Notes under the pieces: model-generated
Databases searched by the model: none
What the model was told of the DNA's origin: nothing
What the model saw: only the letters and a program-made list of their open reading frames with translations
Part shown: positions 1-64,000 of the stretch, one piece after another
Numbering within the stretch: position 1 is the first letter of the stretch
Layout of the letters: each line of letters starts with the position of its first letter
Translations under genes and position numbers: made by a program
Assembly (NCBI RefSeq): GCF_003595525.1
Contig: NZ_CP022680.1
Coordinates: 1,762,001 to 1,826,000, forward strand
DNA: 64,000 nt
From: Streptococcus respiraculi
Lineage (GTDB): Bacteria; Bacillota; Bacilli; Lactobacillales; Streptococcaceae
Direction of reading: 5' to 3'

Positions 1-190
1 CTGTAACCAACTAAAGTTAGAACATCTGCGTCCCCGCTAAAGGGAGCCTCTGCTGTAACCAACTAAAGTTAGAACATCTGCGTCCCCGCTAAAGGGAGCC
101 TCTGCTGTAACCAACTAAAGTTAGAACATCTGCGTCCCCGCTAAAGGGAGCCTCTGCTGTAACCAACTAAAGTTGGAACAGCTGCGTCTC
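1..190. repeat. 52-bp tandem repeat, three full copies plus a partial fourth
   Basis: Units begin at 1, 53, 105 and 157. The first three are essentially identical; the fourth diverges after about 30 bases and runs into a tail (to about 238) that recurs near 24330-24400. Each unit carries two small potential hairpins with an AAA-containing loop (AACTAAAGTT and CCGCTAAAGGG). The array may extend left of the window. It lies downstream of trhP2 and has no coding potential that I can see. Confidence 0.9.
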
Positions 191-243
191 TTTTTTACAC
201 TGCTCTTAGTCCGTGTTCAGTTCTCAATCCACTATAAATGAAA

Positions 244-276
244 CACCCGATTAACATCAGGTGTTTTTTCTATCCT
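244..276. terminator. Possible intrinsic terminator downstream of trhP2
   Basis: The arms ACACCCGAT and ATCAGGTGT pair with one mismatch around a TAAC loop. The T-run is on the plus-strand side, so for minus-strand transcripts the U-tract is weak (TTTCATTT). It is placed just past the trhP2 stop. Confidence 0.45.
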
Positions 277-279
277 AAT

Positions 280-1569
280 TTACACACGAACAGTTAGGGA
301 CTGACCATCTTCCTGATAAAGATTGATTAGTCCTGACTTGCAGGCACGAACCATGTCCCCAGGATAGACTTCCTGCGGCAGACGAATAGCCAAGAGTTCC
401 ATCGGACGGTTAGCACGCTCGATTGGCAGACCGTCCGAATCACGCAAGTCCGTGATAGTAGTCTCAAAATGGCGGAAACCTGGACCGTAAAACTCGACCT
501 CATCCCCCTCATTGATAACATTACGTTGGCGAATGGTTGCCGTCATCGTTGTCTTATCAAAAGCCACAACCTCTGCAATGAATTTATACTCAGGAATCTT
601 GCGACGAGCGCCAAACAATTGCTCATTTTCTGTCGGCGGATTGTAGTAGAATCCTGTTGCCAACTCACGCTGGGCAACCTTCCATAGCTCGTCAATCAAG
701 TCCTGTTTAATCGCTTCGAATTTCTCTGGACTTTCCAAGTAGGCATCTACCGCTGCCTTGTAGCAATTGGTCACGGTAGATACGTAGTGAACAGACTTCA
801 TCCGTCCTTCAATTTTGAGACTATCCACCCCATTTTCAATCATATCTGGGATATGGTCAATCATACACATATCCACTGCTGACATGGAAAATTCTTCAGG
901 TACTTGTCCCTTAATGCTTCTGCGCTCTTCTCCAAATGGCAAATCATAAAGATTGTATTTCCAGCGGCAGGACTGCGAACAACCACCACGATTGGCATCA
1001 CGGTTACTCATGTGGTTAGACAAAACACAACGCCCTGAGTAGGAAATACACATGGCTCCGTGAACAAAAGCTTCAATCTCAACGCTGGTACGCTTACGAA
1101 TTTCGGCCAATTCTTCCATGGTCACTTCCCGCGCCAAAACGACTCGAGTCAAGCCCAATTCTTTCCAAAATTCAAAGGTTTCATAGTTGGTCGATGAGGC
1201 TTGGGTAGACAAGTGAATCTCAAGACCTGGCGCTTCTGTCGCACAAATCACAATCAAAGCAGGGTCTGACACGATAACGGCATCAAGTCCCATATCTCGC
1301 AATTCCCGAAACCAAGCTCCTGCTCCCACTTCATTTCCCTCGTGGGTCACCATGTTTGCTGCCACATAGACCTTAGCACCACGGGCGTGAGCATACTCAA
1401 TCCCTTCTTTCATTTCTTCCATTGAGAAATTTCCAGCTCGGCTCCGCAAGCCGTAAGCCTGACCGCCAACAAACACGGCATCTGCCCCATAATCAATCGC
1501 TACTTTTAATTTTTCTAAGGTTCCAGCAGGCGACAAGACCTCTGGACGTTTCAATGTTCTTTCTGTCAT
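280..1569 (-). CDS. trhP2: U32 family peptidase-like tRNA hydroxylation protein TrhP2
   Basis: 429 aa. The protein belongs to the U32 'peptidase' family; with its partner it matches the B. subtilis YrrN/YrrO (TrhP1/TrhP2) pair, which makes 5-hydroxyuridine at tRNA position 34 using prephenate. Visible features are an N-terminal TIM-barrel-like start (LSPAGTLEKLKVAIDYGADA) and the U32 cysteine signature: C174, C181, C197 and C201 in the stretch beginning HGAMCISYSGRC, the likely Fe-S ligands. The C-terminal extension distinguishes this longer paralogue from trhP1. It starts 8 nt after the trhP1 stop, so the two are almost certainly cotranscribed. The function is inferred from family and pairing. 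Confidence 0.85.
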   Translation of the reverse strand: MTERTLKRPEVLSPAGTLEKLKVAIDYGADAVFVGGQAYGLRSRAGNFSMEEMKEGIEYAHARGAKVYVAANMVTHEGNEVGAGAWFRELRDMGLDAVIVSDPALIVICATEAPGLEIHLSTQASSTNYETFEFWKELGLTRVVLAREVTMEELAEIRKRTSVEIEAFVHGAMCISYSGRCVLSNHMSNRDANRGGCSQSCRWKYNLYDLPFGEERRSIKGQVPEEFSMSAVDMCMIDHIPDMIENGVDSLKIEGRMKSVHYVSTVTNCYKAAVDAYLESPEKFEAIKQDLIDELWKVAQRELATGFYYNPPTENEQLFGARRKIPEYKFIAEVVAFDKTTMTATIRQRNVINEGDEVEFYGPGFRHFETTITDLRDSDGLPIERANRPMELLAIRLPQEVYPGDMVRACKSGLINLYQEDGQSLTVRV

Positions 1570-1577
1570 ATCGTTTC

Positions 1578-2507
1578 CTATTTTACCTTATCTCTATCGT
1601 ATTCGTAAAAACCTGTATCTAGCCCACGCTCTTTAGGATGCAATTTACGTACCTGTTCATCCAATAAGAATGCCCGATCATAGGTCAATTCTCCAGCTTC
1701 TGCCAAGTCTCTTGCTTCCACAAAACATTTGGCAATTTCCACAAAATGTTCACCCGGACAGTAAATGCCATCCAATTTCCAATGCAGATAGTTGTGCTCA
1801 ACCAGCTCTGTCAATTTCATCATCATGTCAATATCATTATTGATGAAAATGTGGGTCCCATGTTTGTCTTCGTAAATCGAATAATGGCTTTCTGGATCAC
1901 TCGGTTCTGCTAGGAAAAGCCCCCGTTCTCGTGACAAATCCGTTTCATCAGCTTTTGTAAAATTGTAGTAATTCTGTAAAAGAGTCCGCTTGGAATGGTG
2001 AATCACTGATGCGCCATAGACTAAAATTTCCGCTGGGATTTCAAGATTTTGAGCAATATCAAAGAGTTCTGCAGAAGGAATCTCGCGGGCCAGCACCGCA
2101 CCAACGGCACCATGGTCCTTCCAGAAGTTAATCTGGCGACTCGATGTAACAAAGACCGATGTATCGTAAATCAGCTTAAAATTGTAACCATCACGTTTGT
2201 TGATGTAGAAGATTCCCGTGTCACCCACAACCAAATGATCCACCTGGATTTCCTTCATCAATTCCATGAAGGGTTTGATGTTATCCATTGCTTCTTGGTG
2301 CATGAGGGCGTTAGCCGCAACAGTAAGTTCCTTACCAGCCTCGTGCGTCAAACGGGCAATCTCCCGCAGTTCATCATAGGTAAAGGAATGCGGAATCCGC
2401 AAGGCATGGTCTTCTTCTCCTACGTAAATGCGGTCCACACCCGCTTCTAATAGTTGTTTGACTTGTTCAATACTTTCAGCAGTTGCTGTAATCACAATTT
2501 TTTCCAT
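1578..2507 (-). CDS. trhP1: U32 family tRNA hydroxylation protein TrhP1
   Basis: 309 aa, the shorter U32 paralogue (YrrN/TrhP1 type), expected to act with TrhP2 in tRNA U34 hydroxylation in the cytoplasm. The N-terminus (MEKIVITATAESIEQVKQLL) and the GADRIYVG-like strand (AGVDRIYVGEEDH) mark the barrel start. It has YGASVIHHSKR where TrhP2 has HGAMCISYSGRC, so the cysteine cluster is missing, as is usual for this member. There is no Shine-Dalgarno sequence before the ATG; instead an extended -10 box ends 7 nt upstream, so the message may be leaderless. Confidence 0.85.
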   Translation of the reverse strand: MEKIVITATAESIEQVKQLLEAGVDRIYVGEEDHALRIPHSFTYDELREIARLTHEAGKELTVAANALMHQEAMDNIKPFMELMKEIQVDHLVVGDTGIFYINKRDGYNFKLIYDTSVFVTSSRQINFWKDHGAVGAVLAREIPSAELFDIAQNLEIPAEILVYGASVIHHSKRTLLQNYYNFTKADETDLSRERGLFLAEPSDPESHYSIYEDKHGTHIFINNDIDMMMKLTELVEHNYLHWKLDGIYCPGEHFVEIAKCFVEARDLAEAGELTYDRAFLLDEQVRKLHPKERGLDTGFYEYDRDKVK

Positions 2508-2523
2508 AACGTTAATTATATCA
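2508..2523 (-). promoter_or_regulatory. Extended -10 promoter abutting the trhP1 start codon
   Basis: On the minus strand TGATATAAT (TG at 2523-2522, TATAAT at 2520-2515) is followed after 7 nt by ATG. No convincing -35 is seen. Transcription would begin at or next to the A of the start codon. Confidence 0.6.
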
Positions 2524-2595
2524 CACTATCGAGCCTTCTTCAGCACTTCCCTTCATTTTAATGTTCAGACTTTTCTCATTTTTTTGTAATGAAAA

Positions 2596-2612
2596 TGTAA
2601 CAATTCTGTTAC
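2596..2612 (+). promoter_or_regulatory. WalR/VicR-type operator upstream of the DUF3270 gene
   Basis: TGTAACAATTCTGTTAC matches the WalR (VicR/YycF) consensus TGTWAH-N5-TGTWAH exactly. It is also part of an 18-bp dyad (TGTAACA / TGTTACA). The second half-site sits at the -35 position relative to an extended -10 (TGTTATGAT, 2626-2634), the geometry expected of WalR activation. Confidence 0.6.
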
Positions 2613-2661
2613 AGAAAACTAGCATTGTTATGATAATCTTAATAAGCACAAAGGAGACGAT

Positions 2662-2982
2662 ATGGCACTTAGACAATATCGGCCTGACTATTACCAGTAT
2701 GACGAGTCTATCCCGAAAGAGAAACAACAGGCCACCTATCAAGCATATCACGTAACCGATTCAGCTAGAGAACGAATCAAGGAATTTTTCTTCTTTTTAA
2801 ATATCGCTATTTTTAGTGTGATTACAGTGGTTGCTACGTACATTTATCTTTCAAACGGCGTTCCTGTCTTTTTGGCCTTTATCTTAGCAATTTTAACAGG
2901 ACTAGTCGGATTAAAGCTCGTTCAATTGTTCATCAAGAAAAAGCTCTATAAATCAAAAAACAGAACCAAAGCGAAACAATAA
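2662..2982 (+). CDS. DUF3270 family small membrane protein
   Basis: 106 aa. The tyrosine-rich N-terminus (RQYRPDYYQYDESIPKEKQQ) is followed by two hydrophobic segments (about residues 40-62 and 65-90) and a basic tail (KKKLYKSKNRTKAKQ), matching streptococcal DUF3270 proteins of unknown function. AAGGAG lies 7 nt before the ATG. It is a single-gene unit divergent from trhP1 and closed by its own terminator. The WalR-type box suggests membership in the cell-wall homeostasis regulon; that link is inference. Confidence 0.75.
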   Translation: MALRQYRPDYYQYDESIPKEKQQATYQAYHVTDSARERIKEFFFFLNIAIFSVITVVATYIYLSNGVPVFLAFILAILTGLVGLKLVQLFIKKKLYKSKNRTKAKQ

Positions 2983-3000
2983 GTAAGGTTCTGTTTTTTT
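2957..3000 (+). terminator. Intrinsic terminator of the DUF3270 gene
   Basis: AAAACAGAACC (2957-2967) pairs with GGTTCTGTTTT (2988-2998), followed by more T. The left arm lies inside the last codons of the gene. Confidence 0.85.
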
Positions 3001-3021
3001 GTAAGTAAATAAATGACTATA

Positions 3022-3247
3022 AAAAAGAGTGAGGCAAAAGTCATAATTTCACTGAAATCAACTTCGTCATCTTCGCTTTCTCGTTTCCACTCTCAGGTAT
3101 TCACAGTCCTCTGGGCTAGCCTCACTCTCTAGTTTCTAGAATCAGGTATTCATATTCCACTGGACTATCCTCTCCTTCTAGTTTTCGAGCTCAGGTATCA
3201 ATAGTCACTCCCCTGACTATTGATATACGTCAAACTGTTAAATCTAT
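3022..3247 (-). repeat. BOX-like modular hairpin element, copy 1 (three 49-bp modules)
   Basis: Three 49-bp modules (3071-3119, 3120-3168, 3169 to about 3225) lie between end segments that are also found flanking a single module at 34616-34740 in opposite orientation. Read on the minus strand, the left end has AACAGTTTGACG and the right end TTTTGCCTCACTC. Each module holds a hairpin whose stem differs between modules but still pairs (ATAGTCA/TGACTAT; ATAGTCC paired with GGAATAT-type). It fills the convergent gap between the DUF3270 gene and ytxH. Confidence 0.75.
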
Positions 3248-3252
3248 AAAAA

Positions 3253-3290
3253 GAAACGAGCCTGGACACTTTTAGTCCAGGCTCTTATTT
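3253..3290. terminator. Bidirectional terminator downstream of ytxH
   Basis: GAGCCTGGAC (3258-3267) and GTCCAGGCTC (3275-3284) form a perfect 10-bp stem with a 7-nt loop. On the minus strand GTTTCTTTTTAT follows; the plus side has TTATTTATT. Confidence 0.85.
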
Positions 3291-3774
3291 ATTCTTCTTC
3301 TACCACTGGCAGGTCAATTTCAATGTCTTCTGTTGTAACAGCTAACTCTTCTGCCACTTCTTCTACTGAAGGAAGGGATTTAGCTTTTTCCTTGATTGAC
3401 TCCACCAAGTCACCTGTTGTCAGGTTTTGCTCGGCAATTTTTTCTTTGATTTGCTCAAACTTTTCAAGGGATTGCGCCTTGACTAATTGCGCTTTTTCTT
3501 TACCGGATTGAACCAAGTCATCCACCGTCAATTCACCTGATTCCAATTGACCTTTGACAGAGTCAAATGTATCAACGGCTTGTTGACCCAAATCTTGTGC
3601 TTTTTGAATCAATTCAGCATTGATTTCTTCATGATTTTCTTGGTAATCTTTGGCAAAGCTAACCACTTTGTTTTTGACTGCTTGACCTGTCTTGGTTGCA
3701 AGAAACGCAGCAGCTGCGGCGCCACCTGCTGCACCCAACAAGATGCTTGTGAAAATACTAGATTTTTTTACCAT
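3289..3774 (-). CDS. YtxH domain protein
   Basis: 161 aa. A short N-terminal hydrophobic, Gly/Ala-rich segment (LLGAAGGAAAAAFLATKTGQ, about residues 12-31) typical of YtxH-like general stress proteins is followed by a long charged, probably helical domain ending in an acidic tail (EIDLPVVEEE). It is likely membrane-anchored. Its start lies 17 nt inside the end of the DUF948 gene, so translation is coupled. It is the last gene of hprK-lgt-DUF948-ytxH and is followed by a strong terminator. Molecular function is unknown. Confidence 0.75.
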   Translation of the reverse strand: MVKKSSIFTSILLGAAGGAAAAAFLATKTGQAVKNKVVSFAKDYQENHEEINAELIQKAQDLGQQAVDTFDSVKGQLESGELTVDDLVQSGKEKAQLVKAQSLEKFEQIKEKIAEQNLTTGDLVESIKEKAKSLPSVEEVAEELAVTTEDIEIDLPVVEEE

Positions 3775-4171
3775 GTTTTTCTCCTTTCTTTCCTAAAATG
3801 GAAGATAACTTACTAACGGCTGCCAAAGCGCCACCTGCTTTGACTGTATGTTGACCTGCTGTGCGAGCCTTAGCGGTTAAACCACGAGCAGAGGTGTTGA
3901 GGTCTGATACGGATTCTGATAAATCAGCAACTGCTACAAAGAGCGGATCAAGTGTGGCAACCTTACCATTGACATCTTCGACAAGGACATTTGTTTTTGC
4001 CAACAATTCATTGGTTTGATAGAGGGTTACATTGACATCACTGGTTAAAATCGTCAAACTTTGTTGGGCTTCATCCACCACATTTGATACTTTCTTTAAC
4101 AAGAGAATAATGTAAACTGCAACAGCAGCAAGAGCTACTGCGATGATAAAAACAGATACTTCAATCAACAT
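3758..4171 (-). CDS. DUF948 family membrane protein
   Basis: 137 aa from the ATG at 4171, chosen because AAGGAG lies just upstream and the protein then starts with a transmembrane helix (MLIEVSVFIIAVALAAVAVY). The longer reading frame would run back through an intergenic inverted repeat and into lgt. After the helix comes a heptad-like region (NVVDEAQQSLTILTSDVNVT), then a Ser/Ala-rich C-terminus. DUF948 proteins are uncharacterised; in streptococci this gene habitually sits between lgt and ytxH. Confidence 0.75.
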   Translation of the reverse strand: MLIEVSVFIIAVALAAVAVYIILLLKKVSNVVDEAQQSLTILTSDVNVTLYQTNELLAKTNVLVEDVNGKVATLDPLFVAVADLSESVSDLNTSARGLTAKARTAGQHTVKAGGALAAVSKLSSILGKKGEKHGKKI

Positions 4172-4188
4172 AAAAATCTCCTTTTCTG

Positions 4189-4243
4189 AGAATCTGTATT
4201 CATAAGCACTGAATAGAGTTGCTGAGCTGTGAATACAGATTCT
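4189..4243. repeat. Inverted-repeat element (family S), copy 1
   Basis: Perfect 14-bp terminal inverted repeats, AGAATCTGTATTCA (4189-4202) and TGAATACAGATTCT (4230-4243), enclose 27 bases including TAAGC and GAATAGAGTTGCTGAG, which recur at 33582-33741 and 56362-56417. The lgt stop codon is at the outer edge. On transcripts it forms a stable hairpin between lgt and DUF948. Confidence 0.8.
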
Positions 4244-5019
4244 TAATCTTGATAGTAGGGCAACGCTTTCCTGCGGCGATACATACCGAGAATAAGCGCC
4301 AGGATAATCAACAAGGCTGAAAGCCATTGGGAAACACGTAAGCCTAGTAACATCAGGCTATCTGTTCGCATCCCTTCAATGACAAAGCGACCAACTCCAT
4401 ACCAGGTAAGATAAAAGAGCGTAATCTCACCCTGCTTGAGTAGGCGCTTGCGCCTGCGTAAGATGCAAATCAGAACAAAGCCCAATAGATTCCATAAGGA
4501 TTCGTATAAGAAGGTCGGTGTGCGATAGCTCCCGTCAATATACATTTGCTTGCGGATAAAGGCTGGCAAATAATCAAGCTGTGCCACACTTGCTCCGTAA
4601 GCCTCTTGGTTGAAGAAATTTCCCCAGCGACCAATCGCTTGAGCAAGCATGACAGACGGCGCTGCCACATCGAGAAAATCCCATGTTTCAATAAAGCGAT
4701 GACGGGTAAAGAGAACCAAAACGAGGAAGCCCATCAAAAGACCACCATAAATGGCAATGCCTCCCTCCCAAATAGCAAAAATAGACAGTAGATTGTTCTT
4801 GTAAAGGTCCCAAGAAAAGGCTACATAGTAAATTCTCGCACCAATAATAGCTAGTGGAAAGGCAATCAGAATGAAATCTAAAATGTCTTCGGACAAGATC
4901 TTTTTCCGCGGTGCTTCTTTTGAAGCTAGAAAGACTGCTAAAATCAAGCCTGTAATGATACACAAGGCATACCAACGGATTTCAAGTGGTCCTAATTTTA
5001 CAGCAACTGGATCAATCAT
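4243..5019 (-). CDS. lgt: Prolipoprotein diacylglyceryl transferase
   Basis: 258 aa. Lgt transfers diacylglycerol from phosphatidylglycerol to the lipobox cysteine of prolipoproteins at the membrane. The start ([19 protein letters not shown]) is canonical, several transmembrane helices are evident, and the family signature [13 protein letters not shown] is intact with its Arg and Glu. The length is normal for the family. It begins 3 nt after the hprK stop. Its stop codon is contributed by the end of a small inverted-repeat element. Confidence 0.95.
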
Positions 5020-5022
5020 CGG

Positions 5023-5949
5023 CTACTCCTTATTGCTTTCAATCAGTCTACCAAGGCGTTTTTCAAATTCCTTGGTTGCATCAAACCCCATTTGCTTAGA
5101 ACGATAGTTCATAGCTGCGGCTTCGATGACGACGGAGATATTGCGCCCTGTTTTAACCGGAATTCGAATCTGCGGAATAGTAATCCCTGCAATTTCAATC
5201 GAATCACCACTATTTCCTAGACGGTCAAAGACCTTGCCTGTTTCATAGTTCTCAAGATAGATAGCAAGCTGTACTTCTGATGATTCCTTGACAGCACTTG
5301 CTCCGTAAAGGCTCATAATATCAATGATCCCAACTCCGCGAATTTCAATCAAATGTCGTAAAATCTCAGCAGGCTCGCCCCAGAGAGTGACATCGTCTTT
5401 TGCATAGACATCCACTCGGTCATCAGCGACGATACGGTGGCCACGTTTGACCAACTCAAGCCCCGTCTCGCTCTTACCGATTCCTGAATCTCCTTGAATC
5501 AAAACGCCCATACCATAAATGTCCATGAGCACTCCGTGGACACTGGTACGTTTTGCAAGACGAGAATCCAAGTAAGAAGATAATTCGCCTGCCAAGCGGC
5601 TGGTTGCACTCTGACTTTGGAAAACTGCAATACCTTTTTCTTTAGCTGCCTGAAACATCTCCTCAGGAATTTCCAAGCCGCGCGCCACAATCACTACTGG
5701 CGTTTCAGGCTGAAACATCCTCCGCAAGACCTGATAACGGTTGTGAGATGTCATAGCCATTAAGTACGACCATTCTTTCATTCCCATGAGCTGAATCCGC
5801 TCTGGAGCATAATAGTCAAAATATCCTGTCATCTCAAGTCCAGGACGTGTGATATCAGATGTTGTAATCTCTTTTTCCAGTAACGCTTCTGTGCTGTAGG
5901 CACTGCTCACACGCACATTGTCAATCAAATCTTTGACAAAAACTGCCAT
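5023..5949 (-). CDS. hprK: HPr kinase/phosphorylase
   Basis: 308 aa. HprK phosphorylates Ser46 of HPr (ATP) and reverses it with phosphate, controlling CcpA-mediated catabolite repression. The Walker A motif GDSGIGKSE is at residues 153-161, the conserved His at 138 (VHGVLMD), and the HPr kinase signature around [15 protein letters not shown]. It is the first gene of the hprK-lgt-DUF948-ytxH operon. The nearest good promoter is about 240 nt upstream, which gives a long structured leader. Confidence 0.95.
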
Positions 5950-6212
5950 ATCATACCTCTCTACTCTCTAAACATCAAAATCTGACTAGCTTCCACAATC
6001 GAGAATGGTGGAATGTGGGAGATAGTGCTAGCAAAGCTAGCCACCTCTAAACCGAAAGTAGTCGAAAGAGTTGAGAACTATTTCAATCCGGAAATAAGAA
6101 AAGGGTCTACTTTTCTCAACCTTTCAGCAAGGTGAGCTAACGACGTTAGCATTTGATGTTTGACGAGTACTATTTCTTTACAGACTATTATATCATAAGA
6201 CAGGAGGATAAT
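5950..6212 (-). promoter_or_regulatory. hprK promoter and long structured 5' leader
   Basis: On the minus strand TGATATAAT (TATAAT at 6192-6187) is an extended -10 with TTGTAT about 18 nt upstream. The ATG is 238 nt downstream. The leader contains a perfect GCTAACG-T-CGTTAGC dyad (6136-6150), a GTGGCTAGC/GCTAGCAC hairpin (6026-6045) and an 8-nt long-range pair GTTGAGAA/TTCTCAAC. There is no convincing ORF in it. Confidence 0.5.
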
Positions 6213-6263
6213 ACAAAAAAGGAAGTAGCAAACATCAATTTCCGAGAAGTCAATGCTTGCTAC
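6213..6263 (-). terminator. Terminator of the pspC operon
   Basis: Minus-strand GTAGCAAGCAT pairs with ATGTTTGCTAC, followed by TTCCTTTTTTGT. It lies 10 nt past the pspC stop. Confidence 0.7.
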
Positions 6264-6272
6264 CCCTACCAT

Positions 6273-6533
6273 TTATTTATGAATTTTCTCTGCGTCTTTT
6301 ATCTTACGAGGTCCCGTTCCGTAGCGTTCTGCATAAACATCTTCTTTAAAGGGAAGTAGGACAGCAGCGAGGATATACGCCGCAATCGCAAGTAAGCCGA
6401 TACGACCAAACAAGCAGATGATTACAAAGATGATTCGTGTTAGGTTTAGCTCCCAATGGAAGCGACTGGCAAGTCCTGCTAACACGCCAGAGACGAGCTT
6501 GTTGTTTCGCTGTTTATAAAATCCGAATGGCAT
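6273..6533 (-). CDS. PspC domain envelope-stress protein
   Basis: 86 aa. The N-terminus (FYKQRNNKLVSGVLAGLASRF) is the PspC domain signature, followed by one or two hydrophobic segments (TRIIFVIICLFGRIGLLAIAA) and a charged tail. Such small PspC proteins usually belong to LiaR-type cell-envelope stress regulons in Firmicutes. Its start overlaps the preceding gene by 20 nt, indicating coupled translation. The exact molecular role is unknown. Confidence 0.8.
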   Translation of the reverse strand: MPFGFYKQRNNKLVSGVLAGLASRFHWELNLTRIIFVIICLFGRIGLLAIAAYILAAVLLPFKEDVYAERYGTGPRKIKDAEKIHK

Positions 6534-7284
6534 GTTGTACTCCTTTCACGATAATCGGGCTAGTCACTGTTTTGATATGAAGGTGGAGAATATTGTCTCC
6601 TTTCTTTTCACAAAAATAGGGACTGGTCTTCTTTTTCTTATTAATCACCAGTTGACCGACTGAGCTTTCAACCTTGCCACGCAAGCCCTGCTGTTTAGGG
6701 ACTTGGAGATAGATAGGTGCTTCGACGAGTTGTAAGAAGAGGTGCTGAGACATCTGGCTTATGGCTGTTATACGGATATCCTGTTGTTTCTTATCCGTCG
6801 CACTATGGATAGACACATCTTCAAATGGAAGATGGTCTAATCTCGCATCTGCTCTTCCCAACTCTAAATTTAAAATCGACATCCACTGATTCGGCAGGGA
6901 AACGGTCATATGGCAGGGAAGATTGGAAGCAAAATGCAACCCTTGATTTTCAACATAAATCTGAGGTAAAAAGGCTTGATGGGTCTGTTGAGGATAGACA
7001 AGGTGAATCTGCACCTGCTCAGACTTGCTTTTCACAAAGGCAATTTTTCCCTCTGAGACACTGATAAAGAGAGATTCAATGTCCGAAAAGGCATAGTCTT
7101 GTTTCAACTTGGAGGAAGAAAAAATCTTCAAGCTCGGAAGTGTAAAGCTTAAGCGTGGCTTTTCCTCCTCGACTAAAAAATCTGGCTCTTCATCAAACTC
7201 TAAAAAGCAGGCACGTGCTTCTTCTTTTGTTAGAACACCTTTTTCATATAATTCAATCAATCGTTTTTGTGGTTCTCGTGCCAT
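6514..7284 (-). CDS. LiaX-like protein (SHOCT-like N-terminus, DUF4097-type beta domain)
   Basis: 256 aa. The first 30 residues (RLIELYEKGVLTKEEARACF) resemble the short helical SHOCT/YvlB_N-type module. The rest is beta-rich with no transmembrane helix or signal peptide (for example VSEGKIAFVKSKSEQVQIHL), as in DUF4097/LiaX-type proteins. It is cotranscribed with and overlaps pspC, a pairing known from LiaFSR-controlled membrane-stress systems. An extended -10 (TGGTATAAT) lies about 30 nt before the start. Assignment to the LiaX group is by architecture only. Confidence 0.55.
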   Translation of the reverse strand: MAREPQKRLIELYEKGVLTKEEARACFLEFDEEPDFLVEEEKPRLSFTLPSLKIFSSSKLKQDYAFSDIESLFISVSEGKIAFVKSKSEQVQIHLVYPQQTHQAFLPQIYVENQGLHFASNLPCHMTVSLPNQWMSILNLELGRADARLDHLPFEDVSIHSATDKKQQDIRITAISQMSQHLFLQLVEAPIYLQVPKQQGLRGKVESSVGQLVINKKKKTSPYFCEKKGDNILHLHIKTVTSPIIVKGVQHAIRIL

Positions 7285-7326
7285 TTTCTCACCTCGATTC
7301 TCTTCTATTATACCATAGACAAAGCA

Positions 7327-7356
7327 AAAGAAATCAGCCCAAGGACTGATTTCTTT
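7327..7356 (-). terminator. Terminator overlapping the sprT stop codon
   Basis: AAAGAAATCAG and CTGATTTCTTT form an 11-bp stem with an 8-nt loop; CTTTTGCTTTG follows on the minus strand. The sprT stop is inside the stem. Confidence 0.75.
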
Positions 7357-7786
7357 GATTAACTACTGTCAGGAGGCCACGGCACTTACCGCAACGATAT
7401 TTTACTGTATTCACACGCCGTTTTCGTGGGTAAACTTGCCCGCACTGCTGGCAGCGGTAGAGATAAGGAGTTTGTGTAGGAAATGCTAGTTGCGGGGCAT
7501 AGCGCACTCCATCTACTTTCTTTAATAATTCCTTGAAATCCCTGTCCGTGTGGCGATAGCCTTTTTGCTCAAAATACAGATGATAATGGCAGAGTTCGTG
7601 GCGGACAATCTTGCGAAACAAGTCCTTGTCTGCTTCATAGTAGCGGGGATTGAAGTCCAAATGTCCGTCCTTGGGAAAGAACCGTCCCCCTGTTGTTTTC
7701 AATCGACCATTCCAATGGGCCTCATGGCAAAATTCTTTTCCAAAATCCTCACGGGAAACTTTGCATACATACTCAGTGAGATTCAT
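7334..7786 (-). CDS. SprT-like zinc metalloprotease domain protein
   Basis: 150 aa from the ATG at 7786; an upstream in-frame start (7819) would add 11 unconserved residues inside tex. The metalloprotease motif HELCHYH (residues 63-69, HExxH) follows FRKIVR, and a C-terminal zinc ribbon has CQQCG and CGKC. This is the bacterial SprT/YdcK-like family, related in fold to Spartan proteases; its substrate in streptococci is not known. It overlaps the end of tex by 14 nt, so the two are cotranscribed, and no good SD is seen, consistent with coupling. Confidence 0.8.
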
Positions 7787-9902
7787 GAGGCGGCACCAAG
7801 CTGAGATTGACTTTTTCACGAACCGTATCCAATTTGTAGACCCAGACTGTTACCAAATCTCCAACTGAGACCACTTGACTCGGATGTTTAATGAAGTTTT
7901 TGCTCATATTTGAAATATGAATCAAACCATCTTCATGGATACCAATATCAACAAAGGCCCCAAAGTCAACCACATTCCGAACAACACCTTCTAGCTTCTG
8001 TCCAATTTCTAAATCTTTAAAATCCAGAACATCTTGACGCAATACAGGTGCTGCAAAGTCATCCCGCAAATCCCGACCCGGCTTGAGCAAATCAGCAAGG
8101 ATATCTTTCAAGGTTTCGTTTCCAAGACCAAGCTCTGCAGCCATTTCCGTCACTTTTACCGCTTTTAATTTTTCCTGCGCGGCTTCATCTAATTGCGCGA
8201 TTCCTAACAGATCAAAGAGTTTTTGGACAGCTGGATAGGACTCTGGGTGAACTCCTGTATTGTCCAAGAAATTGCTTGCTTCTGGAATCCGTAAAAAACC
8301 AGCCGCCTGTTCAAAGGCCTTGTCTCCTAGACGTGGAACTTTTTTCAGTTCAGCTCGTGAGGTCAAAGCTCCGTTTTCTTCGCGGTATTTAACAATATTC
8401 TCTGAAATCGTCTTGTTGAGACCAGCCACATGGGCAAGGAGGGCAGGACTCGCAGTATTGATGTTAACACCGACCTGATTAACCACCGTATCGACTACGA
8501 AATCAAGGCTTTCAGATAATTTTTTCTGATTGACATCATGCTGGTATTGACCGACACCAATTGATTTGGGATCAATTTTGACCAGCTCCGCAAGTGGGTC
8601 TTGCAGACGGCGGGCAATGGAAATGGCCGAACGTTTTTCAACGGTTAACTCTGGAAACTCATGTCGTGCTAACTCAGAAGCCGAATAGACAGACGCCCCA
8701 CTCTCATTGACAATCACATAGCGGACATCTGGAAAATCTTGGAGCACTTCTGCCACAAAACTTTCTGATTCCCGGCTAGCCGTCCCATTTCCAATCGCAA
8801 TAATTTCGATACCATATTGACCAATCAAGGCTGTCAAGTCTTCTTTTGCCTGTGCAATCTGTGCCTGTAAAGCTGGCTTAACAGGGTGAATGACCTGAGT
8901 TGTCAGAAGTTTTCCAGTCTGATCGACCACCGCAAGCTTAGCCCCTGTCCGAAAGGCTGGGTCAAATCCTAAGACCATTTTTCCCTTAAGTGGTGGCACC
9001 AAAAGAAGGTTGCGCAGGTTATCTGAGAAGAGGGAAATCGCTCCTTCTTCAGCTGTTTCTGTCGATTCTGTCCGAATGCGACGCTCCATGGCAGGCAGAA
9101 TCTTCTTCTTGACCGCTTGGCTGATAGCCTCTGTAATATAGGCATTTTTCTGCGGGAATCGCACTTCAAAAAAGCGAAGAATTTTCTCGATGTTGTGTTC
9201 AAAAGAGACTTTTAAAGCACCTAATTTCTCCCCACGATTGAGAGCAAGTGTTCGATAGCCTTGCATATTTGCCACTTTTTCAGAAAAGTCATAGTACATT
9301 TGAAACACTTGCTTTTCATCGGCTTCTTGGTCCTTTAATTGTGATTGAAGACTGGAATATTGCAAGACTTCATGGTAGGTCCAGGCCCGCAGTTTCACAT
9401 CTTCTGAAATCGCCTCAACCAAAATATCCACCGCACCAGCTAAACAAGCGTCAGCTGTATCAAAACCTTCGCAGATAAAGGCTTCAGCCTGTGCTTCTAA
9501 GTCTGCGATATTTTGCAAAATGAGCCGCGCCAAGGGAAAGAGACCTGCTTCGCGGGCAATGGTCGCCTTGGTCCTACGTTTTTCCTTATAGGGCAGGTAA
9601 AGCTCTTCCACATCGGCTAATTTTTCAGCTTCTTCAATAGCCTTGCGTAGCGCATCGGTTAATTTTCCCTGCTCCTCAATCTTAGCTAAAACAGTCGACT
9701 TGCGCTCGCTTAGCGCTGTCAAGGACTTGTCCAAATCGATGATGGACTTGATGACAACCTCATCTAGATTTCCTGTCATTTCCTTACGATAACGAGCGAT
9801 AAAGGGAATGGTATTGCCCTCTGCAGTCAGGGTCAAAACCGTTTCAATTTGCTTTAAACTAACACCCAAATCTTGGGCAATTTTCAAATATTTTTCTTCC
9901 AT
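7773..9902 (-). CDS. tex: Tex family RNA-binding transcription accessory protein
   Basis: 709 aa. Tex is a cytoplasmic nucleic-acid-binding protein with an N-terminal helical domain, a YqgF-like RNase H fold ([18 protein letters not shown]), helix-hairpin-helix motifs ([17 protein letters not shown]) and a C-terminal S1 domain ([18 protein letters not shown]). All are present and the length is normal. It starts under an extended -10 box that ends 7 nt before the ATG (TATAAT, AAGGATT, ATG), so the mRNA may be leaderless. A strong terminator lies directly upstream. Confidence 0.93.
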
Positions 9903-9918
9903 AATCCTTATTATATCA
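9903..9918 (-). promoter_or_regulatory. Extended -10 promoter abutting the tex start codon
   Basis: Minus-strand TGATATAAT (TG 9918-9917, TATAAT 9915-9910), then 7 nt, then ATG at 9902. AAGG lies directly behind the -10 and would be lost or at the very 5' end of the transcript. Confidence 0.6.
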
Positions 9919-9935
9919 TGGATGTTGAAAAGAAA

Positions 9936-9980
9936 AAAGAGCGAGCTATGGTCTATAACACATAGACCATACTCCTCTTT
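9936..9980. terminator. Strong hairpin terminator upstream of tex
   Basis: TATGGTCTAT and ATAGACCATA pair perfectly around a short loop, extended by flanking GAG/CTC and A/T tracts. On the minus strand CTCTTTTTTCTTTTC follows. It insulates tex from transcription arriving from queT. Confidence 0.75.
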
Positions 9981-9983
9981 CTT

Positions 9984-10143
9984 ATAGTCTTTTCATTTTG
10001 ATTTAGTACTAGGCAACGAGTTGCAGGTATAACTTAGGTTATCTGAGGATTATTTCATAATCCTTATTTCCAACCTTCAAAAGTCTCCCAGACTGTTGGA
10101 GCAAGACGAGTTAACGACGTCATCAATTAAAACGAATAACTAT
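9984..10143. repeat. MITE-like element (family M), long copy
   Basis: The ends ATAGTCTTTTCATTTTGATT and (reverse complement of the right end) ATAGTTATTCGTTTTAATTG are imperfect inverted repeats of about 20 bp. Internal CACTAGGCA-like and GACGAGTTAACGAC segments recur at 41830-41903, which is a shorter version with the same ends. There is no ORF. It lies in the 402-bp gap between tex and queT. Confidence 0.65.
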
Positions 10144-10150
10144 CTATCAT

Positions 10151-10175
10151 AAAAAAGCCGAGCAATGCCCAGCCT
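10151..10175 (-). terminator. Terminator downstream of queT
   Basis: Minus-strand AGGCTGGGC pairs along its full length, with G-U pairs, to GCTCGGCTT around an ATT loop, followed by TTTTTTATG. Confidence 0.75.
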
Positions 10176-10196
10176 CATGTCCTTCCTGTTGTGACC

Positions 10197-10307
10197 TAAT
10201 ACTCATTTACATTCAAGATAAATTCTTTGGCTCACTTCGCTCGCTACTTCTCCAACATTGATCGAAAAGCAAATGTACGAATGATATGCCATTTTGGATG
10301 AGTATTA
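10197..10307. repeat. 111-bp inverted-repeat element at the queT 3' end
   Basis: Perfect 10-bp terminal inverted repeats TAATACTCAT (10197-10206) and ATGAGTATTA (10298-10307) bound a 111-bp segment with no ORF. The TAA stop of queT is the outermost triplet of the element. Confidence 0.55.
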
Positions 10308-10820
10308 ATTTGTAAAATCAATTCTCTGGGCCAATCGGTCAATGACCAGAGATCCTACGATGAGGGAGGCGAATTCTCCTACAGCAGTTGTAAACCATGT
10401 TGCTAAGAAAGGGGTGCTTGCTAGAAAATACAATTCAAGAGCAATGGTAAACATGGATAAAGAAAAGAAGATAGAAAAGTAGAAAAATGCTTTATTGATT
10501 ATCCCATTGAAGAGATACTCTTTTTGATATTTTTTAAAGAAATAAACACCTAGTGCTACAAAGACGAGGGTCGACCCTCCACCGACAAAAACATCAATCA
10601 CTCCAAATCCAATGAAATTCGAAATCATACAGCCAATCGTAACAGCAATAAGATATTTACGATTATAAAAGGCTAAAAAATTCAGCATTTCTGACAAACG
10701 GAACTGATAGGCTCCGTAGGAAATCGCATTGAGAGGTGGCGTTACTGTTAACACCACGTAAATCGCCGCAACTAAGGCAATGTGTGCCATGTCACGAACT
10801 GTCCATTTTGTTTGATTCAT
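10305..10820 (-). CDS. queT: QueT family queuosine-precursor transporter
   Basis: 171 aa. This is a small polytopic membrane protein of the QueT family (COG4708), the substrate-binding S component of an ECF-type transporter thought to import preQ1 or another queuosine precursor. The N-terminal ALVAAIYVVLTVTPPLNAIS helix and the RLSEMLNFLAFYNRKY segment are typical. A preQ1-II riboswitch in its leader directly supports the substrate class. The ECF module genes are not nearby. Confidence 0.9.
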   Translation of the reverse strand: MNQTKWTVRDMAHIALVAAIYVVLTVTPPLNAISYGAYQFRLSEMLNFLAFYNRKYLIAVTIGCMISNFIGFGVIDVFVGGGSTLVFVALGVYFFKKYQKEYLFNGIINKAFFYFSIFFSLSMFTIALELYFLASTPFLATWFTTAVGEFASLIVGSLVIDRLAQRIDFTN

Positions 10821-10823
10821 ATA

Positions 10824-10884
10824 AGACTCCTTTGGCGGCTAAACCGCGTGTAATATGCTTGGCTAAAGGAAGGAAGTGCCAAGG
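10824..10884 (-). promoter_or_regulatory. preQ1-II (COG4708) riboswitch controlling queT
   Basis: On the minus strand CTTGGC (10883-10878) pairs with GCCAAG (10863-10858), followed by the conserved CATATTACACGCGG segment, a GCGGTTTAGCCGC hairpin and CAAAGGAG, then the queT ATG. This is the expected order and sequence of the preQ1-II aptamer, in which the ribosome-binding site is occluded on ligand binding. Confidence 0.9.
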
Positions 10885-10889
10885 GTTGC

Positions 10890-11290
10890 TAAGATGAGAG
10901 GCTGTTGAAAAGTCTCCGCAAAATTAGGACGGTGAGCGCTGGTTCGATGAACCTAGCGAAAACGGACCCCTAAAGGGAGCCAAATCTGTAGGCAGCTAAA
11001 GCCACAACACCTTTGTCTCTATTTTGCAAGACTTTTAGCACGAACTCGATTCACAGGATGTGAAGTCGTGGAAAAACCGAATGTACTCAAGAGCATCCAT
11101 ATCCGTAATGCGAGCAAAGCTCACAACGGCTACAGCAAAAATAGGGGATTGACCGTCGAATCAGTAATTCGAGGACAAGACATCTTTTTTCCGAGGTTTT
11201 AGGCTGAACTCAGTTCAATAAGATGTGAAGCCGTGGAAAAACCGAATGTACTCAAGAGCATCCGTTTTTTCGGCCAAGGGCTTCTCATTT
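10890..11290. repeat. Composite intergenic repeat region between queT and gtrA
   Basis: This is 400 bp of non-coding sequence. Two copies of a roughly 57-bp segment (about 11051-11107 and 11217-11272) share GTGGAAAAACCGAATGTACT and CAAGAGCATCC. Other parts (CCCCTAAAGGGAGCC; CTTTTTTCCGAG then TTTTAG) resemble stretches at 1-240 and 24060-24400. Many short hairpins with AAA loops are present. Confidence 0.7.
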
Positions 11291-11342
11291 TCACAACATT
11301 TCTAGTATAGCATAATCAAGAATAATATGATAGACTTAGAGT

Positions 11343-11789
11343 ATGAAAAAACATCTAAAAGCATTTTTTGAGAATGAAATCCTATCCTATTTGTTTTTTG
11401 GAGTAGCCACTACTCTTGTCTATATCCTTACGAGGACCAGTCTTTTCTTCCTAATTCCTCAAACCCTCCTTGTTGTCTTTATTGCCAACTGTGTTGCCAT
11501 TTTATTTGCCTTTGTCACAAATGACCAAATCGTCTTTAAACAAGAATGGCCAGGCTGGCCAGCACGGCTAGTCAAATTTATCTCTGCAAGGATTACGACC
11601 TTGTCGCTTGATATGCTACTGGCTTACATTCTTGTCGATGCCTTTCCACAATTTATTGGGCAATTTGTCAATCAAGATCCTCCCCGTATCAATGCTATCG
11701 CAACCCTCATCTCACAGGTTCTCGTCATTGTGCTGAACTATGTGTTGAGTAAAGTATTTGTCTTTCAAAATACAAAAAAGGACTCCTAA
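11343..11789 (+). CDS. GtrA family membrane protein
   Basis: 148 aa with four predicted transmembrane helices. The start (FFENEILSYLFFGVATTLVYIL) and the NFVLSKxFVF-type end (VLNYVLSKVFVFQ) match GtrA/DPMS-like proteins, which are implicated in moving polyprenyl-linked sugars or teichoic acid decorations across the membrane. It is one of only two plus-strand genes here and converges on yihY. Its last codons form one arm of the shared terminator hairpin. No clear SD is seen. Confidence 0.85.
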   Translation: MKKHLKAFFENEILSYLFFGVATTLVYILTRTSLFFLIPQTLLVVFIANCVAILFAFVTNDQIVFKQEWPGWPARLVKFISARITTLSLDMLLAYILVDAFPQFIGQFVNQDPPRINAIATLISQVLVIVLNYVLSKVFVFQNTKKDS

Positions 11790-11866
11790 GTCTGAATCAC
11801 ACCCCCATTTGTTACATTTTCTATCTAACAAATGGGGCGGTTCAAGTCAGGAGTTCTTTTTGTCAT
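11774..11866. terminator. Bidirectional terminator built from the 3' ends of gtrA and yihY
   Basis: CCCCATTTGTTA and TAACAAATGGGG form a perfect 12-bp stem around an 11-nt loop. Outside it the pairing continues imperfectly through AAAAAGGACTCCT and the complement of AGGAGTTCTTTTT, which are the final codons of gtrA (KKDS) and yihY (KKNS). Confidence 0.85.
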
Positions 11867-12776
11867 TATTTTTTAAAAATCGTGCTTTGATGCGCTGTAT
11901 AATCGATGCAATATCACCTGGTCTAGTGTCAAATTCGTCCACCTGCAAGCTCTGGACAGTAGCATTTAAGACTGCCCCGATAATGAGGATATCAGCCACA
12001 AAAATAAACCAAAGCATGAGTACCAAAATAACGACCGAGGTCACAAGGCGAAAGTCCAGAAAGCGATTAGTATAGGAATCAATATAGATGCCAAACACTT
12101 GACCCACCGTCGCCATAATCGCTAGAACAAAGAAGGAACCTGGAAAAACATAGCGGATTTTTTTGATGCGAACATTGGGAAGGAAAAAATAAAGCATGAC
12201 CAGCGCAAAAAAGAGAGCGATGTAGGCAACCAGTTGGGTCTGATCAATCAGATTATCAAATAGGGGATCAAAATGAAACTTGGTAGACAGTAATTGGAGC
12301 AAGGTCTTACCGAATGCCAACATCATCACGCTAAAAATGATAATCCCTTGTAAGCCAATACCTAGAAACATGCCAACTGCCCGACTGATGATGAAATCGC
12401 GATGCTGATCGACACCGTACGCCTTATTGACTGCCTTTTGAAGAGCTGCCATGCTTTTTGAAAGGGTCCAAAGCGTTGTCACAATGGCAATTCCTAACCA
12501 AGACGATGATGGACGTGTCAAGATACTGACGACCATATCTGCTGCTGGCGGATAGAGTTTTTCAGGAAAAACCTCCGCCAAGACCTCTAAAATTTGTTTG
12601 ACATCAATCTGTAAATAGGGTAAGAGGTTGGCTAGGGTCAGCAAAATGGGAAAAACTGAGATAATCAGGTAGTAAGCCACTGCCACACCTGTCAAATCAA
12701 GCTCAGCCGATTGGTAAAAATCTAAAAAGGAGGTGACAAATAACTTGCAGCTGCTCCAGAGCTTCTTTCTGTTCAT
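11847..12776 (-). CDS. YihY/virulence factor BrkB family membrane protein
   Basis: 309 aa, formerly called 'ribonuclease BN'. Family motifs are visible: TGVAVAYYLIISVFPILLTL, SSSWLGIAIVTTLWTLSKSM, and a final LWFIFVADILIIGAVLNA. About six transmembrane helices are predicted. The transport or envelope function is not established. It starts 22 nt after the map stop and is probably the last gene of the murA-GNAT-map cluster. Confidence 0.85.
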   Translation of the reverse strand: MNRKKLWSSCKLFVTSFLDFYQSAELDLTGVAVAYYLIISVFPILLTLANLLPYLQIDVKQILEVLAEVFPEKLYPPAADMVVSILTRPSSSWLGIAIVTTLWTLSKSMAALQKAVNKAYGVDQHRDFIISRAVGMFLGIGLQGIIIFSVMMLAFGKTLLQLLSTKFHFDPLFDNLIDQTQLVAYIALFFALVMLYFFLPNVRIKKIRYVFPGSFFVLAIMATVGQVFGIYIDSYTNRFLDFRLVTSVVILVLMLWFIFVADILIIGAVLNATVQSLQVDEFDTRPGDIASIIQRIKARFLKNNDKKNS

Positions 12777-12798
12777 TGTTCCTCCTTTTTCAATCAGA

Positions 12799-13659
12799 CT
12801 AATAAGTCCCTTCTTCTCCCTGACTAGTCAAGATGACTGGACCGTCTTTAGTGATGACAAACTGGTGTTCGTATTGGCAAGACAAGCCACCATCTAAGGT
12901 TTTATGCGCCCAACCAGTCTTTTCATCGGTATCAATTTCCCATGTGCCGGTGTTAATCATTGGCTCAATGGTCAAGACCATACCCTCACGCAAACGAAGT
13001 CCTCGACCTGCACGACCGTAGTGAGGCACCATTGGTTCCTCATGCATAGTTGGTCCAACACCATGACCGACCAAGTCACGCACAACGCCATAGCCTTTGC
13101 TCTCTGCATATTCTTGAATCGCAGCACCAATATCACCAATACGGTTGCCGACCACTGCCTGCTCAATTCCTCGATAGAGACATTCTTTGGTCACATCCAT
13201 TAAATCTTTAACTTCTTGGCTAACTTCTCCTACTGCATAGGCCCAGCAAGAATCCGCTAGACCACCAGCATATGGCTCAGTATAGGTTTTCATCAGAGCG
13301 ACATTATCAAAGTCTAGTTTAGAAACATCTACTATCTTTTTATCAAGTGGTTCGCTCAAAACCATATCAACCTTCAGTAAATCCCCTTCTTTTAACTTGT
13401 AATGACGTGGGAAAGCATGTGCTACCTCATCATTCAAACCACAACAAGTCGCATAAGGGTAATCCATTAAATGTCCATCTACTCCAATTTGAAGCGGCAA
13501 AACATTTTCTTCCTTACAGCGTCTGCGGACATATTCTTCTACTTCCCACAGGTCAAGACCCGGTTTAATCAGGTCACGCAAGCCAATATGAATACCCGCA
13601 AGAATATCTCCTGCCCGATTCATAGCGTCAATTTCTCTTTGTGATTTAATCGTAATCAT
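12799..13659 (-). CDS. map: Methionine aminopeptidase, type I
   Basis: 286 aa. It removes the initiator methionine from nascent proteins. The metal-binding residues fall in the expected segments (VDMVLSEPLDKKIVDV, LVGHGVGPTMHEEP, LTIEPMINTG and YEHQFVIT). An internal stretch (about residues 100-140, DVSKLDFDNVALMKTYTEPY) is an insertion typical of streptococcal Map. It is separated by one base from the upstream GNAT gene. Confidence 0.95.
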   Translation of the reverse strand: MITIKSQREIDAMNRAGDILAGIHIGLRDLIKPGLDLWEVEEYVRRRCKEENVLPLQIGVDGHLMDYPYATCCGLNDEVAHAFPRHYKLKEGDLLKVDMVLSEPLDKKIVDVSKLDFDNVALMKTYTEPYAGGLADSCWAYAVGEVSQEVKDLMDVTKECLYRGIEQAVVGNRIGDIGAAIQEYAESKGYGVVRDLVGHGVGPTMHEEPMVPHYGRAGRGLRLREGMVLTIEPMINTGTWEIDTDEKTGWAHKTLDGGLSCQYEHQFVITKDGPVILTSQGEEGTY

Positions 13660-13660
13660 C

Positions 13661-14224
13661 TCATCCCTCTTCTAATAGCTCATACTGTGAGACAAGTAGC
13701 TGAAACTCTACATACTCACGCATTTTCCGACTGTAGCGGTCACTCCCCTTGTACTGGCGGAGCTTTTGAAAACCTGCTTTTTCTGCCACGCGCTGACTGC
13801 CCCGATTTTCTAAATGGGTCACGATACACAGTTTTTTAAAACCGACATAGTTAAATCCAAGATATACAAGGGTTTTTAGGGCTTCTGTCATGAGACCTTG
13901 CCCCCAGAAATCTTGATGCAGAAAATAGCCGATTTCTGCTTCTCTTTCTCGTTCGTCGATACTTTCAAAACGAATACAGCCAATCATCTGACCCGTTATC
14001 CTATCTTCTATCGCCCAAACTCCCAGCGGATGTTGCATAAAGGTGTGAACCAACAAATTGGTCGTCTCCTCAATCGCCACTCTGCTAGGTATAATGTAGG
14101 TCGTGTTCTGGTGATTCGAAAGAATGCGGTGCAAGTCCTTCCTATCCTCATAGGAAAAGGGGCGGAGCAAGAGACGGTCTGTTTCAAAGCTGGCATACTG
14201 CGCTAAGGGTTCCCAAATTGTCAT
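13661..14224 (-). CDS. GNAT acetyltransferase, RimJ/RimL type
   Basis: 187 aa. The ETDRLLLRPFSYED start and the acetyl-CoA loop region (AEIGYFLHQDFWGQGLMTEAL) are characteristic of the RimJ/RimL-like GNAT branch, followed by VTHLENRGSQRVAEKAGFQK. The substrate is unknown; a ribosomal protein or small molecule is possible. It lies between murA and map with tight spacing to map, which suggests cotranscription although a terminator follows murA. Confidence 0.8.
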   Translation of the reverse strand: MTIWEPLAQYASFETDRLLLRPFSYEDRKDLHRILSNHQNTTYIIPSRVAIEETTNLLVHTFMQHPLGVWAIEDRITGQMIGCIRFESIDEREREAEIGYFLHQDFWGQGLMTEALKTLVYLGFNYVGFKKLCIVTHLENRGSQRVAEKAGFQKLRQYKGSDRYSRKMREYVEFQLLVSQYELLEEG

Positions 14225-14238
14225 TTTCTGTCCTTACT

Positions 14239-14289
14239 AAAAAGCGAGCAAGCTAATCGTCCACCGTGTCTTCGATTGTCCTTGCTCAC
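14239..14289 (-). terminator. Terminator of murA
   Basis: Minus-strand GTGAGCAAG pairs with CTTGCTCGC, with a long loop that itself contains short pairings, followed by TTTTTAG. Confidence 0.7.
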
Positions 14290-14304
14290 TTACCTGTTAA
14301 GAGG

Positions 14305-15570
14305 CTACTCAGCTCCATCAATGAGCTCAATATCTGCTCCTAAGTCTTTTAATTTCTCAATGATATTTGAATATCCTCGAAGAATAAATTCAACGTTTGT
14401 AATTTCAGTTTGACCTTCGGCCATCAATCCTGCAATAACCATCGCAGCACCTGCTCGTAAGTCCGTTGCCTTAACACGTGTACCATTGAGCTTGTTTGGT
14501 CCTTGGTAGCTGATGCGGCTACCCAATACACGAATATCTGCTCCCATATTGGCCAATTCTTGTACATGACCGACACGTTTTTCATAGATGGTATCTGTAA
14601 TAGTACCTGTTCCTTCAGCCTTGAGCAATAGCGGTGTAATCGGTTGTTGCAAATCCGTCGCAAAGCCTGGATATGGTGAGGTTTTCACGCTAACGGCTTT
14701 CAACTTGTCCTGCTTTTCAACAAAGATACTGTCTTCTGACACCGTCATGCGAACACCCATGGCTTCTAATTTGGCAATAAAACCTTCCAAATGTTCATAG
14801 AGAACATTGTCGATTCGAATGCCTGCACCAACAGCTGCGGCAAGTGCGATGTAGGTCCCTGCTTCAATGCGGTCTGGAATGACCTGATGGCGAGTACCGT
14901 GTAAGCGATTAACACCCTCAATCGTAATCACTTCTGTACCTGCACCACGGACATGGGCTCCCATATTGTTCAAGAGCGTTGCAACATCAATGATTTCTGG
15001 TTCACGAGCTGCATTTTCAATTACCGTACGGCCGTCTGCCTTAACAGCAGCAAGCATAGTATTGATAGTTGCACCAACACTGACTGTATCCATGAAAATA
15101 TGCGCTCCGTGGATGCGTTTGCCATTGGTAGACAGGTGCATATTCTGCCCTTCATAGGTCATGCTTGCACCCATTGCTTCAAAAGCCTTTAAATGCAAAT
15201 CAATCGGACGCGGCCCTAAATCACATCCTCCAGGCAAGCCCACGATAGCTTGACCAAAACGACCTAGCAACGAACCGTAGAAATAATACGAAGCACGTAG
15301 GCTATTGATTTTCCCAAAAGGCATCGGCATGTCTTTGACACCACGGGGGTCAATTTCCAAAGAATCTCCACTACGCTTAACCGTCGCTCCCATGGTCTCC
15401 ATGATGTCAATCAAGCTGTCAACATCAGAAATATCAGGTACTCCGTCTAAACTTACAATGCCATCTGCTAAAATAATTGCTGGAATCAGAGCTACAACTG
15501 AGTTTTTAGCCCCACTGATGGTCACATTTCCTTTCAACGGACGACCACCATTAATCACAATTTTTCTCAT
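14305..15570 (-). CDS. murA: UDP-N-acetylglucosamine 1-carboxyvinyltransferase (MurA paralogue)
   Basis: 421 aa from the ATG at 15570 ([14 protein letters not shown]); an in-frame TTG three codons upstream is less likely. It catalyses the first committed step of peptidoglycan synthesis, transferring enolpyruvate from PEP. Lys22-Asn23 ([10 protein letters not shown]) and the catalytic Cys116 in [12 protein letters not shown], the fosfomycin target, are present. Streptococci carry two MurA paralogues; this one sits next to map, the context of the copy called murZ/murA1 in pneumococcus. Which paralogue name applies was not verified. Confidence 0.92.
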
Positions 15571-15704
15571 ACAATTCAAATCTCTTTCTCAAATTCGCCA
15601 AAATAGGCATACAGTTTATTGTATCATATATCGAACTAAATAGCTAGTTTTTCAGTTTGGAGAATGAGAAAGAGCCAACTAAATGATTGGAGATAGAGGA
15701 CTCA

Positions 15705-16445
15705 CTATACCAACCATTCTTCTTGAATGCCGCACTCGTCTAAGATTTGCTCAATACGGTCAAAATGCAGACGAAAATGACTTTGAAAATGTCCGTCAGA
15801 ACCAATAGAATAGCGTTTGCAACCCATTTCCTGCAAGATAGAAAGGGCATAGAGATAGAGTGACTCATTGTCATACAAGTACATGGACTTGCTGTTTAAT
15901 TCAAAGGCTAGATTGTAATCCATCATCTTCTGAAAGAGCCTACGTAATTGTGGTTCAAACTCTCGTAATTCATCGACTGTAAGCGAAAGTTTTCTGAAAC
16001 CATAATCAAAATGAGCCAGCACATCTGCTGGAATTCGCTCAATGGCTTGTTCTACCTCTTGCAAGTAAGACACAATATGCTCTTTTTGATTCAAAGATAA
16101 AACGTCGTCCTCCAAATAATCAAAACTACCATTATGATGGACAGAAAGCAGTTTCAAATCGAATTCTTTTCCTTCTAAATAAGCTAAAGTATCCGCTTCT
16201 CGAGGAGCATAATAACCAATTTCAATTCCCTTTTTAATCCTATTTCCATACTGCTGATTCAGTCGCTCAATTTGCTCTGTGTATGCTTGATAATCTGGTA
16301 CATCATCACGAGGACCACCTAGATAAGGATTGGACAAATCAAAATGTTCTGTTGTCACAATTTCTCCCTCATAAATAGCTAAATAATCTTCAAATTGTGC
16401 CTCTGCATCGTAAGAAAAATAGGTATGCAAATGGTTATCCCGCAT
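15705..16445 (-). CDS. PHP domain phosphoesterase (histidinol-phosphatase-like)
   Basis: 246 aa from the ATG at 16445, which has GGGAG upstream. The PHP metal-binding motif DNHLHTYFSYDA is at the extreme N-terminus, followed by GIEIGYY, LLSVHHN, VLAHFDYG and the C-terminal SIGSDGHF. The family includes histidinol-phosphate phosphatase HisK, but there is no his operon here, so the substrate is open. Confidence 0.8.
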   Translation of the reverse strand: MRDNHLHTYFSYDAEAQFEDYLAIYEGEIVTTEHFDLSNPYLGGPRDDVPDYQAYTEQIERLNQQYGNRIKKGIEIGYYAPREADTLAYLEGKEFDLKLLSVHHNGSFDYLEDDVLSLNQKEHIVSYLQEVEQAIERIPADVLAHFDYGFRKLSLTVDELREFEPQLRRLFQKMMDYNLAFELNSKSMYLYDNESLYLYALSILQEMGCKRYSIGSDGHFQSHFRLHFDRIEQILDECGIQEEWLV

Positions 16446-16558
16446 GATGTTCTCCCTTATTTGGAATAATAAGCCCAATCATCTAGGTAATTGAACGAGC
16501 TCCCATACTACTCTTTCCTCATGATTGCCTTATTTTCAGTATATCATATTTTTTATAA

Positions 16559-16587
16559 AAGAAAAGACTGGATAGTCCAGCCCTTTC
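16559..16587 (-). terminator. Terminator of metK
   Basis: GGCTGGA pairs with TCCAGTC around CTA, followed by TTTTCTTTTAT on the minus strand, directly after the metK stop. Confidence 0.75.
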
Positions 16588-16588
16588 A

Positions 16589-17782
16589 TCAAGATTCTAT
16601 TTTCTTTTTGAGCGCTTCAACCTTATCTAATCGTTCCCATGGTAGGTCAATATCTGTCCGACCCATGTGCCCGTATGCTGCTGTTTGGCGATAAATTGGT
16701 CGTTTTAAATCCAGCATTTGAATAATGCCCGCCGGGCGAAGGTCAAATAATTCACGAACAGCCTCTTCAAGGCGACTTTCTGCCACCGTACCTGTTCCAA
16801 ATGTATCAATGCGCACCGATACAGGATGTGCTACTCCAATGGCGTAGGCTAGCTGAACTTCTGCTTTCTTCGCAAGACCTGCTGCAACAATGTTTTTTGC
16901 AATGTAGCGTGCTGCATAAGAAGCCGAGCGATCGACCTTGGTTGCATCTTTTCCAGAAAAAGCACCGCCACCGTGGCGAGCGTATCCGCCGTAGGTATCC
17001 ACAATGATTTTACGACCGGTCAAACCAGAGTCTCCCTGAGGTCCACCGATGACAAATCGACCTGTTGGATTGATGAAATACTTGGTTTTGTCATCGAGGT
17101 ATTTTACTGGAATCACTGCTTGAATGACTTGCTCAATGACATCTTTACGAATTGTTTCCTGACTCACTTCTGGATCATGCTGGGTTGAAATCACCACCGT
17201 ATCCACGCGCAAGGGTTGGCTATCTTCATCATATTCAACTGTGACTTGGCTTTTGGCATCTGGACGCAGATAGGAAATAACTCCCGATTTCCGCAAATCC
17301 GCTAATTTCTTCACCAATTGGTGACTGAGTGAAATCGGTAGTGGCATCAATTCAGGTGTTTCATCCACTGCAAATCCAAACATGAGTCCCTGATCCCCCG
17401 CTCCAATCTGATCCAGCGGATCTTGATCACCATTTTCACGCACTTCCAAAGCCTCATTGACCCCTTGAGCAATATCAGGTGATTGCTCAACCAAAGACGG
17501 ATGAACCCCAACCGTTTCAGCTGAAAATCCATACTCGGTATTGGTATAGCCAATTTCTGCAATCGTATCACGCACAACGCGATTGATATCAACATAAGCC
17601 GTCGTTGAGATTTCCCCAAAGACATGGACAGACCCTGTATACACAGCCGTCTCAGCCGCCACATGGGCCTCACTATCCTGCTCCAAAATCGCATCTAAAA
17701 TCGCATCGGAAATCTGATCCGCAATCTTATCCGGATGCCCCTCAGATACCGATTCAGAAGTGAAAAGTTTACGTTCTGACAT
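16589..17782 (-). CDS. metK: S-adenosylmethionine synthetase
   Basis: 397 aa. It makes SAM from methionine and ATP. The start at 17782 ([20 protein letters not shown]) is 8 nt from GGGGG, better spaced than the ATG two codons earlier. The ATP-binding GHPDKIADQ and the signature GGGAFSGKD are intact; family length is normal. Expression should be controlled translationally by the SAM-III riboswitch whose 3' strand is the Shine-Dalgarno itself. Confidence 0.96.
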
Positions 17783-17788
17783 CTTCAT

Positions 17789-18103
17789 GTCCCCCTTTAA
17801 ATAAAAATGATCCTAGAAAAACAACTACTAGCTGACCCATTCCCCTACAACCGCTCAACATCCTAATAGCGACTATTGTACAATGACGTATGACTTTACT
17901 ACTAATTACTATATTCAAGTTACGACGCTTTCCCCAAGCGAACGAGATTTTCGCTTGGGGAAAGCTAGTAAGTCGTTTAGGTTGACCGCAGGATAGCGGC
18001 AACCGTAGAAAAATGTGCGACGAAGGAGCCGTTTTTCTTAGCGAGTTAAAAGTTACAAAGCACCGATTGTCCTCTTTGGAGTAAACAATCGCCTTTTCGG
18101 GAC
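17789..18103 (-). promoter_or_regulatory. SAM-III (SMK box) riboswitch with a long internal insertion
   Basis: On the minus strand GTCCCGAAAAGGC (18103-18091), a GATTGT/ACAATC helix, and GGTGCTTTGTAAC (18064-18052) form the aptamer core. The anti-SD GTCCC is complementary to the SD in AAAGGGGGAC (17798-17789), so SAM would mask the metK ribosome-binding site. About 253 nt separate the core from the SD strand. Confidence 0.85.
17927..17965. repeat. Perfect 16-bp inverted repeat inside the metK riboswitch insertion
   Basis: GCTTTCCCCAAGCGAA and TTCGCTTGGGGAAAGC with a 7-nt loop. It would bring the two halves of the riboswitch closer as a stacked hairpin. Confidence 0.9.
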
Positions 18104-18116
18104 TTATAACTCCTCT

Positions 18117-18145
18117 AGTATACCATGTTTATCAAGAAATTTCAG
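18117..18145 (-). promoter_or_regulatory. metK promoter
   Basis: Minus-strand extended -10 TGGTATACT (TATACT at 18122-18117) with CTGAAA 17 nt upstream. It starts the riboswitch RNA about 10 nt before the aptamer. Confidence 0.6.
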
Positions 18146-18215
18146 AATTTTTCAAGTCATTTTTGTATTTCATACAAAAAGAAAGGCTTGCGACAAAAGT
18201 CTGATTAGAAAAGCA

Positions 18216-18270
18216 AAAAACGAACAAAGGAAGGGTTAAAACCTTAACGCTCTTCCTTTGTTCGCTTTTT
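18216..18270. terminator. Bidirectional terminator between the ABC-2 permease and metK
   Basis: AAAAACGAACAAAGGAAG and CTTCCTTTGTTCG plus TTTTT form a long stem around an A/T-rich inner pairing, with U-tracts in both directions. Confidence 0.85.
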
Positions 18271-18355
18271 ACATATATTTTAGTAGAAAATGCTATATGA
18301 AATGATAGAGTTTCTTATGTGAAAATCTTTTTGTCTCAAGTTCTTCACATCTTTT

Positions 18356-19573
18356 TTATCGACTCTTAATGGCACGTTGGAAATTTTTCCATAGGCCTGC
18401 ATCATCTGTTTGGAGAATGAGGGGCGCATAGATCTTGCCAATATACCAAATACTAGTTGAAGTTGTCGCTAACAAAATGAGGAGCGACAAGAATCCTTCG
18501 AGGCTAGATGCTTCTTCATGAATCAGGCGAATCGGCATGAAAAATGGTGAGAAAAATGGAATATAAGAGCCAATGGTAAGTAAGATATTCTCCCCCTTCA
18601 CTCCCAAGGTCACGCTCATCATCATAGCCACAACAACCAGTAAGACAAGGGGTTGAACCGCCTTATTGGTATCTTCCACACGCGTTACCAAGGCGCCACA
18701 AGCTGCTGACAGGACAATGTAGAAAATCAAGCCTAATAGCATGAAGAAGACTGTAAAGACGGTAGAAGGTTGGAATAAGAGCGCTACTATTTCTTGGTAT
18801 TGTTCCAAGAACATCTGAACAAGTGGAATACGACCAGCGACAAAGTAAGCAAGGAGAAAACCAACTACATAGATGGAAATATGGGTCAAGACAACTGCCA
18901 CAATCCCCAACATACGCCCGTAAAAATAATTAGAAGCACGAACACTGGAGAAAATGACCTCCATGATCTTGGTTCCTTTTTCATTCGCAATATCCTGCGC
19001 TGTTGTCGTTGCGTAAATGATAAGGAGCATATAAAGTGCCATCGATAAGACAAAAACCAAACCTGATTGCAATGTCTGAGCTAATTCTGTATTTTTCTCA
19101 ATGACTTCATCATAGCTGATTTCTTGAGATAGGATTTTTTCTTGCTCCCCAGTCAACCGAGCGGCTTTCTGGTTCAAATCTGCCTGAAGTTTTTTCAGAC
19201 TGCTCAAGATAGATTCCTTAGCAAACCGATTCATGCTCTCCTTACCATGATAAGCAGCATGCACTTGATCTTCTTTGACATCTAGCACGAGGTAACCATC
19301 AATTTTTCCATCGTCTAATGCTTTTTGGGCAGCCGTTTGATCTTGGTATTCAAAATCGTACTTATCCTTATCCTCTCCTAGGGCTTGTGCAATCTCAGGA
19401 CTGGTCGAAACGATTGGGAGCGGTTCAGAAGAAGATTGGGACATACTAACAAGAATACCCCCACCGACAGAGAACCCTAAAAAGATAAAGGGACTCAAAA
19501 CCATAAACAAGAAACTCCATGATTTCACATGACGGAGATAGGTTTCTTTCATGACAATACTCATTTGTTTCAT
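18356..19573 (-). CDS. ABC-2 type transporter permease (NatB-like)
   Basis: 405 aa. An N-terminal helix (SWSFLFMVLSPFIFLGFSVG) is followed by a large extracytoplasmic domain (about residues 40-175, rich in Lys/Gln/Asp) and then five or so C-terminal helices, as in NatB/YhaP-type exporters. DIANEKGTKIMEVIFSSV is the conserved cytoplasmic ABC-2 segment. The start overlaps the ATPase stop by 4 nt, so the two form one exporter. The substrate is unknown. Confidence 0.85.
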   Translation of the reverse strand: MKQMSIVMKETYLRHVKSWSFLFMVLSPFIFLGFSVGGGILVSMSQSSSEPLPIVSTSPEIAQALGEDKDKYDFEYQDQTAAQKALDDGKIDGYLVLDVKEDQVHAAYHGKESMNRFAKESILSSLKKLQADLNQKAARLTGEQEKILSQEISYDEVIEKNTELAQTLQSGLVFVLSMALYMLLIIYATTTAQDIANEKGTKIMEVIFSSVRASNYFYGRMLGIVAVVLTHISIYVVGFLLAYFVAGRIPLVQMFLEQYQEIVALLFQPSTVFTVFFMLLGLIFYIVLSAACGALVTRVEDTNKAVQPLVLLVVVAMMMSVTLGVKGENILLTIGSYIPFFSPFFMPIRLIHEEASSLEGFLSLLILLATTSTSIWYIGKIYAPLILQTDDAGLWKNFQRAIKSR

Positions 19574-20463
19574 AGGGCTACTCCTGATTCTAACTTGAAG
19601 ATTTCATCAATCGTTGGGGCTTGCTGGTCAAAGGTTGACACGTATTGTCCCTGAGTGAGAATATCAAATAAGGCTGGGCCTGCTGACTCATCATCCAAGA
19701 CGAGACGCCAAGTCCCTTGCTTGGTCCGACTGGCACTGACCACATGCGGGAGAGCTTCCAATTCTTCCTGCGTTTTCTCACTTGCGACAAAGATTCGTGT
19801 CTTACCGTAGCTATTCCGAACGTCCTCAATCGTACCTGAGACAACCACTTTCCCGTCACGAATCATCAAAATATCATCACAAAGTTCTTCGACATTGGTC
19901 ATGACATGGTCTGAGAAAATAATGGTCGCACCACGTTCTTTTTCTTCAAAAATTACCTGCTTGAGTAGCTCCGTATTGACAGGATCAAGTCCGCTGAAAG
20001 GCTCGTCTAAGATAATCAAATCAGGCTGGTGCATGAGAGTGATAATCAACTGAATTTTCTGTTGATTTCCCTTAGATAGGCTTTTTATTTTATCAGTTGG
20101 ATTGCCTTTTACCTGCAATTTTGCCATCCAAAGTGGTAATTGTTCCTTGATATAGGAGGTCGAAAGACCTTTCAAGCTAGCTAGATAATGCACTTGATTA
20201 TAGACCGTTAATTTGGGCATCAAGCTGCGTTCTTCCGGTAGATAGCCGATTTTCTCGTAGGTTTGCTGAGAAATTGCCTCTCCGTCTAAGCGAATCTCTC
20301 CCTCATAGTCTAAGAAATGTAACATGCTATGGAAAATCGTTGTTTTCCCCGCACCATTTTTCCCGACTAGACCGACAATCCGTCCCTTCCCTGCTTGGAA
20401 ATCAATTCCATGCAAAACAGCCTTGTCACCAAAACTTTTCTTCAGTCCCACTACTTCTAACAT
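19570..20463 (-). CDS. ABC transporter ATP-binding protein
   Basis: 297 aa from the ATG at 20463, preceded by AAGGAGG. Walker A GKNGAGKTT, signature LSKGNQQK, Walker B LIILDEPFSGLD and the H-loop SDHVM are all present, followed by a DUF4162-like C-terminal extension. It is the partner of the ABC-2 permease immediately downstream (4-nt overlap). Drug or peptide export is likely; sodium export (NatA) is another possibility. Confidence 0.9.
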   Translation of the reverse strand: MLEVVGLKKSFGDKAVLHGIDFQAGKGRIVGLVGKNGAGKTTIFHSMLHFLDYEGEIRLDGEAISQQTYEKIGYLPEERSLMPKLTVYNQVHYLASLKGLSTSYIKEQLPLWMAKLQVKGNPTDKIKSLSKGNQQKIQLIITLMHQPDLIILDEPFSGLDPVNTELLKQVIFEEKERGATIIFSDHVMTNVEELCDDILMIRDGKVVVSGTIEDVRNSYGKTRIFVASEKTQEELEALPHVVSASRTKQGTWRLVLDDESAGPALFDILTQGQYVSTFDQQAPTIDEIFKLESGVAL

Positions 20464-20519
20464 TGAAGCCTCCTTTTTGTGCCATGACGATATGTGAGCG
20501 TTTCCAAAATAATACATCT

Positions 20520-20548
20520 ATTATACTCCGAATGGCTTAAAATCACAA
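20520..20548 (-). promoter_or_regulatory. Promoter of the ABC-2 exporter operon
   Basis: Minus-strand TTGTGA (20548-20543), 17-nt spacer, TATAAT (20525-20520), about 57 nt before the ATG. Confidence 0.65.
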
Positions 20549-20581
20549 TAGCCATTTTCTGAAGGAGCGCAGCACGAACCA

Positions 20582-21049
20582 TTAAATCCAATCCGTCTGG
20601 CTAATCGCTTCTTGGACCTTCTCAATCGGTAGCTGAACAAGTTCGCATTGTTTTTCCTGATAGAGATATTTGGCATAATCGTCTATGCGGTATTCATTGA
20701 TATAGACTACGCGCTTGCAACCTACTTGAAGGAGCTGCTTGGAACAGTTAAGGCAGGGAAAATGCGTCACATAGGCGGTAAAACCTTTTGGAATCCCCCG
20801 CTCTGCACCTTGTAAAATAGCATTGACCTCAGCATGAAGCGTGCGTACACAATGACCGTCCACCACCAGACATTCCTGCTCCAAACAATGTTCGGTACCT
20901 GAGACAGAGCCGTTATAGCCTGTTGCCACAACTTTATTGTCCTTGACCAAAACGGCTCCAACCTTTGCCCGTTTACAGGTTGCCCGATTGGCAATCAAGA
21001 GGGCCTGAGCTGCAAAATATTCATCCCATGCTAACCGTTTTTCTGCCAT
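20582..21049 (-). CDS. Deoxycytidylate deaminase (ComEB type)
   Basis: 155 aa. It deaminates dCMP to dUMP for thymidylate synthesis. The zinc site is complete: H72-x-E74 (TLHAEVNAIL) and C99/C102 (PCLNC). The protein is the comEB homologue by family; no competence genes or CIN-box are adjacent. AGGAGG precedes the ATG and a TATAAT box lies about 35 nt upstream. Confidence 0.9.
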   Translation of the reverse strand: MAEKRLAWDEYFAAQALLIANRATCKRAKVGAVLVKDNKVVATGYNGSVSGTEHCLEQECLVVDGHCVRTLHAEVNAILQGAERGIPKGFTAYVTHFPCLNCSKQLLQVGCKRVVYINEYRIDDYAKYLYQEKQCELVQLPIEKVQEAISQTDWI

Positions 21050-21189
21050 TTTCTATTCTCCTCCTAGCTATTTTCCTTATTATACCATGTTTTTTTGAAA
21101 AAGGAGAGAGATAAAAAGACAAGTCACCTCTTACAATAATCTACCCCAGATAGCACAAGTTGACACCATCAAGTAGCAAATCTCAGCGC

Positions 21190-21240
21190 GGAAAGCAAGA
21201 AAAGAATGAGCCACGTATCGCCCATCCTTTCCTTGTTCTA
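21190..21240 (-). terminator. Probable polA terminator
   Basis: Minus-strand AAGGAAAGGATGGGC can pair over 15 bp, with G-U pairs, with GCTCATTCTTTTCTT. The U-tract is interrupted, so strength is uncertain. Confidence 0.5.
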
Positions 21241-23880
21241 TTATTTAGCTTCATACCAAGTCTTGCCTGCATTTTCATCGGCAATGAGAGGAACAGACAA
21301 TGAGATGGCTGCTTCCATGACTTCCTTGACCATGATGCGAACCGTGTCTAGCTCATCATTTGGTACTTCAAGGACAATTTCATCATGCACCTGCAAGAGC
21401 ATACGGGTACGTAGACCTGCTTCTGTCATAGCTTTATCTAGGTTAATCATGGCTACTTTGAGCACATCAGCAGCCGAACCTTGAATCGGTGAATTGATTG
21501 CGGTTCGTTCAGCAAAGTTGCGTACATTGAAATTGCGTGAATTGATGTCAGGAATTTCCCTGCGACGGTGATAAATGGTCTCTACATAGCCCTTATCCCG
21601 CGCTTCACGGACAATGCTCTCCATATAGTTTTTGATACCTGGGAAGCGTTCAAAATAGGTATCAATATAAGCTTTTGCTTCCTTACGAGTAATGCCCAGA
21701 TTATTGGACAAGCCAAAGTCAGAAATCCCATAAACCACCCCGAAATTGACTGCCTTTGCATTTCTACGGTCGTTTGCTGTCACATCTTCTGGCTTATCGA
21801 TGCCAAAAACCCGCATGGCAGTCGAAGTATGAATATCTGCCCCCTGACGAAAGGCTTCAATCAAGTGTTCATCTTGAGAAATATGCGCTAAGATACGTAA
21901 TTCAATTTGCGAATAGTCCGAGCTGAGTAGGACACTATCTTCCCATTCTGGCACAAAGGCCTTACGAATCAGGCGACCTTGCTCAAGTCGAACAGGGATA
22001 TTTTGCAAGTTGGGATCAGTACTGGACAAGCGACCTGTCTGAGTTAAATCTTGAACATAGCGGGTACGGATTTTCCCGTCTTCCATAATGGCTTCTTGAA
22101 GACCAATCACGTAGGTCGATTGCAACTTGGTAATCTGACGATACTCAAGAATTTTTGACACGATAGGTGCAATCGGAGCCAGTCGTTCCAGGACATCGAC
22201 AGCCGTTGAATAGCCTGTCTTGGTCTTTTTGGTAAATTCAAGTGGCAACCCCATTTTCTCAAAGAGGATAACGCCTAGTTGCTTAGGTGAGTTGATATTG
22301 AACTCCTCACCAGCTAGTTCATAAATCTCCTCAGTCAACTGATTAATCAAGACATCATTTTCAACCTGCATGGCTTTTAAGGTTTCTGCCTCAACCTTAA
22401 TCCCGGTCATTTCCATTTTAGCAAGGACATTTGAAAGGGGTAGCTCCATGTCAAAGAGGAGGTCTGACTGCTGATTTTCAGCCAGCTTAGTCCGCATAAT
22501 TGACTCAGTCTCAACCAGAACGGCCAACTTATTAGCCAAGTGTTGATAGAGATCTTCTTGGTCAGGTAGTGCACGCCTCACTCCCTTGCCATAGACTACC
22601 TCATCCGCATCTAGACTATATGAACCGTAGAGCTTCGCAATCGTTGCAATTTCATTGTCTTCAACCGTTGTCAGCAAATATTTTGCCAAACGACTATCAA
22701 AAGCCGCGAGTTCTAGGTCAATCCCGTAATGGGAAAGAAGAACCTTGCTACGCTTGAAATCGTAGGTCTTAATGGCTGTATTGGTCAGAAATTCTCGCAA
22801 AATATCTTGTGAGAGCAGCGCTTCTCCGCCTGCGTAAATGGTCTTTTCATCTCCCCAAACTAGACCGATAATCGACTCTTTATGATAGTTATCCCCAAAT
22901 ATTTCAAAGTAGAAGAACTGGTCTGGATGAAGCATATCGGCTTCAACTGTCTCAACTGTTACAAATTCATTCTTAGTCGCAGTCGGCGCTGTCGCCTCAC
23001 CTCCTAGCTGGGAACGAAGAAGTTTGAAGCCCATATCCTCATAAAAGCGAGCGAGTTCTGCCATATCTGGCCCTTGATAGACAAGATCCTCTAAGCCAAT
23101 GGTAATCGGAGCCTCTGTATCAATTGTTGCGAGCGTCCGTGAGAGAAAGGCTTGCTCTTTGTCCTGAATCAGATTATCCTTCATCTTGGACGGCTTCATG
23201 CTGTCGATATGTTTGTAAATACCGTCTAGCGATCCGTATTCGGTCAGGAGTTTAAGCCCTGTCTTCTCTCCAATTTTAGTCACACCAGGGATATTATCTG
23301 ACTTATCTCCCATGAGAGCTTTTAGGTCGATGAACTGGGTCGGAGTGATGCCCATTTTTTCCATGAGGTAGGCTGGGGTAAATTCCTCAAATTCTGCGAC
23401 ACCTTTTTTAGAAATTTCAACAATTGTATTGTCATCTGTCAGCTGAATCAAATCCTTATCACCGCTGACAATCGTTACATCAAAAGGCACGCTGGTCCGC
23501 TCTGCCATTTTATCCAAAGTCCCGATAATGTCGTCGGCTTCGTAGCGCTCCAAATCATAGTGACGAATCCCCATGACCTCAAGCATCTGGCGAATGAAGG
23601 GAAACTGCTCGCGGAACTCGTCTGGCGTCTTGGCACGACCCGCCTTATAGTCCTCGTACATCTCTGTACGGAAGGTCGTCTTGCCCGCATCAAAAGCCAC
23701 CAACACATGAGTGGGCTTGATTCGCTTCATCATGTGGTCCAGCATGAGATGAAAACCGTAAATAGCATTGGTATGAAGGCCTGTTGGGCTCTTAAAGCGA
23801 TCAATTTGATTGTAGAGTGCAAAGAAAGCACGAAAGGCTACCGATGAGCCGTCTATTAGTAATAATCTATTTTTATCCAT
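21241..23880 (-). CDS. polA: DNA polymerase I
   Basis: 879 aa. It has the N-terminal 5'-3' exonuclease (LLLIDGSSVAFRAFFALY; EADDIIGTLDK), a central region with a degenerate proofreading domain as usual in Gram-positive Pol I, and the polymerase domain with SSDYSQIELR (motif A), RNAKAVNFGVVYG (motif B) and QVHDEIVLE (motif C). It ends with the family-typical WYEAK. An extended -10 ends 6 nt before the ATG, so the transcript may be leaderless. Confidence 0.96.
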   Translation of the reverse strand: MDKNRLLLIDGSSVAFRAFFALYNQIDRFKSPTGLHTNAIYGFHLMLDHMMKRIKPTHVLVAFDAGKTTFRTEMYEDYKAGRAKTPDEFREQFPFIRQMLEVMGIRHYDLERYEADDIIGTLDKMAERTSVPFDVTIVSGDKDLIQLTDDNTIVEISKKGVAEFEEFTPAYLMEKMGITPTQFIDLKALMGDKSDNIPGVTKIGEKTGLKLLTEYGSLDGIYKHIDSMKPSKMKDNLIQDKEQAFLSRTLATIDTEAPITIGLEDLVYQGPDMAELARFYEDMGFKLLRSQLGGEATAPTATKNEFVTVETVEADMLHPDQFFYFEIFGDNYHKESIIGLVWGDEKTIYAGGEALLSQDILREFLTNTAIKTYDFKRSKVLLSHYGIDLELAAFDSRLAKYLLTTVEDNEIATIAKLYGSYSLDADEVVYGKGVRRALPDQEDLYQHLANKLAVLVETESIMRTKLAENQQSDLLFDMELPLSNVLAKMEMTGIKVEAETLKAMQVENDVLINQLTEEIYELAGEEFNINSPKQLGVILFEKMGLPLEFTKKTKTGYSTAVDVLERLAPIAPIVSKILEYRQITKLQSTYVIGLQEAIMEDGKIRTRYVQDLTQTGRLSSTDPNLQNIPVRLEQGRLIRKAFVPEWEDSVLLSSDYSQIELRILAHISQDEHLIEAFRQGADIHTSTAMRVFGIDKPEDVTANDRRNAKAVNFGVVYGISDFGLSNNLGITRKEAKAYIDTYFERFPGIKNYMESIVREARDKGYVETIYHRRREIPDINSRNFNVRNFAERTAINSPIQGSAADVLKVAMINLDKAMTEAGLRTRMLLQVHDEIVLEVPNDELDTVRIMVKEVMEAAISLSVPLIADENAGKTWYEAK

Positions 23881-23895
23881 AGCCTTATTATATCA
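23881..23895 (-). promoter_or_regulatory. Extended -10 promoter abutting the polA start codon
   Basis: Minus-strand TGATATAAT (TATAAT at 23892-23887), AAGGCT, ATG. The arrangement is the same as at tex and trhP1. Confidence 0.6.
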
Positions 23896-23964
23896 TACCT
23901 AGCCTCATTTTCTTGCTTGGACTCGCCAAAAATTACATTCTGACCTTGCTACCCCAGTTAAAAC

Positions 23965-24400
23965 CAAAACGACTATATGACTATATATAGGTTAGAACAT
24001 CGTTAAGTCGCTTTGATAAACGCTAGTTCTATCTGCAGCTCCTTGCCTATCCTATTCATAAGATACGAGGGCGTTAAAAAAGCGAATGAAAAATAGGAAA
24101 TACGACGAAGAAGCGGAAACATCTAGGAGTATTTATCTTTTTTCCGAGCTTTTAGCCCGAGTTCAATTCCGCAAGATACGAGGCGTTAAAAGCACACAGT
24201 GAAAATAGGAAGTCTGACGAAGAGTCTAAGGAGAGTTTGCTCTGTAAACTCCTATCACTCACCTCCAAAGGTATACTATACCTTTGGAGCTAGGAAGACT
24301 TATCCCTAAAGGGAGCCTCAGCTGTAACCAACTGAAGTTGGAACATCTGCGTCTCTTTTTCACACAGTGCTTAGCCCGAGTTCAGTTTTCAATCCACTAT
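23965..24400. repeat. Mosaic of intergenic repeats between polA and the surface protein
   Basis: The gap holds no credible gene. 23985-24060 matches 59955-60022 (GTCGCTTTGAT, AGTTCTA, CTGCA, CTTGCCT). 24120-24220 resembles 11180-11235 (ATCTTTTTTCCGAG). 24303-24400 matches the last unit and tail at 142-238. A palindrome with 13-bp arms (CTCCAAAGGTATA) and a 1-nt centre lies at 24263-24289. Confidence 0.7.
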
Positions 24401-24402
24401 AA

Positions 24403-24435
24403 AAAAACTAGTTCTATCAGATAGAACTAGTTTTT
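24403..24435. terminator. Terminator of the LPXTG surface protein gene
   Basis: AAAAACTAGTTCTAT and ATAGAACTAGTTTTT form a perfect 15-bp stem including the A/T tracts, with a CAG loop. Confidence 0.85.
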
Positions 24436-24444
24436 AGTCGGTGT

Positions 24445-27400
24445 TTATTTGCTACGTTTACCTTTACCACGTTTGCCTTTGCCACCTTTATGACGACTGA
24501 CATAAAGAGCGATGATAATGCCTAATAAGAGGACACCACCAACACTTGTTAGCATCGAAGCACTTTCACCGGTCTTCGGTAAGATACGTTTGATAACTGA
24601 GCGAACACCACCCATCTTCGGCTTATCTGTTGAGCTAGATGGAGGAGTAACTGGAAGTCGATGATTTTCTACTTGACCGAGATCAACCGTTGCACCATCT
24701 TCTGTCACGTTCACATCAAGTGGTTTATCAAGGAGTACGTAACCATCGAGCGCCTTGGTCTCAACAACTGTGTAGTCACCATAAGCGACATCTTTAAAGA
24801 TTATCATACCCTTGTCATCTGTCACTTGGGTGTCAATGACCTTGTCTCCTTGACGGAGTTCAAAGCTTACTCCTGCGAGGACTTGCTTAGTTGTCGCGTC
24901 AACCTTCTTCAAGACAACAGACGATTTCTTCTTGCGATTGGTCATGGTCTTTTCAATCACTGCCTTGTCTTCCGTAACAGAAACTGAAATTGGTGTAGTA
25001 TCAAGGACATAGCCAGGGAGCGTTTGGGTTTCTACCAAGGCATACTCACCGTAGGCAACATCTTTAAAGGTCACCACACCCTGGTCATCTGTCTCCCCAC
25101 TTGCAATAACCTTGTCTCCTTGACGGAGTTCAAAGCTTACTCCTGAGAGGGCTTGTTTTGTTGTCGCATCAACCTTCTTCAAGACAACAGACGATTTCTT
25201 CTTGCGGTTGGTCATCATCTTTTCAATCACTGCCTTGTCTTCCGTAACAGAAACTGAAATTGGTGTGGTATCAAGGACATAGCCTGCTAGAGTTTGGGTT
25301 TCTACCAAAGTATACTCACCGTAGGCGACATCTTTAAAGATCACCACACCCTTGTCATCTGTCTTCTCACTTGCAATAACCTTGTCTCCCTGACGGAGTT
25401 CAAAGGTCACGCCTGCTAGAGCTTCACCTGTATCGGCATCCGTTTTTGTAAGGACAACCGTTGAACGTTTGAAGTCATTTGTGATTTCACCCAAGTCAAT
25501 GATTGCGCCATCTTCTGTCACGTTCACATCAAGCGGCTTATCAAGGAGTGCGTAACCATCGAGGGTTTTGGTTTCAACAACTGTGTATTCACCATAAGCG
25601 ACATCTTTAAAGGTTATCATACCCTTATCATCTGTCACTTGGGTGTCGATGACCTTATCTCCTTGACGGAGTTCAAAGCTTACTCCTGAGAGGGCTTGTT
25701 TTGTTGTCGCATCAACCTTCTTCAAGACAACAGACGATTTCTTCTTGCGGTTGGTCATGACCTTTTCAATCACTGCCTTGTCATCAGTCACAGAGACAGA
25801 AATTGGTGTGGTATCAAGGACATAGCCAGGGAGCGTTTGGGTTTCTACCAAGGTATACTCACCGTAGGCGACATCTTTAAAGGTTACCTTACCCTTATCG
25901 TCGGTCTTCTCAGTCGCAACAACTTTGTCTCCTTGACGAAGTTCAAAGGTCACGCCTGCTAGAGCTTCACCTGTATCTACGTCGCTCTTGGTAAGAACGA
26001 CGGTTGAACGTTTGAAGTTGTTGACGACATCTACGCTGATGGTTGGTTTTTCAAAGCTGATGGTTACTTCTTTTTCCTTCATATCAAGGACATAAGCACT
26101 ACCAGTCTTATCTTCCGTCAAGGTGTAGGTGCCAAAGTCTAGGCCGTCTGCGCTTGCTTCTCCTTTATCATCTGTTGTTAATGTAGTAGAGAAGTCTCCT
26201 TTCTTCAAGGTAAAGACAACATCTTTCAAGGCTTGTTTGTTTTCATCTACTTTGATAAGCTTGATGCTACCTTTTGGTATGATTCCGACGTTACGAGTCG
26301 CAAGGAGACTGTTGTTAGTCTCTCTGACAAGTTTTGCAAAGTCTTCCTTGCTGGTATCCTCTGTACGGTTTGGAATGTTCAGCGGATTCAAACTTAGACT
26401 GCGCGTCTTACCTAATTTGGTATTAGCTGTATCCTCACTAGCGTCATTTCCGACAAGTTTGTCTTTTTCAAGGCGAGTGCCTGTTGTGTCATGAACTTTG
26501 GTAAACTCTTCGTTTTCATGTTTCTTGATAATCTGTACATAGTAATTACCACGTTTGTAGACATTCATATGGTAATAACCATTTTCGTCTGTTGTAGCAG
26601 TAATCTTTTGTCCTGCTTGATTGAGGGCTTCTGTACCATCTTCGTTCATCAATTGAACTTGGTAGTCCTTAAGTAAGACTTCATCTTCACTGCGTTCACC
26701 ATCACGGTTGGCATCATAGAAAATGGTTCCATCTACTTCATACTTGATGATTGGCGAGCTGACTTGGTTTCCTTCAATGTAGTCTATCTTGTTTAAGCTG
26801 ACTGCTTCAGAGTTGTTAGCCGCTGAGAAGTTATCAAGAGCTTCATCATATGGCAATTTGCCATGGAGAATAAATTCAGCTTCTTCTTTCACTGCAAGGA
26901 CTTGCCCTGGTTTCAAGGCGATTTTGACAAGTTTGACTTGCGTGAAATCAGCAATGTTAGCTACTGGGACAAAGTTAGCGTCGCGGGCACTTGCAAGTGA
27001 TGGTCCTTGTGCATCGGTTGAATAAAGGACATCAAATTTTTGTAGCATAGCTGCATTTTCTGGGACAGCTTCAAGACTTTCTACCAATTGGACTGGAAAG
27101 ACAGACTCACGTGGAAGGTAGTCGCCTGTATCGTTTGGTACTATCTTGTGATCCCCCACATATGGAAGGGCATCAAGGACGGATACATCATCTAAATCAA
27201 TCAAGGAATTGTTCAAGACGCTAATCTTGTAGTATACGTCTTGATCTAGGTCTGCATATGGAGAGGTCAAAAGCCAGCTTGCTTTATCAAGTGATACAAA
27301 CTTCTTGACGAGGACTTCGCGCGGTGGAATAAAGTTGATGTTATTGGTACCACGGAGGAAACCTTCTTCAGTATTTCCGTCGCCATCCAAGTCGAGTTCA

Positions 27401-29832
27401 TCTTTATACTCTTCTTTTCCATACCTTCTCTTGTACTCATCATTGTTATCCCAAGTGACAAAATGTTCAATTTCGTTTGTCCCTGTCTTGGCATAAAGAG
27501 TGGTATTGACGCTAAAATCAACTCTTACTTCATGGTTACGCACAACATCTCCAAAGTCATAGATAACCGCTGTCTTACCGGTATTTTTATAGTTTGGAAT
27601 AACGAGTGCTTTATTTTTAAATTCAGCTTGTCTCTCACTACCTGGTACAAACTCAATACCTGGTGGGAGCAGGGTGATATGCTTGACATTTTTCAAGACA
27701 TAGTTGGTCTCTGGATTTTGTTCGGTAACAGGAGCTAAGTTGCCATCAACCTTTATAGAACCATAAAGAGTTCGTACGTTATTATCAGAATAAGGAACCG
27801 TGTGATTATTTCCATTATAACTCGTAATTCCTAAGGGCTCGTCACGGAAGAAGTTAGATCCCTCTGCAGTCTGTGAGCGAATTGTTCCATCTGTGCTAGA
27901 AGAGGCACGAACTTCCAGAGAGTTATAGAGCCTGCGTGCTTGATCTCGACCATAAGGTACATCATCACGTCCGACACCTGTCTTCTGCCACTCTTTCCAA
28001 ACATCTTCTTTGACTGTTGTACCAACATAGAAGTAGAAATAGTGACCACTTTTGGAGAGTGGAAGGGCCTCGTTAAAGACAATCACAATCTTTTCATACT
28101 GATCGGCTACATCATTGATTTCCTGTTTGGCAGATATATCTCCATTAAAAAGGAAGACTCTCGTGCCATCTGCCTTTTCCCCGTAGACCTTGTAGCCTAT
28201 TTTCTCGATGAGGGCCTTTACCTCAGAATTACCATAATTCCAATTGAGATAATTGTAGTAGAGACGATTGTCTAGTCCATAATCAATCACCTCTTTGACG
28301 TAAGTGGTATACTGTTGACCATTCTCACCTTCTACCCCATTTGTATTGTGATAGGAATACAAAGTATATCGAACATCTACATCGGTATTCTTGTTTTTTT
28401 TATTGAAGGCTATACCCTCCGAAGGGGAATAATTATAGCCCCATTTGCCAATATTCAGGCTTCCACCTGGAGTTTGCACTTTGACATTGAACTTGACTTT
28501 TTCCTTGACAGAAGGAAGAGTCACTTCATTATCTGTTCCTGGCTCAGCAACAATGGTTGCCTCATTGAGATGGGTGGTATCATAGGATTGTTCTGGGAAG
28601 GCTAATTTAATTGGAACTGCTTGATAGATATTGCCATACGCTGAATACTCACTCAGGCTTCCTTGATAGGCCGCTGTATGGGTCGCCTTGTCATAGCTCC
28701 ACTTACGACCACTATAATTGTAGAGTCCATCCGCATCAGGCTCACCAAACATCACAGCACCTGCTGGAAGTTTCTCTGTGATTTTGACCTTATTTGGACG
28801 ATACTTTCCGTAGCTCCCGCTTCCGTTCTCAATACCAACTAGGTATTCCACCCAAGGAGCCTTGTCCCCAGTCGCTGTTTTCTGGGTTGCATCTTGAGTA
28901 GCTACTACAATATCAGACATAATGACGGTTTCACCATTCACATCAACCCGCACCTTATTGGTACCACTCATATTCGAATATTGACCCGAATAACCACGAG
29001 AATAGTTAACCTCTTTAACGGGTTTTGCACCATTGGTCTTACCGATATAGGTATTTGACGCTACCTTTAGGAGCTTGCCTTCCCCATCAAAGAGTTCGTA
29101 CTTGATTGGCACCTTAAAGCCATCTGGTGTAGTCGGCTGGCGCATCCGAAATGGCATAGGAACTGCAACAATTTGCCCTCCTGTAAGGTTGTCAAAGTTA
29201 TAGTCAACGTACCAATTATCATCATCTTCTGTTATCTTCCAACTAGAAGCTGACGCTGCCTTCACAAATTGAGGTCTTCCATCAATATTCTTTTTCGGGA
29301 AGGTGATTCGCGTTCTAGCATTTTTGATATTGACACCAGTACCAGAAATACGAAATTCTGCATAAGGATTAAGCCCTTCACCAGTCAGATATTCCAGCTT
29401 TTCAGTACCGTCTGGATTCTTGTCTTCTGTGAAGACCCGTACTTCTGCAGCAAATGTAGCATCTACAGTTGATGATGGTCCTGTGCTATCTGATGCTGCT
29501 CGAAAACCTGCACCAGGCGTGATTGTCTTTGGTTCTACTGAAGAACTACTTGATATCGTAGTGCTTGTAGCTGCTGAAGAGCTATCTTCTGCAGTAGAAG
29601 AACTGCTGTTTGTAGATGACGGCTCGTCTGCTACGCTAGGCGAGATTGATGGGCTACTCGCTGTTGCACCTGTATCACTACTTGGCGCTACAGTCGGATT
29701 TTCCGACGATACTGCTGTGACTATATTATTTGTACTATCTTGTGCAAGTACAGTTACAGCTGGAAGCACATTTCCTGTAATCAACAGCACATACATGAAA
29801 GCATGAAATACCCTTAGGAATTTCTTTTTCAT
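24445..29832 (-). CDS. LPXTG cell-wall-anchored surface protein with SdrD_B and SpaA/Cna-B repeats
   Basis: 1795 aa from the ATG at 29832 (GAAAGGAGA upstream). Signal peptide 1-30 (cleavage likely VLA-QD), no YSIRK; Ser/Thr-rich linker to about 110; a large adhesin-like region to about 1010; an SdrD_B-like domain (GTIFYDANRDGERSEDE); a divergent prealbumin-like domain (IKLIKVDENKQALKDVVF); then five SpaA/Cna-B repeats of about 91 aa with ELRQGDKV and KDVAYGEYTLVETQTL; a Pro/Ser spacer; LPKTG at about 1751, a membrane helix and a Lys/Arg-rich tail. Such repeats often contain isopeptide bonds. It is predicted to be sortase-anchored; its ligand is unknown. It is a single-gene unit between repeats with its own promoter and terminator. 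Confidence 0.88.
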   Translation of the reverse strand: MKKKFLRVFHAFMYVLLITGNVLPAVTVLAQDSTNNIVTAVSSENPTVAPSSDTGATASSPSISPSVADEPSSTNSSSSTAEDSSSAATSTTISSSSSVEPKTITPGAGFRAASDSTGPSSTVDATFAAEVRVFTEDKNPDGTEKLEYLTGEGLNPYAEFRISGTGVNIKNARTRITFPKKNIDGRPQFVKAASASSWKITEDDDNWYVDYNFDNLTGGQIVAVPMPFRMRQPTTPDGFKVPIKYELFDGEGKLLKVASNTYIGKTNGAKPVKEVNYSRGYSGQYSNMSGTNKVRVDVNGETVIMSDIVVATQDATQKTATGDKAPWVEYLVGIENGSGSYGKYRPNKVKITEKLPAGAVMFGEPDADGLYNYSGRKWSYDKATHTAAYQGSLSEYSAYGNIYQAVPIKLAFPEQSYDTTHLNEATIVAEPGTDNEVTLPSVKEKVKFNVKVQTPGGSLNIGKWGYNYSPSEGIAFNKKNKNTDVDVRYTLYSYHNTNGVEGENGQQYTTYVKEVIDYGLDNRLYYNYLNWNYGNSEVKALIEKIGYKVYGEKADGTRVFLFNGDISAKQEINDVADQYEKIVIVFNEALPLSKSGHYFYFYVGTTVKEDVWKEWQKTGVGRDDVPYGRDQARRLYNSLEVRASSSTDGTIRSQTAEGSNFFRDEPLGITSYNGNNHTVPYSDNNVRTLYGSIKVDGNLAPVTEQNPETNYVLKNVKHITLLPPGIEFVPGSERQAEFKNKALVIPNYKNTGKTAVIYDFGDVVRNHEVRVDFSVNTTLYAKTGTNEIEHFVTWDNNDEYKRRYGKEEYKDELDLDGDGNTEEGFLRGTNNINFIPPREVLVKKFVSLDKASWLLTSPYADLDQDVYYKISVLNNSLIDLDDVSVLDALPYVGDHKIVPNDTGDYLPRESVFPVQLVESLEAVPENAAMLQKFDVLYSTDAQGPSLASARDANFVPVANIADFTQVKLVKIALKPGQVLAVKEEAEFILHGKLPYDEALDNFSAANNSEAVSLNKIDYIEGNQVSSPIIKYEVDGTIFYDANRDGERSEDEVLLKDYQVQLMNEDGTEALNQAGQKITATTDENGYYHMNVYKRGNYYVQIIKKHENEEFTKVHDTTGTRLEKDKLVGNDASEDTANTKLGKTRSLSLNPLNIPNRTEDTSKEDFAKLVRETNNSLLATRNVGIIPKGSIKLIKVDENKQALKDVVFTLKKGDFSTTLTTDDKGEASADGLDFGTYTLTEDKTGSAYVLDMKEKEVTISFEKPTISVDVVNNFKRSTVVLTKSDVDTGEALAGVTFELRQGDKVVATEKTDDKGKVTFKDVAYGEYTLVETQTLPGYVLDTTPISVSVTDDKAVIEKVMTNRKKKSSVVLKKVDATTKQALSGVSFELRQGDKVIDTQVTDDKGMITFKDVAYGEYTVVETKTLDGYALLDKPLDVNVTEDGAIIDLGEITNDFKRSTVVLTKTDADTGEALAGVTFELRQGDKVIASEKTDDKGVVIFKDVAYGEYTLVETQTLAGYVLDTTPISVSVTEDKAVIEKMMTNRKKKSSVVLKKVDATTKQALSGVSFELRQGDKVIASGETDDQGVVTFKDVAYGEYALVETQTLPGYVLDTTPISVSVTEDKAVIEKTMTNRKKKSSVVLKKVDATTKQVLAGVSFELRQGDKVIDTQVTDDKGMIIFKDVAYGDYTVVETKALDGYVLLDKPLDVNVTEDGATVDLGQVENHRLPVTPPSSSTDKPKMGGVRSVIKRILPKTGESASMLTSVGGVLLLGIIIALYVSRHKGGKGKRGKGKRSK
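24660..26010 (-). repeat. Intragenic SpaA/Cna-B domain repeats (five units of about 270 bp)
   Basis: Successive units are highly similar at the DNA level (for example CCTTGTCTCCTTGACGGAGT recurs in most). Two N-half types (LKKVDATTKQ; LTKxDxDTGEA) and two C-half types (GYVLDTTPISVSV; LLDKPLDVNV) are combined in different ways, which suggests recombination between units. Confidence 0.85.
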
Positions 29833-29897
29833 TATCGTTTCTCCTTTCAAAATTGCATATCCACTTTTGAAAACAATAGCGTATACACGTATATTTT

Positions 29898-29927
29898 ATT
29901 ATACCCCGCCCCTTATACGTCTGTCAA
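29898..29927 (-). promoter_or_regulatory. Promoter of the LPXTG surface protein gene
   Basis: Minus-strand TTGACA (29927-29922), 18-nt spacer, TATAAT (29903-29898): both hexamers match consensus. The ATG is about 60 nt downstream. Confidence 0.75.
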
Positions 29928-29938
29928 CTCTTTTGTAC

Positions 29939-29974
29939 AGGAAACACCCCGACTTATAATCAGGGTGTTTTCCT
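29939..29974. terminator. Hairpin upstream of the surface protein promoter
   Basis: AGGAAACACCC and GGGTGTTTTCCT pair over 11-12 bp. The U-tract is poor on the minus strand. It is perhaps the terminator of the ABC operon read from 33.5 kb. Confidence 0.4.
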
Positions 29975-30061
29975 TGTATATAGTTGCTTTTTCTGTAACA
30001 CACGACCGTATTATTCGCCTTGCATCAAACGTTTATCCTGTTTATACAATTACAAACTAAT

Positions 30062-30208
30062 CCTCACTCTCTTGTTTTCAGGCTCGGGCTAAAATAATCC
30101 ACTGGATTATCCTCGCTCTTTTGTTTCTAGGCTCGGGCTAAAATAATCCACTGGATTAACCTCGCTCTTTTATTTCTAGGCTCGGGCTAAAATAATCCAT
30201 TGGATTAT
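30062..30208. repeat. Three tandem 49-bp hairpin modules (BOX-like family, locus 2)
   Basis: Copies at 30062-30110, 30111-30159 and 30160-30208 share CTCGGGCTAAAATAATCCA; each contains the dyad AATAATCCA-N-TGGATTA. They are related to the modules at 3071-3225 (same period, CCTC.CTC start and GTTTCTAG segment). The last copy ends one base before the ABC permease stop codon. Confidence 0.85.
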
Positions 30209-30209
30209 T

Positions 30210-33200
30210 TTAGTCACCCGATTTAAGTGCTTCTAGCATGTCGAGTTTACTCAAGTGATAATGGACATGGACTCCCAGAATGGTCAAGATACCCAGCACT
30301 GCGCCAATCGGTACTAGGTAGACGCCGATAGACACGCTTGGGGCAAAGAGAATGGCTGGAGAGGCAATCACGACTAGAAGCAGTCTATGGAGGAAGAAGC
30401 CTGCAAGTAAGCCTAGACCAATCCCAATTACTGACAAGATCATGGTCTCCCGATAGATATAAAAGGTCACTTCTCGGTTATAAAATCCTAGCACTTTAAT
30501 AGTAGACAATTCTCGAATCCGCTCTGCCATATTGATATTGGTCAGATTGTAGAGTATCACGATTCCAAGGAGAATCGATAAGACAATCAAGATAATCATG
30601 ACTGACTGAAGCGACTGAACAATGGTTTCAAGGAGGGTAATAAGAGACGTATTTTGCACGACCGCTACTACCCCTTTCAGAGCAAGAAGGTCTGTCGCGA
30701 CCTGCTCCACCGTCTTCTTATCTCGGTTTTTTAAAACTAAGAGGGCTGCATTAGATTGATAGGACTGGCTTGTAGCCTCTTGATAAGCTGTATCTGATAG
30801 GTAGATAAAGTGCCCTGCATACATTTCTGAAATGCCTGCTACCTTTAGCGTCACTGGCTCTTGATTGAGGTGAATCTGTATGTCATCACCTACTTCAACT
30901 TGATACAGCTGAGCTAGTTTTTGGGAAATAAGGGCACCCTTTTCCGGCAAGGTCAGAGCTTCTCCAGTTACTGGATTGCGCAAGCTAACAAAGGAAGACA
31001 GATTCTTTTCCTGGCTGATAAAGAGGCTGATAGCAAGTGCTTCTTCCTGCCCTTTGACGTTCTCGGTCAAGCCATAGTAGGCAATCGGCAAGGTCTTTTG
31101 AATCACATTAGAGTCCAACGCTTTCTTGACTTCAGTCTTTTCTTCTTGACCAGCTCTTGTCTGCTCAACCACGACCATCTGATAATGGAGGAGCTGACCA
31201 AACTGCTGGTCAATCACCTGAGAAATAGAGGAGCGAATACCCAGTCCTGCAAAAAGAAGGGCAACAGATCCTGCTACTCCAATAATGGTCATGAACATAC
31301 GCTTCTTATAGCGGAAAATATTTCTTGCTGTGACCTTTTGAGTAAAGCTCATGCGGCGCCAGATACAGGATACATGTTCCAAGAAAATCTTAGCTCCTGA
31401 AACAGGCGGCTTGGCCTGCAATAACTGGGCGGGCTTTTCTCTTAGTTCCTTTTGTGCCACCAAATAAGCTGGTAAAACAGAGGAAAGAAGAGAAAAGATA
31501 AGTGCAAGAAGAATCCATCTAGGATAGAGATGTAGCTGGCTCTCTCCGATAACTGTCGTATCTGTAATAATCCGACTAATCATGGGAGCAAGAAGAAAGT
31601 TCCCCAAGAGGAGACCAGCGATAGTCCCTAATAAGCCAGAGGCCAAGCCATAGATAATAAATTTGGTCAACACCTGCCCATTCGTGTAGCCCAACGCCTT
31701 TAAAATCCCCACATTGGCGCGTTCTTCATCAACAAAGCGGGTCATAGTCATAAAGGTTACAAGAGCTGCAACCACATAGAGAACAGCAGGAAAGATATTG
31801 CCCACTGCTGAAATACTCTTGGTACTGCTACCATAATTGGCATAACCATTGCCACCAGGGAAACTATCTCTAGTATAAGTTTTGTATTCCGGTGTGTTAA
31901 GCCGAGCCAAATCAGCTTGGGCCACTTGTAGATCTTTGCGAGCTGTCTTGATGTCTTGCTCGGCTTTTACGCGCTTATTTGCAAAGTCGTCCTTAGCTGC
32001 TTGAAGTTCAGCTTTCCCTTGCTCTAGCTCTGCCTTTTTATCTGCTAAGCTAGTACGAGCAGTCGCCACTTGTTCTTGTCCATTTTCATAGGCCAAACGA
32101 CCCGCTTCGTACTCAGAAAGACCCTCCTCATAAGCTACAAGTCCATCTTGATAGCTCTTTAGAGCCTGCTGATACTGAGCTTCACCGTATTCATACTGCC
32201 CCTTTGCACTTTTATAAATTGTTTCTTGCTGCTGGTATTGAGCTTGCCCTGTTTCATATGCAACTAGACCCGTTTGATAAGCCTGCTGCATGGTGGCAAG
32301 CTCTGTGTCTATTTGCTGTAAACGGTGTTGGAGTTCAACCAACTCTGGAATTTCACCTTCTTGGCCTGTAGCTGCTGCAAAGGCAATTTGATCCTGAATA
32401 GCCTGAATCGTTGCTGCGTAATCGCTTTTTGCTTGATCGATTCTGGCAACTAATTGTGCTAATTTCTCTTCTTGGGCTTTTAAAGTAGACTGAGCTGAGA
32501 GAAGCTGCACCTCTACCTGCTCCAATTCCCGCTTGCTCTGGTCTAACTTGGCACGATGGGCAGCCAGTTCCTTTTTGGCGGCCTGCAATTGGCTATGGTT
32601 TGTCTCCAATTGTTTTTTGGCAATCATTAAGTCTGCAGCAGTTGCCTTTAATCTCTCGGCATTCTGTTCTACCTCTACCTGACCTTGCTCCAATTGTTCT
32701 TCAGCTTCTGCCAAACTCGCTTCATTGCTCACAAGCTGATTCTCTGCTTCAGCCAATTGATTTTGGGCGTCTGTCATTTTTCGCTCGGCATCCTGAATCT
32801 TTGTGTTGCCTTCCTTTTTGATACTCGCTAAGCGCTCCCTGCCATTATCTGCCAGAAGCTGATTGAGCTCGTCTTGGTGGGCAATCATTTTTTGCTTATA
32901 TGCCGCTTGGTAGTAGGAAAGTTCTCCCACATCATCATAGCAGATACGGGCGATCATGTAGACTTCAGAATCAAAGGCCTCTTCCGGCACAAAAGCGTAG
33001 GCTGCTAGCTGTCCAGTTCCTGCACTAGCTGGGCCGAGATTGATTTTCCCCCAAATTTCAGACGAATCTGCAAAACCCGTTACGATAAATTCTGTCTCTT
33101 TTAAAACTGAAGCCTGCTTATTGCCCTCTTTGACAGCGATTCTGTCACCAATCCGATACCGACCTTCAAGATTGCTTGATAGTAGAATTTCCCCTGTCGA

Positions 33201-33569
33201 TGAGGGGGCCTTGCCCGCTTTTAGCTGATAACGCGAGATGATCTTTGGAATCGAGAACAAACGAATCGCTTCGCCTCCTGTCCCAAGGGTCACATCCTTG
33301 AAATAGGCATATTCAATCTTAGTACCTGCAATGCTATCCAATTCTACCTTATCTGCCTGACTGATTCCCAAATCAGACATGACGGCTAAATCCATCATTT
33401 GCCCTTTATCAATATAGGCTTGTGCTGTTTTTTCCATATTAGGAGCTGCCACTTTTAAACCCACAAAAGCCATTGAACCAATCAGCATCAGATTAAAAAT
33501 GGAGAAAAAACGGCCCTTTGATGATAGCAAGGACTGCCAAATTGTTTTCCAATACATCTTTTTTTTCAT
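30210..33569 (-). CDS. MacB/FtsX-type ABC transporter permease with long coiled coil
   Basis: 1119 aa. An N-terminal helix (FFSIFNLMLIGSMAFVGLKV) and a MacB-like periplasmic-type domain are followed by a very long coiled coil (about residues 235-560), then an FtsX block of three helices (VVAALVTFMTMTRFVDEERANVG onward), a second extracytoplasmic domain and a final FtsX block. Part of the coil is a Tyr/Gly-rich repeat (YETGQAQY, YEYGEAQY, YEEGLSEY). The large FtsX-family exporter or wall-associated machine is paired with the ATPase at 33740-34441. The substrate is unknown. Confidence 0.82.
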   Translation of the reverse strand: MKKKMYWKTIWQSLLSSKGRFFSIFNLMLIGSMAFVGLKVAAPNMEKTAQAYIDKGQMMDLAVMSDLGISQADKVELDSIAGTKIEYAYFKDVTLGTGGEAIRLFSIPKIISRYQLKAGKAPSSTGEILLSSNLEGRYRIGDRIAVKEGNKQASVLKETEFIVTGFADSSEIWGKINLGPASAGTGQLAAYAFVPEEAFDSEVYMIARICYDDVGELSYYQAAYKQKMIAHQDELNQLLADNGRERLASIKKEGNTKIQDAERKMTDAQNQLAEAENQLVSNEASLAEAEEQLEQGQVEVEQNAERLKATAADLMIAKKQLETNHSQLQAAKKELAAHRAKLDQSKRELEQVEVQLLSAQSTLKAQEEKLAQLVARIDQAKSDYAATIQAIQDQIAFAAATGQEGEIPELVELQHRLQQIDTELATMQQAYQTGLVAYETGQAQYQQQETIYKSAKGQYEYGEAQYQQALKSYQDGLVAYEEGLSEYEAGRLAYENGQEQVATARTSLADKKAELEQGKAELQAAKDDFANKRVKAEQDIKTARKDLQVAQADLARLNTPEYKTYTRDSFPGGNGYANYGSSTKSISAVGNIFPAVLYVVAALVTFMTMTRFVDEERANVGILKALGYTNGQVLTKFIIYGLASGLLGTIAGLLLGNFLLAPMISRIITDTTVIGESQLHLYPRWILLALIFSLLSSVLPAYLVAQKELREKPAQLLQAKPPVSGAKIFLEHVSCIWRRMSFTQKVTARNIFRYKKRMFMTIIGVAGSVALLFAGLGIRSSISQVIDQQFGQLLHYQMVVVEQTRAGQEEKTEVKKALDSNVIQKTLPIAYYGLTENVKGQEEALAISLFISQEKNLSSFVSLRNPVTGEALTLPEKGALISQKLAQLYQVEVGDDIQIHLNQEPVTLKVAGISEMYAGHFIYLSDTAYQEATSQSYQSNAALLVLKNRDKKTVEQVATDLLALKGVVAVVQNTSLITLLETIVQSLQSVMIILIVLSILLGIVILYNLTNINMAERIRELSTIKVLGFYNREVTFYIYRETMILSVIGIGLGLLAGFFLHRLLLVVIASPAILFAPSVSIGVYLVPIGAVLGILTILGVHVHYHLSKLDMLEALKSGD

Positions 33570-33581
33570 CTTCTTTTCCTA

Positions 33582-33741
33582 AGGACCTGTATTTATAAGC
33601 GAAGTCATTCTAATCGGGAGCTTATTTTACGATAATCAAGGCGCTTTTTTGAAGGAATACTGACTGTATTTTGAAAAAAGCAACGATAAGTAACGAAAAA
33701 TAAGTCCTGAATAGAGCTGCTGAACTGTAAATACAGGTTCT
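33582..33741. repeat. Inverted-repeat element (family S), copy 2, enlarged
   Basis: The ends GGACCTGTATTTATAAGC and CTGTAAATACAGGTTCT are the same inverted repeats as copies 1 and 3, but about 110 bp of extra sequence lies between. The outer right end forms the TAG stop of the ABC ATPase. The element separates ATPase and permease genes of one operon. Confidence 0.7.
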
Positions 33742-34441
33742 AATATTCTAAAGTTATAATGTCTTGCGGATTGGGATTGACCTGAATCGAATGCACGCTG
33801 GCATCCCGCATCTGAATCACCTTGTCTGCAATCGGTGCAAGGGCTGCATTATGAGTCACAATAACCACCGTAGCCCCTTCCTTTTTTGACATATCCTGTA
33901 AGATTTGTAAGACCTGCTTGCCTGTCTGATAATCAAGAGCCCCCGTCGGCTCATCACACAAGAGCATCTTGGGGCGCTTGGCAACAGCCCGTGCAATCGC
34001 TACCCGCTGCTGCTCACCCCCTGATAGCTGAGCAGGAAAATTATCCAAGCGGTGTCCCAATCCGACCTTCTCCAATACTTCAATCGGGTTCATAGCATCA
34101 CGTACAATTTCTGAAGCCAACTCAACATTTTCTTTGGCAGTCAGGTTGGCTACCAAGTTATAAAATTGAAAGACAAAGCCGACATCCTCACGGCGGTACT
34201 TGGTCAACTGCTTATTTGTGAACTGAGCGATATTCATGCCGTCAATCTTGACTGTACCTTCGTCATTAGTATCCATACCACCCAAGATATTGAGCAAGGT
34301 TGACTTTCCAGCGCCAGAAGAACCTAGAATAATGACCAGTTCTCCTTTTTCAATCTCAAAGGAAATATCCTTGTTTGCTACAATGCGATTGCTGCCCATA
34401 ACATAGGATTTCGAACTATTTCTAACTTCAATATAAGCCAT
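33740..34441 (-). CDS. MacB-like ABC transporter ATP-binding protein
   Basis: 233 aa. Walker [10 protein letters not shown], signature LSGGEQQR, Walker [12 protein letters not shown] and H-loop THNAA are intact, with the family-typical [18 protein letters not shown]. It energises the 1119-aa permease encoded downstream across a 170-bp gap containing an inverted-repeat element. A TGGTATAAT extended -10 box lies about 58 nt upstream. Confidence 0.9.
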
Positions 34442-34573
34442 ATCCTACCTCTTTCTTCCTTTTTTATACTTTCACGAACATAGTCACTCTTTACCCTTAT
34501 TATACCATGTTTTCGCTTTCAATGGAAAAATGAGGACTTCTATTGCCCTGTTCTTAGTAACTGTTCTGCGCAT

Positions 34574-34609
34574 AAAAAACGAGGCTGGGCAACAGTACCC
34601 TACCTCGTT
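34574..34609 (-). terminator. Terminator downstream of tpx
   Basis: Minus-strand AACGAGGT...CCTCGTT with inner GGG/CCC pairing is followed by TTTTTTATG. It lies beyond the BOX-like element. Confidence 0.75.
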
Positions 34610-34615
34610 ACATGT

Positions 34616-34740
34616 TATAGTTCTAACAGTTTGACGCATATCAATAGTCAGGGAAGTGACTATTCATACTTGAGCCTAAAAATTGGAAAGCGAAGACGAC
34701 AAAATCGATTTCTGCGAAATAACGATTTTTGCCTCACTCC
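34616..34740 (+). repeat. BOX-like modular hairpin element, copy 3 (one 49-bp module)
   Basis: The sequence follows the reverse complement of 3022-3247 closely at both ends (AACAGTTTGACGCATATCAA; GCGAAGACGAC; TTTTTGCCTCACTC) but carries one module instead of three. The module stem ATAGTCA/TGACTAT is perfect. A second small stem (ATTTC/GAAAT) in the right end also persists with a changed loop. Confidence 0.78.
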
Positions 34741-34750
34741 CTCTTCATTT

Positions 34751-35242
34751 TTAAAGATTCTTTGCAACTTCAAGAGCTGCATCGTAGTCTGGGTGAGCAT
34801 TGACATTGTCCAAATACTCAACGTAGATAATTTCATTGTGTTCATTGAGGACAAATACTGCCCGTGCCAGTAAATTCCACTCCCGCATCAAGAGGCCGTA
34901 AGATTTTCCAAAGGCATGGTCATAATAGTCCGATAGGGTCACCGCATCTTCAAGACCTGCCGCACCGCACCAACGAGCTTGCGCAAACGGTAAATCTACT
35001 GAAACAGTAATGACAACCATATTGTCTATATCTGCCAACTCTTGATTGAAACGACGGGTCTGCGTGTCACAAATACCTGTATCAATGGACGGAATGACAC
35101 TGATTACCTTGCGTTTTTTACCAAAATCATTGAGACTTTTAAGAGTCAAATCATTGGCCATCAACACAAAATCAGGGGCTTGATCTCCTACGCGTAATTG
35201 AGGTCCAACAAGCGTAACTGGTTTTCCAATAAATGTTGTCAT
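34751..35242 (-). CDS. tpx: Thiol peroxidase
   Basis: 163 aa from the ATG at 35242 (AAGGAG upstream; [13 protein letters not shown]). It is an atypical 2-Cys peroxiredoxin that reduces peroxides with thioredoxin. The peroxidatic Cys motif is [15 protein letters not shown]. At the position of the usual resolving Cys the sequence reads [14 protein letters not shown], so the second Cys is retained. Family length is normal. It is a single gene. Confidence 0.93.
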
Positions 35243-35361
35243 AGTAGGCTCCTTTTTTCTAATACCTCTATTGTAAGCGTTTTTCCTCAAAAATGCTACT
35301 GTTTTGATTGAGATTTTTGATTATTTTTTATCAAACTGGACTGAACAACCCTCTTTACAGC

Positions 35362-37818
35362 TTATTTCCACATCCGCATCTTTTTTAACCGAAGCGCATT
35401 GGCTAGGACAGAGACTGAGCTGAGAGACATGGCTGCTCCTGCTAACATAGGATTAAGTAAGGGACCGCCAAATAGGTGTAAAACGCCCATTGCAACTGGA
35501 ATCCCAATGACATTATAGGCAAAGGCCCAAAAGAGATTTTGTTTAATGACCCGCATGGTGGCCTGACTGAGCTGAATAGTTCGTGCCACATCTACCACGT
35601 CACTCCGAACCAGAACAACATCCGCCGATTCAATAGCGACATCCGTACCTGATCCAATGGCAATGCCGACATCTGCCTGTGCCAGAGCTGGTGCGTCATT
35701 GATCCCATCTCCGACCATGGCAACCACCCTACCTTTTTCCTGAAATTCCTTGACAACAGCTGCCTTGTCTTCAGGCAAGACCTGACTGATGACCATGTGA
35801 ATACCGGCTTGAGCAGCAATGGCCTTAGCTGTCGCCTTAGTATCACCTGTCAGCATCACGACTTCTAAGTCCATTTTCTGTAATTGTCTCACGGCCTCAG
35901 GACTGGTTTCTTTTAATTTATCCGCAATACCAAGGAGACCAATCACCTGCTTGTCCAACGCAAGAAAGACAGGCGTTTTCCCTTGTTCTGAAAGCGCATG
36001 AGCAGCAGCTTCTGACTGCCCAAAATCTACCTGATGAGCCGCCATTAAGGAACTATTTCCAAGAAGAATCTCTACTTTATTGATATTTCCCATGAGGCCT
36101 TTTCCAGAAAGAGCTTGAAAATCCTTGACCCTTTGCAAGGAAAGACCTTTCTCTTTGGCTTTGATCAGAACAGCCTCACCCAGTGGATGCTCTGAATCAT
36201 ACTCCATGCTGGCTGCCAATTGCAAAATCGTATCTTCAGACATGTCTTGATAGCTGATTATATCTGTCACATGAGGTTTCCCTTCTGTCAATGTTCCCGT
36301 CTTGTCTACAATAACCGTGTCCAGTTTCTCAGCTCTCTCAAGCACCTCACCTGACTTAATCAACATGCCGTTCTCTGCACCTTTTCCTGTTCCTACCATA
36401 ATAGCTGTTGGCGTTGCAAGCCCCAAGGCACAAGGACATGCAATGATGAGAACCGCAATCATCATTGAGAGTGAAAAAGCCCACGATTCGCCCGCAAGGA
36501 TCCAGAAAATTCCTGCTCCTAGCGCTAAGGCCATAACCACTGGTACAAAGATTGCAGCCACCTGATCTGCCAACTTGGCAATCGGAGCTTTCGAGCCTTG
36601 CGCTTCTTCCACTAAGCGAATAATCTGCGCTAGAGCTGTATCCTTGCCAACCTTGGTAGCGGTCATGCGAAAGGCTCCATTTTTATTGATAGAGCCACCA
36701 AAAACCACATCACCAACCGTTTTTGCAACTGGTAGACTTTCTCCTGTCAACATCGTTTCATCGACCGTTGATTGGCCTTCTATCAACTCTCCATCAACAG
36801 GGATTTTTTCACCCGGACGCACTCGAATCTGGTCACCAACCATGACTGCTTCAAGCGCTATTTCAACTTCTTGACGATTTCGGAGGACACGGGCAATTGG
36901 GGGTGTGAGAGCCATGAGGTGCTGAATAGCTGCAGAAGTTCGACTTTTTGATACCGTTTCTAAATATTTCCCAAGTGTAATCAAGGTTAGGATAACAGCA
37001 ACTGACTCCAAATACAATTCCGCATGGTCACCATGCGCCACCTCTACTTTCCCTAAGCTCAAGAGACCTGTCATGGCAATCCCTTGAAGCAAGGCCGCAC
37101 CCGTCCCAATCGCAATCAAGGAGTCCATATTGGGATGTCCCTTCACCAAGGTTTTCAGCCCCTTTTGATAAAAGGCACGTCCCAGATAGACAATCGGTAG
37201 CACTAAGACCAGCTGAACAAGAGCTGAAATCTGTTCCTTGCGAAGAATAGCTGGAAGCAGGACGTCCCCCCAGGCAAGCATCGGAGCCATAGCGAGATAG
37301 ACAATAGGAAGAGCAAATAGCGCCGACCAGATAAAACGTTGCCATAATATGCTAGCCTGTTCTTGTTGTTCAATACTCTTATCAAGAGGCTGACCTGCCT
37401 CCTCCAAAAAGGCTTCGTAGCCTGCCTCTTTTACTGCCTGCTGAATATTAGCTACAGACTGCACGCTCGCATCATAGCGAACATAAAGGCTTTCGGTTGC
37501 TAAATTGACTGTAGCTTCTTCTACTCCGTCAAGCTGGGCAACACTTCGTTCAACAGCCATAGCGCAAGAGGCACAGCTCATGCCCTTGACTTGATAGGTC
37601 TCCTCGATTGCGTTTGAACTTAACTGATATCCAGCCTTTGTCACGGAAGCTAAAATGTTTTCCTCTTCAATGCTGTGTGCGTCGTAGATAACCGTTGCCT
37701 GCTCAGTTGCCAAGTTCACACTGGCTTTCGTCACCCCTGCTAGAGACTGGAGCGTTTTTTCAACTGTCATGGCACAAGAGGCGCAACTCATACCCTTGAC
37801 CTGATAGGTTTTCTTCAT
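35362..37818 (-). CDS. copA: Copper-exporting P-type ATPase
   Basis: 818 aa from the ATG at 37818 (AGGAG spaced 8 nt); an ATG two codons earlier is possible. Two N-terminal heavy-metal domains each have GMSCASCAM. The membrane Cu site is ACPCALG; phosphorylation DKTGTLTEG; hinge [10 protein letters not shown]; and the [12 protein letters not shown] HP motif is present. It exports Cu(I) from the cytoplasm. CopY-type operators flank the promoter, but neither copY nor copZ is adjacent, unlike the usual copYAZ operon. Confidence 0.94.
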
Positions 37819-37837
37819 TTTCATCTCTCCTTTCGTC

Positions 37838-37888
37838 TACACTTGTAATCTCTATTATTCAGTATACCATTCGTTGACTACATTTGTA
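37838..37888 (-). promoter_or_regulatory. copA promoter flanked by two CopY-type operators
   Basis: TACACTTGTA (37838-37847) and TACATTTGTA (37879-37888) both match the cop box TACAnnTGTA. On the minus strand TTACAA-17-TATACT (extended TGG) forms the promoter; the upstream box overlaps the -35 and the other lies between -10 and SD. Confidence 0.8.
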
Positions 37889-37900
37889 AACAAAATAATT

Positions 37901-37930
37901 AAAAAACTAGGAAATAATCCTATTCCCTAA
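37901..37930 (-). terminator. Terminator of tehB
   Basis: Minus-strand TTAGGGAA pairs with TTTCCTAG, followed by TTTTTTAATT, just past the tehB stop. Confidence 0.65.
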
Positions 37931-37945
37931 TTTATATATACTTAT

Positions 37946-38806
37946 TTACGGCTTACGAGCCAACATGGTCGCAAAACGGAAACGCAAGAAATTCCCCTTT
38001 TCATCCTTGCGGTGCAGCTGACCAAAATCCTCGTTGTACTTGACCAATTCCCAGTCCTTATAATAATACCGTAACTCATCTTTGCCAAACGTAAAGGAAA
38101 AATTCATCGGACACGGTGCATCGTCTGTACTCATGGCAGCAACAATCAAATTGTAACCACCGCTCCTAGTCTGCTCCTGCATATTTGTAATAATGGCAGG
38201 AATCCGCTCACGTTCTAAAAACATCAACACAACTGTTGAAATAATCCAGTCGTATGTCTGCGTGAGACTAGCCTGATTGATGTCGTACTGCCCGACCTGC
38301 AACTCCAAATCCTCAGCTTCCATGACGGTTAACAGGGTCTCAAGACTAGGCAGATGATAATCTACAGCCGTCACCTCAAATCCTTTTTGAGCCAAATAAA
38401 GGGCATTTCTGCCTTGACCACAGCCTAAATCTAGGACCTTGCATGGCTCAGTAATGGTTTCTAAGGCTTCAATGACTTCCGAATGCGTACGAGTAAAGCC
38501 GTATTTTTTAGCAAAATAATCCTCTGGTTGACAGAAAAACTCGACAAAAAAGCTAGTATCATCTGTCAACAACGTCACACGGTGCCAAGCCTGCGGTTCT
38601 ACCATGGGAATGTCATCAGTAGCTCGGTAATGGTGGATAGCAGTAATCTCATTTTTGTCTGAAATGGCTTCATACTTGATTTCACCTGTCAACACCTTGA
38701 TTTTTCCCCAAGTACCAACCTTGGTATTGTGCTTATGGGTAATTTCTGTAGGCACCGTCTCCTTGGTCCATATAGGCATGCGTTTGTAGGCTACTAAATC
38801 TGACAT
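37946..38806 (-). CDS. tehB: TehB-type SAM-dependent methyltransferase with N-terminal DUF1971 domain
   Basis: 286 aa from the ATG at 38806 (AAGGAG upstream). The N-terminal cupin-like DUF1971 domain (about residues 1-95) is fused to the TehB methyltransferase, whose SAM motif is VLDLGCGQGRNALYLA. Overexpressed TehB proteins confer tellurite resistance; the natural substrate is unclear. Gene order rnr-smpB-tehB is conserved in streptococci. Confidence 0.88.
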   Translation of the reverse strand: MSDLVAYKRMPIWTKETVPTEITHKHNTKVGTWGKIKVLTGEIKYEAISDKNEITAIHHYRATDDIPMVEPQAWHRVTLLTDDTSFFVEFFCQPEDYFAKKYGFTRTHSEVIEALETITEPCKVLDLGCGQGRNALYLAQKGFEVTAVDYHLPSLETLLTVMEAEDLELQVGQYDINQASLTQTYDWIISTVVLMFLERERIPAIITNMQEQTRSGGYNLIVAAMSTDDAPCPMNFSFTFGKDELRYYYKDWELVKYNEDFGQLHRKDEKGNFLRFRFATMLARKP

Positions 38807-38937
38807 CACTGTTCTCCTTTTCCACTCTCCACCACCAGTACCGTCTCTTTGATTTGATTTCAGACGAGACAAGACGTCTTAATCCTGCATAATAAAAACG
38901 AAAAGACGGTACGACCAACTAGCACTTCTCTAACTTT

Positions 38938-39405
38938 CTACCTCGCATTGATGGCCTTCATTGTGCGGGCAATGTCACGGTTTTGTTCACGGCGTTTGAT
39001 GGACTCTCGTTTGTCGTAGTCGTGTTTTCCCTTAGCAAGACCAATCAAGACCTTGGCAAAACCGTCTTTAAGGTAGACCTTGAGAGGAACGAGGGTCATC
39101 CCTGTTCCTTTGACTTGATTTTCAAGGCTTGTAATCTGCTTTTTGCGCAGGAGCAATTTGCGGGTTCTAGTCGGATCTTGATTCCAGATATTGCCCTCAT
39201 CATAAGGTGCAATATGAACATTATTAAGCCAGGCTTCCCCTTTTCGAATCTGGGCAAAGCCATCCTTTAGGTTGATACGTCCTGCGCGGATAGACTTGAT
39301 TTCTGTCCCTGTCAAAACCAGCCCTGCTTCGATGGTATCGATAATACTATAGTCATGACGGGCTTTCTTATTTTGTGCGAGGACTTTTCCTTCACCCTTG
39401 GCCAT
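38938..39405 (-). CDS. smpB: SsrA-binding protein
   Basis: 155 aa. It binds tmRNA and delivers it to stalled ribosomes for trans-translation. Typical sequence: [40 protein letters not shown] and the basic C-terminal tail. The start is 2 nt after the rnr stop, and SmpB and RNase R also cooperate in trans-translation quality control. Confidence 0.96.
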
Positions 39406-39407
39406 TT

Positions 39408-41750
39408 CTATCTCCTTTTTTTGCGTTTTCCTTTGGCCATTTCCTTATAAAATGGCTTCTTTTTCTTGTCTTTTGACTTGACTTTTTTACTAGAACGATG
39501 AAGTGTCTCTTCTTGCTTATGTCCCTTGCCCTTGCCTCGTCCTGTGCGGTCTGAACGGTCACGATTGGCATGGCTCTTGGTCTTTCGGGTCGCCTTGAGC
39601 GGTGACTCAAGGACATCAAAATCAGACGGTACATGGGAAAAATCAATCTCTCCAGTCAGCTTGTCAGCCCTCATCAACTTGATACGAATGCTTTGTCCGA
39701 CTCGAAAAACACGTCCTGATTTTTCCCCTTTAAGGGTCAAGCTCCGTTCATTGTAATGGTAAAATTCAGGCAGATTTTGGATATGAATCAAGCCCTCAAC
39801 GGTATTTGGTAACTCGACAAAAAGACCAAACTTGACAATGCTCGATACCACACCGTCAAATTCCTGCCCAACAAATTCCTGCATGTATTCCGCCTTTTTC
39901 ATGGCTTCCACTTCACGCTCCGCATCAATCGCACGACGTTCTAAACTAGATGTCTGCTTGGCAATGGCAGGAATGACCGTTTCAAAATGCGCTTGCTTTT
40001 CTGGCGTGACAGTGCTGTATTCCCGCACCATACGATGCACCAAAAGGTCCGGATAGCGCCGAATCGGGCTAGTAAAATGCGTATAGTAATCCGCACCTAG
40101 ACCATAGTGACCATGATTATGCTCTGAATAGCGGGCCTGCTGCATGGAGCGCAGAAGCATCATATTCAAAACATCCGCATACGGTTCATGTGCCACACGG
40201 GCCATTAAATCCTGCAAAACTTCTGAGCTAATCGTGCTTGCCGTTCCTGTAATTCCAAGACCAAAACTGCTAGCATAGTCAATAAATTTCTGCAATTTAT
40301 CCGCCTTTGGCTCTTCGTGAATCCGATAGATAAACGGCAACTCTAACTTGCTAAAATGTTCTGCGACCGTTTCATTTGCGACCAACATAAATGACTCAAT
40401 CATCCGCTCTGCAATGCCACGTTGTCGCAATTGGATATCAACTGGCAGCCCGTCCTTATTGACAATAATCTTGGCTTCATGGGTATCAAAATTAAGCGCT
40501 CCGCGCTTGAACCGCATGGTTTCTAACGTTTCGTGGAGTAGGACCATCTTCTCTACACTTGGCACAATTTTGGAAAAGGCTTCCAACTTGGCCTTGTCCC
40601 CCGCAATCATCCGATTGACATCAGCATAAGTCATGCGGTAGGTGGTCTTAATCACGGTCTGACCAATCCAGTGTTTGACCACGCGCCCCTTGCGGTCAAT
40701 CTCCATGATTGCCGACTGGGTCAAGCGATCCACATTGGGATTCAAGGAACAAATACCATTTGACAAGCGCTCAGGTAGCATCGGAACTACACGATCTGTC
40801 ACATAGACGGATGTTCCTCGACTCAGTGCTTCTCGGTCAAGCGCAGAGCCTTCTGTCACATAATGGGAGACATCTGCGATATGGACTCCCAACTCCAGAT
40901 TGCCGTTTTTGAGTTGCTTGATATGCACCGCATCGTCCAAATCCTTGGCATCTGCTCCGTCAATCGTAAAAATAATCTCCTTACGCAAATCCAAGCGACC
41001 TTCATAGTCTTTTTCGGTAGGCTGGTCTGGAATTTGATTGGCTTCTGCCAATACCTCATCGGGAAATTCGGATATGATGTCCATGGACTCTAGTACCTCT
41101 AAGACATCAATACCAACATCGTCCTTGTGTCCGATGACATCCCGAATGGTCGCTACGAAATAATCCCGTTTTTTATTCGGGTATTGCTCGACATCAACCT
41201 TGACAATTTCTGTTCCGTCTAATACCAAGGCTGATTTTTTCAGATAAATTGGCTGGCTAATCTTTTGATTTTTCGACTTGATGTAGCCTGCGTATTCCTT
41301 TTTATCCTCATCAAAAATGACCTGACCGACCGCGGTCTTTAAACTGTGTTCTAGAATATCGATCACTTCCGCTTCTGCCATGGTGCCTTTGAGGCGGTCT
41401 GCAACCTTTTTAATCGCAATTTCCACCCTATCACCCTCAATGGCATAGTTGACGTCATTACGACTCACAAAAAGATCATCTTCAACCTCATCAACCGTGA
41501 CAAAGCCAAAACCATTTTTATTGGCACGAAAGATACCTGTCAAAGTCACGCGATTCGTCTTCTTCTTTTTAGCTGATACGGCAATTCTCCCCTCATCATC
41601 AAACCGCACTTCTCTGCGCCCCTCCATCTTGGAGACCTGCTTGACCAAATTCGTAAAGTCTTTAGCAGATACCGCTTGAAAATGGTCTGCCAACTGGTCC
41701 ATGGTCACCGGACCAACTGTCTCGATATACTCAATAATTTCTTTTTTCAT
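39408..41750 (-). CDS. rnr: Ribonuclease R
   Basis: 780 aa. It is a processive 3'-5' exoribonuclease acting on structured RNA and on tmRNA-tagged messages. It has an N-terminal winged helix, cold-shock domains, the RNB catalytic domain ([17 protein letters not shown] with its Asp cluster; [16 protein letters not shown]), an S1 domain ([18 protein letters not shown]) and a Lys/Arg-rich tail. Family length is normal. Confidence 0.96.
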
Positions 41751-41829
41751 TTCTCTCTTTTCGTTGTTTTATATGTACACCTAGTGACAAATAGTAATTC
41801 TTCTTTCTGATGGTTTCTCTCTGCTGTAC

Positions 41830-41903
41830 TATGTCGTTTCATTTTGATTTAGCACTAGGCAGGACGAGTTAACGACCTAATAAATGAAAACGAAACAACT
41901 ATA
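41830..41903. repeat. MITE-like element (family M), short copy
   Basis: The left end TATGTCGTTTCATTTTGATT and the complement of the right end (CTATAGTTGTTTCGTTTTCA) are inverted repeats; AGCACTAGGCA and GACGAGTTAACGACC are shared with 9984-10143. It lies between rnr and secG. Confidence 0.65.
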
Positions 41904-41912
41904 GCATACGAT

Positions 41913-41945
41913 AAAAAAGAGACCAAGAACGAGTCCCAGTCTTTT
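41913..41945 (-). terminator. Terminator of secG
   Basis: Minus-strand GACTGGGA pairs with TTCTTGGTC (G-U pairs), followed by TCTTTTTTATC. Confidence 0.65.
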
Positions 41946-42178
41946 TATTTACTTGAAATAACTACTAAGGCCAGCGCAATCAACATCCAACAAAAGACGA
42001 GAATAGCTGTCAAGCGCTGCATCACAGCTTCAAAGCCACGTGCCTTTGTCCGTTCAAAAAGGGCTCCTGAACTTGCGTCAAATACGTTGCTTGATTGATT
42101 TTTGGCTGGTTGCATAAAGATTGCAATCACGATAATAGCAGATAAAATTAAAAGAATGGTTAATAAAGCGTTATACAT
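41945..42178 (-). CDS. secG: Preprotein translocase subunit SecG
   Basis: 77 aa, small membrane subunit of SecYEG. Two transmembrane helices (LLTILLILSAIIVIAIFMQP and AILVFCWMLIALALVVIS) flank the conserved SSNVFDASSGALFERTKARG-like loop. It lies 45 nt after rpmG, the usual streptococcal order. Confidence 0.92.
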   Translation of the reverse strand: MYNALLTILLILSAIIVIAIFMQPAKNQSSNVFDASSGALFERTKARGFEAVMQRLTAILVFCWMLIALALVVISSK

Positions 42179-42223
42179 ATTTTTTCTCTTTCTTTAAGAA
42201 CTCCCCACAGTATACCACAAAAT

Positions 42224-42373
42224 CTATTTTGTTTCAAGATGCAGCGTCACTTTTCTCTCTTTGGGGCAATATTTTAAGACTTCAATCTTCTGCGGATGTG
42301 TTTTACTATTCTTACTAGTTAGATAATTTTTACTGCCACATTCAGAACATTGTAAATTGATTTTAATTCTCAC
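42224..42373 (-). CDS. rpmG: 50S ribosomal protein L33
   Basis: 49 aa, read directly from the sequence: GTG start at 42373, beginning [20 protein letters not shown] and ending [16 protein letters not shown]. This is the three-cysteine L33 type (CSEC plus YCP) common in lactic acid bacteria. The GTG shares one base with the pmrA stop (TAGTG), so it is translationally coupled to pmrA. secG follows. Confidence 0.9.
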
Positions 42374-43518
42374 TAAATTTCCCTTACTTTCAAGTACTTT
42401 CTAAAACTAAAGAGCGACCAGATGAGATTGACCATCACAAGGCTACACGTCACATAAAAGACCCAACGATATCCAAGATAGGTCGCCACTCCTGACCCCA
42501 ACATAGGTCCCAAGACAGAACCTATATACATAAAGGTTTGGTTAAATGAAAAAATCCGTGAAATTCCCTCTTTAGGTGTTAATTTTGCAAGTAGTGAATT
42601 GACAGACGGCAAGAGCGCCCCTGTCCCAAAGCCATATAAAAAGCGGAAGATGCCTAACTGTAAGGGCGTTATCGCATGGGCATTGAGCCAGTTCATCACA
42701 AAACTGTAAAAAAGTGCCACAAGCAAGAGCCGATGATTGCCAATCTTATCTCCTAGTTTCCCAAGCTGGGGCGAGCTCACCATAGAGGAGATTCCCAAAG
42801 CAGAGATAATCATCCCTGAAACAAATAAGAGATTTTCAGTCTGCCCCAAATAGCGAATATAAAGGGTCAAGATAGGCACTACAGACTGGGCCGCCATTTG
42901 AATAATCATACTGGTCACAAATAAGCTCAGTACAATTTGCTTGTCTTTGATCTGATGAAACACTTCCTGCAAGCTCATCTCCTGACCTGCCTTGATTGGT
43001 GTAAACTCTTCCTTGATGTAGAAGTAGGTCACAATGGTCACCAATAAGAGCAAAATCCCTACAATCAAAAAGACCAAGCGCATGCCAACCACTTCTGCTA
43101 AAAAGCCACCCAGCATAGGCCCAATCAAGGTTCCTGCAACCAAGCCTGTTGACAAGGTCCCAAGAGCATAGCCCGTCTTTTCTTTAGGCACCTGACTGGC
43201 AATCAAGGCGGTGGAATTTGGCACATATCCTGCAAAGACACCTGTCATAATTCGCAAGAGAATGAGCCAAAATACATTTGGTACAAAGGCTAGACCTCCC
43301 ATACTGAGAAACATGACCGAGCTAGCACGAACCATCATCGGCTTTCGTCCGTAGCGGTCCGCAAGACTTCCCCAAATCGGCGACATAATGGCTGAGGCAA
43401 GAGCCGTGGTCGATACAGCCAAGCCTGCATAAAATTCTACCTGATTTTTCGGTGCGCCTAATTCCTCGACAAAGACCGAGATAAAAGGCATGACCATTGA
43501 AAAACTAGCTCCCGTCAA
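42373..43518 (-). CDS. pmrA: PmrA-like MFS multidrug efflux transporter
   Basis: 381 aa as drawn from a TTG at 43518. It is a 12-TM major facilitator with the RYGRKPMM loop motif and NxxTxLIA-type [15 protein letters not shown]; context matches pneumococcal pmrA. Coding similarity clearly extends about 15 codons further upstream (WKQNLKIAWVGNF) to the coaE stop, yet no ATG, GTG or TTG exists there in frame. The true start may be ATT near 43558, or a one-base deletion has removed the original start. Efflux of fluoroquinolones is a family trait, not shown here. Confidence 0.75.
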
Positions 43519-43579
43519 AAAATTTCCTACCCAAGCAATTTTTAAATTTTGCTTCCAAACATCCTGACTTAAAATACAA

Positions 43580-44176
43580 TCATCTTCTTTCTATCTGCGC
43601 TAAAAGCTGGTCAACCTGTGCATAGGTTGCTTGCTTTTCTCCATCATTATCAATCTGATACGGAGTGCGCTTTTTCTTTTCTTCAAGAGGCATTTGGGCG
43701 GCGATTCGCTGCTTGGCGGCCTCCTGATCCAACTGATTTCGCTCCATTAACCGCTCCACTTGTAACTCAGGTGCAAGCACGATGAGCCAGACTTCAGACA
43801 CGACCCCCTCATAGCCCAATTCAAAGAGCAAGGGAATGTCCATGAAGAAGACCTCCTCACACTCAGCCAACCTGTCACGTTCTGCAATCAAGGCTTCCCG
43901 AATGATACTATCTTGCAAGTACGAAAGACGTTTGCGAACCTCATCTTCCTCAAAAACCAAGCGCCCGAGTTGCGCGCGGTTCAACTCTTCGTCTTTCGTT
44001 AAAATACTCGTGCCAAATTCTTCGACCAAGACCTGATAGAGCCTGCCCCCCTTTTGTTGTAGCTGGTGAACAACGTCATCCGCATCAATGACCTCATAGC
44101 CACGTTTTCGCAAATAAGCTGTCACTGTGGATTTTCCCGAAGCAATACCACCTGTTATCCCGATTACCCTTGTCAT
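43580..44176 (-). CDS. coaE: Dephospho-CoA kinase
   Basis: 198 aa from the ATG at 44176, overlapping the mutM stop by 4 nt (ATGA). It performs the last step of CoA synthesis. Walker A GGIASGKST, then EVIDADDVVHQLQQKGG and the conserved DIPLLFELG lid segment. The longer upstream reading frame lies within mutM and is not used. Confidence 0.94.
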   Translation of the reverse strand: MTRVIGITGGIASGKSTVTAYLRKRGYEVIDADDVVHQLQQKGGRLYQVLVEEFGTSILTKDEELNRAQLGRLVFEEDEVRKRLSYLQDSIIREALIAERDRLAECEEVFFMDIPLLFELGYEGVVSEVWLIVLAPELQVERLMERNQLDQEAAKQRIAAQMPLEEKKKRTPYQIDNDGEKQATYAQVDQLLAQIERR

Positions 44177-44997
44177 GATATCACCTGACACTGGGGACAG
44201 ATATGGGTCCCACGACCAGACAATTGAAACTTGACAATCTCTGTCTGGCAACGGGAACAAGCCTGCCCTTGCTTTCCATAAACTTGTAGATAATCCTGCA
44301 TGGTCCCATCCATGCCAAGCGCATTTTTATAGGTTCGAATGGTCGAGCCGCCTTTTTCAACACCTAATTGCAAGACAGCAATAATGGCTTGGTGCAAGGC
44401 CTTGCTTTCTTTGGTTGAGAGACTTTTGCTAAACCTTGCAGGATGAATGCCAGCCTGAAACAAGGCCTCATCCACGTAGATATTGCCCAACCCTACCACT
44501 AAGGTCTGATCCAGCAAGTGGGCTTTAATGGGCTTTTTCGATTTAGCGAGCTGAACAGCAAAACGCTCATAGTCAAAATCTTTTGTGGTCGGCTCTGGCC
44601 CTAACTTTTTCGAGAGAAAATAATCCTCAACTTGTTCTTTTGTTAGCAACTCAAGAGTCCCAAACTTCCGCACATCTTGATAGACTAAATGACTGCCATC
44701 TGTAAAGGTGAAAAAGGCATGAAAATGCTTATTTTCTGGCACTTGATTAGGAAAGTAATTGTACTTACCTTCCATTCGCAGGTGGGAAATCAAGACAAAG
44801 TCAGTCAAGTAAAGCAGAAGATACTTCCCGCGGCGCTTGACCTCGCAAATCTCTTGTCCAACCAAGGATTCATGCAAACTATCTGCCCCAGTTAACACCA
44901 TGCGTGGATAGGTGATCTCTACTTTCTGAATTCTTTTTCCAACGACCAGTTTTTCAAGTCCCTTGCGGACTGTTTCAACCTCTGGTAATTCTGGCAT
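44173..44997 (-). CDS. mutM: Formamidopyrimidine-DNA glycosylase
   Basis: 274 aa. It excises 8-oxoguanine and nicks abasic sites. Catalytic Pro2-Glu3 (MPELPEVETVRKGL), Lys near 56 (KRRGKYLLLYL), the H2TH region (LVVGLGNIYVDEALFQAGIH) and the C-terminal zinc finger (CSRCQ...CPQCQ) are all present. It forms a mutM-coaE-pmrA-rpmG-secG gene string with overlaps. Confidence 0.96.
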   Translation of the reverse strand: MPELPEVETVRKGLEKLVVGKRIQKVEITYPRMVLTGADSLHESLVGQEICEVKRRGKYLLLYLTDFVLISHLRMEGKYNYFPNQVPENKHFHAFFTFTDGSHLVYQDVRKFGTLELLTKEQVEDYFLSKKLGPEPTTKDFDYERFAVQLAKSKKPIKAHLLDQTLVVGLGNIYVDEALFQAGIHPARFSKSLSTKESKALHQAIIAVLQLGVEKGGSTIRTYKNALGMDGTMQDYLQVYGKQGQACSRCQTEIVKFQLSGRGTHICPQCQVIS

Positions 44998-45007
44998 AGG
45001 GTTCCTT

Positions 45008-45439
45008 TCATATTTCTACTATGTAATGGACACTTCGACCTACTTCACAAAAGCCGAGTTTATGATGAAATTCCTGACTAATCGTATTCTCTAAAGAACA
45101 ATCTGAAGCTAGTTGAGAACATCCCTGTGCTTTAGCCCATTGTTTAGCAAAGGCAAGCAATTCTCGTGCGATGCCTTTCTGTCTAGCTTCTCGTGCAACT
45201 GCAATACCTTCTAAATAAGCAATCGGTAGACTAGAGCAGCCCTCAACATATTCTGTTCGGATAGACAAACTAAGCCAAGCAAGTGCCTTTCCTCCACGCC
45301 AATACAGAAATTCATAGGGAAATTGTTGCCCTAGAAAACCCTCACGTAAGCGAGCTGGATTGCTGGTCCAGACCTGTTTTACAAAACCTAGCCAGATTTC
45401 GACTTCATCTGGTTGAACCAACCGAATCTTTCCACACAT
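45008..45439 (-). CDS. GNAT acetyltransferase resembling AAC(6')-I
   Basis: 143 aa from the ATG at 45439; a GTG at 45469 overlapping the Nudix stop is the alternative. Features of the aminoglycoside 6'-N-acetyltransferase type I group are visible: RTEYVEGCSSLPIAYLEGIA, the acetyl-CoA loop ARQKGIARELL, LASDCSLENTISQEFHHKLG. AAGGAG is 13 nt upstream, rather far. Resistance activity is not implied; many such chromosomal homologues have other substrates. Confidence 0.65.
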   Translation of the reverse strand: MCGKIRLVQPDEVEIWLGFVKQVWTSNPARLREGFLGQQFPYEFLYWRGGKALAWLSLSIRTEYVEGCSSLPIAYLEGIAVAREARQKGIARELLAFAKQWAKAQGCSQLASDCSLENTISQEFHHKLGFCEVGRSVHYIVEI

Positions 45440-45462
45440 TCCTAGTACTTCACTCCTTACAA

Positions 45463-45702
45463 TCAGCACAAAAAGTCAACGGGCTCTACCTCGATGCCCG
45501 TTTCTTCTAAAAATTCACGCTTGAGGGTATCAACAGAGGACTCCCCTAACTCCATAGCACCACCAGGAATAGCCCATGTTTTCTTATCTCCACGCAACTG
45601 TAGGAGAATCGCTCCCTCTGTATTGACCAAAATACCACCTGCAAAAGTCAAGATAACCTTGTCATGCCCGACTTTTGAACGGATATAGGAAATATAGTCC
45701 AT
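45463..45702 (-). pseudogene. Truncated Nudix hydrolase
   Basis: 79 aa from the ATG at 45702 (GGGAG, 8-nt spacing). The Nudix box is complete (GGAMELGESSVDTLKREF, then LEETGIEV), but the protein ends six residues later (PVDFLC), whereas family members run to about 130-160 aa with further beta strands. No continuation is found in the other frames before the GNAT gene. It is most likely a remnant after deletion; a functional mini-Nudix cannot be excluded. Confidence 0.65.
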
Positions 45703-45755
45703 AAATAAGGCTCCCACAATCTTTTTTCATCATTACTAGCTCAATGAACACCCCA

Positions 45756-46655
45756 TCAATATTCCTTCTGATTATAGCCAAAGTCTGCTAGGTCTAGCTT
45801 TTTATCCCGCCAATTTTTCTTGACCTTGACCCAGGTTTCTAAGAAGACCTTGTCTCCTAGCATGAGCTCGATGTCACGGCGGGCCATGGATCCAATCTTC
45901 TTGAGCATAGCGCCACCTTTTCCGATGACGATGCCTTTTTGGCTATCACGCTCGACCATAATCGTTGCTCGAATATGAATCTTATCCGTCTCCTCATCTC
46001 GCTTCATACTATCAATGACAACAGCTACTGAATGCGGAATTTCCTCGCGTGTCAAGTGAAGGACTTTCTCCCGAATCATTTCAGACACCAAAAAGCGCTC
46101 TGGATGATCCGTAATCTGATCAGCAGGGAAATACTGGAAGCCTTCATCTAAGTTGTCTTTCAAGATTTCCATGAGACGGTTGACGTTATTTCCTTGGGTC
46201 GCAGAAATTGGAACAATTTCCTTAAAGTCCATTTGCGTGCGGAAATCATCAATCTGCTCTAGAAGCTGATCTGGATGTACCTTGTCAATCTTGTTGACCA
46301 CTAAAATAACAGGTACTTTAGCAGATTTGAGGCGCTCCATAATCATATCATCGCCCTTACCACGTGGCTCATCGGCTGGTACCATAAAAAGCACTGTATC
46401 CACTTCACGCAAGGTGCTATAAGCGGAATCCACCATGAAATCTCCTAAAGCTGTCTTGGGCTTATGGATACCGGGTGTATCAATAAAGACAATTTGCTCG
46501 GTCTCTGTCGTGTAAATGCCCATGATTTTATTGCGCGTTGTCTGCGCCTTGTCACTCATAATGGCAATTTTTTGTCCCATTACATAGTTGAGAAAGGTTG
46601 ATTTCCCAACATTTGGCCGTCCTAAAATAGCTACAAAGCCTGATTTAAATGTCAT
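45756..46655 (-). CDS. era: GTPase Era
   Basis: 299 aa. It is an essential GTPase for 30S assembly that binds 16S rRNA near its 3' end. G1 [10 protein letters not shown]3 DTPGIHKP, G4 NKID and a C-terminal KH domain ([20 protein letters not shown]) are evident. It lies downstream of dgkA and ybeY in the conserved order. Confidence 0.97.
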
Positions 46656-46664
46656 ACATACCTC

Positions 46665-47066
46665 TTAAAAAATTACATTCCAAATTTTTGGAAGAAAAAT
46701 CAGTAGCCCCGTCAAGAGGGCAAATCCCGATACAAACAAAACTGCTCCTGCTGCCATGTCCTTGGCATTTTTAGCCAGCATGGAGAAGTGATAACCTGAC
46801 GCCAAGTCCACCACATTTTCAATGGCAGAATTGACGATTTCAAAGGCGATAACCAGGCTAATACTCAAGAGTAAAAAGAGCCATTCGGTCATCGACACTT
46901 GAAAAATAAATCCCGCTATCACGACCAAAATCGCAGATACGAGATGTTTGCGCATATTGCGCTCTTCCTTAAAAGCCGTAAAAAGACCTGTCACCGCAAA
47001 TTCAAGGCTAGCAACCAGATCTCTATTTTTCCATTTTTTTTGTGGATTATTCTCGTGTAAGTCCAT
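46665..47066 (-). CDS. dgkA: Undecaprenol/diacylglycerol kinase
   Basis: 133 aa. It is an integral membrane kinase with three helices; Gram-positive members phosphorylate undecaprenol, feeding lipid-carrier recycling. The active-site segment [15 protein letters not shown] and [10 protein letters not shown] are typical. The start lies 20 nt inside the end of ybeY. Confidence 0.93.
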
Positions 47067-47544
47067 AAGCTGTCAATATTTCTTCTTGTAATCCAAACAT
47101 TTCTGCTTCTTCTTCAGGCGTATAGTGATCATAGCCGTTGATATGCAGAAAACCGTGTACAGCTAAAAAGCCCATTTCCCGTTCAAAACTATGACCATAG
47201 TCTTTCGCTTGCTCATGTGCCTTATCAATGGAGATATACAACTCACCGATGTAGGCATCAAAATCTGCTAGCATCTCGCTCAACTCAGGATTGTCCAGCA
47301 GGTCTTCCTCATCAAAGACAATCTCTGTTTCGGGCTTATACTCTAGACTGACCACATCTGTCGGACGGTCAATTCCTCGATACTCCAAGTTCACCTCATG
47401 CACACGCGCATTGTCAACAAAGGTCACAGCCATTTCTTTTTGCTCTTTGCCAATCTTTTGAGCCGCAAACTCCAGTAAGTCGCGAATCTGCTGCTGCATC
47501 TCCTGCGTCACTTGCTGGGTCTCATCCACCATTTCAATATACAT
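47047..47544 (-). CDS. ybeY: Endoribonuclease YbeY
   Basis: 165 aa. It is a zinc-dependent endoRNase for 16S rRNA maturation and ribosome quality control. The three-His motif [11 protein letters not shown] is complete. An extended -10 (TGATATAAT) lies about 30 nt before the ATG. First gene of ybeY-dgkA-era. Confidence 0.95.
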
Positions 47545-47604
47545 GTCTCACCACATTCTTTCTTAATTTCATTATATCACAAACTAGAAGGAAAGGAAAA
47601 AGTG

Positions 47605-48189
47605 CTAGTTTATCTTTCGTAAGAAGACGTTGAACAGTCCTATCCGTCTCATCGCTATTCCAATTAAAATCCCTACGCTATTTAGCACAATATCTCCTGT
47701 ATCACAAATCCCAAGACTAAAAAGATACTGGGTAAGTTCCACTCCAGTCACACCTAAACATGCCAGAAAAAAGTGCTTTTTATCTGTTATAAGCGTACCT
47801 AACGGGACAAACATGAGAATATTCATCAAAGGAACAAAGCTGCTTCCTGCCTGAATGTCTCGCAAGGTTTCAATTGGATTTGGCTCAAACCCTCTAATGC
47901 CAAGATTTTTAAAGAAAAGTAGATAAGCTAAGCAGACAAAGTAAAGAACATAGAGCACTCTAATCTTCTTCCTACTCACTGTTTCTTGATAGAAAAAGCT
48001 CACAAAGACAAATACACTATAGCTCATGACGAGAATGATCAGCAATGGTCCCACAAAATCAATCTCAGGCATACGCACTACTATCCGAAGATAGTATTGA
48101 AAATAAAGATAGTGCATAAAGATGTAGCGACACACGAAAAAAGAAAGGAGGGCATTGATACTATCTAATAAAAGGGACTTCTTATGCAT
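47605..48189 (-). CDS. VanZ family membrane protein
   Basis: 194 aa with about five transmembrane helices. The VanZ-like core is NIETLRDIQ-type (IETLRDIQAGSSFVPLMNIL), FVPLGTLI and ELTQYLFSLGICDTGDIVLN. VanZ relatives affect glycopeptide susceptibility, but most streptococcal members have no assigned role. An inverted repeat (AAACTAG/CTAGTTT) spans its stop region. Confidence 0.8.
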   Translation of the reverse strand: MHKKSLLLDSINALLSFFVCRYIFMHYLYFQYYLRIVVRMPEIDFVGPLLIILVMSYSVFVFVSFFYQETVSRKKIRVLYVLYFVCLAYLLFFKNLGIRGFEPNPIETLRDIQAGSSFVPLMNILMFVPLGTLITDKKHFFLACLGVTGVELTQYLFSLGICDTGDIVLNSVGILIGIAMRRIGLFNVFLRKIN

Positions 48190-48212
48190 TGGTTTTTCCT
48201 TTCTGCTCTACC

Positions 48213-48923
48213 TCAAACTGAGTGACTGACTAATTGCTCAATCACACCGAGCAGATCTTCCCGCTTTTCCACCACCACATCTGCTTGGTAGGAACCATCA
48301 GGACTCTTTCGTTTGCGGTGATTGAGCCAAATGGCTTTCCAACCTGCTCCTTTTGCGCCAACAACATCATTTTCAAAGGAATCACCAACATAACAGATGT
48401 CCTCTGGTAAAAATTTCAGTCGCTCTGCCATTAAATCAAAGATAGCTTTTGCAGGTTTCGTAATCTCCACCTGACCAGAAATAATCGTTAACCTTTCTGG
48501 AATCCACTCAGTCAGTTCTAAAGACTGCAACTTGCGCAGCTGATGGAGATGTGGGCCATTGGTAATAATGCCTAGACGAATCTTGTTCTTATGGCAATAG
48601 TCAAAAATGGCTGGAAATTCTGGACTTAGGAGAAGCTTCCCTTGGTTTTCTTGATAGTCTTTTTGAATGGTCAGAGCCAGTTCGTCTGACACATCAAAAC
48701 CAAAGTCTGCCAAGGCTCGTTTCATACGGTAAATATGGCTCGCTTCAAGCGTCATCTCCCCTGTCGTTGCCGCCTCAAACACTTCATCGGCATAGAAGCG
48801 AAAAGCAATATACAGAGCTTCCATGTCTTCATCGTGAACAGGGAGGTGAGCCTGAACAGCCCGCTTAAAAGGCTCTTCCTGATTATACAAGGTATCATCC
48901 AAATCAAAAATCAATGCTTTCAT
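48213..48923 (-). CDS. HAD family phosphatase (YjjG-like)
   Basis: 236 aa. HAD motif I FDLDDTLYNQ, motif II IITNG, Lys in EITKPAKAIFD and motif IV YVGDSFENDVVGA, with a helical cap after motif I. It resembles YjjG-type pyrimidine nucleotidases (house-cleaning of modified nucleotides), though the substrate is not determined by sequence alone. Confidence 0.83.
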   Translation of the reverse strand: MKALIFDLDDTLYNQEEPFKRAVQAHLPVHDEDMEALYIAFRFYADEVFEAATTGEMTLEASHIYRMKRALADFGFDVSDELALTIQKDYQENQGKLLLSPEFPAIFDYCHKNKIRLGIITNGPHLHQLRKLQSLELTEWIPERLTIISGQVEITKPAKAIFDLMAERLKFLPEDICYVGDSFENDVVGAKGAGWKAIWLNHRKRKSPDGSYQADVVVEKREDLLGVIEQLVSHSV

Positions 48924-48982
48924 ACTTCTATTCTAGCAAAAATTACGATTTATTGCTGAAACGAAACTATAGAATTGCAAAA

Positions 48983-49013
48983 GAAAAGAAGCTAGCCAAG
49001 CTAGCTACTTTTC
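48983..49013 (-). terminator. Terminator of the lactose/cellobiose-type PTS operon
   Basis: GAAAAG-AGCTAGC and GCTAGCT-CTTTTC pair with one mismatch around a CAA loop, followed by TTTTGC, right after the IIC stop. Confidence 0.8.
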
Positions 49014-50357
49014 CTAATTTTCCCCTACTTCGACCTTATTTGCTGCAATAACAAATGGAGTCCAGATAAGGAAAGCGACAAAGACATTAAAGAGTGAAAT
49101 AGCACCTGCTAAGACATTTCCCCCTGTCGCAAGGAAGGCATAAAGCCCTGGAGGGGTAATCCATGGAATAGATACATAAACTGGAGGAATCATACCAAGA
49201 GCTGTCGCTGCATAGGCAATACCACAGCAGATTGGCGGAACAATCAACCATGGAATGACAAAGAGTGGATTCAAGACCATTGGAATACCAAAGGTTACTG
49301 GCTCATTGATATTGAAGATTCCCATCGGTGCAGATAACTTCGCAACTGCGCGATATTCTTGGCGCTTTGAAAAGAGAAAGACGGCAATGATAAAGGCAAT
49401 GGTCACACCTGAACCACCCATTTGCCCATAAGCATCGAAAGAGCCACGGGTCCAGATATAAGGAAGAGCCTTGCCAGCTTCATGTGCTGCTGTATTTTCA
49501 AGGAGAGCAGGTAGGTAGATACCGTCCAAAACAGGTCCTAATACGTTGTGTCCATGAAGTCCAAAAAACCAGAATAATTGTACAAGGAACGAAAGCAAGA
49601 TAACGCTGAACCAGCCTTGAGAAAGACCAAGCAACGGTTTTTGAATGTAGGCTGATACCAAGTCGTTCAAAGATTGACCAGATAATTGCATGGCCATAAA
49701 GCCGATAAAGGCTGAAACGTAGATGGCTACTATTCCTGGAATCATGGAAGCAAAAGCCTTGTTCACAGCTGGTGGAACCGTATCTGGCATCTTGATAGTA
49801 ATTTTCTTTTTCATCAAGAAGCAGTAGATTTCTGCTGAAAGTAGACCGATAATCATAGCTGTAAATAAACCAGTCGCACCTGCATAGGCAACCTTGATGG
49901 CACCCCAATCAGAAGTTTCCAAGCCACTTTCTGAAATGGTCAAACCAAAGTCCGCCAAAGCTTTCACAACAGACTTATCAAGCCCTGCCACATCTGTCAC
50001 AATGGTCATGGTTTGTGGAATGGTTGAGATGAAGGCTGCAAAAGAAACCAAGCCTCCTGCAATCGGATTAAGCTTTTCATGTTGAGCGCGGTTGTAGCCA
50101 AGCGCAAAGACAAAGGCCAAGGCCATGATGGCAATCGTTCCAAAGTATACGCAACCGTTTAGGGTGATGAGGGGCTGCATGCTTTCTGCAAAGCCGGTAT
50201 TGCCCATGCTGTTTGGAATGTCCCGCACCAAGACATTGATTAAGACTGCAATCGCCCCTGCCATGGTCAGCGGGAACATAGCAAGAAAGGCATCCCTAAT
50301 GGCAACTAGGTGCTTTTGCGAGCCAAGTTTGCCTGAAATTTTCATAAATGTGTCCAT
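49014..50357 (-). CDS. PTS lactose/cellobiose-type EIIC permease
   Basis: 447 aa. It is a polytopic membrane permease of the Lac/Cel PTS family: FLAMFPLTMAGAIAVLINVL near the start, FGLHGHNVLGPVLDGIYLP, and FNINEPVTFGIPMVLNP, the conserved sugar-binding segment. It imports and phosphorylates a beta-linked disaccharide together with IIA and IIB encoded upstream. Adjacent to DUF3284 with no gap. Confidence 0.92.
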   Translation of the reverse strand: MDTFMKISGKLGSQKHLVAIRDAFLAMFPLTMAGAIAVLINVLVRDIPNSMGNTGFAESMQPLITLNGCVYFGTIAIMALAFVFALGYNRAQHEKLNPIAGGLVSFAAFISTIPQTMTIVTDVAGLDKSVVKALADFGLTISESGLETSDWGAIKVAYAGATGLFTAMIIGLLSAEIYCFLMKKKITIKMPDTVPPAVNKAFASMIPGIVAIYVSAFIGFMAMQLSGQSLNDLVSAYIQKPLLGLSQGWFSVILLSFLVQLFWFFGLHGHNVLGPVLDGIYLPALLENTAAHEAGKALPYIWTRGSFDAYGQMGGSGVTIAFIIAVFLFSKRQEYRAVAKLSAPMGIFNINEPVTFGIPMVLNPLFVIPWLIVPPICCGIAYAATALGMIPPVYVSIPWITPPGLYAFLATGGNVLAGAISLFNVFVAFLIWTPFVIAANKVEVGEN

Positions 50358-50798
50358 TTAATGAACCTCCTTTTTTGTTGCAAATTCTGCAAATTTTTTA
50401 ATTTGAAGAAGCATTCGCTTCTCTAAACTCCGTTTCATCAGAGGAAGCAATAATTTATAGTTGAGCTTGTTCCAGCGACCTTCTGGCAGATAGTCTTCAG
50501 TGTAGACAATTTCTACCCCATCCTCTCCCATATCTTCCAAGCGGTAGGTCAAAAACTGTACACCACGGTTCGATTGAATCGCAACGGCGTAGCACTCATT
50601 TTCCACTAATTGCTGCAAGGTCACTTTGACGGACTGCTCCTCTTTTTTTCCGAAACGCTTGACGTAACTCAAGCCCTCTCTTATCTCAGATAATGGAAGG
50701 CACTTGCCTGTTGCTCGTTGATAGTCTTCCTGAAACAATTCTAAGTACAAAGCATAAAACTCTTCCAGTTGACCTGTTACTGTCAGACGCGCTTCCAT
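50358..50798 (-). CDS. DUF3284 family protein
   Basis: 146 aa, cytoplasmic, with no catalytic motif that I recognise. It looks like a START/SRPBCC-type domain (VTGQLEEFYALYLELFQEDY; VEIVYTEDYLPEGRWNKLNY). DUF3284 genes are regularly embedded in cellobiose-type PTS operons of Lactobacillales. Here it sits with 0-nt spacing between IIA and IIC. The role is unknown. Confidence 0.8.
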   Translation of the reverse strand: MEARLTVTGQLEEFYALYLELFQEDYQRATGKCLPLSEIREGLSYVKRFGKKEEQSVKVTLQQLVENECYAVAIQSNRGVQFLTYRLEDMGEDGVEIVYTEDYLPEGRWNKLNYKLLLPLMKRSLEKRMLLQIKKFAEFATKKEVH

Positions 50799-51128
50799 CT
50801 ACTGTCCTCCGATTTCCTCTATCTTGCGGTATAAATCAATTGTTTCCTTAGCCATATCCAAGAAGGTAATAGCATTCATCAAGTGGTCTTGACCATGGAC
50901 CATTAAAAGGGAAACTTCGATTGACTGACCGGCTGCTTCTTCTGCTAATAAGGTCGTTTGTGATTTATGGGCAATGTTCAGAGCATGGTTGGCTTTTTCA
51001 AGGAAACTTGCCGCCGCATCAAAATCCCCTTTTTTAGCTGCACGAATGGCTTCGACCGCATTGCCCTTAGCATCTCCCCCATGCATAATGAGCCCCATAA
51101 TAGCTTCAAGATTTGCTGGTTCTCCCAT
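50799..51128 (-). CDS. PTS lactose/cellobiose-type EIIA
   Basis: 109 aa, all-helical trimeric IIA. The phosphorylated His is H78 in LMVHGQDHLM, with Asp81 as metal ligand. It accepts phosphate from HPr and passes it to the IIB encoded just upstream. Separated from IIB by 3 nt. Confidence 0.93.
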   Translation of the reverse strand: MGEPANLEAIMGLIMHGGDAKGNAVEAIRAAKKGDFDAAASFLEKANHALNIAHKSQTTLLAEEAAGQSIEVSLLMVHGQDHLMNAITFLDMAKETIDLYRKIEEIGGQ

Positions 51129-51131
51129 AGA

Positions 51132-51443
51132 CTACTCTCCTAGTAACTTCAAGGCAAAGTCTAAGACGTTGGCCCCGTTCATAGTACCATAGTCAACCAT
51201 ATTGATGTCGCCAACCTTAATATCTGGCTCGTACTTTTCCTTGTACTCATCCAACATAAATTTGACCTGAGGTCCGACTAGCAAGGCATCAATTGTTTTA
51301 TTGGCTACCTCATCTGCAACTTCAGAAATCGGAACAGCCCAAATACTTGCTGCTATGCCTTTATCGCTTGCTGCCTTAAGCATTTTGGTTACCAACATAC
51401 TAGTAGACATACCAGCATTACATACTAACATGATATTTTTCAT
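51132..51443 (-). CDS. PTS lactose/cellobiose-type EIIB
   Basis: 103 aa. The phosphocysteine is Cys8 in MLVCNAGMSTSML. It transfers phosphate from IIA to the sugar on IIC. The start is 15 nt after the regulator stop, so it belongs to the regulator-led operon. Confidence 0.93.
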   Translation of the reverse strand: MKNIMLVCNAGMSTSMLVTKMLKAASDKGIAASIWAVPISEVADEVANKTIDALLVGPQVKFMLDEYKEKYEPDIKVGDINMVDYGTMNGANVLDFALKLLGE

Positions 51444-51458
51444 TGTTTTCCTCCTTCC

Positions 51459-53441
51459 CTATAGTAAAGGGATAAATAATTCTTTAAATTGTTGGACAGT
51501 TGGATTGTCCTGTAGTTTTTTCTGTAAATCAGGCGCGTGTACAAAAGAGGCGAGGGCTGGAGTGACCAGCTTCATCCGCTCATTTTTTCCTGTTGAAGGA
51601 GATAGCAGAAAGACAAACCGCACCTGGTCATGCTCCTTATCCCAGTAAATCGGATAACGGCATACGGCTATCACTACCTGTTCTTTTTGAGTCAACGCCT
51701 TTGGCGGATGCGGAAAGGCGAGGACTTCCTCATAGACAACGGAGCTAAGATTTTCCCGAATGGCAATCTGCTTGCGGAAATCCTGGCGAAATTGTGGGTC
51801 TTCTCCCTCGTCCAAGCAGTGAATCATCTGGGATAAGATTGTCTCCTTGTCCACCTGCTGATCCAGATACAAGAATTGCGCTTCCTGAAATAGTTGGGCC
51901 ACATCTCCTAGCGGGAAGCCCTTCTTTTCTAGGTTCCTTGTAATCACGGTTGACTCTTCCCTCGTCCAGACCCTCTTGGTCATGTGGCTACGAATACGGG
52001 CAATATCTTGCGGTTGCAACAAAACACTGACCTTGACAACTGGAACGAGAAAGACCACATTGCTCAAGTCCACTGAAGAGATGATAAAATCAATGCCTGT
52101 CACATCTTGCTCAGTCAAATCGAGATAACTCGCAACTTCTACGATGTCTAACTCTGCTGGAAATTCATTTTCCAGTCGATGTTTCAGCATCCTAGCACTC
52201 CCGTAACCACTAGCACAAACGACCAGGACACGGTAGCGGACCTGTCCGCTCATTTTCTCCAAAGACGCCAAAACATGCAAACTAATGTAGGCATATTCAT
52301 CATCTGTAATAGCTTGACCTTGTAATTCAGGCATAGAAGAAAATACTTCCTTGACTGCCCAAAGAACCTCGGGATACTGGGCTAAAATCTCTTTTGTCAA
52401 GGGATTGACTAGCTGAATATCATTGTGAATCCGATGCAGGAAGGGAATAAAATGTACCTTCAATGAATCAAGCAGATGTACATCCATCTCTAACGGAGTA
52501 GCTAGCTGCTGACCCAGTTTTTTCAAGCGTTCTCGTAGATGTCTTGTCACGCTATCTGTCACTTGATTGCTACCTACTTCTTCTTTTCCTCCATGCAAGT
52601 GAATGGAGATATAAGCCGCTTCTTTCTCCGGAAATTCGATGGAAAAGCGTTCTGCTAAGCGTCCTAAAATCCTTGTTGCTACTTGGTATTCTGGACTCTT
52701 TTTATCCTCCTGATGGGAAACCAGCTGAACTGGATTGCCCAGACGAATCCTGCTCATCATCAAAGCCAAGTGAACTACTAGATTGTGCAAGACAAAGTCA
52801 GGCAATTGCAACTGACCGTTTCGGCATTCATCGATGACAATCATGATAATATCCGAAAAATGACTTTCTTCAAGAACATCGTGCTGGAGTAGAGAAAAAA
52901 CGGAATTTTGGAAGCTATCCATAAAGAAATAATCTTTGATAAAATGGCGGATAGCAGGCTCGCTTCCTACGACTTGAATGCCTTTTCTGCTAATTTGAAT
53001 CTCAAGTCCATAGGGGCGAACCAAGTCCTTGATTTCTGTCAACAGCTGAGACACACTGGTCTTGCTTAGGTATAACTCCTGAGATAGGTTCAAAACGGTC
53101 GGACTACCTGCTTCCAAAAAAAGTTTATGAATAATGTAGTGACGCCTGTCTGTCGCTTCCTCCAATTGGCTTACGTCCTTGACCAACTTATCCGACTGCT
53201 GCCACTCCTGCCAGTAAAGCTGAAACTGCTCCTCATCTCGAAAAGAGAGCTGGTAGCCATAGCCTGATTTTGAAATCAGATCCGCCCCTTTTTTGACAAT
53301 TTTATCCTCGATAATTTGCAGATACTTTCGGACGGTGCGGTCGCTCATCCCAATCGCTGCTGCCATCTTTTGACTAGAAATGTAATTTCCTTCCTGCTGC
53401 AGCAATACCTCCACAATCGCCGCTTCTTTTTTCGTTAGCAT
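51459..53441 (-). CDS. PRD-containing transcriptional regulator (LicR/MtlR type)
   Basis: 660 aa. N-terminal HTH (IGMSDRTVRKYLQIIEDKIV) and Mga-like HTH (LSQELYLSKTSVSQLL), two PRD domains (about 180-400) with conserved His in HLALMMSRI and ISIHLHGG, an EIIB-like domain (VLVVCASGYGSARMLKHRLE) and a C-terminal EIIA-like domain (LAFPHPPKAL). Such regulators are activated or inhibited through PTS phosphorylation; it probably controls the PTS genes that follow and possibly the glycosidase genes upstream. Confidence 0.9.
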   Translation of the reverse strand: MLTKKEAAIVEVLLQQEGNYISSQKMAAAIGMSDRTVRKYLQIIEDKIVKKGADLISKSGYGYQLSFRDEEQFQLYWQEWQQSDKLVKDVSQLEEATDRRHYIIHKLFLEAGSPTVLNLSQELYLSKTSVSQLLTEIKDLVRPYGLEIQISRKGIQVVGSEPAIRHFIKDYFFMDSFQNSVFSLLQHDVLEESHFSDIIMIVIDECRNGQLQLPDFVLHNLVVHLALMMSRIRLGNPVQLVSHQEDKKSPEYQVATRILGRLAERFSIEFPEKEAAYISIHLHGGKEEVGSNQVTDSVTRHLRERLKKLGQQLATPLEMDVHLLDSLKVHFIPFLHRIHNDIQLVNPLTKEILAQYPEVLWAVKEVFSSMPELQGQAITDDEYAYISLHVLASLEKMSGQVRYRVLVVCASGYGSARMLKHRLENEFPAELDIVEVASYLDLTEQDVTGIDFIISSVDLSNVVFLVPVVKVSVLLQPQDIARIRSHMTKRVWTREESTVITRNLEKKGFPLGDVAQLFQEAQFLYLDQQVDKETILSQMIHCLDEGEDPQFRQDFRKQIAIRENLSSVVYEEVLAFPHPPKALTQKEQVVIAVCRYPIYWDKEHDQVRFVFLLSPSTGKNERMKLVTPALASFVHAPDLQKKLQDNPTVQQFKELFIPLL

Positions 53442-53643
53442 TTCTCACCTCCAATCTTTTTGTAAGCCTTTTCTCGCTTTCTATTGTACCAAATATTCAT
53501 CGAGCCTTCACACTGCTTTTTTCCGCAATACTGATGAATTTAACCTTGCAAATAAACAAGAAACGACCTTGCTTGGTGATAGCTCGCCCACTTCCAAGTA
53601 AGAACCTCTGCAATAAAAACTAGCAGGCTTGTTCTAGACAGTG

Positions 53644-53672
53644 AAAAAGCTAGGCGTACAACCTAGCTTTTC
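53644..53672 (-). terminator. Terminator of the mupG-like gene
   Basis: AAAAGCTAGG and CCTAGCTTTT form a perfect 10-bp stem with a 7-nt loop; TTTCACTG follows on the minus strand. Confidence 0.75.
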
Positions 53673-53681
53673 AAATATTTA

Positions 53682-54776
53682 TCACATCGCTGTTTCTTTC
53701 AAGGTAAAATCCTGCCATGGTTGCAGATAATCCAAAATCAGCAAGCTCCACGGTGTGAGTCGGGCAACAATATTGACTTTCTCGCTGACAGTAAAGGACT
53801 TAAGAGCAATCTGCAATTCCCCCTTGTAGCGCAGGTAGGCATCGTTATCTATCACAATCGTCCCTCTGCTGACCTCTTTGGACTGTGTGCGCGGTGGAAT
53901 GCTCTCTTTTTGGTACCGTACCCGAGGTTCTGTTGAGCGGATAACAAAATCAGACACATCTCCCCGATATCGATGCGGAAAATCAAGAACAGCCTGTTCT
54001 ACAGTAGTCAACTCCACCAAAGACTCATAGGTTAGCCCAATACTGTCTTGTTCCAAGACATTTACAAGACCTGTCAATTCGCTTTCTGCGACAAATTGAT
54101 TGGAAATCAAAACCGTATCAAACAGGCCTGTCGCTTTCATCACTTCTGCCTGAACCATCAAGGGTGCATGGCGGATTTCTTCCAAGGTCGGAAGACCTTC
54201 TGTCACTGGCCATGGGCCTTCTGTTGCGGTCATTGCACTCAGAAAGACTGCCGTCTCAATCCCTCTTTCGTGATAGAATGTGGACATATCCAAAAAATGC
54301 TTGCGCGAAAGTCCTGTAAATTCATGGGGATAAAAATTGTGGCAGGCAATGATATTCTCCACATTTCCCCCTGCTTCTAGTAATTCTGTCAGCAGGCGCG
54401 TATCCGTACTCATGTTGAGTTCGATTTTAAGACCATCCGTATTCTGCGTCAAGAGTACCATCTCAGCTAGTGGCAACGCCTCATCCAGTCTGATACCTGC
54501 TAGACCAAATTCCCGGCATTTTTCCACCAAACAATCGTGCCAGCCATTAGCCGCTAAAAAGGCCGGACTGACATCTGCAATCACTCGAATGTCCTTGCAA
54601 TTAGCATAGGCAATGATGTCCTGATAGAGCGAGCTATAGTCGTCCATACCATCTGTGAGCTGCAAGAGGCTCATGAAGAGTCGCTTAGCACCATACTTGG
54701 CCAGTAAATCGATATAAGCCAAAGACTGCTTGAGGTCGTATTTCTCAGGATAGAGCGAAAATCCAAGTGCTAGCAT
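53682..54776 (-). CDS. DUF871/MupG-like 6-phospho-N-acetylmuramidase
   Basis: 364 aa. DUF871 family: TIM barrel (LGFSLYPEKYDLKQSLAYID; NMSTDTRLLTELLEAGGNVE; CHNFYPHEFTGLSRKHF) followed by a beta C-terminal domain. The characterised member, S. aureus MupG, cleaves MurNAc-6P-GlcNAc produced by a PTS. Here it follows a GH1 phospho-glycosidase and precedes a cellobiose-type PTS, so a peptidoglycan- or beta-glucoside-derived disaccharide phosphate is the plausible substrate. The assignment of substrate is inference. Confidence 0.78.
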   Translation of the reverse strand: MLALGFSLYPEKYDLKQSLAYIDLLAKYGAKRLFMSLLQLTDGMDDYSSLYQDIIAYANCKDIRVIADVSPAFLAANGWHDCLVEKCREFGLAGIRLDEALPLAEMVLLTQNTDGLKIELNMSTDTRLLTELLEAGGNVENIIACHNFYPHEFTGLSRKHFLDMSTFYHERGIETAVFLSAMTATEGPWPVTEGLPTLEEIRHAPLMVQAEVMKATGLFDTVLISNQFVAESELTGLVNVLEQDSIGLTYESLVELTTVEQAVLDFPHRYRGDVSDFVIRSTEPRVRYQKESIPPRTQSKEVSRGTIVIDNDAYLRYKGELQIALKSFTVSEKVNIVARLTPWSLLILDYLQPWQDFTLKETAM

Positions 54777-54784
54777 AACGCCTC

Positions 54785-56188
54785 CTATCTCTCAAAACCG
54801 TTATTTTGACTCAATTCTTTAAACCAATGACCTGACTTTTTGATCGTCCGCTCTTGGGTCTCTAGATTCAGTTCAATTAGACCATAGCGATTCTTATAAG
54901 CATTGAGCCAAGACCAACAATCGATAAAGGTCCAGAGCATATATCCCTTACAGTTAGCCCCAGCCTCTATCGCCTTGTGGAGCTCCACCAAATGGTCGGC
55001 GATAAAGTCGATTCGATAGTCATCTTGAATGGCTCCATTTTCACGGAACTTATCCTCTCCTTCGACCCCCATACCATTTTCAGTGACGAGCCATTCGATA
55101 TTGCCGTAATGCTCCTTGAGGTTGATACCAATGTCGTAAATGCCTTTTTCATAGATTTCCCAGCCACGGTGCGGATTAATTTTCTTTCCAGGCATGTCGT
55201 AAGGCTCGTAGTAATAATGCGGTGTCAAAGGCTCGTCTTCACTTGGTTGAGTGCTTCTAGCTTGCACGCGCATAGGTTGATAGTAGTTGACTCCTAGGAA
55301 ATCAACCGTGTTTTCCTTGATGATGTGGAGTTCCTCCTCGGTTGCTGGAGGTAAAATCTCATGTTTCTTTAAGATGTCCAGCAATTCAGGTGGGTAAACA
55401 CCTAGAACAGATGGATCTAGAAAACTCTTGGTTTGGAACAATTCAGCAATCCGCGCAGCATCTTGGTCTTCTTTGCTGTCACTGCGTGGATAGGCTGGAG
55501 TCAAATTCAAGACAATGCAAATCCGGTGGTCTGGATGTGTTTCATGACAGGCCTTGACAGCTAATGAGCTTGCCAACTGCGTATGATAGGCCACTAAGGC
55601 AGCCGCTTTTGCATCGACCACACCAGGCAGATGAAAGTCTCCCAAATACCCACATTCGACAGGAACAATTGGCTCATTAAAGGTAATCCAAGTGTCTACG
55701 ATATCACCAAACAAGTCAAAACAGGTTCTAGCATAGCGCTCATAAGCATAGACCGTCTCCTTGTTTTCCCAGCCGCCACGCTCCTGAAGAGCGTATGGTA
55801 AATCAAAATGATAAAGATTGACAATTAGCTTGATTCCCTCATCCACAATATCTTGAAACACCTGACGGTAGAAAGCAACTGCCTGCTCGTTGACCTTACC
55901 TGTTCCGTCTGCAATCAAACGTGACCACTGAATGGAAGTCCGAAAGACCGTATGCCCCGTTTCTTTCAAGAGTTTAATATCTTCTTTGTAATGCTGGTAG
56001 AAGGTAGAGGTATTTTCAGGACCTACTTGATCAAAAAAGCGTTCTGGCTCCCTTTCATACCAAGCGTCCCAGTTGCTTTTGGTCTTACCATCTCCTGCTA
56101 CAATCCCCTCACTTTGGGGACCAGAGGTGGAGCTTCCCCACAGGAAACCTTCTGGAAAATGGTAAACTGTTTTTGCTGTATCTGACAT
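54785..56188 (-). CDS. GH1 6-phospho-beta-glucosidase/glycosidase
   Basis: 467 aa from the ATG at 56188 (AAAGGAG upstream). It hydrolyses 6-phospho-beta-glycosides imported by PTS. N-terminal FPEGFLWGSSTSGPQSEG, acid/base Glu172 in TFNEPIVP, nucleophile Glu370 in VTENGMG. 8 nt separate it from the mupG-like gene. The promoter carries a cre-like site. Confidence 0.9.
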   Translation of the reverse strand: MSDTAKTVYHFPEGFLWGSSTSGPQSEGIVAGDGKTKSNWDAWYEREPERFFDQVGPENTSTFYQHYKEDIKLLKETGHTVFRTSIQWSRLIADGTGKVNEQAVAFYRQVFQDIVDEGIKLIVNLYHFDLPYALQERGGWENKETVYAYERYARTCFDLFGDIVDTWITFNEPIVPVECGYLGDFHLPGVVDAKAAALVAYHTQLASSLAVKACHETHPDHRICIVLNLTPAYPRSDSKEDQDAARIAELFQTKSFLDPSVLGVYPPELLDILKKHEILPPATEEELHIIKENTVDFLGVNYYQPMRVQARSTQPSEDEPLTPHYYYEPYDMPGKKINPHRGWEIYEKGIYDIGINLKEHYGNIEWLVTENGMGVEGEDKFRENGAIQDDYRIDFIADHLVELHKAIEAGANCKGYMLWTFIDCWSWLNAYKNRYGLIELNLETQERTIKKSGHWFKELSQNNGFER

Positions 56189-56219
56189 AATTTCTCCTTT
56201 TGCACCTGTTTTTAACTCT

Positions 56220-56257
56220 AGTATAATCCTCCCAGTCACTCCTGTAAATGCTTTCAA
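56220..56257 (-). promoter_or_regulatory. Promoter with cre-like site upstream of the GH1 gene
   Basis: Minus-strand TTTACA-17-TATACT. TTGAAAGCATTTACA (56257-56243) matches the CcpA cre consensus WTGNAANCGNWNNCW except for A in place of G in the central CG, and overlaps the -35. Repression by CcpA is expected. Confidence 0.6.
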
Positions 56258-56293
56258 AAAAGATATTTTTCCACATTCTTAAGGAAAATGACT

Positions 56294-56330
56294 AAAAAAG
56301 AGTGAAACAGTCGCTGCTGTCTCACTCTTT
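56294..56330 (-). terminator. Terminator of the heterodimeric ABC exporter operon
   Basis: Minus-strand AAAGAGTGA-ACAG pairs with CTGTTTCACTCTTT, followed by TTTAG, about 100 nt beyond the last ABC gene. Confidence 0.75.
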
Positions 56331-56361
56331 GGTCTCTTGAGGCCTTATTCAATCCTCTCTA

Positions 56362-56417
56362 AGAACCTGTACTTATAAGCTCCCGATTAGAGTTGCTGAG
56401 TTGTGAATAGAGATTCT
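56362..56417. repeat. Inverted-repeat element (family S), copy 3
   Basis: AGAACCTGTACTTATAAGC on the left and TTGCTGAGTTGTGAATAGAGATTCT on the right (in two parts) correspond to copies at 4189 and 33582, but the inverted repeats are less perfect here. Confidence 0.7.
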
Positions 56418-56428
56418 AAAATTGGCTC

Positions 56429-58171
56429 TTAGCCCACTTTCTGCTGAATGGCTTGCATTTGAGCGTAGATACCCCCAAGGGCAAGAAGCTCCTCATGGTT
56501 TCCTCGTTCAACAATTTGCCCCTTATCCAAGACTAAAATCTGATCAGCATTTTGAATGGTGGATAGTCTGTGAGCGATGATAAAGGTTGTCCGTCCTTCT
56601 TTCACGACTTCCATGGCATGCTGGATGATTTCTTCTGTCTCTGTATCAATGTGCGACGTCGCTTCATCTAAAATCAAAATCTTCGGATCTGAGTAGAGAG
56701 TACGAGCAAAGGCAATCAACTGTCGCTCCCCACTTGAAAAGGCTGCTCCCTTTTCAACAACAGGCTCGTCAATCCCCTTTTCAAGCCGTCCTAGTAAGTC
56801 CATAGCTCCGACCTTCTCAAGAGCTTCTAGAATCTTCTTGCGATCCATGTCTTCCTCATTCATGCTGACATTGGTCGCAATGGTCCCTGTAAAGAGATAA
56901 GGGTCTTGGAGGACAATCCCCATGTGACTGCGGACACTTTCTCGTCGATAGTCTCTAATATCTTGTCCATCAATCTGGACACTTCCTTGTTGCGGATCAT
57001 AAAAGCGATAGAGCAAGTTCATAATGGAGGTCTTGCCTGATCCGGTATGACCAACAAGGGCAATGGTCTCGCCCTTTTCTACCTCAAAGGAAATATCCTT
57101 CAAAATGGGCTTTCCTTCTTCGTAGGCGAATTGGACTCGATCAAAGACCACTCGACCGTCTGTTACGATAAGACTTTCATCACTATCGTCTTCGACGGGC
57201 TCTTCCAACAAGGCTAACAAGCGTTTTCCTGTCTCCAAGGAACGCAGCATATTAGGAAACTGCTGTACCAAGCGCCCCATAGCATCAAAGACATCTGTAA
57301 TATAGTTGATATAGACAAAGAGGATACCAGCTGTCAACTGCCATTGACCTCCTAGGAAACGCTGACCGACAACCGTTAGGACCAAGGTGATGACCAAGTA
57401 TTTGATGAGTTCTGTCATGTTCCAAGTCGCAATCGATTGGGCCCAGATGATTCGATTTTCCGACCGCTTCATCTTGTTAGCTGTCTCTTCAAAATCTTCC
57501 ATAACCGCTTCTTCCTGACCATAGAGCTGAATCAAGCTTGCCCCATTCATGGATTCATTGACCTTGGTATTGAGGTCGCTTCTTGCATCATAAAAGTCTT
57601 TCATGGGTTGATCCGTCAAGCGTTTGTAGAAGACCTGCAAAGCATAAAAAGCTGGTAGAAGCGCAAGTAAGACCACACCTAGAATCGCATTCATATGGAA
57701 AATAATCCCGTAGGTAAAGAGCAAGCGCACCACGTTATTAAAAATATAGACCAAGGTTGCATAAAACTGATTGCGAAGGGTCTCCGTATCGTTGACAATC
57801 CGTGTGGCAATCTTTCCTGCTGGCTTATCATCAAAATAAGAAATCGGCAAGCGCTGCATGCGGTCATAAGCACGATTGCGCAAGGTTTCTGCAATCCGAT
57901 TGGCACAATGCATCAAGATACGGGTTGAGAGATACAGAAAGAGGCCACCCACAAGATTCAATCCCAGATAAGCCGCTAATTGCAGAAGAAACCCAGCCTG
58001 ATCAAAGGGCAAACCCTTGCTCAAATCCGTTACTGGACCGTCAATAATTCGCTGTAGGAGAATCGGCGATAGCCGCACCAAGGTCGATGCCCCTAGATAG
58101 ATGAGAACACCTAGCACAAACAAGCCTGTAACACGGCGAATTTCTTTTAATAGGGTAATCAGTACTCTCAT
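56429..58171 (-). CDS. ABC exporter half-transporter, catalytic subunit (BmrD/YheH-like)
   Basis: 580 aa: six-helix exporter domain fused to an ATPase. Walker A GHTGSGKTS, signature FSSGERQLIAFAR (degenerate relative to LSGGQ), Walker B LILDEATSHID with catalytic Glu, H-loop IAHRLS. It overlaps the partner gene by 4 nt (ATGA). The pair resembles B. subtilis BmrCD/YheIH multidrug exporters. The deviant signature together with the partner's missing Glu indicates one consensus and one degenerate ATP site. Confidence 0.88.
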   Translation of the reverse strand: MRVLITLLKEIRRVTGLFVLGVLIYLGASTLVRLSPILLQRIIDGPVTDLSKGLPFDQAGFLLQLAAYLGLNLVGGLFLYLSTRILMHCANRIAETLRNRAYDRMQRLPISYFDDKPAGKIATRIVNDTETLRNQFYATLVYIFNNVVRLLFTYGIIFHMNAILGVVLLALLPAFYALQVFYKRLTDQPMKDFYDARSDLNTKVNESMNGASLIQLYGQEEAVMEDFEETANKMKRSENRIIWAQSIATWNMTELIKYLVITLVLTVVGQRFLGGQWQLTAGILFVYINYITDVFDAMGRLVQQFPNMLRSLETGKRLLALLEEPVEDDSDESLIVTDGRVVFDRVQFAYEEGKPILKDISFEVEKGETIALVGHTGSGKTSIMNLLYRFYDPQQGSVQIDGQDIRDYRRESVRSHMGIVLQDPYLFTGTIATNVSMNEEDMDRKKILEALEKVGAMDLLGRLEKGIDEPVVEKGAAFSSGERQLIAFARTLYSDPKILILDEATSHIDTETEEIIQHAMEVVKEGRTTFIIAHRLSTIQNADQILVLDKGQIVERGNHEELLALGGIYAQMQAIQQKVG

Positions 58172-59901
58172 TCTTCTCCTCCTTCCTGACTTTGCTGACG
58201 TTGGTACTGCTCATAGTACCAGCCTTCTTGGGCTAGGAGCTTTTCTGGTGTCCCTTCTTCAACGATGCGTCCGTCTTCTAAGACCAAAACCCAATCCGCA
58301 TGATGCACAGCAGATAGGCGGTGAGTCACGATGATATTGGTCTTGCCCTTTCGTTCCCGCTGGATATTTTCGATAATTTGACGCTCCGTTCGCGCATCCA
58401 CCGCTGAGAGTGAATCATCTAAGATGAGTAGGTCTGGCTTACGCAAGAAGGCACGGGCAATGGAAATCCGTTGCTTTTGGCCACCTGAAATCGACACCCC
58501 GCGCTCCCCAATCGTGGTCTCGATTCCTTCAGACATCCGCTCCAAGTCCTTAGTAAAGTCTGCTGTCTCAATCGCCTGCACTATCTCATCTAGCTGACTA
58601 TCCCCTTTTCCAAGGGCAATATTTTCTCGAACCGTTTTCGAAAATAAAACGTGCTCTTGAGGTACATAGCCAATCTTCTGCTCAATTGAAGTCCGTTTGA
58701 AAGCCAGTACCGATTGTCCATTGAAGGTAAATGTTCCACTGCCGATTGGGTATTGCCGCAAGAACTGCCGAATCAAGGTAGTCTTCCCTGAACCTGTTTT
58801 TCCAACAATACCGACTGTCTGACCAGCCTTCAAGGTCCACGAAATATCTGTCAAACTATTGCGCTCTGCCTGCGGATAGGAAAAATCGTAGTGCTCAAAG
58901 GATATCTCGCCTAAGTCTGCCAACCACTCATCTCCGTCTTCTTCCATATCATCACCCGTATCAATCAGCTCCTGCAATTTGGCAAAAGAAGTCTTTCCAG
59001 TTTGGTAGACAAAAATAAAATCTGACAGCATCCAAAAGGGTTCTAAGAGTGATACCGTGTAGAGTTGTAGGGCAATGACTTGGCCGAGCGACACCTGGGA
59101 ACGTTCTAGGAAAACAGCTCCTAACCATAAAATAGCAATGATGGAAACCCCTAATAAAATAGTGCTTAGCGGATTGTACAAGGCTTGAAAGGCCATGATT
59201 GTATCCCCGCCACGCGCAAGCGCTCGGGTCCGCTCCTGAAACTTGCGTTCCTGCCGTTCTTTCTTGCTGTAGGCCCGTGTGACACGGATCCCTTCGACTA
59301 CTTCTAGAACCTCGTCATTTAAACCAGCAACCGCTTCTCGGTTGGCCTCGACCGCCTGATTCTGCCATTTTCCAATGACATAAATCGCCGCAACCAAGGC
59401 CACCATCGGAATCAAAGCTCCAAGGCTAATCTGCCACGAAATGAAAAACATGGTCGGAACGATAAAGGCAATCATTCCACCTGCATAGACCACAATCATG
59501 AGCCCGTAGCCCACCATGTCCATTAAACCTTCCACGTCCGTTGAAAAGCGCGTCATCACATCACCCGAACGAAATTTCTCATAGAATGGCGTCCGCATTA
59601 CGACTAGCTTACGAAATGAACGCTGCTGCATATCAAATTTAAACTGCACCGATGACTGAAACAGCTTCAAATGCCAAATATAGGCCATCACATAGGTCAA
59701 AATGGTCACTCCGAGCAACAGCAGCATGTCCTGCATCAAGCCCGCTCTAGTCAAGTTCTCCTGACCAATCTTGTCCACCAACCCCTGAATAATCTTGGTC
59801 GGTATCAACAAACACGCATCATAAACAATCAAGCTAATTGCAACCAACAAGTACAGCCACTTGTGTTGCTTTACGTACTGAATAATTAGCCCTATCATCA
59901 T
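58168..59901 (-). CDS. ABC exporter half-transporter, degenerate subunit (BmrC/YheI-like)
   Basis: 577 aa; the start may be either of two adjacent ATGs after GGAGG. Six-helix domain (QYVKQHKWLYLLVAISLIVY first), Walker A GKTGSGKTT, canonical signature SISGGQKQRISIAR, but Walker B reads LLILDDSLSAVDA with Asp in place of the catalytic Glu, as in BmrC/YheI. First structural gene of a two-gene operon transcribed from about 60230 through a leader ORF and an intrinsic terminator. Drug export is inferred from family. Confidence 0.88.
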   Translation of the reverse strand: MMIGLIIQYVKQHKWLYLLVAISLIVYDACLLIPTKIIQGLVDKIGQENLTRAGLMQDMLLLLGVTILTYVMAYIWHLKLFQSSVQFKFDMQQRSFRKLVVMRTPFYEKFRSGDVMTRFSTDVEGLMDMVGYGLMIVVYAGGMIAFIVPTMFFISWQISLGALIPMVALVAAIYVIGKWQNQAVEANREAVAGLNDEVLEVVEGIRVTRAYSKKERQERKFQERTRALARGGDTIMAFQALYNPLSTILLGVSIIAILWLGAVFLERSQVSLGQVIALQLYTVSLLEPFWMLSDFIFVYQTGKTSFAKLQELIDTGDDMEEDGDEWLADLGEISFEHYDFSYPQAERNSLTDISWTLKAGQTVGIVGKTGSGKTTLIRQFLRQYPIGSGTFTFNGQSVLAFKRTSIEQKIGYVPQEHVLFSKTVRENIALGKGDSQLDEIVQAIETADFTKDLERMSEGIETTIGERGVSISGGQKQRISIARAFLRKPDLLILDDSLSAVDARTERQIIENIQRERKGKTNIIVTHRLSAVHHADWVLVLEDGRIVEEGTPEKLLAQEGWYYEQYQRQQSQEGGEE

Positions 59902-59949
59902 CTCCTCCTTAAAACCCTATCATCACCCAATCTTTATTTAATAGTAAAT

Positions 59950-60030
59950 TGGATAAAGGTTAGGACATTGTTCAGTCGCTTTGATGAACACCAGTTCTAG
60001 CTGCAACTACTTGCCTTGTCCTATTAATCC
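59950..60030. repeat. Dispersed repeat, second copy of the 23985-24060 segment
   Basis: GGTTAGGACATTGTTCAGTC and CGCTTTGATGAACACCAGTT match the region downstream of polA with scattered differences, ending CTTGCCTTGTCCTATTAATC. It lies inside the leader of the ABC exporter mRNA between the attenuator and the first gene. Confidence 0.7.
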
Positions 60031-60075
60031 ACTATAATAGACTATAAATTAAACCGAAGTGACTAAAAAGCACAC

Positions 60076-60109
60076 AAAAAACCCGAGATAGAATTGCTCC
60101 ATCCCGAGT
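60076..60109 (-). terminator. Leader terminator (attenuator) of the ABC exporter operon
   Basis: RNA ACUCGGGAUGGAG (60109-60097) pairs over all 13 positions, including G-U pairs, with UUCUAUCUCGGGU (60093-60081) around a UUG-complement CAA loop, then U6. Only the minus-strand RNA pairs well. It lies 175 nt before the first structural gene. Confidence 0.8.
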
Positions 60110-60131
60110 CCCTCAAGTCCACAAAAAGACA

Positions 60132-60200
60132 CTAAGACCGATACTTAGAAAGGAGCCTATTCTGAAAAATAGTATTGTTAACTACTACATTGTTGTTCAT
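60132..60200 (-). CDS. Putative 22-aa leader peptide of the ABC exporter operon
   Basis: ATG at 60200, stop TAG at 60134-60132, with AAAGGAG 7 nt upstream, an excellent ribosome-binding site. The peptide begins MNNNVVVNNT and ends LLSKYRS. It lies between a strong promoter and an intrinsic terminator, the arrangement of drug-responsive attenuators such as B. subtilis bmrB ahead of bmrCD. Codons 13-17 carry AGAATAGGCTCC, complementary to GGAGCAATTCT in the terminator, so ribosome position could select between structures. I do not know a homologue of the peptide. Confidence 0.65.
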   Translation of the reverse strand: MNNNVVVNNTIFQNRLLSKYRS

Positions 60201-60235
60201 TGTTGTTCTCCTTTCATTTGTTCTATATACGTACC

Positions 60236-60263
60236 ATTCTAACAGAATATTTAAGGATGTCAA
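60236..60263 (-). promoter_or_regulatory. Promoter of the leader peptide-ABC exporter operon
   Basis: Minus-strand TTGACA (60263-60258), 16-nt spacer, TAGAAT (60241-60236) with extended TGT. Start of transcription near 60229, about 30 nt before the leader ATG. Confidence 0.75.
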
Positions 60264-60344
60264 GAAATACTCGGATTTTTTGGAAAATAATTTTTGGGCG
60301 GGACAAGCAAGAAGAAGTCAGGAAAGGCCCAACTTCTCTCTAGC

Positions 60345-61622
60345 TTATTTTTGTAAGGCTTTGATACGGCTCGTTACACCTTTTAGATTGTAACACTCAG
60401 CATAATCTCGAATCGGACGCTTAATGTGGTCAATGACATAACGCTTCCCGTCAATATGATAGGTTGCTAAATTAGCATATAGTTTCTCGATTTGTTCCTT
60501 GACCGCTGCATCATTAAAGGTATAATGACCTGCTATATCTAGAATTTCTTCTTGCAACTCCTGATTGCCCCCTGCTAAGATTTGCTCAACTGTCAAATCT
60601 TTCTGGTCTCCCATCATCCACTTTCTCCAACGCTCACTTTTAATGGCATGCAGAAGAAGGGTTTGACGAATTGTTGACGGCTCAGCAATTAAGCCTTGCG
60701 CAACTAATTTCTCTTCTACTTTTCCTAGATTGAGATAAGCCCGTGTCTCTTCCGTACCATATTGAGGTGCTACATTTGTTGCAGTAATCGCTGACGGGAT
60801 GTGTTCTAACAGAGTAACATCATCTAGATAGTCCCCATTATGCTCTTTCAAGCCAACACCATATTTCTTAGCCATCTGCGCCAAATCATAGGCGTTCTGG
60901 AAATTAAAGTGCCCTACTTGTTCTGTCTTACGCGTCAAAGTCCCTGTCTGACCAACAATAAAGGTTGGCATTGGCAATTGGCGTTTGCCTAGTTCTTCCT
61001 GTAACTGTTGAATAAAGGTCTCATAGGTCTCTGTAGAAGTCAAACCACCGTTTGTTTCCTCTGTTCCAACTTCGTAGCCAATTTCTGGCAATCCGCGTTT
61101 TTTGCGTTCCTCTTCACAAAAGGCAATCAAGTCAACAGTCCGCTCCAACACGACCTCAAGCGGAATCACTTTTCCAACTTCAAAAGGATCCTTTGTCGGA
61201 TCAATCATTAGCAAGTCAAAACCTGCTTCAATATCTCCTACGTAAGATTGCTGACCTAAGCGCATGGCCTCCTCTACTGGTAAATGGTCATTTCTCTCTT
61301 TATCCCGTTGCCAAGGACCACCATGATCTCGGCAAAGATAATACAGATTATTATAGCCAATCTCTTCAGCCACTTCTTCTACAGCTTTTGCAAAGCTAAA
61401 CTGATTCCAACCATTGACATATCCTCCGCCTAACTCATCCAAATCAACCTGATTGCGGCTGGCGATAAACATGACAGGATAGTCATCTTCTTTGGATAAT
61501 TCAAGCGTTGCTTGGACACAATTGCGAGACATAGGACCAATCCCTAGTAAAGTAGCGGATTCTCCCTTATTTTGCAAGTCCAACAAGCCTTCTACGACCG
61601 ATTTAATAGATAATTTCGACAT
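60345..61622 (-). CDS. GatZ/KbaZ-like D-tagatose-bisphosphate aldolase non-catalytic subunit family
   Basis: 425 aa. Sequence of the GatZ/KbaZ family (LGIGPMSRNCVQATLELSKE; LYYLCRDHGGPWQRD; EVGTEETNGGLTS; VGLKEHNGDYLDD). In enteric bacteria GatZ supports the class II aldolase GatY/KbaY; no GatY-like gene is present in the window. Here it follows fructose-type PTS genes, so it probably acts in catabolism of the imported hexose or hexitol phosphate. Some members may have independent enzyme activity. Confidence 0.82.
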   Translation of the reverse strand: MSKLSIKSVVEGLLDLQNKGESATLLGIGPMSRNCVQATLELSKEDDYPVMFIASRNQVDLDELGGGYVNGWNQFSFAKAVEEVAEEIGYNNLYYLCRDHGGPWQRDKERNDHLPVEEAMRLGQQSYVGDIEAGFDLLMIDPTKDPFEVGKVIPLEVVLERTVDLIAFCEEERKKRGLPEIGYEVGTEETNGGLTSTETYETFIQQLQEELGKRQLPMPTFIVGQTGTLTRKTEQVGHFNFQNAYDLAQMAKKYGVGLKEHNGDYLDDVTLLEHIPSAITATNVAPQYGTEETRAYLNLGKVEEKLVAQGLIAEPSTIRQTLLLHAIKSERWRKWMMGDQKDLTVEQILAGGNQELQEEILDIAGHYTFNDAAVKEQIEKLYANLATYHIDGKRYVIDHIKRPIRDYAECYNLKGVTSRIKALQK

Positions 61623-61632
61623 ATTTCTCTCC

Positions 61633-62679
61633 TTATTTTAATTCTTCATCTGCTAGATTTGGTTTTGTGAAGTGGATAATTGCAACGGATACCAGCGTTC
61701 CAATCAGCATGGCAAGAAAATACCACAATTTCCCATTGACGACAGGCAGAATAATCAAACCTCCATGCGGTACAAGGGCTTCTACATTGTTAATCATGCC
61801 CAAGGCACCACCAACAGCACTACCGATGATAATGGCTGGCAAGACCCGTTTCATATCTTTTACAGCAAATGGAATCGCACCTTCTGTAATTCCAATGAGC
61901 CCCATAAAGAAAGCGGACATTCCCAAATCTCGGTCTTCTTTCGTATATTTTTTTCGGTCAATAAAAGTTGAGATAGCAACTGCAAGCGGTGGAATCGCTA
62001 CAGCAATCCGGTGAGCCCCATTTGGAGCATAGATTCCTTCTGCCATCAGAGCTAGTGTAAAGGCTGTCGCTGTCTTATTGATTGGACCTCCCATATCGAC
62101 AGCAGTCATTGCTCCGATAATGAGACCAAGCACAATGGCACTACCACCTTGCAATTCACCTAAAGTAGCTACTAGCCAGGTCATCGCAGCACCAATCGGA
62201 ACAGAAATGACATAAATGTAGAGCATTCCCAATAAAAAGACTGTTAGAATCGGAATGATTAAGATGGGCATCAAGGTACGAATAGTCGGTGTTACTTTCC
62301 AAGTTTTACACCATTTTACAAAGTAACCAGTTAATACCCCCAGCAACATAGCTCCTAAAAATCCAGTCTTGACTTGAGCGGATCCGATTGGATTATTGGC
62401 CACATAGCCCAAAATCATCGCAGGTGCAAGAGCAGGCTTTCCAGCAATAGAATAAGCAATATAGCCTGCCAGTAATGGAATCATGATTGAGAATCCCGCC
62501 ACTCCCAAATCCAACAAATCCTGCATGAATTGGCTGCTAACTTCCATTCCTCCTTCGCCAGGTTTTCCTGTTGCTAAGGATAGGGCTATAAAAACTCCAC
62601 CTACGACAACTGATGGCAGCATATATGACACCCCAGTATTAAAGGCTTTTTGCAAGTCTTTCCACAATGTCTTCTCCAT
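61633..62679 (-). CDS. PTS fructose-type EIIC permease
   Basis: 348 aa, about ten membrane segments. FNTGVSYMLPSVVVGGVFIA and the GGPINKTATAFTLALMAEGI region are diagnostic of the fructose/mannitol IIC family. Works with the separate IIB and IIA encoded just upstream. 10 nt separate it from the GatZ-like gene. Confidence 0.9.
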   Translation of the reverse strand: MEKTLWKDLQKAFNTGVSYMLPSVVVGGVFIALSLATGKPGEGGMEVSSQFMQDLLDLGVAGFSIMIPLLAGYIAYSIAGKPALAPAMILGYVANNPIGSAQVKTGFLGAMLLGVLTGYFVKWCKTWKVTPTIRTLMPILIIPILTVFLLGMLYIYVISVPIGAAMTWLVATLGELQGGSAIVLGLIIGAMTAVDMGGPINKTATAFTLALMAEGIYAPNGAHRIAVAIPPLAVAISTFIDRKKYTKEDRDLGMSAFFMGLIGITEGAIPFAVKDMKRVLPAIIIGSAVGGALGMINNVEALVPHGGLIILPVVNGKLWYFLAMLIGTLVSVAIIHFTKPNLADEELK

Positions 62680-62699
62680 TTTTTTCTCCTTTCGTCCTT

Positions 62700-63014
62700 C
62701 TATAGTGCTTCTGCTTGATCAACAACCTTATCAGGATGACGGATGGCCTCACCTGGATCAACCAGCAACACCTTGCCTTCATCACGCTTGTCATCAAAGC
62801 GATCCTGACCTTCAATTTCAACTGCAATAGCTAAAATCACAACATCGGCTTGGTCAATCTGCTCTTGCTCCAATTCCTGCTCGATTCCCATGCCTCCTTG
62901 TGTCTCCACTTGGACCTCATATCCTCGTTTACGACACTCTTTTTCAATGGCTTCTTGAGCCATATATGTATGAGCGATACCTGTCGGACAGGCTGTTACA
63001 GCAACGACTTTCAT
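62700..63014 (-). CDS. PTS fructose-type EIIB
   Basis: 104 aa. The phosphocysteine is Cys9 in TACPTGIAHTYMAQEA, the fructose IIB signature; continues with VETQGGMGIEQELEQEQIDQ. Spaced 11 nt from IIA and 20 nt from IIC in the same operon. Confidence 0.93.
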   Translation of the reverse strand: MKVVAVTACPTGIAHTYMAQEAIEKECRKRGYEVQVETQGGMGIEQELEQEQIDQADVVILAIAVEIEGQDRFDDKRDEGKVLLVDPGEAIRHPDKVVDQAEAL

Positions 63015-63025
63015 AAAAATTCCTC

Positions 63026-63490
63026 CTAAATGTCTATCGAACGCAATCGTTCGAAAAGAGTTGTTTTGTTTCCAATGGTTAGTAGTTGATGACGAAAGTC
63101 TTCATCTAGCAATTTTTTACTTACTTGCGAAATAAATCGTAAATGTAATTTTTCCGTTCCAGCATTAGGAACTCCGATGAGAAAGATAAGTTGGACAGCC
63201 TCTTCGTGCCCTTGTGTCCACTTAAACGGCTCACTTGTTCTTAGAAAAGCGATAAACGGTTTTTCAACGACATCCGCTTTCCCATGCGGAATGGCAATTC
63301 CATATCCAATCGCTGTCGGCACTTCTTCTTCACGTGCTAGCACAGCGTTCATAAATAAATCAACATCTGTCACATATCCCAGCTGACATGCTTGATTTGT
63401 AATCGCTTGAATCACCTCTTTTTTCGTTACAAGCTCCTCATCCATAAAAATCAATTCTTCATGTATAATATTATGCTCTTTCATATACAA
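63026..63490 (-). CDS. PTS fructose-type EIIA
   Basis: 154 aa. PTS EIIA type-2 fold with phosphorylated His69 in GYGIAIPHGKADVV. The start overlaps the regulator stop by 20 nt; the ATG at codon 3 is an alternative start. Confidence 0.92.
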   Translation of the reverse strand: MYMKEHNIIHEELIFMDEELVTKKEVIQAITNQACQLGYVTDVDLFMNAVLAREEEVPTAIGYGIAIPHGKADVVEKPFIAFLRTSEPFKWTQGHEEAVQLIFLIGVPNAGTEKLHLRFISQVSKKLLDEDFRHQLLTIGNKTTLFERLRSIDI

Positions 63491-64000
63491 TTTTTAAAAC
63501 CTCCGTTCTATTCTTAGCATGGCGCAGGGCAGTTAGCCTCTCATCTGTATTGATCAATTCATAAATTCCAGAAATGATTGATTTGGTTTTGGACATATCC
63601 TTAGGACTAATTCCAATAATAAATATAAGATCCACAAAGTAATCTTTCCACTTAAATTTTTTTGAACTCTTTACAATCGCAACAAATGTTTGCTGAACCT
63701 CTTGCGGTTTTCCATGAGGAATCGCAACTCCAATCGGCAAATCTGTATTACCAAATTCTTCTCGGTCTAACATAGCTTGTCTAAATCCGGGTGTTACAAA
63801 GCCTCTATCTGCTAACATATGACTCAAACTCTTAATAGCATCTGTCGAGGAATGATAGTGTTCATGATAGAAAACCAGTTCCTCTGACAGATAGGGAGCT
63901 AAATTAGCACTTTTCCTCTTAGGACTGATAAGCACTCTAGCTGCATGAGCATTCAGAAGCATCGATAATTCCTGCTCACTAATTAAAGGTGAAACGAAGT
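63471..64000 (-). CDS. PTS-regulated transcriptional regulator, C-terminal part (cut by window end)
   Basis: The frame is open to the right edge (about 176 codons visible), so the ATG at 63962 is internal. The visible part is an EIIA type-2-like domain with LPIGVAIPHGKPQEV (regulatory His) preceded by a linker. The position upstream of and overlapping the IIA gene indicates a BglG/MtlR-type PRD regulator of this fructose-type PTS operon; the DNA-binding and PRD parts lie outside the window. Confidence 0.75.
   Translation of the reverse strand, partial: FVSPLISEQELSMLLNAHAARVLISPKRKSANLAPYLSEELVFYHEHYHSSTDAIKSLSHMLADRGFVTPGFRQAMLDREEFGNTDLPIGVAIPHGKPQEVQQTFVAIVKSSKKFKWKDYFVDLIFIIGISPKDMSKTKSIISGIYELINTDERLTALRHAKNRTEVLKIVYERA

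Follow-up and report, generated by a model that had tools for sequence, protein, structure and literature searches.

A probable ribosome-mediated transcription attenuator, with the leader SD as a predicted switch strand, in front of a Tet(46)-related ABC exporter of Streptococcus respiraculi

The window, the whole 64,000-nucleotide stretch of the Streptococcus respiraculi genome (NZ_CP022680.1) analysed here, carries two ABC half-transporter genes preceded by a promoter, a very short ORF and a terminator, and the question raised by this arrangement is whether the ORF and the terminator together control the exporter, and by what signal. A preliminary description had read the leader as an attenuator with an antiterminator, and had attributed induction by translation inhibitors to an Asn/Val-rich leader peptide. 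Comparison with homologous loci and folding in silico now indicate that a ribosome-mediated transcription attenuator most probably stands in front of the exporter.

The exporter genes and their leader

Table 1. Positions of the exporter genes and of the observed and predicted leader elements in the window.
Feature	Position	Strand	Basis or remark
Promoter, TTGACA-16-TAGAAT, TG before -10	60236..60263	minus	consensus match 11/12
Leader SD, GAAAGGAG; segment 1, putative 5' strand of the anti-antiterminator	60208..60215	minus	pairs with 60155-60147 in the fold
Leader ORF, 22 codons, MNNNVVVNNTIFQNRLLSKYRS, ATG 60200 to TAG 60132	60132..60200	minus	ORF and homologous leaders
Anti-SD, CUCCUUUCU, in codons 16-18; core of segment 2	60147..60155	minus	folding, comparison
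Segment 2, putative 5' strand of the antiterminator: anti-SD core with 60163-60152		minus	leader codons 13-18
Segment 3, GGAGCAAUUCU, SD-like; in 5' arm, loop and 3' arm of the terminator	60090..60100	minus	
Intrinsic terminator, 13-pair stem and U6	60076..60110	minus	
ABC exporter subunit A, BmrC-like, Tet(46) A-like	58168..59901	minus	Walker B LLILDDS
ABC exporter subunit B, BmrD-like, Tet(46) B-like	56429..58171	minus	Walker B ILILDEA

The two half-transporter genes overlap (Table 1). Their best PDB matches are YheI (453 bits, subunit A) and YheH (482 bits, subunit B), the proteins known as BmrC and BmrD, which supports the earlier assignment of a BmrC/BmrD-like pair downstream of the leader. 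The nearest curated family for both subunits is Tet(46), with NCBIfam models NF000474 and NF000475 scoring 819.7 and 808.1 bits; both scores fall below the cut-off of 1250 bits, so the exporter of the window is a relative of Tet(46) and not Tet(46) itself. As read from the sequence, Asp replaces the usual Walker B Glu in subunit A, and subunit B has an altered signature, SSGER. Asymmetric ATP-binding motifs are known from heterodimeric exporters.

The gene upstream of the leader is GatZ/KbaZ-like and ends 145 nt ahead of the leader start. The promoter, the 22-codon ORF with its strong SD and the terminator had been placed correctly, to the base, in the preliminary description. The promoter is joint best among 22 promoter-like sites in positions 55000–64000, but shuffled sequences average 15.1 such sites, so that the match alone is little proof. 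The terminator has a stem at 60110–60080 with a 5-nt loop and several G-U pairs, followed by U6 (60081–60076), and a predicted energy of -16.4 kcal/mol; as the stem begins 21 nt past the leader stop, it lies outside the leader ORF. On its own it is unremarkable, nine terminator-like sites being found against 7.9 expected. The leader as a whole folds far better than its shuffled versions (z = -4.45, with none of 200 shuffles as good). An interspersed repeat of about 90–100 bp (59937–60036, minus strand) separates the terminator from the start of the exporter, and has 41 further matches, some of them partial, in the same genome.

In the predicted fold of the window's leader, the SD forms a hairpin with CUCCUUUC in codons 16–18, and this hairpin coexists with the terminator. 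The same stretch also belongs to the strand pairing with segment 3 in the terminator. The anti-SD is thus shared by both pairings, since it can bind either the genuine SD ahead of it or a GGAG that mimics the SD in the terminator arm. The previously noticed complementarity of 60163–60152 to 60100–60090 is present, split into two blocks of 5 bp by a small internal loop, although in this single sequence it is only modestly above chance, since 3.8% of dinucleotide-shuffled arms reach the -12.9 kcal/mol of the duplex. The earlier reading was therefore right as to the attenuator and the antiterminator, and what it missed was the third arm, the pairing of the SD with the antiterminator strand.

Conservation of the leader in Streptococcus

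The exporter search gave 39 named loci, to which homologues at E ≤ 1e-150 in 50 of 147 Streptococcus genomes were added. Upstream sequence was available for 49 genome loci, and in 47 of these the leader is found no more than 830 nt from the exporter, counted from the end of the retrieved upstream sequence; they include L095, where it is displaced to 668 nt upstream. In L059 the leader lies farther upstream, outside the scanned 800 nt, and is separated from the exporter by an ORF, and L094 (1 of 49 Streptococcus loci) has the exporter but no leader was found. Retention of the exporter by relatives that have lost the leader ORF and the terminator, which would have spoken against the preliminary description, is therefore not the rule. 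Rows left out comprise L017 and L060, whose contig starts inside the gene, L042 (a fragment), and the distant homologues L044 and L047; for L046 the upstream sequence extends over only 287 nt, in which the leader is absent. L090, with SD GAAAGGGG, was included by hand, and the start of L040 was set by hand.

Pooling of the sources gave 56 distinct leaders in 23 clusters, which were formed by leader similarity and do not represent a tree. A terminator follows the ORF in 56 of 56 distinct leaders. The start of the anti-SD lies 20–31 nt ahead of the leader stop in all 23 clusters, and exactly 21 nt ahead in 17 of them. This spacing holds while the terminator sequence, the peptide and the distance from terminator to exporter (27 to 246 nt in the 16 clusters measured) vary across the clusters; the stem begins 11–36 nt past the stop in 21 clusters, and about 125 nt past it in the other two. 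In two relatives of S. cuniculi (L010 and L016) the leader ORF is extended in frame by 12 codons, and L016 has an extra insertion in the 5' UTR.

A strict detector, which looks for an SD, a short ORF, an anti-SD near the ORF end and then a terminator, gives a match in 79 of 84 upstream regions from Streptococcus (a redundant set), against 0/576 windows of 800 nt from elsewhere in these loci and 0/640 dinucleotide shuffles. This comparative result is the decisive evidence for the reality of the leader. A promoter-like match of at least 10/12 precedes 17 of the 23 leader clusters, compared with 74 of 920 shuffled regions; a score of 9/12 was discarded as uninformative, as it is reached by 454/920 shuffled regions. 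The idea of further copies of the layout in the S. respiraculi genome was rejected, as the strict pattern was found there at one site only, which is near-palindromic and matches in both orientations (control, 0). A stricter pattern gave 19 matches in 117 genomes of the family, 13 of them leader-like and 11 with the exporter alongside; the remaining six (G041, G061, G181, G184, G198 and G204) appeared by eye to be chance matches in coding DNA.

Subunit A of the S. australis locus L024 passes the tet(46) cut-off, is 58% identical to subunit A of the window, and is preceded by a leader of the same type. The parasanguinis/australis clade accounts for 15 of the 56 leaders, and has the anti-SD CUUCUCC, 27 nt ahead of the stop. 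A second strong terminator in tandem, about 90 nt past the leader stop, is present in L024, L026 and other loci of the parasanguinis/australis type.

A predicted switch between two pairings of one strand

RNA polymerase would start near 60229 and soon expose the leader SD. Segment 2 would then have a choice of two partners, this SD (segment 1) and the GGAG in the arm of the terminator (segment 3). With no ribosome present, the 1:2 pairing would tend to form and the terminator would end transcription. A ribosome on the start codon or on codons 2–10 would cover or block segment 1 and leave segment 2 free, and the 2:3 pairing could form once the terminator loop emerges, allowing the exporter to be transcribed; a ribosome at the stop codon would mask segment 2, and the terminator would form. 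It follows from this logic that the exporter would be switched on when early translation of the leader slows, the simplest cause of which would be ribosome-binding drugs. Translation inhibitors are thus the presumed inducers of the exporter, the ORF is presumably translated, and a premature 3' end would be expected.

The pairings were assessed by partition-function folding with ribosome-covered stretches masked. The folded transcripts were cut just beyond the loop of the terminator, where the choice between the structures would be made, and an antiterminator was called at three or more expected pairs. For the window, 7.9 SD:anti-SD pairs and 0.4 antiterminator pairs are expected without a ribosome, 0 and 8.8 with a ribosome on the start codon, and 3.8 and 0.4 with a ribosome at the stop. 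A codon scan places the possible antiterminator at P-site codons 1–10, and it is gone by codon 13; SD:anti-SD pairing behind the ribosome, if allowed, competes from codon 7 onward. Masking of the start region gives an antiterminator in all 56 distinct Streptococcus leaders. Without a ribosome, SD:anti-SD pairing is favoured in only 31/56 and the antiterminator is already formed in 27/56, and with the stop masked it persists in 20/56. In these models, terminator, antiterminator and anti-antiterminator behave as mutually exclusive according to ribosome position in the window, and incompletely so across relatives. The parasanguinis/australis clade is the main exception and accounts for much of this misfit to the switch model, so that the off-state in this clade needs another explanation, perhaps the second tandem terminator.

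Predicted segment 2:3 duplexes are stronger with native than with exchanged partners. The swap test on 40 combinations was redone on the 23 clusters because related sequences inflate the result; native pairs then gave -10.66 compared with -9.34 for swapped pairs (sd 0.32), only 1 of 20000 permutations being as good, and duplexes with shuffled arms gave -7.85. Together, the comparative detector and the folding support the earlier proposal of a leader-ORF attenuator with a mutually exclusive antiterminator.

Conserved RNA and divergent peptides

Leader peptides diverge between clusters, as seen for example in MNNNVVVNNTIFQNRLLSKYRS, MKQLLVKTVAFFQQPLLSKLTP and MNMTFFVCRPFMNNLLSKKLH. A recurrent LLS is encoded by the anti-SD itself, read as CTC CTT TCT. 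The anti-SD is in another frame in three of the 56 Streptococcus leaders (L038, L092 and L088), and most anti-SD leaders of other families have a shifted frame, for example ACT CCT TTC or ACT CCT TAT, giving TPF or TPY. Because the anti-SD keeps its spacing even where it lies in another frame, and the peptides are divergent, it is the RNA and not the peptide that is conserved. The special role once given to an Asn/Val-rich peptide finds no support for the same reasons, and sensing of Asn or Val starvation was rejected since the Asn and Val codons are not conserved.

These data also bear on a drug-specific nascent-peptide arrest of the ErmCL type, in which the peptide would sense the drug and stall the ribosome at a defined codon. 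Closely related leaders do retain residues, such as xVFxN before LLSK, and the pooled pN/pS within clusters is about 0.55 from codon 3 to the anti-SD (55 non-independent pairs), a value that agrees with some peptide constraint but suggests a leader peptide that is translated and loosely constrained; that the reading frame is kept is a second, likewise indirect, sign of translation. Across clades, however, only M(N) and the anti-SD-encoded LLS or TPF/TPY are common, the frame changes, and the S. cuniculi relatives carry the longer leader described above, all of which makes peptide arrest unlikely. A ligand-binding riboswitch or a protein-controlled attenuator, neither of which needs translation, would be suited equally well by the terminator and antiterminator alternatives, and the available part of one report ascribes to the related patAB pump a Ribex-predicted attenuator whose signal is unknown (PMC4319486). 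Against this, Rfam at the gathering threshold returns no family at the leader site, and what is conserved is not an aptamer but an SD, an ORF and an anti-SD whose distance from the stop is fixed, so that such a regulator is highly improbable. The sole Rfam match at that threshold is a preQ1-II riboswitch at 10818–10901 on the minus strand. An ordinary terminator, belonging to a short non-coding RNA or to the operon upstream, with the ORF incidental, would fit the near-chance number of terminator-like sites and the nearby end of the upstream gene, but is scarcely credible given the separate promoter between that gene and the ORF and the joint conservation of SD, ORF, anti-SD spacing and terminator before the same exporter.

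On a stronger reading, put at about even odds, the ribosome-mediated attenuator would be independent of the peptide. The SD and its mimic in the terminator would compete for one anti-SD, held at a fixed distance from the leader stop, and the inducing event would simply be that a ribosome, initiating or stalled early, occupies the SD.

Related leaders in other families and orders

At the level of the order, an exporter homologue at E ≤ 1e-125 is present in 103 of 295 genomes and in 29 of 74 genera. The upstream regions taken from these number 44, that is, 43 of the 76 non-Streptococcus matches (mostly the best scoring) and one divergent Streptococcus. A leader ORF with terminator occurs in 34/44, compared with 1/176 shuffles and 4/256 other windows (from Streptococcus loci), and an anti-SD as well in 22/44, a layout found in 0/176 shuffles and 0/256 of those windows. 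By family label, the anti-SD leaders are distributed as f8 10/10, f4 9/19, f3 1/7, f6 1/4, f2 0/3 and Streptococcus 1/1. With the start masked, at least three antiterminator pairs are expected in only 15 of these 22.

For other orders of the class (Bacillales), 22 upstream regions were taken from class-level matches with loci (L191–L212). An ATG leader ORF with terminator was found in 14/22, compared with 0/88 shuffles and 9/220 other windows, and an anti-SD in only one of the 22. The SD-mimic layout was accordingly rejected for Bacillales, where leader ORFs are common but of a different design. From these frequencies across the orders, leader-ORF attenuators seem to be general before BmrC-type exporters, and the SD mimic would be the streptococcal and lactic-acid version. 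The joint proposition, namely a peptide-independent ribosome-position switch with SD occupancy as inducer that is ancient and widely retained before the BmrC-type exporters, among them tet(46), of streptococci, of Enterococcaceae-like bacteria and of related lactic acid bacteria, is put at an even chance.

Comparison with known attenuators

According to the available part of the report on bmrB-bmrCD of Bacillus subtilis (Reilman 2014, PMC4191407), that system has a leader ORF, a terminator, an antiterminator and a predicted anti-antiterminator, and thus resembles the window in having a leader ORF and switch elements before a heterodimeric ABC exporter. It differs in that bmrB has 53 codons and encloses the terminator, compared with 22 codons and a terminator past the stop in the window, and in that the function of its anti-antiterminator is described as unclear, whereas in the window the leader SD itself would be one switch strand. 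In vmlR of B. subtilis, as given in the accessible text of PMC9226507, an antibiotic-stalled ribosome on the uORF blocks the anti-antiterminator and so gives the antiterminator. A ribosome held on a short ORF is likewise proposed for the window, but the vmlR uORF encodes Met-Ile-Asn, its SD is single-stranded before the hairpin, and the controlled gene specifies an ABCF factor and not an exporter. The third case is patA of Streptococcus pneumoniae, for which the consulted part of PMC4319486 gives experimentally supported terminator-based repression of a heterodimeric ABC exporter, and for which Ribex predicts both an antiterminator and an anti-antiterminator; its description sets it apart, with a predicted start only 67 nt upstream and a leader peptide unmentioned. 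Naville and Gautheret had already noted attenuators upstream of ABC genes, among them one for a multidrug exporter of lactobacilli (PMC2965389, in the part available).

In none of bmrB, vmlR and patA, as described in the available text, is the leader SD itself a switch strand, whereas in the window it would be strand 1. No description of a leader of this type was found in the literature searched, whose coverage lacks most subscription journals; none is given in the accessible parts of PMC4997860, PMC7724050, PMC8546594 and PMC4448216, and those of PMC5138185 and PMC12256430 mention no leader for related tetracycline exporters. On these two grounds the layout is called new, and the leader is called, as far as these sources go, the known bmrB/vmlR attenuator logic in a new, widespread layout.

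If the proposed switch is correct, a group of exporters in streptococci and their relatives, including a tetracycline exporter, would be controlled directly by the state of the ribosome through a very short RNA, which would explain pumps that are silent and without phenotype until translation is disturbed. Predicted inducers would be drugs that hold ribosomes at the start or within the first ten codons, and drugs that keep ribosomes off the message would be predicted non-inducers. Since the recurring leaders differ in their peptides but share one RNA logic, they offer a natural series that would be useful for telling peptide sensing from ribosome-position sensing.

In SatAB, as given in the accessible part of PMC9241815, the MarR-type satR gene adjoins the pump; the exporter of the window differs from it in having the GatZ/KbaZ-like gene upstream. 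Another exporter pair in the S. respiraculi genome itself (L005, G000:C1:1990835-1995559) has a frame directly upstream that was judged MarR-like by eye, in a satRAB-like order.
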